The notes under the pieces were generated by a model. The model was not told the DNA's origin, did no database searches, and saw only the letters and a list, made by a program, of their open reading frames with translations. From IMG/VR virus record IMGVR_UViG_3300048588_001047, positions 1 through 38,627 of that record: DNA of 38,627 nucleotides; one strand, written 5' to 3'. Positions 1 through 38,627 of the stretch are shown here, piece by piece. Numbering within the stretch: the stretch's first letter is position 1; the number at the start of each line of letters is the position of its first letter. The stretch is from a virus. The position numbers and the translations under genes are program-made.

Positions 1-31
1 AAAAAGCCCTTGCGATGGCTCGCAAGGGCTT
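1..31 (-). terminator. Rho-independent terminator downstream of the tRNA-Val 3' half
   Basis: A perfect 12-bp stem (AAGCCCTTGCGA / TCGCAAGGGCTT) with a 4-nt loop is followed on the minus strand by a run of T. It lies 17 bp beyond the CCA end of the tRNA fragment and would end tRNA transcription. It is best read as host DNA outside the prophage. Confidence 0.8.
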
Positions 32-48
32 GGTTCACAGCTGTAGGC

Positions 49-96
49 TGGTGGGCGGTGCAGGGTTCGAACCTGCGACCCCTGCCGTGTGAAGGC
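49..96 (-). tRNA. 3' half of tRNA-Val(CAC), truncated by integration
   Basis: On the minus strand the sequence runs from the anticodon arm (5-bp stem with one G-U pair, loop TTCACAC, anticodon CAC for Val codon GTG) through the variable loop and a complete T-arm (GGTTCGAACC) to the acceptor 3' strand and an encoded CCA at 49-51. The 5' part that should follow (D-arm, 5' acceptor strand) is missing: the bases beyond about 96 show no D-arm motif and do not pair with the acceptor strand. This is therefore a fragment, not a working tRNA gene. Confidence 0.85.
49..96. other. Prophage attachment site (integrase-distal att)
   Basis: Tyrosine integrases of lambdoid phages often recombine in the anticodon or T-arm of tRNA genes, and the phage carries a copy of the 3' part so that the host tRNA stays intact at the integrase-proximal end. 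Here the integrase is at the far right end of the window and the 3' tRNA copy at the far left, as expected for the distal junction. The exact crossover limits cannot be set without the other junction. Confidence 0.75.
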
Positions 97-210
97 AAGA
101 GCGCGCCACCACCACGCCCCTGCTCCCCTATGACAGCGGGCCAGCAGGCGGGCCAGAACTGCCCTGAATTGCACCCAGATTACACCGAATTTACACAGGT
201 CCCAAACGAC

Positions 211-242
211 AAAAGGCCCCCCAGCCCGAAGGCCAGGGGGGC
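211..242 (-). terminator. Terminator of the late operon
   Basis: On the minus strand a 7-bp GC stem (GCCCCCC / GGGGGGC), extended by partial pairing around a TTCGG-like loop, is followed by CTTTT. It lies 36 bp after the Rz stop codon and is the natural end of the long leftward late transcript. Confidence 0.75.
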
Positions 243-277
243 GAACGTCAGGCGAACCTGATCGAGGAGACAACCGG

Positions 278-745
278 TCAGGGGTTGGTGAGCCTCACGG
301 CGTTGTCGTAGGCCGCGCGGCAGGCTTCAAGGTCAGCCCGTAGTCGATCGGCTCGGGCAGCTTCCCGGAGAGCAGCGCTTGCATCCTCGGCAAAAAGGCT
401 GGCTCCGGTGCACCCCACTGGATCGCCGGGACTCGCGGGCACTGAACCAGCGGGGCGGGCGGGGCGCTTGCGCAGGCTGTCAAGAGCAGCAGCAAGATCA
501 GCAGACAGGCGTGCTTTTTCATCGTCGGCTTTCTTTTGGATGTCGGCAAGGGTCTGCGCGGCCTCAAGTTCGCGGGATCGTGCGGCTGCGTCTGCGATGG
601 CTGCGGCCTCTCGCATTTCGACCATGGCGCGGTCATAGCCGGTCTGGATCAGTTCACCCCGATACCAGAATGCCCCAGCGGCCACCACAGCAAGGGCTGC
701 GGCGCCTGCGGTGTAGCGGTTGATCAGCAGGGGCCAGGGAATCAC
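278..745 (-). CDS. Rz-like inner-membrane spanin (i-spanin)
   Basis: 155 aa. An N-terminal signal anchor (about residues 8-26, rich in Ala and Val) is followed by a long charged helical region with many Ala, Glu, Arg and Lys, typical of the periplasmic coiled coil of lambda Rz. With its outer-membrane partner Rz1 it fuses inner and outer membrane in the last step of lysis. The GTG start at 743-745 overlaps the endolysin stop as GTGA, so translation is probably coupled; the open frame continues upstream but that part is the endolysin in another frame. The partner gene lies entirely inside this gene in another frame. Confidence 0.8.
   Translation of the reverse strand: MIPWPLLINRYTAGAAALAVVAAGAFWYRGELIQTGYDRAMVEMREAAAIADAAARSRELEAAQTLADIQKKADDEKARLSADLAAALDSLRKRPARPAGSVPASPGDPVGCTGASLFAEDASAALREAARADRLRADLEACRAAYDNAVRLTNP
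295..522 (-). CDS. Rz1-like outer-membrane lipoprotein spanin (o-spanin), nested in Rz
   Basis: 75 aa, fully embedded in the Rz gene in a different frame. It begins MKK, has a run of Leu (residues 7-13) and a lipobox LTAC with the acylated Cys at residue 15, directly followed by the short Pro-rich stretch ASAPPAP usual in Rz1 proteins. It should be exported by the Sec system, lipidated and inserted in the inner leaflet of the outer membrane, where it meets Rz. A longer open frame upstream (to 636) lacks a signal sequence and is not needed; the ATG at 520-522 gives a complete type II signal peptide. Confidence 0.85.
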   Translation of the reverse strand: MKKHACLLILLLLLTACASAPPAPLVQCPRVPAIQWGAPEPAFLPRMQALLSGKLPEPIDYGLTLKPAARPTTTP

Positions 746-1362
746 GCCAGCGCCCCGCTGAACACGGCCAGCGTGCTGGCGAAGGCCTGGGCCCGCTGCT
801 GGGCGTGCATCATGGCCTTGCCGTTGATGATCCGAGTGGTGGTGTCGAACATGCCGGCGTCCACCGCCTGGTTGCAGCCGTTGGCCCGCCAGTACCACGC
901 CGCGGTCAGGCAGGCATCAGAGGGCTGCGCCACCAGCTCGGGCTTCCACAGGTACACCGCGCCCAGGCCGACGCCCTCGGAGGCTGCTTTGTAGTTCGCC
1001 CGGCCAGTGAGCTGGAACAGGCCGCGCCCGCGGTACACCCAGCCGTCGCCCGATTCCTCGGGGCCGTTGCCGTTGCGGTTGGCATAGGCGAAGTTCGCCA
1101 TCGCCTGCGGGTTGCGCAGGATCCGCTGCATGTGCGGCAGCGCCCTCTTTCCGAAGGCGGCCAGCACCGCGCGCTCGGTGGTGTAGCGCAGGTTTTCTTC
1201 CAGCCGGGTGAAGTTGGCCGACTCGACCATGCACTGGGCGATGAAAGCGGCCTGCCGAGCCTCGGTGTCGATGGCGTTCAGCTTCATGGCCGCATGCAGC
1301 GGATCTGCAAAGGCCTTGGCCTGGGTGGGATGGATGCCGGCGGCGATCAGGCGCTCGATCAT
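742..1362 (-). CDS. Endolysin, GH19 (chitinase-like) family
   Basis: 206 aa, the usual size of a one-domain GH19 phage lysozyme. It cleaves the peptidoglycan glycan backbone once holins let it through. Visible family marks are MVESANF with the likely catalytic acid Glu47, a second Glu pair at 55-56 (RLEENLRY), and the conserved YRGRGLFQLTGRANY block at 110-124. There is no signal peptide, so export depends on the holin. The start overlaps the stop of the gene before it as ATGA, and the stop overlaps Rz as GTGA: the classical endolysin-Rz-Rz1 order. Confidence 0.9.
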   Translation of the reverse strand: MIERLIAAGIHPTQAKAFADPLHAAMKLNAIDTEARQAAFIAQCMVESANFTRLEENLRYTTERAVLAAFGKRALPHMQRILRNPQAMANFAYANRNGNGPEESGDGWVYRGRGLFQLTGRANYKAASEGVGLGAVYLWKPELVAQPSDACLTAAWYWRANGCNQAVDAGMFDTTTRIINGKAMMHAQQRAQAFASTLAVFSGALA

Positions 1363-1973
1363 GGGACAGCCTTCGCGCAAAGGGCCACCACGCCCGGGGT
1401 GCCGAACTCGGCCCACAGGTCTTTCCCGCTGGCCAGTGTGGGCTTGGTGGCGTCGCACGGGGCGCCCACGGTAGCGCGGGCCACCTCCCGGGTGCCGCGC
1501 ACTCCGTTCGCCAGCGTGTAGGCAGGGCGCGTGGCCACGGTGCCGTTCGCCTTGACGCGCCACGGCTCGATCTTGAAAGGTATGCCAGCCAGCCAGTAGG
1601 TGTGTTTGGCGACGAACAGGGCCTTGCGCTCAGTGCACACCGGGTGCTCGCCAGTCACTGGTGCCCAGGTGCTGTAGTCGCAATTGAATTTGATGCGCTC
1701 GGTCGAGGCCTGCGATGCGGTGCGCTTGCCGGTCAGCACGTCGTTGGCGACCGTCGCAAATAGCTGCGTGTCGCACAGCGCCTTCGGGCACGAAAAGCCG
1801 TTCACTCTGATGCCACCTGATGGGCTTCGCGTGAACCAGAAAAGGTGCGTGGCCAGATTCCCCGGGACCACCTGAGTGGCCAGCGGCTGGCAGTCCAGGT
1901 AAGGCGTGCACCAGTTCTGAGCCGACGCAGGAAAGGCCAGAAGGGAGAGCATCAGCGTGAGCAGTTTTTTCAT
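1359..1973 (-). CDS. Secreted protein of the lysis cassette, function unknown
   Basis: 204 aa. A clear Sec signal peptide (MKKLLTLMLSLLAFPASA, cleavage before Gln19) precedes a mature part with six or more Cys residues, which suggests disulfides in the periplasm. I recognise no catalytic motif. It is coupled to the endolysin by an ATGA overlap and starts two bases after the stop of the gene upstream, with no own promoter seen. A role in lysis or in protecting or modifying the envelope is only suggested by position. Confidence 0.75.
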   Translation of the reverse strand: MKKLLTLMLSLLAFPASAQNWCTPYLDCQPLATQVVPGNLATHLFWFTRSPSGGIRVNGFSCPKALCDTQLFATVANDVLTGKRTASQASTERIKFNCDYSTWAPVTGEHPVCTERKALFVAKHTYWLAGIPFKIEPWRVKANGTVATRPAYTLANGVRGTREVARATVGAPCDATKPTLASGKDLWAEFGTPGVVALCAKAVP

Positions 1974-1975
1974 GG

Positions 1976-2239
1976 TTATCCCCAGCGGGTTGAATCGGTG
2001 ACTTCCACAGGCTCAAAACCTTCGGGCAGATCGACCCGAGGGAGCGGCTTCTGGCGTGGAATGACAGGAGGCGGGAGTGGTGGCCCGGGGACCAGCACGG
2101 GCGGGTAGAGCTCGCGCACCATGAGGTGCAGCGCGTTCAAGCGGTCAACGATGGCGAGGTTCGACCAGGTTCCAGCGGCAAATTCTGCGAGGTCTTTGAA
2201 CCCCTGATCCACCGCTTTGATCTGGTCGTCGCGTGTCAC
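1976..2239 (-). CDS. Small hypothetical protein with Pro-rich C-terminus
   Basis: 87 aa. The N-terminal half (residues 1-45) looks helical and acidic; the second half is rich in Pro (PPVLVPGPPLPPPVIPRQKP). No signal peptide or membrane segment is seen. The start overlaps the stop of the holin-like gene upstream as ATGA, so it belongs to the lysis cassette transcript. I do not recognise the family. Confidence 0.65.
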   Translation of the reverse strand: MTRDDQIKAVDQGFKDLAEFAAGTWSNLAIVDRLNALHLMVRELYPPVLVPGPPLPPPVIPRQKPLPRVDLPEGFEPVEVTDSTRWG

Positions 2240-2496
2240 GGCTTTTCTCGCGTGGCCTCGTCAACGGCCAGCGACGCTTGGCGGAAGATCCGCACCACGG
2301 GAACTAAACCGGCCACGACAGCCGAAGCGATGGCCGCCGTGCCTTCCTGCACGTAGGGCTGCAGCACTGGAAGCAAGGCCATCAGGTCGGCGTGCATCGC
2401 CTCGGCAGAAGCCAGCAGGCCAGAAATCACAGCCATGAGCACAGCCCACGATCGCAGCAGCACGCGCTTCCAGTTGGGGACAAGTTCGAGCTTCAT
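2236..2496 (-). CDS. Small two-helix membrane protein, putative holin or antiholin
   Basis: 86 aa. It starts MKLELVPNWKRVLLRSW, a short amphipathic and basic lead followed by one membrane segment (about 16-32), a short acidic/His loop, and a second hydrophobic segment (about 52-70), then a basic tail. Proteins with this type of start are common next to holins in proteobacterial phages. With a second holin-type gene just upstream, one of the two may be the pore former and the other a partner or timer; sequence does not decide which. Confidence 0.6.
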   Translation of the reverse strand: MKLELVPNWKRVLLRSWAVLMAVISGLLASAEAMHADLMALLPVLQPYVQEGTAAIASAVVAGLVPVVRIFRQASLAVDEATREKP

Positions 2497-2506
2497 GAAG
2501 GCCCTT

Positions 2507-2770
2507 TCAAAGTTCGTCGGGTTGGGTTTTCATCTTTTCCATCAGCCGCTGGTGATGGATCTCGGCGCGGCGCTCTGCGCGCTGCTCGCGGGCATCTTGC
2601 TTCCAGCGGTAGTGCACATTGACCAAGAGGCCGACGATGCCCAGAAGCAAGCCCATGAGCCCTAGCGCCTCGTTGGTGGTGAACCACCCGAGCAGCGTCG
2701 TGACGCTTCCGGCGGCGGTGACTTTGTTGGTGGCAGCGATCACGGTCGCTTCAATGGCGTCTCGGCTCAT
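2507..2770 (-). CDS. Holin, small class II-like (HP1/LydA type)
   Basis: 87 aa. The layout is a short N-terminal helix rich in Ala and Thr, a membrane segment at about 24-32, a second at about 35-52 (LGLMGLLLGIVGLLVNVHY), then a strongly charged tail (KQDAREQRAERRAE) that should stay in the cytoplasm. This matches small holins that end in an aromatic residue followed by an RKxxR-type tail. It opens the inner membrane to the endolysin. The ATG overlaps the stop of the SGNH gene upstream. Confidence 0.75.
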   Translation of the reverse strand: MSRDAIEATVIAATNKVTAAGSVTTLLGWFTTNEALGLMGLLLGIVGLLVNVHYRWKQDAREQRAERRAEIHHQRLMEKMKTQPDEL

Positions 2771-4014
2771 GGCGCATATCCCTGCGATGCAATAAAGAGC
2801 CCGATGTCCTCGTGCCCTGCTGGTGTTGGATGAATTCCATCGGCCTGGGTCAGGCCCGTGGTCATGAAGCCGCTGCCATCAATGATTGGATCCATGATGT
2901 CGAGCGGCGCGAAGGTGCCGGTCAAGCCGAGGCGGTTGGCGGTCCACCAGGTCGTCATGTAGTCCCGGTGATCCGGCGACGGCGTGTTGCCCGAATAGCT
3001 GGACGTGCCGTACATCGCGTTGAGCAGCACGGTGGTGCCGCTGGCCGCTGTGATCGCGTCGATCGTGTCCTGAATGTTGTCGGTGCGATCTGCCAGGCTG
3101 ATGCCGTTCACCTCATCGTTTGTCGAGGCGTGCAGGAAGACCACGCGCGGAGACTGGCCGGTGGCGTCCGCAATGCGCGCAAGCGTGGCCGCGCTGGTTT
3201 CGCTGCCCACGCCTTTGTTCACCACGATGGTGTTCCTGAGCGCCGGATACAGCTCGGCATATCGCGCCCACGTGCTGGAGTAGTCGGCCAAGCCCAGGCT
3301 GCGGTTTGGGCTGTAGAGCGTTTTCCCCTCGGCGATGCTGTCGCCGATCACCACGAGGTTCGGCCGGCAGATCGTGAGGTAATCGAATTCCATCCACGTC
3401 CCGCTCGGCGCTGTGCTCAGCGTGATCAGCTGCGCCTCGATATACGCCACGTAGGTGCAGGCGATGCGCGCCTTCAAGTCCCACGTTCCGTCGCCCTGCT
3501 TGATGAAGCAGTTCATCGTGGACCACTTGTGGTCGTATTGCAGGGCAAACTCGATCCAGGCCGTGGAGGTGTTGACGCCCGTTGCAACGACTGCCGTTCT
3601 CAGGGTGGCCGACTCGTAGGCCTGAATGCTCAGCGTGCCCTGCGCATATGCACCGCTCACCGAGTTGTAGTTGAGCCAGAGCACGAACTGCCGGGTATTG
3701 CCTGAATTGCGCAACCAGACCGCGCCCGCCTCGTTGGCGTTGGCGCGCGCCATCATCACCTTCCCGTAGAAGATGTGATCGAGGTTGGTGCCGGGCATCG
3801 TGACGCTCTTTGTCATGCTGCCGCTGCTGCCCGAACCCGTGGTCTTCGTCATGCGAAGTACGCTCCCGGTCACGGCCAAGGAAGCGTTCGCAGCGGTCCA
3901 GCCTGTCGTCGCTGTGCCTTCGTCGGTGAAAGTGTCGTTGTCGTCCGCAATGGCCGGCAAGAGCACGCCGGGCGCTGCAACGGGTTTCCCTCCCGCCATG
4001 ATCCCTGGTATCAC
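2767..4014 (-). CDS. SGNH/GDSL-family hydrolase, putative tail-associated esterase
   Basis: 415 aa. The C-terminal half has all SGNH blocks: I, VVIGDSIAEG with Ser226; II, Gly around 268-270 (NKGVGSET); III, HASTNDE with Asn299; V, DGIHPTPAGH with Asp392 and His395. The N-terminal half (about 25-215) looks like a beta-rich, lectin-type sandwich without known catalytic residues. Placed directly after the tail fibre gene and before the lysis genes, it is probably a virion enzyme that removes acyl groups from host surface polysaccharide. GTG start at 4012-4014 overlaps the fibre stop as GTGA; an ATG lies five codons further in. Confidence 0.85.
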   Translation of the reverse strand: MIPGIMAGGKPVAAPGVLLPAIADDNDTFTDEGTATTGWTAANASLAVTGSVLRMTKTTGSGSSGSMTKSVTMPGTNLDHIFYGKVMMARANANEAGAVWLRNSGNTRQFVLWLNYNSVSGAYAQGTLSIQAYESATLRTAVVATGVNTSTAWIEFALQYDHKWSTMNCFIKQGDGTWDLKARIACTYVAYIEAQLITLSTAPSGTWMEFDYLTICRPNLVVIGDSIAEGKTLYSPNRSLGLADYSSTWARYAELYPALRNTIVVNKGVGSETSAATLARIADATGQSPRVVFLHASTNDEVNGISLADRTDNIQDTIDAITAASGTTVLLNAMYGTSSYSGNTPSPDHRDYMTTWWTANRLGLTGTFAPLDIMDPIIDGSGFMTTGLTQADGIHPTPAGHEDIGLFIASQGYAP

Positions 4015-4712
4015 AGCGGCTCCGTCGAACCGAACACATCGGCTTCATCGGTGTCCACAAACTTGACCGTCACGGTGTCACCGGGCTCGAGCACGAGCGT
4101 GCCGCCCTTGGGGGCGTTGAGGGTCACACCGGTGGCCGTGAGCGTCAGGTTGCCCGAGGCTGCGCGGTTGGCCACGTGGTATTCCTCGGGCGCTGCAAAG
4201 CCCTCGGCCACGTCAAACTCGCACGTCTTGGCGCCAGTTCCGGTGAACCGGATATAGGATCCGGCGTCGGCCGGCGTCACGTCGCGGTTGCTTGTCGCCT
4301 CGGTGATGAGGGGCGCGGTGCCGCCACTTCCTCCACCCCCGCCACCGCCACCATGAACCCCGCCCGGTCCTGCGCGGTGGTCCTGCGTGGCTGTCACTAC
4401 CCCTCCAGCAGTGGTGAGCTGGTACACCCGCGCATAGTCGGTAGTGTTGTCCCAGTTGGTGCTGCTGGTGCTGACGCTGATCACGCCGGCTGAGCGCAGC
4501 ACCACGATGTAGTTCGTGGCTGTGTTGGTCAGCGTGAGTGTGGCGCCGGTGATGGCGAAACCGCCCCAGCGCCCGCCCAGGTATCCCCACGTCAGGCCGG
4601 TGGTGGTGTCCGGATCGCGGCCATAAACAGCAGCAAAATTCAGGATGTCAAATCCCTCGTTCACCGGCACTTCCGGGTTTTCTTGGCCGGTGGTCCATTC
4701 TGGAAAGCTCAT
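4011..4712 (-). CDS. Tail fibre or tail tip accessory protein
   Basis: 233 aa in two parts joined by a Gly-rich hinge (about residues 117-131, GGVHGGGGGGGG). The N-terminal part looks like a virion-attachment region; the C-terminal part (about 132-233) has regular beta-rich sequence with TLTLTNT- and TLVLEPGDTVTV-like strands, similar in style to phage fibre head domains. Its place between the tail tip protein and the SGNH hydrolase, with ATGA/GTGA overlaps on both sides, supports a structural tail role. Receptor not predictable. Confidence 0.7.
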   Translation of the reverse strand: MSFPEWTTGQENPEVPVNEGFDILNFAAVYGRDPDTTTGLTWGYLGGRWGGFAITGATLTLTNTATNYIVVLRSAGVISVSTSSTNWDNTTDYARVYQLTTAGGVVTATQDHRAGPGGVHGGGGGGGGSGGTAPLITEATSNRDVTPADAGSYIRFTGTGAKTCEFDVAEGFAAPEEYHVANRAASGNLTLTATGVTLNAPKGGTLVLEPGDTVTVKFVDTDEADVFGSTEPL

Positions 4713-7618
4713 GGCGCGTCTCTTTCAATGGTTGCAGGGAAGCCGGGGCCGACGATCTCGGACAGCTGCCTGACGACAAAGGTGATCGGGTCGCCGCTGG
4801 TGAAGCCATCGGAAGCGATGTCTGCAGCGGCATAGGTGTAGGTGCCGTCCGTGGCGGTGTAGGTGTTCACCAGCGTGGCGCCGTCGTAAACGTCGATCCG
4901 GTAGGCCTCAGTGGCTTCGCCCAGGGGCACCGAGGCGCCCACCGTGCCGCCGTAGCGGTAGGACAGGCGCGTGCGCCGGTTCCACGTCAGCACGATGTCG
5001 GCACCATCGGCCAGGGCGCGCAGGCCGGCCACGCTGAAGGGCATCAACGCCACGCCGGTGTCGGTGAAGGCCTCGGCGGTGACGGCCGACAGCAGCGTGT
5101 TCAGCGTCACGGCCTTGACCTCGCTGGCCACGCCAATCTCGCTGTTCTGGTTGAGCACACGGCGCAGGGATGCGTTCAGCAGCACGAAGCGCTCGGCGGC
5201 CACGTGGGTGCCGATGTGCTGCTCAGTGCCGCGCTGGCCGCGCACAAAGCCGCTGAGCCGGTATTCGTTCTCGCCGTCGACCGTGCCCAGCAACTCGGCC
5301 AGGCGGAAGCGCAGGATCTCGCTGCCCACCAGCGCGGCGTTGATGCTCAAGTCGTCCAGCATGTCGGCCCGGGTGGTGCTGGCCAGCTCGCCGGTTACCC
5401 TCACGGTCAGCGTGTGGCCTTCGTCAAATCGACCGCTGCCGCCGTCGAAATCGCCCAGCGTGGTGGTGCAGACGCCCATCACGCAGACATCGCCGCTGGT
5501 GAACAGGTTTTCAAAGGCATCGGCGGACCACGATCGCACCGCCACAGCACCGTCCCATTGGTCCTCTGGAATAGCGCGATTGGGCGCCAGAGCAAAATAG
5601 AACCCTGCCTGGTTGTCGGCATCGCGCAGCAGCGGGATGTCCATCGCCTCCCAGATCGTCGGCGCGATCTGGCGCACATCCTCGGTCAGTGCGTAGTCGT
5701 CGCTGGTGATCTCCGCGGATGTCAGCGCGCCCACGTCGTCCAGCACGCACTCATGCTCGATGATCGTCAGCGTGTCGCGCTTGGTCTGGCTGCGAAGGCG
5801 GTATTGCCGGCCGTCCTGATTGGTGACGGTGAACACGTCGCCCGGTTCGAGGAAGGCATATTTGAGCGGTAGCCGGATTGTGGTGCGGGTTAGGCTGGCA
5901 ATCTGATCCATCAGCAGCGCATCGGCCACGCCCTTCGCCTCGGCTGGAAGCATGCCCAGGCCCAGCTGCACGACCTGGTTGCTCTCCTGCCCGGACAACA
6001 GCCGGTCACTGTGCTCGGTGCCCACGTTGTAGTCGGCGGCCATGTTGGAGTAGCTCAGCGACACCTGCGCTGACACCTCCAGCTCATTGCCCACGATCAG
6101 CGCCAGCGGGTCTGAGTCGTTCACCGCGTCAGCCGCAGCGCCGAGATCTTCAAAAGGGATGTCGGCGATGGGCGTGATCGGGCGCTGGTTGAAGTAGACC
6201 TTGTCCGACTTGCTGGGCTCGAAGAAGAAGGCCGTCTGCAGGGTCTCCAGCACCGAGCGCGTGTTCGTGACCTGGCCGATTGCCATGCCGCGAACCGGCT
6301 TCACGATGCCATCGAGGCCCGCGACGTCGTATTCATCCTGGGAATATCCGGCCCGGATCATCAGGTCAGAGACAACCTCACCAATCGGTGGCTTCGCGGT
6401 CCCCAAAGTAGGCGGGTTTCCGATGCCATAGGCGACATTGGAGATACCGTACTGGCCGACGTGCGCGCCTGAGATCGGTGAAGAAGCAACGCTGAAGCCA
6501 AACGCATCGCAAGCCCGCGTAGGAAAACCGTTCAAAGTGCCCTGGAATACTCCATCGAGATACACCGCGAGCTCATCGGATGTGCCCACGGGCCAGCGCA
6601 GCAGGATGTTTCCCGACAGTGGCATGTTGGCCAGAGTGACGGTGTTCGAACCGGATGCCAGGGAGAAGATCCCCAGGTTCACAACGCCCGGCGATGCGAC
6701 GATGAGCTGAGACTGTGCCGGCCCTCCACCGCCCGTTGTGGCCAGGAATTTAAAGAACGGCTGCGGGTTGTTCAGGAATCCAGAGCCGGCGAGCACCAGG
6801 CTGTAGTCGAAAGAAACAAACCGGTCTTCCGTGCCCGATGACCTCATATCAAACTTGCCGCTCTCCCAGAAAATCTCATCGTCCTCTGGGCCCAGGAACA
6901 GCTCGGTGTCGGTGAACGCGAGCGTGGGGCCCGAGACTGTTTCCGGGTCTTGAGGGAAGGGGCGGATGTCCGCGTATTCGGTTTCTAGATTGAGCGGCGC
7001 AAAAAAGGAAGTTCCGGTGAAATCAATGCCGCCGATCTCCGATGTCAAGTTGCCGATCTGGCCGCTGTTGCCCAGCTGCAGGCCCTGAATCAACAGCGAC
7101 GTGCGGCCTCGGTACGCTGGTGCATTTCCGACGCCCACCGCCGCCTCATAGGTTGGATCCGGAAGTTGGTCAGCTGCACCGGTGTACACCGTTATGCTGC
7201 TCCATACGCCTTCCTTGGCGATCCCGTTGTAGACCATTTCACTGTTTAGCCACTCGCGCGCAATGCCGTCGGTGACGTTCTCGGTGAGCACGATCAGCAA
7301 ATCGACCTCATAGGTAAAGGTGGTGGACTTTCCGCCCCCGCCCTTGCCCTGCTTGACTGTGTTTGCAATCTCGCGCCGATCGCTCGCCCAAACGATTTGA
7401 CCGGAGAGCCGTGGAGCTCCAGCCACCCAAGGAAAGGCCGCGCCGTACTCGGTGCCTTGCACGCGCAGATCGCCCAAGCGAGGCCCCTGCGCGTTCGGGC
7501 CCTTCTGCGTAGCCGCACCGATGGCCGAGCCAATGGCCCAGCCGTACTGCGCACCAGCCGGCCCACCGATGAAAAAGCCAGCAACCGCGCCTACTGCGCT
7601 GATGACAAGGTTCGCCAT
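4709..7618 (-). CDS. Tail tip / host specificity protein (J-like, Phage-tail_3 domain)
   Basis: 969 aa. The N-terminus has a Gly/Ala-rich hydrophobic stretch (AGFFIGGPAGAQYGWAIGSAIGA) typical of this family, followed by the baseplate hub region and a Phage-tail_3-like part (FFFEPSKSDKVYFNQRP; LEPGDVFTVTNQDGRQYRL). The C-terminus has fibronectin-like strands (ADGADIVLTWNRRTR...YRIDVYDGATLVNTYTA). It should form the tail tip below the tape measure and carry the adsorption parts. The start ATG at 7616-7618 shares one base with the stop of the NlpC gene (TAATG); the frame is open further upstream but that is shadow. Confidence 0.85.
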   Translation of the reverse strand: MANLVISAVGAVAGFFIGGPAGAQYGWAIGSAIGAATQKGPNAQGPRLGDLRVQGTEYGAAFPWVAGAPRLSGQIVWASDRREIANTVKQGKGGGGKSTTFTYEVDLLIVLTENVTDGIAREWLNSEMVYNGIAKEGVWSSITVYTGAADQLPDPTYEAAVGVGNAPAYRGRTSLLIQGLQLGNSGQIGNLTSEIGGIDFTGTSFFAPLNLETEYADIRPFPQDPETVSGPTLAFTDTELFLGPEDDEIFWESGKFDMRSSGTEDRFVSFDYSLVLAGSGFLNNPQPFFKFLATTGGGGPAQSQLIVASPGVVNLGIFSLASGSNTVTLANMPLSGNILLRWPVGTSDELAVYLDGVFQGTLNGFPTRACDAFGFSVASSPISGAHVGQYGISNVAYGIGNPPTLGTAKPPIGEVVSDLMIRAGYSQDEYDVAGLDGIVKPVRGMAIGQVTNTRSVLETLQTAFFFEPSKSDKVYFNQRPITPIADIPFEDLGAAADAVNDSDPLALIVGNELEVSAQVSLSYSNMAADYNVGTEHSDRLLSGQESNQVVQLGLGMLPAEAKGVADALLMDQIASLTRTTIRLPLKYAFLEPGDVFTVTNQDGRQYRLRSQTKRDTLTIIEHECVLDDVGALTSAEITSDDYALTEDVRQIAPTIWEAMDIPLLRDADNQAGFYFALAPNRAIPEDQWDGAVAVRSWSADAFENLFTSGDVCVMGVCTTTLGDFDGGSGRFDEGHTLTVRVTGELASTTRADMLDDLSINAALVGSEILRFRLAELLGTVDGENEYRLSGFVRGQRGTEQHIGTHVAAERFVLLNASLRRVLNQNSEIGVASEVKAVTLNTLLSAVTAEAFTDTGVALMPFSVAGLRALADGADIVLTWNRRTRLSYRYGGTVGASVPLGEATEAYRIDVYDGATLVNTYTATDGTYTYAAADIASDGFTSGDPITFVVRQLSEIVGPGFPATIERDAP

Positions 7619-8034
7619 TACTCGGCCACCTTTCGGAATAGGGCCACAAATCGCATGGACTCGTTGAACACGAGACGGCTTTCCTCGACCTTGCCGCTTT
7701 TGCTGTTCGCATGGATCAGGCTCAGACCGCCCAGGTGGTAGTCCCCGATGATCCCGACGTGGTGCGGGTGGCGGTCGTATGCGATGCACACGTAGTCGCC
7801 CGGGGCCATCTGCTCGCGCGGGATCTCGGTGAACTGCTCTCGCATGTGGCGCATGAGGCTGTGGCCATCGGGCACGCGGCGGTAACCGGTGATGTTGAAG
7901 TCGGGCGGAACGTGGCCGAGCTCACGGGCCACGCAGATCAGCAGGCCAATGCAGTCCATGCCGACTCCAGGCTTGCGCGCCTGGTGGTGGTAGGGCGTGC
8001 CCAGGAAGGTGCGGGCCACGGTGGCGGCGTTCAT
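7618..8034 (-). CDS. NlpC/P60-type cysteine peptidase of the tail tip
   Basis: 138 aa. Catalytic triad visible as Cys28 (GVGMDCIGL), His92 (HHVGIIG) and His108 (LIHANSK). Family members cleave peptide cross-links of peptidoglycan or act in tail tip assembly (lambda K). It lies between the DUF2163 protein and the tail tip protein, the standard order in GTA-like and lambda-like tail modules. Start ATG at 8032-8034 overlaps the preceding stop as ATGA. Confidence 0.9.
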   Translation of the reverse strand: MNAATVARTFLGTPYHHQARKPGVGMDCIGLLICVARELGHVPPDFNITGYRRVPDGHSLMRHMREQFTEIPREQMAPGDYVCIAYDRHPHHVGIIGDYHLGGLSLIHANSKSGKVEESRLVFNESMRFVALFRKVAE

Positions 8035-8924
8035 ACGGGCCTCGTCACGTCGTCGAGCGTGGGCCGGTGTGGCTCGCCCTGGAAGTTCACAGCATTGGCG
8101 CGGGCCACGCAGTCGGACAGCCGCTTGCGGCATCCGCGCAGCGCAGTGAAGGTGTCGCCCACCTGGATCGGAAGGACCATCGGCAGCACCAGGGTGAACA
8201 CGCCACCAGAAAAGGTACGGACCTTCTGCGCCACGCCGGCGTTGTTGCCGGTCAGCCAGGTGACGATGCCCTCTCCGAAATAGTCGGAGGCTTGGCCGGC
8301 GCCGCTGGCCGTGAAGATCTGCTTGTCGGTCACAGCGGTGACGGTCAGCGTGAAGGTCTCGCCAGTCACATCCTTGTTGCACCGGCCCAGGCCCTGCTCG
8401 CCGTAGCGCGCGCGGCAGGTCTGCTGGGACACGATGCCTACCGGCTGCTGAAGGCGCTGGGCAATGCCTCGCAGTTCGATCTGCAGCGTGTTCTCGCCTA
8501 GGGTGATCTCGCCGAAGGTGCCGACGATCATGGTCTCCACGTCGTCCTCGATCGTGGTGGCCACGTCCCACCGGTAGCGGAAGATCCTGAACTTGGCATT
8601 GCGCCAGCGCCCGGCCTGCACGTCGTCGCGGTCGAACAGCGTGCCATCGTCCAGCGTGGTCAGGTCCAGGTTGTCGACGTTGAAGCCCGAGGTGGTCACG
8701 ATGCTGGAGACATCCAAGCCCTGCGCCGCGTCGAACTCGAAGGCGGTCTCGGCAGCGAGATCCCATGACGCAGAGTCCCAGGGCGAAAGGTCAAGCACGA
8801 GCGGCCTGTCGTTGCCGGTGAACCCGAAGAGTTCACCATCATCGCGCTGGATCAGGATGGCGTAGGCCATGCTGGTGGCGCCGCTGTCGTAGTGCGCCTG
8901 CAGCGCTGCGGGAATCGCCTTCAC
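8031..8924 (-). CDS. DUF2163-family tail tip protein
   Basis: 297 aa. The start region KAIPAALQAHYDSGATSMAY and the C-terminal part with Cys residues (SQQTCRARYGEQGLGRCNKD; GCRKRLSDCVARANAVNFQG) are marks of the DUF2163 / phage BR0599 family found in gene transfer agents and siphophages (lambda L-like position). It is part of the tail tip hub. GTG start at 8922-8924 overlaps the DUF2460 stop as GTGA. Confidence 0.85.
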   Translation of the reverse strand: MKAIPAALQAHYDSGATSMAYAILIQRDDGELFGFTGNDRPLVLDLSPWDSASWDLAAETAFEFDAAQGLDVSSIVTTSGFNVDNLDLTTLDDGTLFDRDDVQAGRWRNAKFRIFRYRWDVATTIEDDVETMIVGTFGEITLGENTLQIELRGIAQRLQQPVGIVSQQTCRARYGEQGLGRCNKDVTGETFTLTVTAVTDKQIFTASGAGQASDYFGEGIVTWLTGNNAGVAQKVRTFSGGVFTLVLPMVLPIQVGDTFTALRGCRKRLSDCVARANAVNFQGEPHRPTLDDVTRPV

Positions 8925-9532
8925 AGCCGGATTTCCTCGATCTCGATGCTGGGCCACTCGGTGAGCATTGACGATCCACCGATCACGCGAAACACGGCGC
9001 CCGGGTCGCGGAAGGCAGCCGGCACATCGAACTGTCCCGACCATGTGTAGACGTCGCCGTCGACGTGGCCGGTGACCTCAAGCACGCCGGAGACTGTGAG
9101 CACGGTAGAAGCGCCGGTGATGTTGGTGGTCGTGCCCGAGCGCGTGCGGAAGATCTGGGCGCCCGCGAGGGGCTTGTAGATCGGCCGCGTGAATGTGCGC
9201 GATCCGATGGTGTAGGTCTTGTTCAGCTGGTACAGCGCGCCCGAGATCAGCGTGGCGCTGGACTGCGCAGCGGTCACCGTGTAGTCGGACCAGTCCTTGA
9301 AACGGAAGCCATCGGCATCACCGCCCACCACGTAGAAGAACGCGCGCAGTTGATCGAACAGCAGCCCCGTGCGAACAGGGTGCGCCAGGCTGTACTCGTG
9401 CAGCGGGTACTGGCTGCGGCGGTTGGTCACGCGCTGGCCTCCGGCCATGAACGCCTTGTCTGTCAGAAAGCGCGGCCCGCCGCTCATGTCAGCGCTGATC
9501 TGCGGGGGGAATTGCTGCTCAAAGAAAGCCAT
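8921..9532 (-). CDS. DUF2460-family distal tail protein
   Basis: 203 aa, of the family also seen as GTA gp12 (lambda M-like / distal tail position). The start AFFEQQFPPQISADMSGGP and the motif RAFFYVVGGDADGFRFKDW are family marks. It probably forms the ring that joins tail tube and tip. One-base TGATG overlap with the end of the tape measure gene. Confidence 0.88.
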   Translation of the reverse strand: MAFFEQQFPPQISADMSGGPRFLTDKAFMAGGQRVTNRRSQYPLHEYSLAHPVRTGLLFDQLRAFFYVVGGDADGFRFKDWSDYTVTAAQSSATLISGALYQLNKTYTIGSRTFTRPIYKPLAGAQIFRTRSGTTTNITGASTVLTVSGVLEVTGHVDGDVYTWSGQFDVPAAFRDPGAVFRVIGGSSMLTEWPSIEIEEIRL

Positions 9533-11727
9533 CAGCCGTTCCTCGCTGTTGCACGCTGCACAGCCGCGCCGGCCATACGCGCGATCTCAAGTTGCGTGCG
9601 CCGGTCGACGTTGTTACCCACGGTGAAGTTGTTGTTCACCTGAATCGTCTGGCCGCCACCGCCTGCGCTATCGGACACGCTGCCGCCCTGACTGCCCATC
9701 ATCAGGAACTGCTTGCCTGCAACGTCCAACACTTCAGGGCGGCGCTCGTTGACCCGGTACAGACCACCAGCGGACACAGGCCCGCCGATGGCGCGACCCG
9801 GCGTGCCGGTGAAGAAACTGATGCCGGTTTTCAGCAAGTCGCCCAGAAAGCCGCCACCACCGCCAGAGCCGCCACCAAGGCCAAGCGACTTGGCAATTTC
9901 AGCCGCCGCCGCTTCGGCCACCATGCGGTTGAGCAGCTTGGTGAACGATCGCCCGATGTTGTCGAAGTCGCCTTCCAGAATGTTGGTCAGCTCATCGCCC
10001 AGGGCGGTCTGGATGTTCTCGGCGGCGCGCTCGGCGAACTTGTCCAGCTCGGCCCCGGTTTTGTCGGCCTTTTCGTTGATCTGGTCGAACTGATCCTGCG
10101 CGGCGAAGATGGCCCGGCTGTAGGTGTCCCAGTCGATGGCGCCGGCCTGCAGCAGCTTGTTCAGCCGGTCGGTCTCGGCGGCCAGGTTTTCCAGCGGTGT
10201 GCGGGTGGCCTCGTAGATTGCGCGGCCTTCATCCAGAACACGGTTGCGCTCTTCCAGGGCTTCTGCATTGCGTTTGGCCTGGGCCTCTTCTTCGGCCTGC
10301 AGCGCCTTGAAGCCGTCGATCTGCTTGGCGATGGCGAGCAGCTGCTGCTCCTGCGCCGGCGTGACCTTGCCCAGCCGGCCGAGCTGAATGTCGCGCAGCA
10401 GTTCGTCCTGTGCGGAAAGATCGACGGTAGCCTCAAGCTGGCGGCGCAGGGCTTCGAGGTACTTTTCGGCCTCGTTCACCTGCTCGCGGGGTGCACGACC
10501 GCCACGCCCACCGCCTCCACCACCACCTGAAGCACGCGGGCGGAAGCCCACGGTCTCGTTCGCAGGTGTGGTGCCGATCAGGCGCGGATCAGGCCCGCCC
10601 GTTGTGCCACGGCCCCGGCTGTTCAGGAACGGGTTCAGCACCTGCTGCTGGTACTTGTCCAGTTCAGCGCGCGCGCGGGCGGCGTCGGCCTTCACGGCAT
10701 CGCTGATCGCCCGGAAGCCGGCGAAATCGCCACGGCCCAGCGCGGCCAGTTGCGCGGCCACGGCGCCGATCTCGCGCCCGATGCCCTTGAACACGAACAC
10801 CACATCGGACAGCAGAACGCGCACGGCCTGGCTGACGGTGGTGAATGCTCGGGCCAAAAACCCGATGTCCTCGGCTCCGTTGCTGGCTCGGCGAAGTTCA
10901 CCAGCGAACTCGGTGATGGCTTGAGCGGCCAGACCAATGCCCTCGGCCAGCGCAGACGATGCGCCTGTGGACTCGTCCAGGGAGCCGATCAGCACCGACA
11001 GCGCGTTGGCGGCCTGCGTGGTCGCGCGCTCTACCGTCAATGGGATGGTGTCGAACTCGGCCTTCAGTCGTGCGCTTGATCCTTGCAGGGCACCGAACAC
11101 CTTTTCGGCGGTCAGTGCTCCCTCCTGCCCCAGCTCGCGCAGCTTGCCGATGGGCACGCCCAAGCCGTCAGCGATGGCCTGCGCCAGCCGCGGGGCCTGC
11201 TCCAGCACGCTGTTCAGTTCCTCGCCGCGCAGTGCTCCAGCCGCGAAGCCTTGCCCGAGTTGCACCAGTGCGGCCTGTGCGCCCTGTGCGCTGGTGCCGC
11301 TGATGATCAGCGCCTGGTTGATCGACTCGGTGACGCCCAGCAGCTCGTCCTGAGACACGCCCAGCGACTGAGTGGAGCGCGACAGGGAGGCGTACAGGTC
11401 GCCTGTCTGCTGCAGAGCCACGCCCGAGCGCTGTGCGATGTTCAGCACCTCGGCCTGAGCCTTGGCGAACTCTGCCGTGGTGCGGCTGACCAGCTGCAGC
11501 CGGGCATTCAGGTTTTTGTAGCCGTCAGCAGCCTGGATGATGGCGCGCACGGCCAGAGAGCCAGCCACGCCGGCAGCGGCGGTGCTCAGGCCACGGAAGC
11601 CCGCTGTGAGCTTCGTTGTCTCCTTCTCCGCCCGCTGCCCAGCCTTGCCGAATCGGTCCAGATCTCCAGACGCATTGCGCACCTGGCGACTGTCGACAGC
11701 AAGGACCAGTTGAGTGACTTCAGCCAT
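9532..11727 (-). CDS. Tape measure protein
   Basis: 731 aa. It starts MAEVTQLVLAVDSRQV and has a tape_meas_nterm-type region (about 60-270, with LVSRTTAEFAKAQAEVLNIAQ and SGTSAQGAQAALVQLGQGFA), hydrophobic helices in the middle, a Gly-rich hinge near 420, coiled-coil segments (about 435-620) and a Gly-rich C-terminus. It fixes tail length and is ejected with DNA. At about 0.15 nm per residue this predicts a tail of roughly 110 nm (an inference from the rule for siphophages). The true start is the ATG at 11725-11727, which overlaps the end of the GT reading frame by 8 bases. Confidence 0.92.
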   Translation of the reverse strand: MAEVTQLVLAVDSRQVRNASGDLDRFGKAGQRAEKETTKLTAGFRGLSTAAAGVAGSLAVRAIIQAADGYKNLNARLQLVSRTTAEFAKAQAEVLNIAQRSGVALQQTGDLYASLSRSTQSLGVSQDELLGVTESINQALIISGTSAQGAQAALVQLGQGFAAGALRGEELNSVLEQAPRLAQAIADGLGVPIGKLRELGQEGALTAEKVFGALQGSSARLKAEFDTIPLTVERATTQAANALSVLIGSLDESTGASSALAEGIGLAAQAITEFAGELRRASNGAEDIGFLARAFTTVSQAVRVLLSDVVFVFKGIGREIGAVAAQLAALGRGDFAGFRAISDAVKADAARARAELDKYQQQVLNPFLNSRGRGTTGGPDPRLIGTTPANETVGFRPRASGGGGGGGRGGRAPREQVNEAEKYLEALRRQLEATVDLSAQDELLRDIQLGRLGKVTPAQEQQLLAIAKQIDGFKALQAEEEAQAKRNAEALEERNRVLDEGRAIYEATRTPLENLAAETDRLNKLLQAGAIDWDTYSRAIFAAQDQFDQINEKADKTGAELDKFAERAAENIQTALGDELTNILEGDFDNIGRSFTKLLNRMVAEAAAAEIAKSLGLGGGSGGGGGFLGDLLKTGISFFTGTPGRAIGGPVSAGGLYRVNERRPEVLDVAGKQFLMMGSQGGSVSDSAGGGGQTIQVNNNFTVGNNVDRRTQLEIARMAGAAVQRATARNG

Positions 11728-12040
11728 GCTTTTTCTTCTTTCTGATGATCGACAGCGCCTCGTCTTCAAGCACGCGCAGATCAGCGAACAGGTCGGGCCA
11801 CTTCTCGGCCGGCACGCTGTTGAGGTTGAGCACGGTGGGCACCACGCCGTAGTCCAGGCCGATGGCGCCGTTCACGCCGGTGCGCCACTGGGTCAGGAGA
11901 CACACGAAGGTGTTTATGGCGTCGAGGTTGTCGGGCCAGAGGTGGGCCACGCTGGTGGCTTCCTCAAGCGTCAGGCCCAAGGCTTCGGCTTCCTGCTTGG
12001 TAGGGGCCGGCCGGTAGAGGTCTCGGCAGGCCCCCCTCAG
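11720..12040 (-). CDS. T part of tail assembly chaperone GT, expressed by -1 frameshift (DUF1799)
   Basis: 106 codons that follow the G gene in the -1 frame. The sequence (PTKQEAEALGLTLEEA...VAHLWPDNLDAINTF...LTQW) fits the DUF1799 family, which in other phages sits between G-like and tape measure genes. There is no good own start: the only upstream starter in frame is a GTG inside gene G without a ribosome binding site. A heptamer GGGAAAC just before the G stop gives the entry, so the product is a 244-aa GT fusion that links tube protein to tape measure. It ends in a Lys-rich tail (RKKKKHG). Confidence 0.85.
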   Translation of the reverse strand: MRGACRDLYRPAPTKQEAEALGLTLEEATSVAHLWPDNLDAINTFVCLLTQWRTGVNGAIGLDYGVVPTVLNLNSVPAEKWPDLFADLRVLEDEALSIIRKKKKHG

Positions 12041-12453
12041 TTTCCCAGCCGGTTCTCCGCCAGGCCCTTGGCCCACGCACCCATGAACAGCATCCCCGCG
12101 TTCGGGTGCTGGGCGATCAGCAGATCACAGGCCTCGCGCGACCATGGCAGATCCACACCTTCCCAGGAATCGATCACCTCGCTGAGCATGTCGAAAGTGT
12201 CCCGAAAGGTCACGGTGCGGGACTCTGCCCAGCCCTTGAGCCCGGGCACGTAGGCCAGCGCCCGGACGATCCGCTGGGCCAGCCGCATGTGCCACTTGCC
12301 CATGAGGGCGAGCATGTGAATGCGCCGGTGGAACGTCATCACGTCCTTGCGGTGCATCCACTTGAATGTGCAGGTGACCTGGGCCACCTTGTCGCCGGGT
12401 AGCGGGATCTCCACCTTCCCCTTGAAGGTGGGCGCGTGTTGCAGCTTGAGCAT
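12037..12453 (-). CDS. Tail assembly chaperone (lambda G-like)
   Basis: 138 aa. Its position directly after the tail tube gene (TAATG overlap at 12453) and before the tape measure is the strict place of G-like chaperones. The sequence has a beta-rich start (MLKLQHAPTFKGKVEIPLPG) and a helical C-terminus ending in AENRLGN, with the slippery site as its last sense codons. It should bind the tape measure during tail assembly and not remain in the virion. A minority of ribosomes makes GT. Confidence 0.85.
   Translation of the reverse strand: MLKLQHAPTFKGKVEIPLPGDKVAQVTCTFKWMHRKDVMTFHRRIHMLALMGKWHMRLAQRIVRALAYVPGLKGWAESRTVTFRDTFDMLSEVIDSWEGVDLPWSREACDLLIAQHPNAGMLFMGAWAKGLAENRLGN
12040..12046 (-). 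other. Programmed -1 ribosomal frameshift site GGGAAAC
   Basis: Read on the minus strand, G GGA AAC is an X XXY YYZ slippery heptamer in the frame of gene G, and the next codon is its TGA stop. In lambda the equivalent site is GGGAAAG. Slipping one base back re-pairs GGA to GGG and AAC to AAA and continues into the DUF1799 frame (CTG AGG ...). Confidence 0.85.
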
Positions 12454-13100
12454 TAGCTGGCGTAACGCACAGGCTCAGCCAGAAGCGACAGCGTGACCTC
12501 GACGGTCATGATCTCGTTCACGGTGAGCGATGGGATCGGCGACAGGCTCACATAGCAGTTGTAGAGCAGCACCGAGCCGTTCGGCAGGGTCACGCGCACA
12601 GCACGGGCCAGCCGGTCGTCGTTGGCAGCCTGCGCCAGGATGTAGCCGGCCAGAGTCGGGTCGTCGGCCACCGTGAAGGTGATGCCGGCGGCGCTCTTGT
12701 TGGTGGGGATGCGCACCTCGCTGTCGGCTTCCAGGAACTGGTACGTGGTGAACTGCTGTTCGCCGCCTTCCGAGGTGGATCCCACGATCTGAGCCAGTTG
12801 CGTGAAGCCAGTGACTTCGCGCACAGAGCCGGTGCCAGACCCTGCGGGGTAGCGCTGGGTGCTGCTGGCGTAGATGCCTTCCCAGGCGAACGTGCCGGTC
12901 GTTGCAGCGTCGACGCGCACGACCTTGCTGTTCGCACGCGACCAGCCGGAAGTGATCTCGATGAAATCGCCATCCGTCAGGCCGTGCGCGGCAGCGGTTG
13001 CAACTGCTGGATTCGCGTTGCTGACTGCGGTGGTGGTGATCGGCGTGCCGTAGCCGCTGGCGATGGCCACGATCGAGCCGTTCGGTAGAGTAACTGCCAT
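12453..13100 (-). CDS. Major tail tube protein (lambda V-like)
   Basis: 215 aa, beta-rich, with an N-terminal part of SNANPAVATAAAHGLTDGDF-type and a C-terminal strand pattern (LTVNEIMTVEVTLSLLAEPV) typical of siphophage tube proteins. It should polymerise as hexameric rings around the tape measure. It has its own strong ribosome binding site (GAAAGGA before the ATG) and an upstream terminator-like hairpin, unlike its overlapped neighbours, which fits separate and high expression. Confidence 0.85.
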   Translation of the reverse strand: MAVTLPNGSIVAIASGYGTPITTTAVSNANPAVATAAAHGLTDGDFIEITSGWSRANSKVVRVDAATTGTFAWEGIYASSTQRYPAGSGTGSVREVTGFTQLAQIVGSTSEGGEQQFTTYQFLEADSEVRIPTNKSAAGITFTVADDPTLAGYILAQAANDDRLARAVRVTLPNGSVLLYNCYVSLSPIPSLTVNEIMTVEVTLSLLAEPVRYAS

Positions 13101-13125
13101 GATTTTTCCTTTCGGTTCGGGACGT

Positions 13126-13149
13126 AAAAAAGGCCGCTCAATGGCGGCC
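13126..13149 (-). terminator. Terminator or attenuator before the tail tube gene
   Basis: Minus strand: 6-bp stem GGCCGC / GCGGCC with loop CATTGA, followed by six T. It lies in the 82-bp gap between the tail terminator gene and the tail tube gene, inside the late operon, so read-through or a promoter after it is needed. Confidence 0.75.
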
Positions 13150-13182
13150 GGGTTTGCAAATGCCCGAAACGGGCGGTGGGGA

Positions 13183-13596
13183 TCAGATGACGTGCGCGGT
13201 GTAGGGGATCGAGACCGGCACGGTGTAGCGGTTGGGCTCAGACACTGCAGGTGCAGCGCTGGCGGGGTCGGTGATGAAGATGCGCACCGAAGACTCGGTG
13301 AACGACGTGGCCGGGGTGAAGGCAGTCAGCAGGCTGGCCAGCAGGGTCTCTGCCGGTGCCGCGCCGCCGTTGATGGGCATCGCCAGATCCACCTGCAGGA
13401 TGCCGGCGTAGCGGCGGTGCAGCTTGTCCAGCGTCTGGGACTGGGTAGGCTCGGGCAGCAGGAAAGCGCGCAGGTAGGGACCAGCGGGCGGCGTGAATGC
13501 GATGTTCTCCCAAGCCACGGTCAGCACTGGCGTCTGGGCATCCGCCCAGGTTTTCAGCTTCTTCTCCATGCCGGCGCGCACGATCTTCTGGCTCAT
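13183..13596 (-). CDS. Tail terminator-like protein (DUF4128)
   Basis: 137 aa. The family (PF13554, lambda U-like) is suggested by the start with KIVRAGMEKKLKTWA, the TPVLTVAWENIAFTPPAGPYLRAFLLP block and the C-terminal RYTVPVSIPYT. It caps the finished tail tube and forms the joint to the head. The ATG overlaps the stop of the next upstream gene's reading frame (ATGA), and the order connector, gp10-like, terminator, tube is standard. Confidence 0.85.
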   Translation of the reverse strand: MSQKIVRAGMEKKLKTWADAQTPVLTVAWENIAFTPPAGPYLRAFLLPEPTQSQTLDKLHRRYAGILQVDLAMPINGGAAPAETLLASLLTAFTPATSFTESSVRIFITDPASAAPAVSEPNRYTVPVSIPYTAHVI

Positions 13597-13973
13597 CCGA
13601 CGGCCCTTTCAACGAACTGGCGGAACTCGCGCACCGACAGGCGCACCATGCCGGCCGGTGCCTGGCCGCTGTAGCCGTATTCCAGCCTGCGGGCGTAGGG
13701 CAAGCCGTTGGACAGGTAGGCGATGCCACCGGCGGGAATGCCCAGCGCTTTCTGCGCCTCAGTCAAGCCGCGGGCGCCGTTGACGGTGGCCGACACGCTG
13801 ACGTTTGGGGTCGTGGTGCTCACGTTCCAGTTGCCCTTGAAGCGGCCGGTGTCCACCGGGGACTTCTGCACCACCGCGGTGAACAGGTCCAGTGTGACCT
13901 TGCGCGTCACGGTGTCCAGCTTCAGGCCGGCAGATCGAGCGAGGCGGTCCAATGGGATGCTCCAGCCGCTCAT
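13593..13973 (-). CDS. HK97 gp10-like / minor tail protein
   Basis: 126 aa. The motif KSPVDTGRFKGNWN (residues 37-50) is the mark of HK97 gp10-like proteins, which sit at the head-tail joint or help tail completion (lambda Z-like place). The C-terminal part has GLPYARRLEYGYSGQAPAGMV, also usual in the family. ATG at 13971-13973 is coupled to the connector upstream by ATGA. The open frame upstream of this ATG is shadow of that connector. Confidence 0.85.
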   Translation of the reverse strand: MSGWSIPLDRLARSAGLKLDTVTRKVTLDLFTAVVQKSPVDTGRFKGNWNVSTTTPNVSVSATVNGARGLTEAQKALGIPAGGIAYLSNGLPYARRLEYGYSGQAPAGMVRLSVREFRQFVERAVG

Positions 13974-14335
13974 GGTGTGCGCACCTGCAATGTGTAGAGC
14001 ACGGCCAGCCCAGCGGGGCCCAGTTCCTTCACGGTGACCACCACCAGGCTCTGACTCTTCCACGTGAACACGTCGCCGGCCAGCGGTGCGGTCGAGCCCA
14101 CAGCCGACACGAGCGCGCGGCGGTCGCCCACCCGGATCAGCGTGCCGTCGATGTAGCGCTGCGGGAAGTCCAGCACCACGGCCCGCACGGTCTGGCTGGT
14201 AACGGTTGGCGCAGCAGGTGCACCGGTGGCCGGATCGTAGGCGCCAGGCACCGAGCGGGTGATGCTCACCGACGTGCCGAACTTCTGGATCAGGCGGTCG
14301 GCTGTCGCCGCGCTGGCGCCGTAGTCGAAGCTCAC
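13970..14335 (-). CDS. Head closure / head-tail adaptor protein
   Basis: 121 aa, beta-rich, with a start ATADRLIQKFGTSVSITR and the motif DGTLIRVGDRRALVSA...LAGDVFTW, which resembles head closure proteins of the lambda FII / SPP1 gp16 type. It should close the portal ring after packaging and dock the tail. Both ends overlap neighbours as ATGA. Family assignment rests on pattern and position. Confidence 0.7.
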   Translation of the reverse strand: MSFDYGASAATADRLIQKFGTSVSITRSVPGAYDPATGAPAAPTVTSQTVRAVVLDFPQRYIDGTLIRVGDRRALVSAVGSTAPLAGDVFTWKSQSLVVVTVKELGPAGLAVLYTLQVRTP

Positions 14336-14877
14336 GAGCGCACCAACCGGCGAACCGCGCCGCCCATGTCCCGCAGGAATGGCGAGAGCAGATTGTCGAT
14401 CGCCCGATATCGCGTGTACTGCGGGCTGTAGCGGTCGTATTCCACCTCCAGCACGTCCACCTTTTCACGCACGACACGCTGCCCCAGGTCCGCCGCCAGT
14501 TCACCGGAAGCAGCCTTGAATGCCATGTCGGCGCAGGCGTTGGCCACCTCCCGCGGCACCTCGTTGGCCGGGTAGTAGTAGCGCCCGCCGATCTGTGTGG
14601 TGCCGTTCAGCCCCGCATATTCGTAGTCCTCGCGCTCAACGAAGGCGCGCGGCCAGTCGAGTGCCTGGGTGCCGTTGACCCGCGTTCCCTTCCAGCGCAG
14701 GCGATACACCTGCAGCAGGTAGTCCGTGGAGCGGCGCAGGGCCTGTTCCTTCTCGGCGGTCGATAGCGTTGCCCACAAGGTGTAGCCGCGATTCGAGAAG
14801 TAGGTGTCGGCATCGGCAACTGACACATAGCTTTCGGCGTCTGCCAGTCCTGTGCCGTCTTCAACAATCAATGGCAT
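14332..14877 (-). CDS. Head-tail connector, 'DnaT-like' family
   Basis: 181 aa. It begins with MPLIVEDGTGLADAESYVSV, the start of a common phage family often labelled DnaT-like ssDNA-binding protein; the place between capsid and head closure genes argues for an adaptor that binds under the portal instead (SPP1 gp15-like, helical). The central part (TEKEQALRRSTDYLL-type and YYYPANEVPREVANACADMA) is helical. No enzymatic residues are seen. Confidence 0.75.
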   Translation of the reverse strand: MPLIVEDGTGLADAESYVSVADADTYFSNRGYTLWATLSTAEKEQALRRSTDYLLQVYRLRWKGTRVNGTQALDWPRAFVEREDYEYAGLNGTTQIGGRYYYPANEVPREVANACADMAFKAASGELAADLGQRVVREKVDVLEVEYDRYSPQYTRYRAIDNLLSPFLRDMGGAVRRLVRS

Positions 14878-14880
14878 GTG

Positions 14881-16314
14881 TTACCCCAGGGGAAATGTTT
14901 GTCTCTGGCCAGCAAGGGGCCACCCCTGCGATTCCCCGGCGAGCGGGTAGAGCTGGTCAGGATCGAGACTGTTGAAGATCAGGCTGGCGTCTCCACCACT
15001 GAAGGCGAACACACCGCCCTCGGCTTGAAGCGCCGCCCCGGTCAGGGTGAAATCAGCGTCGCCCCCGGTGAAGCTGAAAGCCCCGCCCTCTGCGCTGATC
15101 TGTCGATTGAACAGAAGCGCCGCATCGCCACCAGTGAAACCGAACGCCGCGCCTTCTGCGGCCAAGATGTACCCGCCGACCGGTGTGTAGACCAGATCAG
15201 CATCCCCACCCGTGAAGGAAAACGCGCCCCCCTCTGCGGTCAGTGCGCGGTTGTGAAGCAGCCCGGCCTCGCCGCCTGTGAAGGCGAACTGCCCACCCTC
15301 GGCTGACAGAGACCGGTTGAACGTGAGAGCGGCATCGCCGCCAGTGAATGCAAAGGCGCCGCCTTCAGCAGCGATCTGGCGCCCGAACGTCAGTCCAGCG
15401 TCACCGCCTGAGAACGCAAAGCTCCCACCTTCTGCGACAACCTGTCGGCCAAAGGCCAGCCCGGCGTCGCCGCCCGTGAGCGTGAACGATCCGCCATCTG
15501 CGGCCACCTCAAAGTCGGCGCCGCCGCCGCCTTCGATCCAGCGGATGATGACAATGCCGTCGCCGCCATCACCGCCGACACCCGTTTTAGAACCGCCGCC
15601 GCCGCCGCCCAAGCCGTCCGTCCCGGCATCACCGGCCCCCGTGGACGCGCCGTTGCCGCCGCCCCCGGCCCCACCGGTGCTCCCTCCCCCGTTTCCGCCG
15701 CCACCGCCACCGCCGTAGGTGACAGAACTTCCCGTGATGCTGGATGCTGTTCCGGCCCCGCCGTTAGAACCGGAACTCGCAGCGCCAGCACCCCCGCCGC
15801 CTCCAGCGTCGTTTGATGTTACGAACCCCGCGCCCGCAAAGCCCTGCCCTGACGTGCCTGCGGCCCCGGAGCCGTCGATTGCCCCTCCGCCACCGCCGGA
15901 TCCGCCAGAAGCGCCGGCCCGTGAATCCCCGAAGTCAAGCCCTCGCCCGCCACCGCCACCACCGACCGCAGCGGACGGGGCGCCCGTGCCTGAGATTGAC
16001 GAGTTGCTGCCGTTGGTGCCTATCGTTGCAAAGTCAGTTTGCGTTCCTCCAGCGCCGCCAGCGCCAGCGACAACGGTATAGGTTTCAACGGAAAAGGTTG
16101 CGGTGCCGGCAAGCACGCCGCCTGCGCCGCCGCCACCGCCGCCGTAACTGAAGTTGGAGCCACCACCGCCACCACCGCCCGCAACGAGCAGGTATTCAAA
16201 CTCGCCGCCAGTCGTGACAACCAGCGACCCGCCCCCTGTAAAGGTAGCAACGCGGTACTCGTCAACTGTCGAGAAAGACGCGCCGGTGCTTGAACCTTCG
16301 TTGACGACTGGCAT
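14881..16314 (-). CDS. Gly-rich repeat protein of the head region, putative capsid fibre or adhesin
   Basis: 477 aa. Residues about 20-265 are Gly-rich with blocks of 5-8 Gly (as in Gly-rich phage adhesins with polyGly II sandwich). Residues 270-450 are eight tandem copies of a 22-residue unit of the type AEGGxFxFTGGDAxLxFNRx; copies 5 and 7 carry short insertions. The C-terminus has two or three short copies of (Y/W/F)PLAGxxQ. There is no signal peptide. It stands between the connector gene and a small head protein, not in the tail tip module where Gly-rich fibres normally are, so a fibre on the capsid or on the neck is possible. The function is unknown. Confidence 0.8.
   Translation of the reverse strand: MPVVNEGSSTGASFSTVDEYRVATFTGGGSLVVTTGGEFEYLLVAGGGGGGGSNFSYGGGGGGAGGVLAGTATFSVETYTVVAGAGGAGGTQTDFATIGTNGSNSSISGTGAPSAAVGGGGGGRGLDFGDSRAGASGGSGGGGGAIDGSGAAGTSGQGFAGAGFVTSNDAGGGGGAGAASSGSNGGAGTASSITGSSVTYGGGGGGGNGGGSTGGAGGGGNGASTGAGDAGTDGLGGGGGGSKTGVGGDGGDGIVIIRWIEGGGGADFEVAADGGSFTLTGGDAGLAFGRQVVAEGGSFAFSGGDAGLTFGRQIAAEGGAFAFTGGDAALTFNRSLSAEGGQFAFTGGEAGLLHNRALTAEGGAFSFTGGDADLVYTPVGGYILAAEGAAFGFTGGDAALLFNRQISAEGGAFSFTGGDADFTLTGAALQAEGGVFAFSGGDASLIFNSLDPDQLYPLAGESQGWPLAGQRQTFPLG
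14965..15507 (-). repeat. Eight tandem in-frame 66-bp coding repeats
   Basis: These encode residues 270-450 of the Gly-rich protein. Unit length is 22 codons in six copies, 26 in copy 5 (insert VGGY-type) and 23 in copy 7. The copies are conserved as protein (AEGG, FTGGDA) but differ at many synonymous and some other positions, so they are old or under selection rather than recent slippage. Confidence 0.9.
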
Positions 16315-16329
16315 ATCAGCCCGCGGTCA

Positions 16330-16731
16330 TCACTGAATGCGAACAGTGAAGGCGTCGAAGTTCACATCGAAGGTCTCGCCCGTTGCCATCGTGATCGATG
16401 AGCCGTAGTCGTACCAGCCCACCAGCAGGTCGCCGGTGGAAGTCTCGTTGTAGACCCCCACGTAGCGGAACGGGCCCACCGATCCCGAGGCGGTCAGGGT
16501 GAGGTCGGTCAGAACCAAGTTGTATTGCCCGCTGGTTTGCCCGCTGCTCGCCGTCGTGATGTTCCGGCTTGAGAGGTTGGTGTAGGTGATCTGGGTGATG
16601 TCCGACAGTTGCGTGTTGGCGGCGGTCGGCGCAGTGTTCGTCAGGAAGACGATCAACTGATCGGACTCCAGATCGTGCTCTTTATGAGCAAGAGCCTGGA
16701 CGAACGAATTGAATTTATTGAACGTGGCCAT
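16330..16731 (-). CDS. Small conserved phage head protein
   Basis: 133 aa, beta-rich. The start MATFNKFNSFVQALAHKEHDL, the block DQLIVFLTNTAP (about 24-35) and the motif GPFRYVGVYNETS...LVGWYDYGSS are typical of a family found near the capsid genes of many tailed phages. It is probably a structural or decoration protein. It has its own good ribosome binding site (GGAAAGGAAAACC-ATG), not a coupled start. The precise role is not known to me. Confidence 0.75.
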   Translation of the reverse strand: MATFNKFNSFVQALAHKEHDLESDQLIVFLTNTAPTAANTQLSDITQITYTNLSSRNITTASSGQTSGQYNLVLTDLTLTASGSVGPFRYVGVYNETSTGDLLVGWYDYGSSITMATGETFDVNFDAFTVRIQ

Positions 16732-16749
16732 GGTTTTCCTTTCCGGTCC

Positions 16750-17451
16750 TCAGACCTCTTTCAACATGCGGTGTTTGAGCAGGCGGCGAACTTCGAAGCG
16801 CATCACCTTGGTCTGCTCGCCTTTGGCCAGTAGGGTGCCGCGCACCTCGCAAGGCTTGATGGCCTCGACCGTCACGCGCTCGTCGATGTTCAGCCAGGCG
16901 TTGATCGAGGTGTGCGGGGTGTAGCGTCCGGTGAAGCGCTCGCCGGGTTTGTATTCGGGCCAGACCTTGGCCAAGGCGCCGCCGCCCACCACCCGCACAG
17001 GGCAATGGACGTCGCGCGCCATCTTGCGGGCCTCGTCGATGTAGCCGGGGTCTCCACCGTAACCATCCATGCCAAGCAGCACGATGGACTTGGCGCCCAT
17101 CATGAAGGCCGCCCACGTGGCCACCATCCCCGAGAGCACAAGCCGCGGGTGCTGCGGCCAAGTCACGAGCTGGTGATCGGCCCAGTGGTACGGGCTGATG
17201 ATCTTTGCGTCCGAATGTGCGCGCACGAAGTCGGGGAACGGCGTGTTCCCGTGTTGCTTCACGACTTCGTCCATGCACAGCAGGTAGTCTGCTTTGCGCA
17301 GGAGGATGCCGTGATGGTTGGCGCTGATCCACAAATCGGCCTCGACTCCCATGGTCAGGTGTTCGGCCAAGCATGGCGCGCCGCCCATCACGGCGATCTT
17401 CTTGCCCCGGTGGGCCAGGACCAGCCCCGAGAAGTCCACCGGGGCGCTCAT
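16750..17451 (-). CDS. Rossmann-type (DUF115/MAF-like) protein fused to a small head-associated domain
   Basis: 233 aa in two parts. Residues about 15-185 have the layout of DUF115 / 6-hydroxymethylpterin pyrophosphokinase-like or sialyltransferase-like Rossmann proteins: KKIAVMGGAPCLAEHL (phosphate loop place), DLWISANHHG, ADYLLCMDE, and SGMVATWAAFMMGAKSIVLLGMDGYG. Residues about 188-233 (VTVEAIKPCEVRGTLLAKGEQ...RRLLKHRMLKEV) look like the small stand-alone proteins that other phages encode near the capsid genes. It overlaps the capsid stop by one base (TGATG). Substrate unknown; a nucleotide-sugar or nucleotide pocket is a guess. Confidence 0.6.
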   Translation of the reverse strand: MSAPVDFSGLVLAHRGKKIAVMGGAPCLAEHLTMGVEADLWISANHHGILLRKADYLLCMDEVVKQHGNTPFPDFVRAHSDAKIISPYHWADHQLVTWPQHPRLVLSGMVATWAAFMMGAKSIVLLGMDGYGGDPGYIDEARKMARDVHCPVRVVGGGALAKVWPEYKPGERFTGRYTPHTSINAWLNIDERVTVEAIKPCEVRGTLLAKGEQTKVMRFEVRRLLKHRMLKEV

Positions 17452-18416
17452 CAGGCAGCGTTCGCCAGGCAGATGACGCCGGCGGTGTGCTTGATGTCGG
17501 TGGCCACCTTGTCCCAGTTCGCACCGGTGGCGAGCTCGGCGTCGGTGGGCGACTTGCCGCCGCTGGCGGTGTCCCAGGCATAGCCCTTGAGCGCCACACC
17601 AAAATCGTAGTCGGCCTGCATCGTGGTGACGATGCGGTTGCCGCCGTTCACGGTCTCGATGTTGGTGATCAGCGAGCTGCCGTCGTAGACGGTCGCAGCA
17701 CCAGCCACCAGACCCAGCACCTTCTGATCGCGGCCGGTGCCGGTCTCACGCAGGGACGGGGCATCGGTAACGACCACGCGCTTACCCAGGATGTCCACCA
17801 CCGTCACGCTGCCGAACTGGAACAGTTGCGGGGTGTTGGTCAGGTTGTTCCCGATCAGGTTGTGGTAGGCCACGCCGTCCATCACATCGGCCACGATCAG
17901 AGCAGAGCTGTCGCCGAACTTGGCGTGCGCGCTGTTGATGTGGTTGTAGGTGATGACCGTGGGGGTGCCAGCGTCGAAGGTCGCCGAGGCTTGCGTCTCG
18001 ATGGCCGCCACGAGCGAAGCAATCGCCGTGTTGAGCTGGTCCTTCATGATCGCCTCGGCCAGGTTGCGCGAGATGGCTTCCAGCGCAGCGGCGGGGTTCA
18101 TCTGCACCCATGTGAGCTGGCCGGGTTCCCACTGGATGGGACCGAAGCCGCCGGCCACCTTCACGCCGATGGCCTGGAGTTGTGCCAGGTTGGTCGGGGT
18201 GGCGGTGCCGATGGTGGCGTACCGGTCAACGCGGCGCTGGGCAGCGTGCAGCGACTGGAAAAAGTTCTCGAAGCGGTAATCGCCCTCGAAACCTTGCGAG
18301 GTCAGCAGGATGGCGCCAGCAGAAGCGGCGTTGAATTTATCGACCATCTGGCCGAGCGTTTCGATGGTGGCGGTCTGCAACTGGGCGTTGAAGACCTTCA
18401 TGTTGGTCAGAGACAT
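17451..18416 (-). CDS. Major capsid protein (gp13-like family)
   Basis: 321 aa. The start SLTNMKVFNAQLQTATIETL and the following MVDKFNAASAGAILLTSQGF are marks of the gp13-like capsid family (HK97 fold by inference). The central part WEPGQLTWVQMNPAAALEAI and C-terminal TMQADYDFGVALKGYAWD are also typical. It forms the icosahedral shell together with the scaffold encoded just upstream. Strong own ribosome binding site (GAAAGGT before ATG). No protease gene is seen in the head module. Confidence 0.9.
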   Translation of the reverse strand: MSLTNMKVFNAQLQTATIETLGQMVDKFNAASAGAILLTSQGFEGDYRFENFFQSLHAAQRRVDRYATIGTATPTNLAQLQAIGVKVAGGFGPIQWEPGQLTWVQMNPAAALEAISRNLAEAIMKDQLNTAIASLVAAIETQASATFDAGTPTVITYNHINSAHAKFGDSSALIVADVMDGVAYHNLIGNNLTNTPQLFQFGSVTVVDILGKRVVVTDAPSLRETGTGRDQKVLGLVAGAATVYDGSSLITNIETVNGGNRIVTTMQADYDFGVALKGYAWDTASGGKSPTDAELATGANWDKVATDIKHTAGVICLANAA

Positions 18417-18451
18417 GGTGTGTACCTTTCAGGCCTTCAAGCCGTGAGTTT

Positions 18452-19087
18452 TCAGTTGTTCCCCGCCTCGGCCAGACGCGCCTCCAGAGCCGCAGTGCGT
18501 GCGGATTTGTCGGATGCGTCGATCGATTTGAGGTCCGTGGTTTTGTTGCCTGAGCCACCCGAACCGCCGTTGGCACCGCCGCCGGAGTTGTTCGGAGCAG
18601 CGACGAAGAACTTGCCTTCGTCGCCCTTGGCCCATTCGCCGATGTAGTCGGCCAGTGCCTTCTCGCCGACCTTGGCGACTTTGGAGTCACCATCGGCCAC
18701 GATCTGCACCTGCCCATTGAGCAGAGCCTTTGCCGCCTTCAGGTGCACAGGGTTCGACACGCCGGCTTTCGTCAGTGCGTCGGTGAGCCCGTTGTCCACC
18801 AGCAGGCGCTGGGTGAAGCCTTCCGCGTCGGCCAGGGCCTTCGTCGCTTTCTCGGCTTCGGTGGTGGCCTTCTTCGCCGTTTTCTGAGCCTCGGTGAGCT
18901 GGCCCGTGAGTTCTTCGATTCGGCTTTCCAGCTTCTCGACATCCTCCGGGTTGATGGTCTTGCCCTTGCGGGCCTCCTTCAGCTCGCCCAGCAGTTCTCG
19001 GTTTTTGGTCGCGAGTGCTGCAGTGGCTTCTTCAACGGCGGCTTTGATGGCCGCTTTCGCCTCTGGCGATTCAAGATCAATGCTCAT
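18452..19087 (-). CDS. Capsid scaffolding protein
   Basis: 211 aa, highly charged and helical: Glu/Lys/Ala-rich coiled coil at about 5-90 (AAIKAAVEEATAALATKN; LESRIEELTGQLTEAQK), then a mixed region and a Gly/Ser-rich linker (about 168-182), then a short helical C-terminus with Arg/Lys that may bind capsid subunits. This fits scaffolds of phages with an uncleaved capsid. The ATG at 19085-19087 has AGAGG upstream; the longer open frame is not needed. Confidence 0.8.
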   Translation of the reverse strand: MSIDLESPEAKAAIKAAVEEATAALATKNRELLGELKEARKGKTINPEDVEKLESRIEELTGQLTEAQKTAKKATTEAEKATKALADAEGFTQRLLVDNGLTDALTKAGVSNPVHLKAAKALLNGQVQIVADGDSKVAKVGEKALADYIGEWAKGDEGKFFVAAPNNSGGGANGGSGGSGNKTTDLKSIDASDKSARTAALEARLAEAGNN

Positions 19088-19132
19088 GGGTGTTGGCCTC
19101 TGGCCGGTTGGTTGCGGGCCGCTGGCCCAAAG

Positions 19133-19164
19133 AAAAAGCCCCGCTGACACTGCCAGCGAGGCTT
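19133..19164 (-). terminator. Terminator-like hairpin between zinc-ribbon and scaffold genes
   Basis: Minus strand: 11-bp stem with one T-G pair (AAGCCTCGCTG / CAGCGGGGCTT), 7-nt loop, then a run of T. It lies inside the late operon in the 101-bp gap before the scaffold gene, so late transcription must pass it. Confidence 0.7.
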
Positions 19165-19188
19165 CGGTGATTGACTACCCAGGTGGGG

Positions 19189-19428
19189 CTAGATGGCGAT
19201 GCGTTCGCCCCTTGCGAGGCAGTGCACACAGATCAGGTTCGGCGTGCCGCCCGAGGCCTTCCCAGCCTTGAGCAGCACACCCGTTTTCGTGGTCAGGAAC
19301 TCACGCCCACCGCATCGCGGGCATTGGGCCAGGGCGGCCGGTTTTGGCATCTTTTTCACCCGCTCTCGCACACGCTGCGCCGGGGTGTCCGGTGGCGGCG
19401 TGCCGGGAATGAGTGTGAGGCGGGGCAT
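19189..19428 (-). CDS. Small zinc-ribbon protein
   Basis: 79 aa. It starts MPRLTLIPGTPPP; residues about 35-73 hold a four-Cys ribbon (CPRCGG ... CVHC) that should bind one Zn. It stands between a small membrane protein (TGATG overlap) and the scaffold. Such proteins are found near head genes in related phages; the role is unknown. The open frame upstream of this ATG belongs to the overlapping gene. Confidence 0.7.
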   Translation of the reverse strand: MPRLTLIPGTPPPDTPAQRVRERVKKMPKPAALAQCPRCGGREFLTTKTGVLLKAGKASGGTPNLICVHCLARGERIAI

Positions 19429-19592
19429 CAGGCCTGATCGGATTTGAGCCAGGCGCCGACCTTGCCGACGATCCACAGCAGCAAGCCCAGCAGCGCAAGG
19501 TGCACCCCGTAGAACTCACCGCCCACACGAACCACGACGCCGACGAGCAGAATCAGCACGCCGACGATCTGCAGAATCTTCCACATCTTCAT
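19428..19592 (-). CDS. 54-aa double membrane-spanning protein
   Basis: A short gene with a very good ribosome binding site (AGGAGG, 9 bases before ATG) and a TGATG overlap with the zinc-ribbon gene. It codes for 54 residues: a basic start (MKMWK), a membrane segment at about 6-22 (ILQIVGVLILLVGVVV), a short loop with Gly, Glu and Tyr, a second segment at about 31-46 (LALLGLLLWIVGKVGA), and a short tail. It looks like a tiny inner-membrane protein. Function unknown; its place in the head module is unusual for a holin. Confidence 0.75.
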   Translation of the reverse strand: MKMWKILQIVGVLILLVGVVVRVGGEFYGVHLALLGLLLWIVGKVGAWLKSDQA

Positions 19593-19627
19593 GGCCTGGG
19601 CCTCCTTTGGCCGTCCATGATACTCAC

Positions 19628-20731
19628 TCAGCCGTCAAACGCGCCCGGGCGGCGCTCCCTCAGTTGCTCAAGCGTCAGGTACTGCCCGCGCGGGTTGAAA
19701 AGCTCGTCGAACTTCAGCCCGCCCTTGCGCAACAGCGCGCCGCGGTTCGGGCCCAGGATGTCGTCTTGCCGCTTGGCGCTCTGGCGCTGAATCCACGCGC
19801 TGTAGGTTGTGTCTGCCGGCACCTGGCCGTCCATGCTGGCCCGTGTGCTGGTCGGCAGCTCGTCAATGTCAAGGCCCAACTCTCGCCAGGACTTCGTGAC
19901 CGGCACACTCGCCGAGCGGCACCCGAAGTGCGCCCTGCCCGGCCCGCCCAGCCACGGCACCTTGTGACCTATCGGTGCATGCGTCACCGGCTTGTACAGC
20001 TTGCCGTCGCGAATCTGGCAGATCGGCGTGGTGCGGCTGTCCAGCGTGGAGTCCCACTTCTCCGCCTTGATCAGATCCTCGTTCGCCTCATAGAACTTCT
20101 CGCGCGCCGTCGCCGCCGTGTGGCTCACCGCTGTGCGCACCACAGCCTGGGCGTTCCTGCGGTCAATCTCCAGCAGGCCATCGGCGTAGCCCCGGGCCTT
20201 GGTGCCACGGATGCGCCGCACGATCTGATCGATGGTCTGCTGCTCCACGTACCCGATGCGGATCGCGTCCCGGATGCGCACGATGCGCGATTCCTCAATG
20301 CTGGTCGCCCATTCCTTGAGCAGCTTGCCCTGAAATGGGCGCGAGGTCACGGCCGCAAACACCTGGTTTGTGCTGACTGCGTTCACGCCCACCGCGGCGA
20401 TCACCTGAGGCGGCACCTCTGCCTGAAACAACTCGAACTGGAACTGCCCCTCAACCTCCACGAGGTCGCGCAGTTGCTCGGTCAGCTCACGACCCGCAGC
20501 GGCGTATGCCTGGGCATTGAGCCGGCGAACACTGCCCAGCAGTTCCTCCAGCCGCTGCACGTTGAGTTCGCCGGCCGGCAACCGGTCCAGTGCACGGGTC
20601 AGGGCCGCGAACAGGTCGTTGTCCACCTTGTTCAGCAGGCCGATGACACGCGCCACGAGCCAGTTCTGATATCTCAACAGGTCGGCATTGCGCCCGATCT
20701 GCTCATCCTGTAAGCGGTCATTCAGCGCCAT
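19628..20731 (-). CDS. Head morphogenesis protein (SPP1 gp7 / Mu F-like)
   Basis: 367 aa. The N-terminal two thirds are helical; the C-terminal region has the family marks RTAVSHTAATAREKFYE, WDSTLDSRTTPICQIRDG (about 235-255) and HFGCRS. Members are minor capsid proteins bound to the portal and carried in the head. The start lies inside the end of the portal gene (14-base overlap), as usual for portal-gp7 pairs. Confidence 0.88.
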   Translation of the reverse strand: MALNDRLQDEQIGRNADLLRYQNWLVARVIGLLNKVDNDLFAALTRALDRLPAGELNVQRLEELLGSVRRLNAQAYAAAGRELTEQLRDLVEVEGQFQFELFQAEVPPQVIAAVGVNAVSTNQVFAAVTSRPFQGKLLKEWATSIEESRIVRIRDAIRIGYVEQQTIDQIVRRIRGTKARGYADGLLEIDRRNAQAVVRTAVSHTAATAREKFYEANEDLIKAEKWDSTLDSRTTPICQIRDGKLYKPVTHAPIGHKVPWLGGPGRAHFGCRSASVPVTKSWRELGLDIDELPTSTRASMDGQVPADTTYSAWIQRQSAKRQDDILGPNRGALLRKGGLKFDELFNPRGQYLTLEQLRERRPGAFDG

Positions 20732-22136
20732 CTTGCGGCGGCGTCACGTTGCCGAGCTGCGGGCCATCCTCGGCGGCTTCGGCTTCCTCTTCCTCGTAGG
20801 TCTTGCCCGGCTCCACGATCTCGCCCATCTGCAGGTTCGAGAACAGCGTGCGCTTGCTGATCGCGCCGGCCTGCCAGGATTTCACCAAGCTGTCGAGTTC
20901 CTGCGGCGACATGCGGCCCGGCAGGAAGTCGGTGGACAGCCGGAACTGCACCTCGCCAGCGATGCCCGACCACTCGCGCATGGTGTTCAGGAACGATTGC
21001 ACGCCGCTGCTGATCAAGTTCGCCTGTCCAGCCAGCACCGAGTTCTCTCCGTTGTGGCGCATGGCAACGGTCTCTGCGGCCTCCACTGCTGCTTTCTCAG
21101 GCATGAGCATGCGCGCTCCAATGGCTGCCATCTGCGCTTCTTTGCGGTCGAGCAGCTTTTCCAGTGCGCCCAGGCCCTGCCCAGTGAACTCCAGAAAGCT
21201 GGCCGTGGCGCTTGGGTCTGGCGACACGATGGCGGTGGAACTGCCGATGCGGATCTTCTCGTTCTCGCCGAGCTGCACGCCCGCGATGAATGGGGTGGGT
21301 AGGCCGGTGTAGTGCGCGCCGTGCTCCAAGTCAGCCGTGGTGCGGTAGTGCGACAAGTTGACGTTGATCAGGTCCAGCAGCGGCGGGTCCTGGCACCGGA
21401 GGCTGTTTTCCTCTGATCCAAACGGGAAAAACGGGATGAAGTCGAGCGGCACACCGTTGCGCAGCGGAATGATCTGCTCGAACAAGGTCCAGTCGCCGGT
21501 CTGCTCCGGCTTGCGCCAGATCTGCTGCACGTACTGGCCTTCCATCAACAGCAGCACCCGAAGCTGTTGCTCGTGGTTGGTGACGAACATGCCGGCCGTC
21601 TTGTGCGTCTCAGCCAGCACCACCAGTGTTGGCCTCATCACATTGCCCACGCGCTTCACCCGCCAGTTGATGATGGACTCGGCCATGTAGCCCGTGGCAT
21701 ACGGGCGCAGGTTCTGCGCGCCGGCCTCGGCCAGGCTGTTCGGCTGCTGGGCCACACGGGGAAACTCCACGAGCACGCCGTAGCGACCCACCGCTTCCAC
21801 CTCGCCCAGAATCTCGCGGGCAAAGTCCTCGGCCGTCTTGCCGGCGAGGGTCACGTCTTCGAGAAGCGGCATCGCAGCGGGCGGCGATTCCTCATGTGGC
21901 GCCTGGCGAAACACCAGACCGATGAGTCCTTGCCACGTGCGGCCCGATGCCGGATAGAACAGCGTGCGCTTCAGGTAGGCGTCGTACTCGCCCGCTTCTT
22001 GGTCGGTCAGCTTGGGCAGGTACTTGCCTGCGGCCTTGTGCACGGCATCCTGCCCGGCCAGAGCATCGCGGCAGCGCTCCCACTTGGGGAGCATGGCCTC
22101 GTACTCGGGGTGTCGGTGATCGGGCTTGTCGTCCAT
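20718..22136 (-). CDS. Portal protein (DUF4055 family)
   Basis: 472 aa. The sequence pattern (HPEYEAMLPKWERCRDAL...AGKYLPKL at the N-terminus, YLKRTLFYPASGRTWQGLIGLVF near residues 50-75, and a Q-rich helical region MAAIGARMLMPEKAAVEAAETVAM near 340-365) is that of DUF4055 portals. The acidic C-terminus (TYEEEEAEAAEDGPQ) is usual for this group. It forms the dodecameric DNA gate and docks terminase. It lies two bases after the terminase large subunit stop. Confidence 0.9.
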   Translation of the reverse strand: MDDKPDHRHPEYEAMLPKWERCRDALAGQDAVHKAAGKYLPKLTDQEAGEYDAYLKRTLFYPASGRTWQGLIGLVFRQAPHEESPPAAMPLLEDVTLAGKTAEDFAREILGEVEAVGRYGVLVEFPRVAQQPNSLAEAGAQNLRPYATGYMAESIINWRVKRVGNVMRPTLVVLAETHKTAGMFVTNHEQQLRVLLLMEGQYVQQIWRKPEQTGDWTLFEQIIPLRNGVPLDFIPFFPFGSEENSLRCQDPPLLDLINVNLSHYRTTADLEHGAHYTGLPTPFIAGVQLGENEKIRIGSSTAIVSPDPSATASFLEFTGQGLGALEKLLDRKEAQMAAIGARMLMPEKAAVEAAETVAMRHNGENSVLAGQANLISSGVQSFLNTMREWSGIAGEVQFRLSTDFLPGRMSPQELDSLVKSWQAGAISKRTLFSNLQMGEIVEPGKTYEEEEAEAAEDGPQLGNVTPPQDGAE

Positions 22137-22138
22137 GC

Positions 22139-23365
22139 TCAGGTTCCTGTCACCCGAAGGCGTTGGATTGACCGGCTCTGAACCGGGAATTTGTACGCGA
22201 TGAAGTAGCCGGCGGCGTCAATGATGTGGTCTAGGCCTGACTTCTTGTCGGGCTCGCCGTATTTGTCGTACGCCTGCTTTTCCAGCGCCTCCACCAATGC
22301 CGGGCACTTGTCCGGGTTGACCTTGTACTCGCGGCTTTCCAGTAGCTTGTTGACCGAGAGCACCCGGTCTTTCACTGCAGGGTTCGCCGGGTTGTTGCAG
22401 ACGATGAACTTGGCCTGCCTGAGCAGCGAGAGATCCGACTGGCTGGCGTTCTCACTCTTGCGGCTGCCGCCCGATGCGTCCGGGTACACAAAAATCTGAT
22501 GGCCTGGGAACTTGCGCTGGATCAGCGCGCACATCGCCGGCGTGTCGAAGACCTCCGTCAATTCATCTACCGCGTGGGGTTTCCCATCACGCAGCACATG
22601 GATTGCGGCTGCCATCTTGGTCACGTTGAAGTCCATTCCAATGTGTAGCGGCTCGCCGGCCTTGATCGTCTCCAGCGTCTGGTTGGCCGTCCTGTCAAAG
22701 GGCGCGTACACATTCCCAGATGAGAGGTTGACGAATTCGCCATCCAAGTAGGCGCTCAGCAACTGACTCGGGTAGCTGTTGCGCAAGTTGTCGATGTAGC
22801 CGGGCGGCAGGTTGCCGGCGTTGTCCATGGTCTTTGCCCTGAACAGCACATATCCTGGCTGGGGCTTCTGCACCCAGCGCTCATAAACGAACCCGAACCC
22901 CTCTGGCGTGGTTGCCACCGCCACCGTGTTCGGCATGTAACACTTCTGGCGGTTGCGGGCAATGATCTTGTTCCAGGCATGACGCGCCGCCTCAATTGGC
23001 ATCGTGTCCAGCTCGTCACAGATGCTGTGCGCCACCTCGTATCCGACGATGCTGGCCGGCGTGGACATGCTTCGTAACAGGATTCGTCCAGCACCCGGGA
23101 ACTCAATGTGCGGGCTGCTCCCGCCTCTGGTTTTGTAGGCCCAGCCCTTTTTGTCGCACAGCTCGGGGAAACGCCTCATCGCAATGTCTTCGACCAGCGG
23201 GAAGCTCGGCAGGTAGTAAGCCAGATCGCAGTGCGGGAAATGCGACTTCAGCGCCATGGCCCGCGCGATCGCCGCCGCCGTCTTGCCGCTTCCAAATCCT
23301 CCGACGAATGCCGGGAATGCCTCACGGCTGGTGGCAAACGCCTTTTGCGTGGGCGTAAGGCTCAC
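22139..23365 (-). CDS. Terminase large subunit
   Basis: 408 aa. ATPase: Walker A VGGFGSGKT (21-29, Lys28), Walker B SICDELD (Asp117, Glu118), coupling motif VATTPEG (about 150-156). Nuclease: RNase H-type acidic residues Asp245 (HIGMDFNV), Asp296 (FVYPDASGG), Asp379 and Asp383 (GLDHIIDAAGYF). It pumps and cuts the DNA. It starts with GTG, four bases before the end of the small subunit gene (GTGA). At 408 residues it is short but has all motifs. Confidence 0.95.
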   Translation of the reverse strand: MSLTPTQKAFATSREAFPAFVGGFGSGKTAAAIARAMALKSHFPHCDLAYYLPSFPLVEDIAMRRFPELCDKKGWAYKTRGGSSPHIEFPGAGRILLRSMSTPASIVGYEVAHSICDELDTMPIEAARHAWNKIIARNRQKCYMPNTVAVATTPEGFGFVYERWVQKPQPGYVLFRAKTMDNAGNLPPGYIDNLRNSYPSQLLSAYLDGEFVNLSSGNVYAPFDRTANQTLETIKAGEPLHIGMDFNVTKMAAAIHVLRDGKPHAVDELTEVFDTPAMCALIQRKFPGHQIFVYPDASGGSRKSENASQSDLSLLRQAKFIVCNNPANPAVKDRVLSVNKLLESREYKVNPDKCPALVEALEKQAYDKYGEPDKKSGLDHIIDAAGYFIAYKFPVQSRSIQRLRVTGT

Positions 23366-23739
23366 ACGAACTCGTCAACACTGGCCGGCAGCGCTTTCGT
23401 TGTCACGGTCTGCTCGGACTTCTCGATGTGGATGCCGCTTGCTTTGCCCCGGGCGATCTCTGCCGCGATGGCAGCGCTGAACTGCTTGGCCTTCTCTGCC
23501 GCATCACGAAGGTCTGCCAGGGTCTGCAAATGGCCTTCCAGAGTCACGGCAGCGCGTTCGGCACCCTTAGCGCGAATCTGCGAAACCCTTAGGGACACAT
23601 TAGGGTCGGCCATAAGTTTGCAGGCGCTCACGTTGATCCCTGCGGCCTTGCCCTTGGCGTTGTAGGCCAACCGGTATGCGTCGGACTGATTCATCCCGGA
23701 TGCGACCGCCTGAGCGAATGCTTCCTGCTTTGGTGTCAT
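23362..23739 (-). CDS. Terminase small subunit
   Basis: 125 aa, Terminase_2-like. N-terminal helix-turn-helix (TPKQEAFAQAVASGMNQSDAYRLAY, about 2-26), then a helical oligomerisation region, and a C-terminal tail ending PASVDEFV that should contact the large subunit. It recognises the packaging start site in phage DNA, often in or near its own gene. Confidence 0.85.
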   Translation of the reverse strand: MTPKQEAFAQAVASGMNQSDAYRLAYNAKGKAAGINVSACKLMADPNVSLRVSQIRAKGAERAAVTLEGHLQTLADLRDAAEKAKQFSAAIAAEIARGKASGIHIEKSEQTVTTKALPASVDEFV

Positions 23740-24075
23740 GGGGTTCTCCCGCGCCTCTGGCTTGGGTGGTGCTCGGGCTCTGCCCGAGAAGGAGCGCCAT
23801 ACGGCGACCGGGCTTGGTCTGGGCCGGCTGGCGCTTGCGTTTTCGCTGTGCCGTCTGCACCTGTCAGCGCGCCAGGATCAACCCACCCGCCATTTGCCCG
23901 TGGCGGGACGCGCTTCGGCAGCACGCTTGGAGCGGGGTTTGGGTGCGGGCGCGCTACCAAGTGGCACATGGCCTTCAGGGTTGTGTGTAGCGGCCCGCGA
24001 AACGAAAAAGCCACCGCATTGGGTGGCCTTGATGGGACTGCGATTTTTCCACGCCGCAACGCCCCGACGTGAAGT
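23740..24075. other. 336-bp region between Q-like gene and terminase: late control and possible packaging site
   Basis: No convincing gene. It has, in the direction of late transcription, a terminator (24005-24027), then about 220 bp with a perfect 7-bp hairpin (CTCGGGC-TCT-GCCCGAG, 23772-23788) close to the terminase start. A minus-strand frame (to 23736) ends in an ATGA overlap with the terminase gene, but its N-terminal part would lie across the terminator and its composition is Pro/Arg/Ala-rich like a shadow frame. A late promoter should lie between 24030 and 24075, but I see no strong -35/-10 pair. Confidence 0.55.
24005..24027 (-). terminator. Terminator between Q-like gene and late genes
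   Basis: Minus strand: GCCACC / GGTGGC stem with 6-nt loop followed by five T. It stands directly after the Q-like gene and before the late operon, the place of lambda tR', which Q-modified polymerase reads through. Confidence 0.8.
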
Positions 24076-24483
24076 CTACGACATCACGCCCGACCGCGCA
24101 AGCCGGCGCAGGAGCATGTTCCGGGCTTCCATCAGCAGCACGGCCCGCTCGTCCTCGTCCTTGGGCAGGTATGGCGAGGTCCACACCTGTGCCCTGCTGG
24201 CCAGATTGCGGGCGAGGAACTGCAGGGCCGTGAGGTGCGGGCGCGGCACCTGCCAGATCACGGCGTCAAAAGCCTCCATGATCTTGCCGTCCACCACTGC
24301 ATCCAGCGCACCGTTGCGGGAATCCCAGTGGCTGGCCGACTTTGAGTGCCCGAAGATCGGATCGCTAGACGGGTAGCCCTTGCCCAGGCTGTAGCTTTGC
24401 GACCAGGCGTGCCACTTGGCCAGCAAGTCGTTCAGCTTCTGGTTGATATCGTCCTGGGTGGGGTGTTCGAGTTCATCGGTCAT
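24076..24483 (-). CDS. Conserved phage protein at the Q position, putative late regulator
   Basis: 135 aa, helical. Block WHAWSQSYSLGKGYPSSDP (24-42), then SHWDSRNGALDAVVDGKIMEAFDAVIW and HLTALQFLARNLASRAQVW form a pattern I associate with a family seen just upstream of terminase genes in prophages of beta-proteobacteria. No DNA-binding motif is certain. Last gene of the early leftward operon and followed by a terminator and the late genes, it has the place of lambda Q. Antitermination or late activation is inferred from position only. Coupled by ATGA to the gene upstream. Confidence 0.65.
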   Translation of the reverse strand: MTDELEHPTQDDINQKLNDLLAKWHAWSQSYSLGKGYPSSDPIFGHSKSASHWDSRNGALDAVVDGKIMEAFDAVIWQVPRPHLTALQFLARNLASRAQVWTSPYLPKDEDERAVLLMEARNMLLRRLARSGVMS

Positions 24484-25025
24484 CTTGCGCCCAATCCACT
24501 GAAAGGTGATCCAAGGTCTCGCCAGGATCGATTGCGGCCTATGTCTTTGACCATGTGTATTGATACCCCTGTCTCGGCAACAACGTCCTCTTGCTTTTTG
24601 CCGGCTGCCAACAACTCGCGCACCGCTTGGGCGCGCTGAGTGCTGTTCAGGGTGGTTTCGCGGTTGCGAGCGGCGATGGTCAGAGAGATGATGGTCGCCG
24701 GGCTGTGCTTGGTAGCTCCAGCGCGCTTCCTTGCCTTCTGCCACTCCTTCCGTGTGCCGACGACGATGTGAGCCTGGAGCACACATGCGTTGTTGCAGCA
24801 CTTTCGAAACACGATCTTGCCTTCTGGCACCGGGCCGTTTTCCCGCTCCCACAGCATTTTGGGGACACTCAGGTTTTCGCTAAACGTCTTGGTGCCAGAT
24901 CGATACTTCACGGTCGGCTGCGTCCCTTTGTTCGAGAAAGTGCCCTGCCATTCAAGGCAGTCGCCAACCTCCTGCGCATTGGCCATGCCGATGGCCAGCG
25001 ATTCCTCTGGTGTGCGTGCTTTCAA
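24480..25025 (-). CDS. HNH-like protein with degenerate active site and C-terminal HTH
   Basis: 181 aa. The region CLEWQGTF...KMLWERENGPVPEGKIVFRKCCNNACVLQAHIVVGT (about 24-92) follows the HNH pattern W-G...WE..GP.P.G..V.H.CDN..CVNP.H...GT, but the first catalytic His is Arg (FRKCCNN). Zn-type Cys and the later His are kept. Residues about 128-170 hold a helix-turn-helix (STQRAQAVRELLAAGKKQ; ETGVSIHMVKDI) as in intron-type HNH nucleases. The TTG start at 25023-25025 overlaps the upstream stop as TTGA; an ATG 13 codons later is the alternative. It may bind DNA without cutting. Confidence 0.65.
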   Translation of the reverse strand: MKARTPEESLAIGMANAQEVGDCLEWQGTFSNKGTQPTVKYRSGTKTFSENLSVPKMLWERENGPVPEGKIVFRKCCNNACVLQAHIVVGTRKEWQKARKRAGATKHSPATIISLTIAARNRETTLNSTQRAQAVRELLAAGKKQEDVVAETGVSIHMVKDIGRNRSWRDLGSPFSGLGAR

Positions 25026-25471
25026 TTCATGCTCCTGATGTCGGGGATAGGTATGTGGGTTGGCCATGTGCCATTGCGCAGCAGCAGCCGCACGGTATTG
25101 CGCCATGCTGGGTACCAGATGGCCATGCGCTCTTCCTGGGTCAGCTTGCTGCTTTCGTCCACCAGCCTGTGGCATGAGCGGCAGAGCGCGGCGCAGAACA
25201 CGTCGCTGGCCTTGATGGCTTTGCCCTTGCCGTGGCACGAGCTGTTCGAGTGGGCTGGGTCGCTGGGCGCACACGCTCCACAGTGCTGGCACGGCAGGCT
25301 CTTGATGGCGTTCAGCAGCGGGCGGCTACGCACGTACTCAAACTTCACGATTGCCGCGATTCGCGGAGCTACGGGCGTCATGCTTGCATTGCGGCGCAGG
25401 TGCTGGGGCACTGGTGTGTGCACGGTGCGCACGCGCTCAAGGGTTGGGCGCTTGAAGCTTGAGCGGATCAT
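25022..25471 (-). CDS. HNH-type nuclease of the nin region (YbcO/DUF1364-like)
   Basis: 149 aa. A basic N-terminal part is followed by CQHCG-x-CAPSDPAHSN (about 60-76), HGKGKA and FCAALCRSCHRLVDE (about 91-106): Cys pairs that bind Zn and His residues in the order of His-Me finger endonucleases of lambda-type nin regions. Adjacent to NinB and close to RusA, it belongs to the recombination set. ATG overlaps the NinB stop (ATGA). Confidence 0.75.
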   Translation of the reverse strand: MIRSSFKRPTLERVRTVHTPVPQHLRRNASMTPVAPRIAAIVKFEYVRSRPLLNAIKSLPCQHCGACAPSDPAHSNSSCHGKGKAIKASDVFCAALCRSCHRLVDESSKLTQEERMAIWYPAWRNTVRLLLRNGTWPTHIPIPDIRSMN

Positions 25472-25950
25472 GCAGCCACCTCCGACCTGTAGCCCAGCAA
25501 TTCGCCAGTCTCAGGATCGACTGCATCACGGCCCAGCGACGTAAGCGACCACTGCACGCCCTTGTCTGCCCCGAAGGCATGGCACAAGTCGATGACCGCA
25601 ATCATTTCCTTCTTGGTCATTTGGCTGGTGCTGCGGCCGCGCTGTATGCTGATGAAGCCGGTGCCGTCCATGTTGGGCACCAAGTCCTGGCCGTCGAGGT
25701 GGCCGGTGATGAAGTCTTTCCATCCCTCTTTCGTCATCTTCTTGCCGAACCATGTCACTTGCTTGGACAGGTCGGTGAGGCAAGACCACATCATTGCGTT
25801 CTGCTTTGTGGTGCGGGTTTCGAGGCGCACAGACAGAACCAGGCGGTGGCCGGCGCACAGCATCGCTTTAATCCAGGTCCAGGCCCTGGGCAGTTCTTGC
25901 GCGGCTTGGGTGGGGCTGAACAGCGTGAGGGTGATGCGGTCGGTGCTCAT
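25468..25950 (-). CDS. ninB: NinB-like recombination protein
   Basis: 160 aa. Marks of the NinB family (PF05772): RTTKQNAMMWSCLTDLSKQV (about 46-65), W-KDFITGHLDGQDLVP and QRGRSTSQMTKKEMIAVIDLCHAFGADKGV. Lambda NinB (Orf) binds single-stranded DNA and SSB and helps RecF-type or Red recombination. Here it is coupled by ATGA to the genes on both sides. Confidence 0.9.
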   Translation of the reverse strand: MSTDRITLTLFSPTQAAQELPRAWTWIKAMLCAGHRLVLSVRLETRTTKQNAMMWSCLTDLSKQVTWFGKKMTKEGWKDFITGHLDGQDLVPNMDGTGFISIQRGRSTSQMTKKEMIAVIDLCHAFGADKGVQWSLTSLGRDAVDPETGELLGYRSEVAA

Positions 25951-26159
25951 GCAGCCTCCAATTCAAGCGCCATCTGCGCATCGTCAGCACCACGGCGAAC
26001 CCGCGTTGCGGGCCCAAGCGTCAGGGCTTTGTTCGTGCCACGGCTGGCAATCTTCACCAGGCCGGCGCGGCGGGCGCACGTAGGGCCGACCGGGTATGCG
26101 CCGATGTAGACCGCTGCGGATTGCAGGGGGCGGGTGCAGAGGATGCAGCGCATGGTCAT
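25947..26159 (-). CDS. Small Cys-containing nin-region protein
   Basis: 70 aa. MRCILC (residues 3-8) and the block YIGAYPVGPTCARRAGL suggest a small metal-binding knuckle. It overlaps RusA upstream (ATGA) and NinB downstream (ATGA). Similar short proteins occur beside RusA in proteobacterial phages. Function unknown. Confidence 0.7.
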   Translation of the reverse strand: MTMRCILCTRPLQSAAVYIGAYPVGPTCARRAGLVKIASRGTNKALTLGPATRVRRGADDAQMALELEAA

Positions 26160-26500
26160 GGGGCCGTGTCCACGTAAACGCGCACCAAACCACCCACGTC
26201 GTCAGCGAACTTGAACGACATCTCCCACGCGCTGTCGTCAACGCCCAGCACATCGGCGAGGCCGTCAATGCCCGACTTCATCCGTGCAATGCAATTGTCG
26301 AGATCAATTCGGCGCTTGCTTGGCGGGTAAAACGTGAACGACACGTGCAGCTTGGGCACAGTCAAGGCGCGAGCGCCCTGCAGCTTTGCCTGCCATGCGC
26401 ATTCAGCCCGGTAGGCTTTCTTCGCGCGGTGCAGCGCCATATGGTGCGTTCGGCTGTTGGGGCTCAGATCAACAGGTGGCCAAGGCAGGATGATGTTCAC
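26156..26500 (-). CDS. rusA: RusA-like Holliday junction resolvase
   Basis: 114 aa. N-terminal ILPWPPVDLSPNSR and the acidic core FYPPSKRRIDLDN...SGIDGLADVLGVDDS carry the metal ligands Asp66, Asp68 and Asp83 or Asp88. RusA dimers cut four-way junctions at CC sites and resolve recombination or replication intermediates before packaging. The GTG at 26498-26500 overlaps the upstream stop as GTGA, which fits the coupling habit of this operon; an ATG five codons further up would overlap by 19 bases. Confidence 0.9.
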   Translation of the reverse strand: MNIILPWPPVDLSPNSRTHHMALHRAKKAYRAECAWQAKLQGARALTVPKLHVSFTFYPPSKRRIDLDNCIARMKSGIDGLADVLGVDDSAWEMSFKFADDVGGLVRVYVDTAP

Positions 26501-26679
26501 GTTTTGGCGCTCCATTTGTTGCAGGTGAAAGTGGGTGCGTGAAACTCCCACTTCGGCCCTAAATTGCACAGCGCAAAGCCTTGCTTTGCCATGTCGGTAT
26601 TCGCTTTCGGGTTTGCGTGTGAACACGTTTTGCACTTTTTCGCCTCGGTTTTCTTTGAATCACTACCTACTGAATTCAT
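26497..26679 (-). CDS. Small Cys-rich (zinc-binding) protein
   Basis: 60 aa. CKTCSHANP (residues 16-24), a Cys at about 38 and CNKW near the end give four Cys in the order of a small Zn knuckle. It follows a 222-bp gap (26680-26901) after the Toprim gene, in which I see no gene with good support; there is a short frame ending SAQEQ on the minus strand only. Ribosome binding site AGAGGAAGAG just before the ATG. Confidence 0.75.
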   Translation of the reverse strand: MNSVGSDSKKTEAKKCKTCSHANPKANTDMAKQGFALCNLGPKWEFHAPTFTCNKWSAKT

Positions 26680-26901
26680 CTCTTCCTCTCACTGCTCTTG
26701 AGCGGACAGACCTAGCCATTCCTGGAAGGCCTTCACATGCGTTTCGACTGCTCCGTCGCGTTACATGACCCGCCAGACGTTCGACGCTACGGCTCTGGCT
26801 TCGCCACCGTTTCCCCTCTTTCAGCGCCTGTCCTTTGGTAGGGGGTTCTTCCCGCGCCGCCAAAGGGATGACCAACCGGCGCGGTGCAATGCAGAAACCC
26901 G

Positions 26902-27726
26902 CTACCGCATGGGCATCACCTTCTTCAACTGCATTGCCACGCCGAAGACGCCCAAACGCTTGTGCGCATCGTTGAAGTCCTCGCCCACCACGTCGCTCAT
27001 CCAATACGGCCAGCCGATTTCCTTTGCCACGCGCTCGCCTGTGCCGCTGGCGTCGTTGTCGGCAAGCACCACGCCACGCGGCAAGGCCTGGGCAACCCTC
27101 TTCATGTTTCCGGCGCTGAAGGTCACATGGAGCACATAGGACAGCTTCAGGTTGTGCAGAGCAGCGCGGGCAGACAGGGCCGTCGCATAGCCCTCGCAAA
27201 GCACATGCGTGCCACGCTGGCCGATGACGAACTCAGCACCGCCTGAGCGCTGTCCGTACAGAAACTTCTTCTCGCCGTCTGGCTTGATGAGTTGGCAGCC
27301 GACAATGGATTGCCCCAGGCGCATGGGGATCACCAACACGTTGTCCGTGTCCTTGTTCCACACGTTGCCCAATTCCTCCGCGAAGCCCTTTGCCTCAAGG
27401 TATGGGTGCACAGACAACTCGCACTCGGACAAGATGCCCTGAGCCTTGTTTGCGGCCCTCTGCGCGGCTTCGCGCGCCTCACGTGCAGCGGCGTCTGCCA
27501 CAGCGCGAACGCGAGCCACAGCTTGCGTTGACTGGCCTTCCTCGCGCCAGACTGCAGGCTCTGTCATCGTGGCCCAGTTCTGAACAAAGCCCACATCACC
27601 CATGAACTTCACAGCGCCGTTTCGGCTGCGTGGCTTGTCGTCAGTCGGCACACGCATCCAGCGGCCAACTGGTGGCAGTTGGCGCAGCGTGATTCCGTGG
27701 ATGTGGCAGAAGTCCATGAAGGTCAT
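26902..27726 (-). CDS. Toprim-domain protein, DnaG/P4-type primase-like
   Basis: 274 aa. N-terminal part without a full zinc finger; Ala/Arg-rich helix at about 66-95; Toprim domain from about 125, with the Glu motif VLCEGYATALSA (Glu178) and the DxD motif VVLADNDASGTG (Asp223, Asp225). Such proteins act as primases or as the Toprim half of phage replication proteins. Directly coupled to the SF2 helicase (ATGA), so helicase and Toprim are a replication pair; no DNA polymerase gene is present, host replisome use is expected. Confidence 0.8.
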   Translation of the reverse strand: MTFMDFCHIHGITLRQLPPVGRWMRVPTDDKPRSRNGAVKFMGDVGFVQNWATMTEPAVWREEGQSTQAVARVRAVADAAAREAREAAQRAANKAQGILSECELSVHPYLEAKGFAEELGNVWNKDTDNVLVIPMRLGQSIVGCQLIKPDGEKKFLYGQRSGGAEFVIGQRGTHVLCEGYATALSARAALHNLKLSYVLHVTFSAGNMKRVAQALPRGVVLADNDASGTGERVAKEIGWPYWMSDVVGEDFNDAHKRLGVFGVAMQLKKVMPMR

Positions 27727-29213
27727 GCCGCCTTCCTAGACTTTGCCCAGGCGATCTGCCTGCTCTTGACCCACCGAGCCACCTCAAGCGATGCGGGCAG
27801 CGGCACAGCCTCGACGCCACGCGGCCAGACAGTGAACTTTTCCTTGTACTTGTGCGCGACCCAACCATCGCTGTAACCGCGATCCTTGGCGATGCCCAGG
27901 AGCTGGCTGTACCACTGCTGTTTGATGGCTTGGTCTTTGACGTTGGCGCCCATGACCAACTCTTGCAACTCACCCGGGTTCACAGCCACCTCAGAGCGCT
28001 TCGCACGCATGAAGCCACAGCACGCGCACGTGTCAGTGCGACCAGGCCAGAACGCGTTGCAGCGCGGGCACTTGGCGGCCTCCTTCTCGTTCTCAGTCAA
28101 CTCACGGCGCGGCTTTTCCTTGCCCTCGTCGATCTCGTTGACACCGTTCTCGTACACGTCCTGCCACTCTTCAGCGAAGCGCAGGTAGTTGCCCGAATGG
28201 CACAACCACAAGGCAAAGTCCTTGCCCTCGCATGACCGCATCACACGGCCCATCTGCTGCACGTGTGAGGCAAACGATTTCGAGAACGGACGGGCGCTGA
28301 CGCCGATCATCACGTCAGGCACATCGAAGCCCTTCGTGAGAATGTCGGTGGCGATCAGTCCGTGGATTGCGGTGTCTGGCTTGGAAAAATCGCGGATCGC
28401 CTCGGCCTTGAACTCGTCGTCGTCCTTGTAGGACAGGCTCACGAAGTTGTATCCGGCCTCGCCGAATTGCTTTGCAAGGTCTGCCGCATGAGCAACGCCT
28501 GAAGCAAACACAACCGTCTTGCGCGGCCCGCCAAAAATCTCGTGGGTCTTCTTCACCCACTCAGCAACCACATCGCCAGTGATGGCCATGCCGCGTGACT
28601 CGGTTTCCTTGTACGACCATTCACCGGCAACCTTCGTGGCCCCGGTCATGTCGATTTCCTTGGCGATAAACACGCGCAGCGGCGCCAGGCGGCCACGCTT
28701 GACCAGTTCGCCCGTGCTGATGGCCGACACCACGTTGGTGTAGACGTTGCCCAGACCCTTGGTGAAAGGCGTGGCAGACAGGCCAACGATCTTCACTTGT
28801 GGGTTGTTCTTGATGAACTCGATGGTCTGCCGGCGCGTGTTGTGCGCCTCATCAACGACCAACAATTTCAAATTCGGGAAGCTGCCGCGCTTCTCCAGCG
28901 TCTGAGCGCTGCACACCTGAATCAGCTCGTGCGGGCGAAACCTCCAGTGGCCTGACTGCAGCACGCCGTGGCCGATGCCGTACTTGTCCAGGCGCTCGCT
29001 GGTCTGGTTGCACAGCACAATGCGGTCAAGCACCATCGCGGCGCGGTTGCCCTTGTTGGCCGCAGCCTCCAGCAGTTCCATCGCCATCTCGGTCTTGCCG
29101 GCGCCCGTAGGCGCAACCAGCATTTGCGAACGGTGGCCATCCATGAAGCCGTCCCGCAGCTTGTGCAGGATGGCTTCCTGATAGTCAAAAAGCTGAAGGT
29201 CTGAATGGCTCAT
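27723..29213 (-). CDS. SF2 DEAD/DEAH-box helicase
   Basis: 496 aa. Walker A APTGAGKT (34-41), DEAH (121-124), SATPF (146-150), helicase C-terminal part with ATDILTKGFDVPDV (about 288-301) and motif VI QQMGRVMR (319-326). A four-Cys zinc finger follows (CPRC at 382-385 and CACC at 396-399). It should unwind duplex DNA in phage replication or recombination. It overlaps the ParB-like gene upstream and the Toprim gene downstream by ATGA. Confidence 0.92.
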   Translation of the reverse strand: MSHSDLQLFDYQEAILHKLRDGFMDGHRSQMLVAPTGAGKTEMAMELLEAAANKGNRAAMVLDRIVLCNQTSERLDKYGIGHGVLQSGHWRFRPHELIQVCSAQTLEKRGSFPNLKLLVVDEAHNTRRQTIEFIKNNPQVKIVGLSATPFTKGLGNVYTNVVSAISTGELVKRGRLAPLRVFIAKEIDMTGATKVAGEWSYKETESRGMAITGDVVAEWVKKTHEIFGGPRKTVVFASGVAHAADLAKQFGEAGYNFVSLSYKDDDEFKAEAIRDFSKPDTAIHGLIATDILTKGFDVPDVMIGVSARPFSKSFASHVQQMGRVMRSCEGKDFALWLCHSGNYLRFAEEWQDVYENGVNEIDEGKEKPRRELTENEKEAAKCPRCNAFWPGRTDTCACCGFMRAKRSEVAVNPGELQELVMGANVKDQAIKQQWYSQLLGIAKDRGYSDGWVAHKYKEKFTVWPRGVEAVPLPASLEVARWVKSRQIAWAKSRKAA

Positions 29214-30025
29214 GCTGCGGCCTTTTCAGCCTGCCGCTGCAGTTGCTTGATCTGCTTCAGGCGCTCCGTCGATTCGCGCATGTAGGTGTCTCGTGAAGCC
29301 TTAAGCGCGGATACCTCAATCTCCAAGACGCGCACGCGCTCACGAAGCTCTGCAATGGTTTGCGCTGCAGCGGTCTTCTCTTCTTCGCTGGCGTCCATGG
29401 CCTCCACTGCCAAGCGGTCGGAAAGGCGCTCGTTCTCAGCGGCCAGGTCGGTGATTGCGTGCTGCGCCTCGGCCAGTTGATCGCCTGCGTCGGGCGCTTC
29501 TTCGGGCTGATGCAGGCTTCGCTTGGGCTGTTTTTCAGCCTTTGGAGTGGTAACGGTTACCACTTGGTCGGCCTTCGGGGTGATAACCGTTATCACTTCT
29601 TTGGGCTTGCGAATGCCCGCAACGAAGGGATGAGTGACGCCACAAGCCTCTGCAATTTTGCGATCGCTCCACTCTGCCCACTCAGCATCGGCCAGCATGG
29701 TCATGACCGCTTTGCGTTTGTCCGCGTTACTACGGCGCAGGCCGTGCGTGCCGTTTGCGCCCAGCGAATGCAGAATGGCATCGCGTGCCGTACCTGTCAC
29801 CACCTCGGCGGCGATGGAGGCCTTGCCAGCCTGCTTGTGCGCGTGGAAGCGGTGAAAGCCATCGGCAAGCCAGTAGTCCGCACCATCGTGATAGACCGTG
29901 ATCGCTGGGAACTCAATGCCAGCATTCACTGCTTCGGCGTAGTCCGCCACCACTTGCATGTCAATCTCGACGCGGGCCTGAGTGCCACCGTCGATACGAA
30001 TCACGTTCAGGTTGATTTTTTTCAT
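29210..30025 (-). CDS. ParB-like DNA-binding protein with coiled-coil C-terminus
   Basis: 271 aa. ParB/Srx-type N-terminal domain: VIRIDGGTQARVEID, YWLADGFHRFHAHKQAGKASI (about 51-71) and GANGTHGLRRSNADKRKAV (about 89-107). HTH at about 118-138 (WSDRKIAEACGVTHPFVAGI). A linker with an 11-residue repeat (VITVITPKADQ / VVTVTTPKAEK, 144-165) is followed by a Gln/Glu-rich coiled coil (about 180-268). As part of the replication operon it may act in origin function, segregation or regulation; it has no ParA partner here, so partition is unlikely. The repeat DNA forms two palindromes. Coupled by ATGA at both ends. Confidence 0.85.
   Translation of the reverse strand: MKKINLNVIRIDGGTQARVEIDMQVVADYAEAVNAGIEFPAITVYHDGADYWLADGFHRFHAHKQAGKASIAAEVVTGTARDAILHSLGANGTHGLRRSNADKRKAVMTMLADAEWAEWSDRKIAEACGVTHPFVAGIRKPKEVITVITPKADQVVTVTTPKAEKQPKRSLHQPEEAPDAGDQLAEAQHAITDLAAENERLSDRLAVEAMDASEEEKTAAAQTIAELRERVRVLEIEVSALKASRDTYMRESTERLKQIKQLQRQAEKAAA
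29547..29596. repeat. Two 17-bp near-identical palindromes, 33 bp apart, inside the ParB-like gene
   Basis: GTGGTAAC-G-GTTACCAC (29547-29563) and GTGATAAC-C-GTTATCAC (29580-29596): each has perfect 8-bp arms around one base, with the consensus GTGRTAAC-N-GTTAYCAC. They encode the repeated residues V-(I/V)-T-V-(I/T)-T of the linker. They look like binding sites for a dimeric protein; the ParB-like product itself is the first candidate. Confidence 0.7.
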
Positions 30026-30129
30026 TTGCCGTGAGATGGTTTGTGGTTTTCGTAGGCATCAACCCAAAGCGCCGATGTGATCGAGCGCAAGGTGATGCAA
30101 AGCATGAAGAACCGGGCGGCGCGTTTCAT
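30022..30129 (-). CDS. 35-aa gene coupled on both sides
   Basis: A tiny frame whose ATG overlaps the CII-like stop (ATGA) and whose stop overlaps the ParB-like start (ATGA). It codes MKRAARFFMLCITLRSIT... followed by a polar tail rich in His, Lys and Ser. The first half is amphipathic to hydrophobic with a basic start and could touch the membrane. Overlaps with both neighbours are the main support; no family is known to me. Confidence 0.6.
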   Translation of the reverse strand: MKRAARFFMLCITLRSITSALWVDAYENHKPSHGK

Positions 30130-30506
30130 GCCTTGATGCCGGCTTCTTTGAGCAGCGCCTGAAGCTGCGGCGCCAGGCTTGCGAGTGCGGACAGTGCCTC
30201 GCGCTTCTTGAGGTCGGAGTCGCAGCAGAACTTCTGCGCTAGGTACAAGATGGGCGTCGTGTCACCCGTCGATTCCACGTAGGCCTCAAGGTCCAGAACA
30301 GTGAACCGGCGCGGGTCGTCAGGGTTGCTGGCCAGCTTGCGCGAGAGGTCGGACTGGCTCATGTCCATGTCCATGGCAATCGACTTCAGCGGCTTCGCAT
30401 TGGCGTAGGCACCAGCACGAACGCACTCCAGCACGTTGTCGAACCGCTCTGTAAGGCCTGGGGTGAAATCCAGCGAGAGCTGGCTACTGGAAACTTGCGG
30501 GTTCAT
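30126..30506 (-). CDS. CII-like phage regulatory protein
   Basis: 126 aa. Helical HTH region MDMSQSDLSRKLASNPDDPRR (about 46-66) followed by FTVLDLEAYVESTGDTTPILYLAQKF, the pattern of the phage regulatory protein CII family (CP76-type), and a C-terminal helix that may mediate oligomerisation. Second gene after cro, as in lambda, so it is the probable activator of repressor or integrase expression during lysogenic choice. I chose the ATG at 30504-30506 because GGAAAG lies 11 bases before it; a GTG three codons earlier is also possible. Confidence 0.75.
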   Translation of the reverse strand: MNPQVSSSQLSLDFTPGLTERFDNVLECVRAGAYANAKPLKSIAMDMDMSQSDLSRKLASNPDDPRRFTVLDLEAYVESTGDTTPILYLAQKFCCDSDLKKREALSALASLAPQLQALLKEAGIKA

Positions 30507-30583
30507 TTGTTGCACTACTTTCCTTAAGCCATTCAGGCGAAAAAACGAGACTGGTGGCCATGACGACCCCCACCCTCATCGAT

Positions 30584-30805
30584 TCATTGCTCGGAGCCCT
30601 GCCCTGCGGCGTTGACTGCGGGCGCAGCCAGTTCGGCGGCCAGTTCGGGGTACCGGTTCTTTGCGACAACCCCCAACACTCGCTCCGCAATGCGGGGAGG
30701 AAGCTCGTCGGGCCACTTGTCCACTGCCTGGTAGGAAACGCCCATGACTTCTGCTGCTGCAGACACCGAGCCGCCGAGGATTTCAATGGCTTTTGACTTG
30801 TTCAT
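30584..30805 (-). CDS. Cro-like repressor
   Basis: 73 aa. A compact HTH: KAIEILGGSVSAAAEVMGVSYQAVDKWPDELPPRIAERVLGV (residues 5-46), with recognition helix around SYQAVDKW, as in the Cro family. It is the first gene of the leftward operon and divergent from the repressor. The ATG is at 30803-30805, right at the predicted transcription start, so the mRNA may have no leader. It should bind the same operators as the repressor and turn early transcription down. Confidence 0.85.
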   Translation of the reverse strand: MNKSKAIEILGGSVSAAAEVMGVSYQAVDKWPDELPPRIAERVLGVVAKNRYPELAAELAAPAVNAAGQGSEQ

Positions 30806-30809
30806 GGAC

Positions 30810-30851
30810 GCATTGAACCACGGTTCAATGCAGTCGTCAACTCAGGTTGAG
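30810..30851. promoter_or_regulatory. Repressor/Cro operators OR1 (strong) and OR2 (weak)
   Basis: OR1 at 30810-30831 is a perfect palindrome with 10-bp arms around AC, with the core ATTGAAC-CACG-GTTCAAT at 30812-30829. OR2 at about 30835-30851 keeps the core AAC-TCAG-GTT (30839-30848) with weaker flanks. The centres are 23 bp apart, about two helix turns, as for lambda operators. A third, weak AAC-CATG-GTT (30872-30881) lies in the first codons of the repressor gene, 33 bp further. Confidence 0.8.
30812..30840 (-). promoter_or_regulatory. Leftward early promoter (PR analogue) of cro
   Basis: Minus strand: -35 TTGACG (30835-30840), spacer of exactly 17, -10 TTCAAT (30812-30817). OR1 covers the -10 and OR2 the -35, so a bound repressor blocks polymerase. 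The expected start is near 30805. Confidence 0.75.
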
Positions 30852-30866
30852 TATTCCCGGCCTACC

Positions 30867-31310
30867 ATGCAAACCATGGTTGAAACTGTCTGGCATCGAC
30901 TCGAATCCATCATGGGGACCAAGCCCTTGACGGTCGTGGCGCTGCGCGACGCGCTGGGCTTCTCATTTCAGGCTGCTGAGAAAATCAGAAAGGGCGGCGG
31001 GCTTGGCCGCGAGAACCTGCTGAAGGTTGCTCACAAGTACAAGGTCGATCCCACGTGGCTTGCAACCGGCAAGGGGAAGCGCACGCTGGACGTTCCGACG
31101 CCTCCGCCTGCACCTGCTGCCGAATTGGGGCCGTTTGATGCCCTTACGGCTGAAGAGATCGCGTTCCTAGAAGACTTCCGGTGGTTGCTTGATTCGGACA
31201 GAGAACGCTACCGATCTGAAATCGCGGCAAAGGCAAAAGAGCTTCGCGAGCACATGGGCAAAGTCTTGGGCGACCTCCAGAAACCTGCATTGAAAAGGCC
31301 AAAAACGTGA
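30867..31310 (+). CDS. CI-like repressor without S24 peptidase domain
   Basis: 147 aa. XRE-type HTH (about 20-50: PLTVVALRDALGFSFQAAEKI) followed by VDPTWLATGKGK, a phrase usual in phage repressors. The rest is a Pro-rich linker (about 76-86) and a charged helix (about 92-135) and there is no LexA/CI-type peptidase domain or Ser-Lys pair, so RecA-driven self-cleavage is not expected. I use the ATG at 30867; an ATG three codons later is possible, and neither has a clear ribosome binding site, so it may be leaderless. Ends in a GTGA overlap with a lipoprotein gene. Confidence 0.8.
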   Translation: MQTMVETVWHRLESIMGTKPLTVVALRDALGFSFQAAEKIRKGGGLGRENLLKVAHKYKVDPTWLATGKGKRTLDVPTPPPAPAAELGPFDALTAEEIAFLEDFRWLLDSDRERYRSEIAAKAKELREHMGKVLGDLQKPALKRPKT

Positions 31311-31795
31311 ACCTAAACGCAGTGTTTATGACCGCTGCAGCGCTGTGCTGCATTGCGCTTTCCGGTTGCGCGCCACAGGTGTTGCAATCCACGCCTTTGC
31401 AGTCCTACCGAGTAGGCCAAGCGCTCAAAGCATCGCCAGGCGGGACTCTGTTGACCGCGCAAGCGGGCAACGTTCAGACCGTTCGCCGCTGGGTGGGCGT
31501 CATGAATTCCCCTGATGGGTGGAAAACATCGTCCGAGGTTTCAGCCGACTACGTGCGCAAGGAATTGATTTACTCGGGCGTGTCAGGCTCAACCATCGAA
31601 ATCACATACCGCGAATTCAGGGGCAACCTGGCCGCGCCTGCGTTCTTCCAAAGTGCAAAGTACGACCTTGCAGCTTCCAGAGAGATCACGTTTCAGCAGT
31701 TCCGCATCCGCGTTGACTCTGCCGACAACAACGGCCTCACGGGCGTTCTGTTGAGCGACGGCACATCGTTCGCAACCGGCCAGCCACCCAGATAA
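31307..31795 (+). CDS. Lipoprotein co-transcribed with the repressor
   Basis: 162 aa with a type II signal peptide: MNLNAVFMTAAALCCIALSG then Cys21 (lipobox LSGC). Residue 22 is Ala, so sorting to the outer membrane is expected. The mature part (about 60-155) looks beta-rich with no known motif. The GTG start overlaps the repressor stop (GTGA), so it is translated with the repressor in the lysogen, and a terminator follows. This is the place of lambda rexAB. Superinfection exclusion or another change of the lysogen surface is a good hypothesis, not shown. Confidence 0.8.
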   Translation: MNLNAVFMTAAALCCIALSGCAPQVLQSTPLQSYRVGQALKASPGGTLLTAQAGNVQTVRRWVGVMNSPDGWKTSSEVSADYVRKELIYSGVSGSTIEITYREFRGNLAAPAFFQSAKYDLAASREITFQQFRIRVDSADNNGLTGVLLSDGTSFATGQPPR

Positions 31796-31815
31796 ATTCA
31801 GAACCTGCCACGACG

Positions 31816-31841
31816 GCCCGCCGCTGAGCGGGCTTTTTTTT
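31816..31841 (+). terminator. Terminator of the repressor-lipoprotein operon
   Basis: GCCCGC / GCGGGC stem with a 6-nt loop (CGCTGA) and eight T at 31834-31841. It ends the lysogenic transcript 21 bp after the lipoprotein stop, before the rightward early promoter. Confidence 0.9.
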
Positions 31842-31870
31842 GTCCATTGTTTTCTGCCGTTCGTCGCCTT

Positions 31871-31912
31871 CGTTGAACCGTGGTTGCATCCTTTATTGAA
31901 CTGTGGTTCAAT
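31871..31912. promoter_or_regulatory. Repressor/Cro operators OL1 (strong) and OL2 (weak)
   Basis: OL1 at 31895-31912 is ATTGAAC-TGTG-GTTCAAT, the same perfect 7-bp arms as OR1. OL2 at about 31872-31889 is TTGAAC-CGTG-GTTGCA with one weaker half. The core AAC-N4-GTT centres are 31880.5 and 31903.5, 23 bp apart, the same as OR1-OR2. Confidence 0.8.
31884..31912 (+). promoter_or_regulatory. Rightward early promoter (PL analogue)
   Basis: -35 TTGCAT (31884-31889), spacer 17, -10 TTCAAT (31907-31912). OL1 lies over the -10 and OL2 over the -35, with the same offsets as at cro. The start of transcription should be near 31919. Confidence 0.7.
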
Positions 31913-31952
31913 GACTCCATCGCCTCACACCGAGGCCCACATGGAGAGCAGC

Positions 31953-32150
31953 ATGAACAACCGCACGGAAATGCCGGGCCTTGAGGCAAAGGAGCTGGCC
32001 ACCCCGGAAGACTTTGCCGATTCGCTGGCTGGCGATCTGGAGCTCCTGCCGGTCGAGCAGGACGAGCAGGCCAAGAAGCTGGCACGCGCGGGCTTCACCA
32101 CCGCTCCCAGCGCACGCAGCACCTTCCGCGCTGATGGGGGTGTGCTGTGA
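31953..32150 (+). CDS. First gene of the rightward early operon, hypothetical
   Basis: 65 aa, acidic (about 11-45: LEAKELATPEDFADSLAGDLELLP), with a basic, Ser-rich end. No family recognised. The ATG at 31953 has GGAG six bases before; an ATG four codons upstream is possible. It lies about 34 bases from the predicted start of transcription, so it would be made at once after infection or induction. Not an obvious N-type protein, since it has no Arg-rich start. Confidence 0.6.
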   Translation: MNNRTEMPGLEAKELATPEDFADSLAGDLELLPVEQDEQAKKLARAGFTTAPSARSTFRADGGVL

Positions 32151-32569
32151 GTATCTGCGTTACCGAATCCCTGCAGTCCCGGCGCATGCTGGACGAACTG
32201 CACAACCGCCAGGACGCCCAGACCCGGGCCGAAGCCGAAACGGCTTTCAACTTCACCCAGGCCATCGCTGCCGGTGATCCTGACGCCACCCCGGCATGGG
32301 CTGGCACCGCTCCCGACTACCAAGCTGGCCGCGCGCTGGGCATGGCCTACGGTGCGAAAGGTTTCCCGCGCCGCGCCTACACCGTGGCCGAGGTTCTGCA
32401 GGACGCGCTGGAAACGCTGAACAAAGGCCCGGCCCTGGGGGACGTGGTGCGTTTGCTTTCGATCGCCATGAAAGGTTGCGACCCGATGGTGGCCTTGGCT
32501 GCCCGCCAGCTTGTGGAGCGCGCCGCGGCGAAGTACGCCGAGCACTACACCGATGAGGTGGAGGCATGA
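32147..32569 (+). CDS. Hypothetical early protein
   Basis: 140 aa, helical, rich in Ala, Glu and Arg; contains AEVLQDALETLNKGPALGDVVRLLSIAMKGCDPMVALAARQLVE (about 80-122) with no motif known to me. GTG start in GTGA overlap with the gene before, ATGA overlap with the gene after. Probably soluble. Confidence 0.65.
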   Translation: MSICVTESLQSRRMLDELHNRQDAQTRAEAETAFNFTQAIAAGDPDATPAWAGTAPDYQAGRALGMAYGAKGFPRRAYTVAEVLQDALETLNKGPALGDVVRLLSIAMKGCDPMVALAARQLVERAAAKYAEHYTDEVEA

Positions 32570-32790
32570 ACGCACTTCAACCAGTCGCAAGCCTGAAGCC
32601 CGGCATGCGCGTCAAGACATCGGGCGGAGTTCGAGTCGTCACAAGCGCCGGCCCTTACACCAGCTACGGCATGCCGATGTGGGGCTGGAGGTGGACGCCC
32701 CAGGTGCGCACTGATGGCCGACAGGATTGCGGCTACAGCGGTATCCAGATCGAACAAGCCGAAACCCACATGGTCGAGGTGACGCAATGA
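32566..32790 (+). CDS. Hypothetical early protein, beta-rich
   Basis: 74 aa. LKPGMRVKTSGGVRVVTSAGPY suggests a small beta barrel (SH3-like) with Gly turns, then Trp- and Gly-rich GMPMWGWRW. ATGA overlaps on both sides. Function unknown. Confidence 0.6.
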   Translation: MNALQPVASLKPGMRVKTSGGVRVVTSAGPYTSYGMPMWGWRWTPQVRTDGRQDCGYSGIQIEQAETHMVEVTQ

Positions 32791-33023
32791 GCGCCGGCCT
32801 GTTCCCCGAAGGCACGGCCAGCAGTCAGCGCATCCTGCGCGATGTGCCACTCAGCAACACCACGCGCTGCTACCCGCGCAGCCTGTCGCAGGCATTCCCT
32901 GACATGCGCGCCACGTGCATCGAAGTGCACCGGCCGGTCACGCCGCTGGGTCACCGCGTCGTGCTTTGGCTGAGCAGCTTCGTGCTGTTCGTCATGCTTC
33001 TGGCCTTGGCGCTGGGTTACTGA
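32787..33023 (+). CDS. Small membrane protein of the early operon
   Basis: 78 aa with one C-terminal membrane helix (VVLWLSSFVLFVMLLALALGY, about 58-78) and a polar N-terminal part with three Arg-rich patches; likely C-tail anchored in the inner membrane. ATGA overlap with the gene before. Early membrane proteins of phages often act on host physiology or exclusion; nothing specific can be said. Confidence 0.65.
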   Translation: MSAGLFPEGTASSQRILRDVPLSNTTRCYPRSLSQAFPDMRATCIEVHRPVTPLGHRVVLWLSSFVLFVMLLALALGY

Positions 33024-33024
33024 C

Positions 33025-33417
33025 ATGAGCGACCCCTACCTCCTGCGCGGCCGCTCGCGCATCTGCGTGCACAGCGCCTGCAACTACCCCGAATCGAAGT
33101 GCTTGCGCCGCTGCGGGCTTCTGCACCGAGTGGATACCCACCACCTGCCCGACGACCGCGCCGCCGTGGTGCTGGGAGAGGCCGAGCCCATCAGCCGCGC
33201 CCGCCTTGCCCTGAACACCTGGCGTCTGTACCGCAGCTGCGGCTGCGGCATCCGTGAATCGTTTCGCAACGCGCGGCGGGCCTTCCGCCAGCGCACCAGA
33301 TCACCCACCACCGAGAGAACCCATGAACGACACCACCGAAGTCCTGACCGCCGAGTCAGGCACCGTCGCGCTCCTGAACAAGGGCGAGATCGACATGCAG
33401 ATCGCCACCGCGCATAA
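33025..33417 (+). CDS. Cys-rich early protein with long overlap into the next gene
   Basis: The frame runs 130 codons. The first 90 look real: six Cys (CVHSAC, CLRRC, CGCG) and a coupled start one base after the upstream stop. The last 30 codons lie inside the next gene in another frame and are Arg/His-rich low complexity, so the end may be neutral. No closer stop exists. It could be a true 95-base overlap or a gene that lost its stop. Function unknown. Confidence 0.5.
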   Translation: MSDPYLLRGRSRICVHSACNYPESKCLRRCGLLHRVDTHHLPDDRAAVVLGEAEPISRARLALNTWRLYRSCGCGIRESFRNARRAFRQRTRSPTTERTHERHHRSPDRRVRHRRAPEQGRDRHADRHRA

Positions 33418-34237
33418 GTACCCGCGCAGCATCAAGAGCTTCCGCAACGAAGCCCTGGCCATGGTCACCCTGAACGAGACCATCGCGCAGGAATGCATCT
33501 ACAGCCTGCCCCGGGATGGCAAGAACATCGAAGGGCCCAGCGCCCGCTTCGCCGAAGTGATCGTGAGCGCCTGGGGCAACAGCCGGGCCGGCGCGCGCGT
33601 GGTGTCCGACCAGGGCGACTTCGTGACCGCGCAAGCTGTGTTCCACGATCTTGAGAAGAACGTCGCCATCACCTACGAGGTGCAGCGCCGGATCGTTGAC
33701 CGCCAGGGCCGCCGCTTCAAGCCCGACATGATCGGCGTGACCGCGAACGCCGCTTGTTCCATCGCCCTGCGCAACTCGATCCTGAAGGGCGTTCCAAAAG
33801 CCTTCTGGGCCGACCTGTACGAGTCGGCGCGCTCGACCGCCATCGGCGACATGCAGACGCTGGCCAACCGCCGCGCGCGTGCGCTGGGTGTGCTGCAGAA
33901 GATGGGCGTGCAGCCGGCGCAGGTGTTCCTGTACCTGGACATCACCGGCGAAGAAGATCTGACGCTTGACCACCTGGGCACTCTGTTCGGCCTGACCACC
34001 GCCATCCGCGACGGTGACACCACGCCCGAGCAGGCCTTCGCCAAGACTAGGACCGAGACCGTCGACAGCGACACGCTGGCCGCCTTGGTGGGCAACGTGA
34101 AGGCCGGCACCACCGAGGCAGAGGTCGAGGCCAGCCGCAAGGCGGCGCTGGACAGCATCAAGGCCACCAAGGACGACGGCGCCGTGAAGGTCATCAACCA
34201 GGCCGCGCAGGATCGCAAGACGGAGCTGGGCGCATGA
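33323..34237 (+). CDS. Putative single-strand annealing protein (Red beta/RecT role)
   Basis: 304 aa. Blocks NKGEIDMQIATAHKYPRS, IYSLPRDGKNIEGPSARFAE, SAWGNSRAGARVVSDQGDFV and IGVTANAACSIALRNSILK recall a family that stands beside YqaJ-type exonucleases in many phages. The C-terminus (about 255-304) is acidic and Ala/Lys-rich, as in proteins that bind SSB or the exonuclease. ATGA overlap with the exonuclease. The annealing role follows from this pairing and from the absence of another RecT/Beta/Erf gene; not from a clear motif. Confidence 0.7.
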   Translation: MNDTTEVLTAESGTVALLNKGEIDMQIATAHKYPRSIKSFRNEALAMVTLNETIAQECIYSLPRDGKNIEGPSARFAEVIVSAWGNSRAGARVVSDQGDFVTAQAVFHDLEKNVAITYEVQRRIVDRQGRRFKPDMIGVTANAACSIALRNSILKGVPKAFWADLYESARSTAIGDMQTLANRRARALGVLQKMGVQPAQVFLYLDITGEEDLTLDHLGTLFGLTTAIRDGDTTPEQAFAKTRTETVDSDTLAALVGNVKAGTTEAEVEASRKAALDSIKATKDDGAVKVINQAAQDRKTELGA

Positions 34238-34863
34238 AAGTCCTCAACCACGAACAGGGAAGCCCCGAGTGGCTGCTGTCGCGCGCTGGTGTGGCCACGG
34301 CCAGCCAGTTCGATGCGGTGATGGCCAAGGTCAAGGCAGGCGAGGCGGCCGGCCGGCGCAACTACCGCGCGCGGCTGGTGGTCGAGCGCCTCACCGGACG
34401 GCCTGTCACCACGTTCCAGAGCGCCGCCATGCGCCAGGGCACCGAGCGCGAGCCAGATGCCCGCATGGCCTACATGGTGCGCACCGGAGCGGTGGTCGAG
34501 GAAGTCGGCCTGTGCATGCACGACACGCTCGAAGCCGGGATGTCTCCTGACGGCCTGATCGGCACCAAGGGCGGGCTGGAGATCAAGTGCCCCGAGCTGG
34601 CCAACCACCTGGAGTACCTGAAGCTGAAGGCCGAGCCCCCCGAGTACACGTGGCAGATCCAGGGCGGCCTGTGGATCAGCGAGCGCGATTGGTGGGACTT
34701 CGCGTCCTTCAACCCGGAATTCCCCGAGCACCTGCAGCTGGTCGTGCGCCGCGTGTACCGCGACGACAAGCGCATCAAGGAACTGGCCGCCGAGGTCGAG
34801 CGCTTCATGGACGAAGTGCGCGCCGAAGAAGCCGAGATCCGCAGCATGCCGCTGGCCGCCTGA
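34234..34863 (+). CDS. YqaJ / lambda-type 5'-3' exonuclease
   Basis: 209 aa. GSPEWLLSRAGVATASQF (about 9-26) is the typical start; the catalytic core is SPDGLIG (Asp106) and GLEIKC (Glu116, Lys118), with WQIQGGLWIS (Gln) after it. The enzyme degrades the 5' strand of duplex ends to give tails for annealing. Coupled to the putative annealing protein upstream as in red/recET pairs. Confidence 0.92.
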   Translation: MKVLNHEQGSPEWLLSRAGVATASQFDAVMAKVKAGEAAGRRNYRARLVVERLTGRPVTTFQSAAMRQGTEREPDARMAYMVRTGAVVEEVGLCMHDTLEAGMSPDGLIGTKGGLEIKCPELANHLEYLKLKAEPPEYTWQIQGGLWISERDWWDFASFNPEFPEHLQLVVRRVYRDDKRIKELAAEVERFMDEVRAEEAEIRSMPLAA

Positions 34864-34886
34864 CCCCCTTCAACCTGGAGCACCCT

Positions 34887-35354
34887 ATGCGAACAGCACA
34901 CCGCCGCGCGTCCCACCTCAAGCGCGAGACAATGCCCAAGTGGTGGCGCAAGCCGATCGACGCCGCCCAGGTGATCGACTGCAAGCTGGCGCACTGGACC
35001 ACGATCGACCAGTTCACCAGCGGCCGGGCCACCGAGACCGAGCTGTGGGATCTGGTGTTCAACGGCTTCATGTACGCCGAACTCATGCGCCTGCTCAAGG
35101 CCGATGGCACGCCGTTTACCGATGAAGCCGTGGACGCGATCCGCGAGCACGTGGAGACCTTCACCGGCGTGATCGAGCGGTTCAAGGCCACCGGGCGCGT
35201 GGGCTTCAATAGCACCCAACTGCTGGCCGCGCGGGCTGCTGCCGAGGTTATGGACCAGCTGATCGAGATGGATCGCTTCGGATTTGCCGTGCGGGCTGCA
35301 GAGCACTCCAACACCACGGTGAACAGCATTCGACAGGAGAGCAAAACATCATGA
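34887..35354 (+). CDS. Hypothetical early protein
   Basis: 155 aa, mainly helical: a Trp/Lys start (PKWWRKPIDAA), then ELWDLVFNGFMYAELMRLLKADG and AVRAAEHSNTTVNSIRQ at the end. The block TTIDQFTSGRATETELWDLVFNGF is seen in phage proteins of unknown role. GGAG stands before the ATG. ATGA overlap with the next gene. Confidence 0.65.
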   Translation: MRTAHRRASHLKRETMPKWWRKPIDAAQVIDCKLAHWTTIDQFTSGRATETELWDLVFNGFMYAELMRLLKADGTPFTDEAVDAIREHVETFTGVIERFKATGRVGFNSTQLLAARAAAEVMDQLIEMDRFGFAVRAAEHSNTTVNSIRQESKTS

Positions 35355-35800
35355 CCGACTTCACACACCATATCCCCCGCCTGTTGAGCGACGCAGACGC
35401 AGCGGCTGACCTTGCAGGAGTGCCACGGCCCAACGATCTGCCGAGTGTGGGCACACCAGAACCGCGCTGGTTTGACACGTATCAAGGCCCGCAGCAAGGC
35501 TACACCGTGAAAGACACGCTCGCCCTCGTTTCAGAGCGCGACGAGCTGGCAAGCCGGGTTAGGGAGCTTGAGGGCCGGGAGCCTGCGGGCTGGTACTCAA
35601 AACAGTACGGTTTCGTCTACATGAAACGTCAGCCTCACATGTTTGAAGTTGGCTCGATCCTTTATCTCAAGGATGGTCGGCCAGCGTGGCGCGTCGATTC
35701 AAAGTGCAGCATGACCGCATTGATGGGCATGTCCGACTTGCCGCACGGCGAAGTCTTCTACCTCAACGCACCAGAGAGAAGCCATGAATTACCAATTTGA
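35351..35800 (+). CDS. Hypothetical early protein with short coiled coil
   Basis: 149 aa. Coiled coil at about 58-76 (LALVSERDELASRVRELEG), then EPAGWYSKQYGFVYM with aromatic residues. Proteins with this middle part occur often in early regions of proteobacterial phages. It overlaps the next gene by 17 bases. No function known. Confidence 0.65.
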   Translation: MTDFTHHIPRLLSDADAAADLAGVPRPNDLPSVGTPEPRWFDTYQGPQQGYTVKDTLALVSERDELASRVRELEGREPAGWYSKQYGFVYMKRQPHMFEVGSILYLKDGRPAWRVDSKCSMTALMGMSDLPHGEVFYLNAPERSHELPI

Positions 35801-36338
35801 GAAGAGTTGCGACGAGTATTTCAAGGCCCGCCCGCAACTTGAGAGCGCAGTCAATCGCGGAATCTTTCAGGCTGGGTACAGCGCAGCCCTTGCCGCCCAG
35901 CCTGGAGCGGTGGGGTGGGTGATGGTGCCGGCGGAGCCGACCGAACTGATGCTGACATATGTTCACCGTCAGGCATACATCAACGCGCTCTCCGCCCGTC
36001 CCAGCGCACCAACAGCGGTAGAGCCGCCCTACCCAATGGCAACCACCATCGAAGGTGCAGCGCAAGACGTAGCCAAGTGGCTTAACGAGCGCCCAAATAG
36101 CCCGCTGGACCTGCGGCATGTTGCGATGCTTGTTCATGCAGTGCAGACCTTACCAACAGCGGTAGAGCCTGATGAGCGTGCGGAATTTGAGGCGGCTTAC
36201 CGCGCTAGGTATCCAGTGAGCTGCGATCTTGACCCCGAAAAGTTCAACCGCTCGGACGAAGGCGACTACGAAGACATTCGCGTCAGCATCGCGTGGGCTA
36301 TGTGGCAAGCCCGCGCATCGAAAGGAACACCGCTATGA
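35784..36338 (+). CDS. Hypothetical early protein
   Basis: 184 aa. The ends DEYFKARPQLESAVNRGIFQAGY and DIRVSIAWAMWQARAS are of the type found in phage accessory proteins (WQAR-type). Between them two copies of the phrase PTAVEP stand 48 codons apart, encoded by an identical 18-bp direct repeat. ATGA overlap with the Lar-like gene. Confidence 0.65.
   Translation: MNYQFEKSCDEYFKARPQLESAVNRGIFQAGYSAALAAQPGAVGWVMVPAEPTELMLTYVHRQAYINALSARPSAPTAVEPPYPMATTIEGAAQDVAKWLNERPNSPLDLRHVAMLVHAVQTLPTAVEPDERAEFEAAYRARYPVSCDLDPEKFNRSDEGDYEDIRVSIAWAMWQARASKGTPL
36008..36169. repeat. 18-bp direct repeat, 144 bp apart, inside one gene
   Basis: ACCAACAGCGGTAGAGCC at 36008-36025 and again at 36152-36169, both in frame (PTAVEP). 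The distance of 48 codons means that recombination between the copies would delete or add a module without breaking the frame. Confidence 0.85.
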
Positions 36339-36931
36339 GCATCAAGCAAGCAATCGAAGCGCTGCCCTGCCCGTTCTGCGGCCATGTGGGGCTTGATTTC
36401 CGCGAAGGCACAACCTTCCGATGGATCGTGGCCGAGTGCTCGGGCTGCGGTGCAAGCCGTGGCGAGACACGCATTCAGACCTTGGGCGAAGGCACGAAAG
36501 ACGAATGGATGGCCGACGCGAGAGAAGACGCGATTCGAGAATGGAACCGCCGCGCTGCTCTGCGCTCAATGCCACAAGGGGAGCCGGAACGGTTGGCGCT
36601 CACGCAAGCCACCGCACCACGGAAAATCTGGCTCAACCTTTTTGGCGATGCTGACACGGGTTGCGAGCCGTTCCCCGATGACCACGAAGGCGTCACATGG
36701 TCCGACGATGAGCCGGGCGACTTCAATGTGCCTTACGTTCGCGCAGACCTCGCCACCCAACACACAGAGGCTGTGCGGATGAGCGAGGCGGAGATTGGCA
36801 AGGTAATCCGATCCGCCCGCCATCCATCTGGAGCGATTACGCAAACTGACATTGCCCGAGCAGTCGAGCAAGCAACAGCAGACCGGCTGGGTGTGAAGAT
36901 GGGGGATGTGCGCCATGCCGATCAAGCCTGA
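36335..36931 (+). CDS. Lar-like restriction alleviation protein
   Basis: 198 aa. The first 70 residues have the Lar pattern: ALPCPFCGH (Cys11 and Cys14 type knuckle), AECSGCGAS (second Cys pair), and DAREDAIREWNRRA. Members reduce type I restriction by changing host modification or enzyme balance. The C-terminal 120 residues (with KIWLNLFGDADTGCEPFP and VPYVRADL) are of a kind often fused in phage early proteins. ATGA overlap with the gene upstream. Confidence 0.75.
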   Translation: MSIKQAIEALPCPFCGHVGLDFREGTTFRWIVAECSGCGASRGETRIQTLGEGTKDEWMADAREDAIREWNRRAALRSMPQGEPERLALTQATAPRKIWLNLFGDADTGCEPFPDDHEGVTWSDDEPGDFNVPYVRADLATQHTEAVRMSEAEIGKVIRSARHPSGAITQTDIARAVEQATADRLGVKMGDVRHADQA

Positions 36932-37349
36932 GAACCGCGCACGCTACCCGGCGAACTGGAAAGAGGTGCGTGAGCGCATCTTGGCACGTGCCAAGCACAC
37001 CTGCGAGCACGAAGGCTGCACCGCTCGGCACCGTGAGGTCGGCTACTGGCGCGACGGCGTGTGGAACCGCATGGGCCACGCCCTGCGCGATGCTGGGTGC
37101 AAGGCCGGGGACACCGTGGCCTGCGCGGACGGAACCGACATCAAGCTGATCATGATCGTTCTGACCATTGCGCACCTCGATCACACACCCGAGAACTGCG
37201 ACGACGACAACCTGCGCGCATGGTGCCAGCGCCACCACCTGCGATACGACGCCGAGCACCACAAACAAACAGCCTACGCCACGCGCAAAGCCCAGATGAA
37301 CAACCTCGAACTGCCGCTAGAGGCCGCATCCATAGGGCCAACACCATGA
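36915..37349 (+). CDS. HNH endonuclease
   Basis: 144 aa. Clear HNH core: TCEHEGCTARHREVG (Cys pair), LTIAHLDHTPENCDDDNLRAWCQRHHLRYD (His, Asn and His in order). Basic N-terminus with ENRARYPANWKEVRERILARA. It may nick or cut DNA in recombination, packaging or defence. I use the ATG at 36915 with GGGGG about 9 bases before it; an ATG three codons earlier would sit on that run. ATGA overlap with the next gene. Confidence 0.85.
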   Translation: MPIKPENRARYPANWKEVRERILARAKHTCEHEGCTARHREVGYWRDGVWNRMGHALRDAGCKAGDTVACADGTDIKLIMIVLTIAHLDHTPENCDDDNLRAWCQRHHLRYDAEHHKQTAYATRKAQMNNLELPLEAASIGPTP

Positions 37350-37522
37350 CCAAAGCCGAGCAGCGAAAACTAGACCGGCTGGAAGCCTTGCTTGCTGCCG
37401 AAACCAAGCGAGCCGACGAAGCATGGGGCCACTACCGAGAATCGCTTTATAAGCTTGTCGATTGCCAGTTGAAATTGAAGCACATCGCTGAGGTGATGGC
37501 GGGCGATAGGGAGGCATCGTGA
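37346..37522 (+). CDS. Small coiled-coil protein
   Basis: 58 aa, almost all helix, Lys/Glu/Leu-rich (KLDRLEALLAAETKRADEA). No motif. ATGA and GTGA overlaps on the two sides place it in the operon just before excisionase. Function unknown. Confidence 0.65.
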   Translation: MTKAEQRKLDRLEALLAAETKRADEAWGHYRESLYKLVDCQLKLKHIAEVMAGDREAS

Positions 37523-37809
37523 GCGACTTGACCCTGCAGCAGCTCTGCGCCACGCTGTCGGTCAGCGAGTCGACGGTGCGCCGCTGGGTGGCCGATGGCC
37601 TGCCCTACACTCCGATCGGCAAACGCACGAAGCGGTTCAACCTAGAGGAAACCCGCACTTGGCTGCGGGAGAAGCAGGGATCATGTCCATCTGGATCGAC
37701 AAGCAAGGCCGGCGGCACGTCGGCGTTATGGTCAGCGGGAAGCGCCTTCACCGCATCTTGCCGGAAGGTGCATCTGCGGGTGATGCCAAGCGTCTTGAAG
37801 GCGAACTGA
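37519..37809 (+). CDS. Excisionase-like MerR/HTH_17 protein (Xis), overlapping integrase
   Basis: 96 codons, GTG start in GTGA overlap. The first 54 residues are a winged helix-turn-helix of the excisionase type (LTLQQLCATLSVSESTVRRWVADGLPYTPIG; KRFNLEETRTWLREK). The last 42 codons lie inside the integrase gene in another frame (Ser/Gly-rich, no family look). Xis would bend DNA at the attachment site and steer the integrase to excision. Overlap of xis and int is known from lambda; here it is about 127 bases. Confidence 0.75.
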   Translation: MSDLTLQQLCATLSVSESTVRRWVADGLPYTPIGKRTKRFNLEETRTWLREKQGSCPSGSTSKAGGTSALWSAGSAFTASCRKVHLRVMPSVLKAN

Positions 37810-38627
37810 GAGCCGCGGCCGGCGCAGCGCGCGCGCCAGTCATCCCGGGCGACCCCAGCCTGGCCGAGGTGATGGGCCTTTACCTGACCCATGCCAAGAA
37901 CCTGCGCAGCACCGACACAGCCGAGCACCACGCCACCCGCATCGGCCCATGGGTGGAGAAGTACCGGGCCAGCCAGGCGCGCCAGTGTGCTGCCCACATC
38001 GTCGCCGACATGACCGGCCACTACAAACCGGCCACCATCAACCGCAGCCTGGGCACCTTGAAGAAGGGCCTGCATCTGGCATGGGAGCGCGGCTTCACCC
38101 CGGAGAACTACAGCGCCCAGGTGAAGCGCTTGCCAGAGAACAACCAGCGCGAGATCCACCTATCGATCGAGCAGGTGAAGAAGATCGCCGACCTGTGCAG
38201 CGAGCAGGCGCGCGCCGCCGTGTGGGTGTCGCTGCTGACCGGATGCCGCCGTGGTGAGGTGCTGAAGATCACCGCCGCCGACATCGGCGAAGAAACCATC
38301 CTGATCCGTTCGGGCAACACCAAAACGCTGCGCACGCGCGTGGTGCCCATCATCCCAGCGCTGCGGCCGTGGCTGGCGCTCCTGCCGCTGGAGATCGGTT
38401 ACGAGGGGGTGAAGTCCAGCTTTCAGCGCGCTCGCATCAAGGCCGAGATGCCAGAGGTCAACTTTCACGACCTGCGCCACTCGTGCGCCACCATCCTGCT
38501 GGCCAGCGGTGCCGACCTCTACACCGTGGCGAAGATCCTGGGGCACACCACGGTGAAGACCACCGAGCGCTACGCGCACCACCAGGTGAGCGCCCAGCGG
38601 TCGGCACTGGCCAAGGCATTTGGCTAA
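37683..38627 (+). CDS. int: Tyrosine integrase
   Basis: 314 aa from the ATG at 37683 (an ATG eight codons earlier is possible). N-terminal arm-binding part, core-binding domain (about 55-140), catalytic domain with Arg189 (TGCRRGE), Lys214, His262-x-x-Arg265 (FHDLRHS), His288 (LGHTT) and Tyr297 (ERYAHH). All six catalytic positions are present. It should recombine the phage site with the tRNA-Val gene whose 3' half lies at 49-96. The stop codon TAA is the last triplet of the window, so the att site and the intact tRNA must lie after it. Confidence 0.95.
   Translation: MSIWIDKQGRRHVGVMVSGKRLHRILPEGASAGDAKRLEGELRAAAGAARAPVIPGDPSLAEVMGLYLTHAKNLRSTDTAEHHATRIGPWVEKYRASQARQCAAHIVADMTGHYKPATINRSLGTLKKGLHLAWERGFTPENYSAQVKRLPENNQREIHLSIEQVKKIADLCSEQARAAVWVSLLTGCRRGEVLKITAADIGEETILIRSGNTKTLRTRVVPIIPALRPWLALLPLEIGYEGVKSSFQRARIKAEMPEVNFHDLRHSCATILLASGADLYTVAKILGHTTVKTTERYAHHQVSAQRSALAKAFG

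Follow-up and report, generated by a model that had tools for sequence, protein, structure and literature searches.

In phage lambda, repressor bound at OR2 activates PRM from position -42, and OR1 and OR2 stand at a spacing similar to the 23-24 bp described below. The operators of phage P22 are 18 bp long with a 7-4-7 architecture and AAG-N4-CTT centres. Hall, Lefevre and Cordes reportedly proposed in 2005 (J Mol Biol 350:667; cited in PMC4488713) that Cro helices covary with OR half-sites. In N15 and phiKO2 five operators are known, three OR sites between repressor and cro and two OL sites (PMC4488713, PMC4997575). The immB operators of N15, phiKO2, and PY54 are 16-18 bp long with a T-A-(N)10-T-A motif, and OL lies upstream of repA; the Cro protein of phiKO2 does not bind to OL, while leaderless cI and cro mRNAs have been mapped in PY54 (PMC4488713, PMC4997575). 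P22 Cro/C2 and N15/phiKO2 are the closest known systems to the locus analyzed here, which lies in a stretch of viral DNA of 38,627 nucleotides (the window) and whose operator core sequences found no match in a literature search.

The layout of the locus is OR1-OR2-OR3 plus OL2-OL1, with the following features in and around it:

30584-30805, minus strand: Cro, 73 aa, P22-Cro-like, with the helix VSYQAVDKW
30812-30829: OR1, perfect ATTGAAC-N4-GTTCAAT (ATTGAACCACGGTTCAAT), core AACCACGGTT at 30816-30825, over the cro -10
30812-30840, minus strand: cro promoter, TTGACG (30840-30835), 17 bp, TTCAAT (30817-30812), then 6 nt to the cro ATG
30839-30848: OR2, AACTCAGGTT, 23 bp from OR1, over the cro -35
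30863-30868, plus strand: predicted PRM -10, TACCAT, 7 nt before the repressor ATG and lacking a good -35
30872-30881: OR3, AACCATGGTT, 33 bp from OR2, with the repressor start codon inside
30876-31310, plus strand: prophage repressor, 144 aa, HTH (SFQAAEK) and helical C-terminus
31307-31795, plus strand: lipoprotein with an LSGC lipobox, its start overlapping the repressor stop by 4 bp
31815-31841, plus strand: terminator-like hairpin with a T run, closing the repressor-lipoprotein unit upstream of OL2
31872-31889: OL2, GTTGAACCGTGGTTGCAT, core AACCGTGGTT at 31876-31885, 23 bp from OL1, over the PL -35
31884-31912, plus strand: PL promoter, TTGCAT (31884-31889), 17 bp, TTCAAT (31907-31912)
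31895-31912: OL1, perfect ATTGAAC-N4-GTTCAAT (ATTGAACTGTGGTTCAAT), core AACTGTGGTT at 31899-31908, over the PL -10

A sequence-only reading of this DNA had described the two perfect sites, each with a weak AAC-N4-GTT partner at 23 bp, and had placed the strong site over a TTCAAT -10 and the weak one over a -35 with a 17-bp spacer. Its coordinates and letters are exact, and the hexamers lie exactly where it had put them. Its four sites stand as part of the operator set, but the fifth, OR3 at 30872-30881, had been overlooked, and the repressor had been taken to be 147 aa long. The ATG at 30876, inside OR3, is the start conserved in relatives (MV...), and the repressor is therefore a protein of 144, not 147, aa. 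In letter statistics, the window holds 7 perfect 7-N4-7 palindromes (mean in shuffles, 3.9) and 3 occurrences of the pattern with at most three mismatches (0.54 expected), and two 7-N4-7 palindromes with identical arms, present here, were seen in none of 100 shuffles. OR2 and OR3 of the window depart from the family consensus.

We have little doubt that the locus serves a temperate phage as its immunity region, in which Cro and the prophage repressor would both recognize five T(G)AAC-N4-GTT(C)A operators with almost identical helices, OR1/OR2 and OL1/OL2 serving to shut the lytic operons and OR3 the repressor gene. OR1/OR2 and OL1/OL2 are fused to the -10 and -35 elements of two outward early promoters, so that their occupancy would exclude RNA polymerase and shut both lytic operons. 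OR3 covers the repressor start codon and the predicted transcription start, and its occupancy, by Cro or by repressor in excess, would shut repressor synthesis. The strength of the sites is probably graded from OR1/OL1 through OR2/OL2 to OR3, judging from the half-site types: OR1/OL1 mostly have two GTTC halves, OR2/OL2 have GTTG on the promoter side, and OR3 has two GTTG halves. Binding, this order of affinity, and the protein that would prefer OR3 are what we infer for the locus.

Cro of the window matched the Pfam family P22_Cro (PF14549) with an E-value of 4.2e-6 and a score of 26.9, below the curated cut-off of 30.2, and a profile of its relatives matched P22 Cro (1rzs; E 4.5e-4). Its predicted fold is of the all-helical P22/N15 type (five helices, mean pLDDT 86), with P22 Cro, Xfaso 1 Cro, and N15 Cro as top PDB matches (E 0.013 to 0.9), and the fold of the repressor head resembles 434 Cro and P22 C2; by E-value these fold matches are weak (best 0.013 for Cro and 0.026 for the repressor head). 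The recognition helix is common to both proteins, VSYQAVDKW in Cro against a family consensus of SYQAVxK in the repressor, and the window repressor (SFQAAEK) has Phe and Ala where most relatives have Tyr and Val. Pfam detected no S24 peptidase domain in the window repressor, which consists of the HTH head and a helical tail. Among eight relatives scanned, S24 is present in four (L007, L011, L029, and L033) and absent from four (L006, L012, L013, and L016), and the same operators thus serve both cleavable and apparently non-cleavable repressors.

With Cro as the probe, the search retrieved 39 viral loci and, from bacterial genomes of beta-proteobacteria (e.g., Variovorax, Ramlibacter, Achromobacter, and Comamonas), 7 more; the named relatives belong to the beta-proteobacteria (Burkholderiales). 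The repressor alone retrieved no relatives from viral contigs or phages, and no relative was found in the annotated phage collection. The exact 18-mer was also tried as a probe on viral contigs and brought up mostly unrelated ones, the pair being present in only four (L058, L061, L069, and L070) of the 80 read.

The OR series was seen in nearly all loci of the Cro search. In a nonredundant set of 38 loci including the window, from which near copies were removed, OR1 could be read in 37, OR2 in 35, and OR3 in 34, where it has the form AAC-N(A/G)TG-GTT. OR1 and OR2 are 23 bp apart in 27 loci and 24 bp apart in 8, and the spacing of OR2 and OR3 is mostly 33 bp (20 loci; 32-34 bp in 29). A second pair of sites, 22-24 bp apart, lies beyond the repressor in 33 of the 34 loci whose sequence continues for 1.5 kb or more past cro and in none of the shuffled loci, which excludes chance as the origin of the arrangement; L009 is the sole exception because its missing repressor gene puts the pair closer than the cut-off. 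A third OL site occurs in L003, L013, L017, and L020, and OR and OL may be as little as about 0.15 kb or as much as 4.4 kb apart. In 32 of 33 loci OR1 and OL1 have matching centres, a count that stands for few independent changes on the tree. Searching for the core at the same two places in relatives thus bears out the operators of the sequence-only reading, with OR and OL sites kept there. AAC-N4-GTT was itself the pattern by which these sites were gathered, which accounts for some of the invariance of AAC; the blind search described below made no use of it.

Among relatives the repressor and OL are separated by a cargo slot of variable size, from about 60 bp to 2.5 kb, which sometimes begins with a small lipoprotein or membrane protein; the lipoprotein of the window is presumably cargo expressed with the repressor. 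The folding energy of the terminator-like stretch behind it was no better than that of shuffles. On the other side, downstream of cro, a 129-aa protein (30126-30515, minus strand) resembles phage CII (CP76 family) just under the Pfam cut-off, and beyond it lie a ParB-like protein and then a helicase.

The promoters explain much of the geometry. Both TTCAAT -10 hexamers are weak matches without the usual A at the second position, and a strict sigma-70 scan found no promoter. In PL of the relatives, TTG of the -35 and TTnAAT of the -10 (at OL1) are invariant in 33 of 33 loci. At OR2/OL2 an invariant G comes directly after the right GTT and completes TTG of the -35, and at OR1/OL1 the right GTT is followed by nAAT, which gives the TTnAAT -10. 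The spacing of the sites equals that of the -35 and -10 because the right GTT half-sites form part of the promoter hexamers, 23 bp between sites corresponding to a 17-bp promoter spacer and 24 bp to an 18-bp spacer. The identical geometry of the two pairs, which had been read as mirrored design, is real, but no special mirroring logic is needed where half-sites are built into hexamers. Nor does the full 7-bp arm hold as the operator: at OL1 the right outer AAT is conserved in 33 of 33 loci and its left mirror positions in 100, 70, and 61% of them, so that the outermost AT of the palindrome represents -10 bases. The operator itself would be about T.AAC-N4-GTT.A, beyond which both strong sites of the window happen to be symmetric.

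Could the whole pattern be no more than the similarity of two related early promoters, with no operators at all? It is true that the GTT halves fall on the -35 and -10 hexamers and that the outer AAT belongs to the promoter. The left AAC halves, however, are found at every site although no hexamer includes them, OR3 matches no hexamer, and the half-sites follow the protein helices against a background of constant promoters; we find this explanation barely credible.

In the window the -10 lies 6 nt from the ATG for cro and 7 nt from it for the repressor; in most relatives the distance is about 5-7 nt, and for cro it is kept among them. Such short distances predict that both mRNAs start leaderless. 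The equivalents of the PRM -10 across relatives are TACCAT, TACTTT, TACGAT, and CATGAT. Past the PL -10 (window 31913-31925), where the cro promoter has its ATG, many relatives have NNNTCCATCGC or NNNCCCATC, and their PL leaders, folded singly, showed no common RNA structure.

In a blind test of the operators, any 3-N4-3 palindrome over the cro -10 was accepted and more distant Cro homologues were included. Where Cro has Lys before the Trp of its helix, the half-site is AAC in 41 of 44 loci, with no palindrome in the other three; Cro proteins without this Lys had AAC in none of 35 loci (AAG in 9, AAT in 2, TAG in 3, and none or other in the rest), and as these relatives share ancestry, the counts overstate the independence of the loci. 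The repressor helix in the same loci is YQAVxK with AAC, YQA(I/V)KR with AAT, VQAVGQ and similar with AAG, and SSSAVSQ with TTAGC. The OL pairs track OR, with AAG in L179, L201, L206, L207, L212, and L218 and AAT in L229. A recognition sequence of their own had been claimed for Cro and repressor, and this holds up, with sites kept in relatives and helices varying with the half-sites; comparison of the loci thus establishes not only positions, spacing, and conservation of the sites but also their covariation with both proteins.

It is very likely that both Cro and the repressor read these sites. That they are used by Cro alone, with the repressor binding elsewhere, we consider highly improbable. 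Cro is far better conserved than the repressor, whose use as a probe yielded no relatives, and two loci lacking the repressor gene keep OR1, OR2, OL1, and OL2; against this, the repressor helix is nearly that of Cro and varies with the half-site in the same loci, and OR3 is degraded precisely where the repressor gene is lost. These two loci, L009 (1-4270) and L010, are of the same phage type and carry cro, OR1, OR2, a terminator-like hairpin, OL2, and OL1 within ~170 bp, without a repressor gene and with OR3 degraded to AACCATGCGT. This looks like a natural loss of the repressor in which the lytic operators were retained.

Mixed half-sites were read by eye in a few operators, AAT/AAC in L175 and L229 and AAG/AAC in L182. 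We tentatively suggest that Cro, the repressor, and all five operators may switch their half-site together (AAC, AAT, AAG, or TTAGC) within a fixed geometry, the mixed sites being surviving intermediates of a stepwise path toward a new immunity specificity; the case for this is open to real doubt. As for the operator centre, Cro residue 5 (window 30793-30791, minus strand) is Lys in 14 of 14 cases with G as the second central base, and with A it is acidic or other in 22 of 23 and Lys in one. On the tree, three changes may be enough to explain it, and only one independent pair is well supported; this covariation is therefore an association only.

A new phage immunity specificity is a puzzle, as it requires concerted change in two proteins and five DNA sites. 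The relatives offer dozens of natural examples, with constant geometry, apparent intermediates, and few candidate specificity residues (the Lys before Trp in Cro and its counterpart in the repressor), which makes the question testable with small purified domains and short DNA. The immunity groups of such prophages should also be predictable from sequence.

Lambda OR/OL logic, which had been recognized in this locus from its letters, is partly supported, in outline only. The divergent cro and repressor genes with shared predicted operators between them, and a second set with the same recognition sequence at the other early promoter (33 of 34 loci), beyond the repressor and ahead of a recombination operon, resemble lambda, as do the strong sites over the promoters. 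The locus differs from lambda in having OR3 on the start codon, 33 bp between OR2 and OR3, two OL sites, another recognition sequence, another PRM geometry with OR2 near -32, and a repressor without the S24/LexA-type domain of autocleavage and cooperativity. The full lambda mechanism, with cooperative repressor dimers at OR and OL, a loop over 1.08 kb, and PRM activated by repressor at OR2, is in our view unlikely. Sites flank the repressor on both sides in nearly all adequate relatives and the OR1-OR2 spacing of 23-24 bp resembles that of lambda; however, the pairwise contacts of lambda repressor come from an S24-type C-terminal domain that is absent here, the centre of OR2 lies at about -32 from the predicted PRM start as opposed to -42 in lambda, and the OR-OL distance varies among relatives from about 0.15 to 4.4 kb. 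If a leaderless start is assumed, lambda-type activation from -42 is not expected with OR2 near -32. A DNA loop across the 1.08 kb might form, suggested only by the presence of the two clusters of sites.

The immunity region proposed here shares with N15 and phiKO2 the count of three OR and two OL sites and a Cro of the P22/N15 fold. It differs from them in its AAC-N4-GTT core, which is not of the T-A-N10-T-A type, and in its OL, which lies not upstream of repA but ahead of an operon of small ORFs and a YqaJ exonuclease. P22 Cro is the best PDB match of Cro by both sequence and fold, the repressor head is like P22 C2, and AAG-N4-CTT centres occur in several relatives with SAVSQW-type helices, while the window has AAC instead of AAG in its half-sites and Lys instead of Gln before Trp. 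Compared with the proposal of Hall et al., the repressor and OL are followed here in parallel, over many loci with a fixed geometry, and with a Lys-to-GTT rule. As covariation of helix and half-site was proposed in 2005 and N15/phiKO2 have the same operator count, the kind of system is known, and what this family adds to it is the recognition sequence, the fusion of operators with promoters, and a repressor and OL that vary in parallel.
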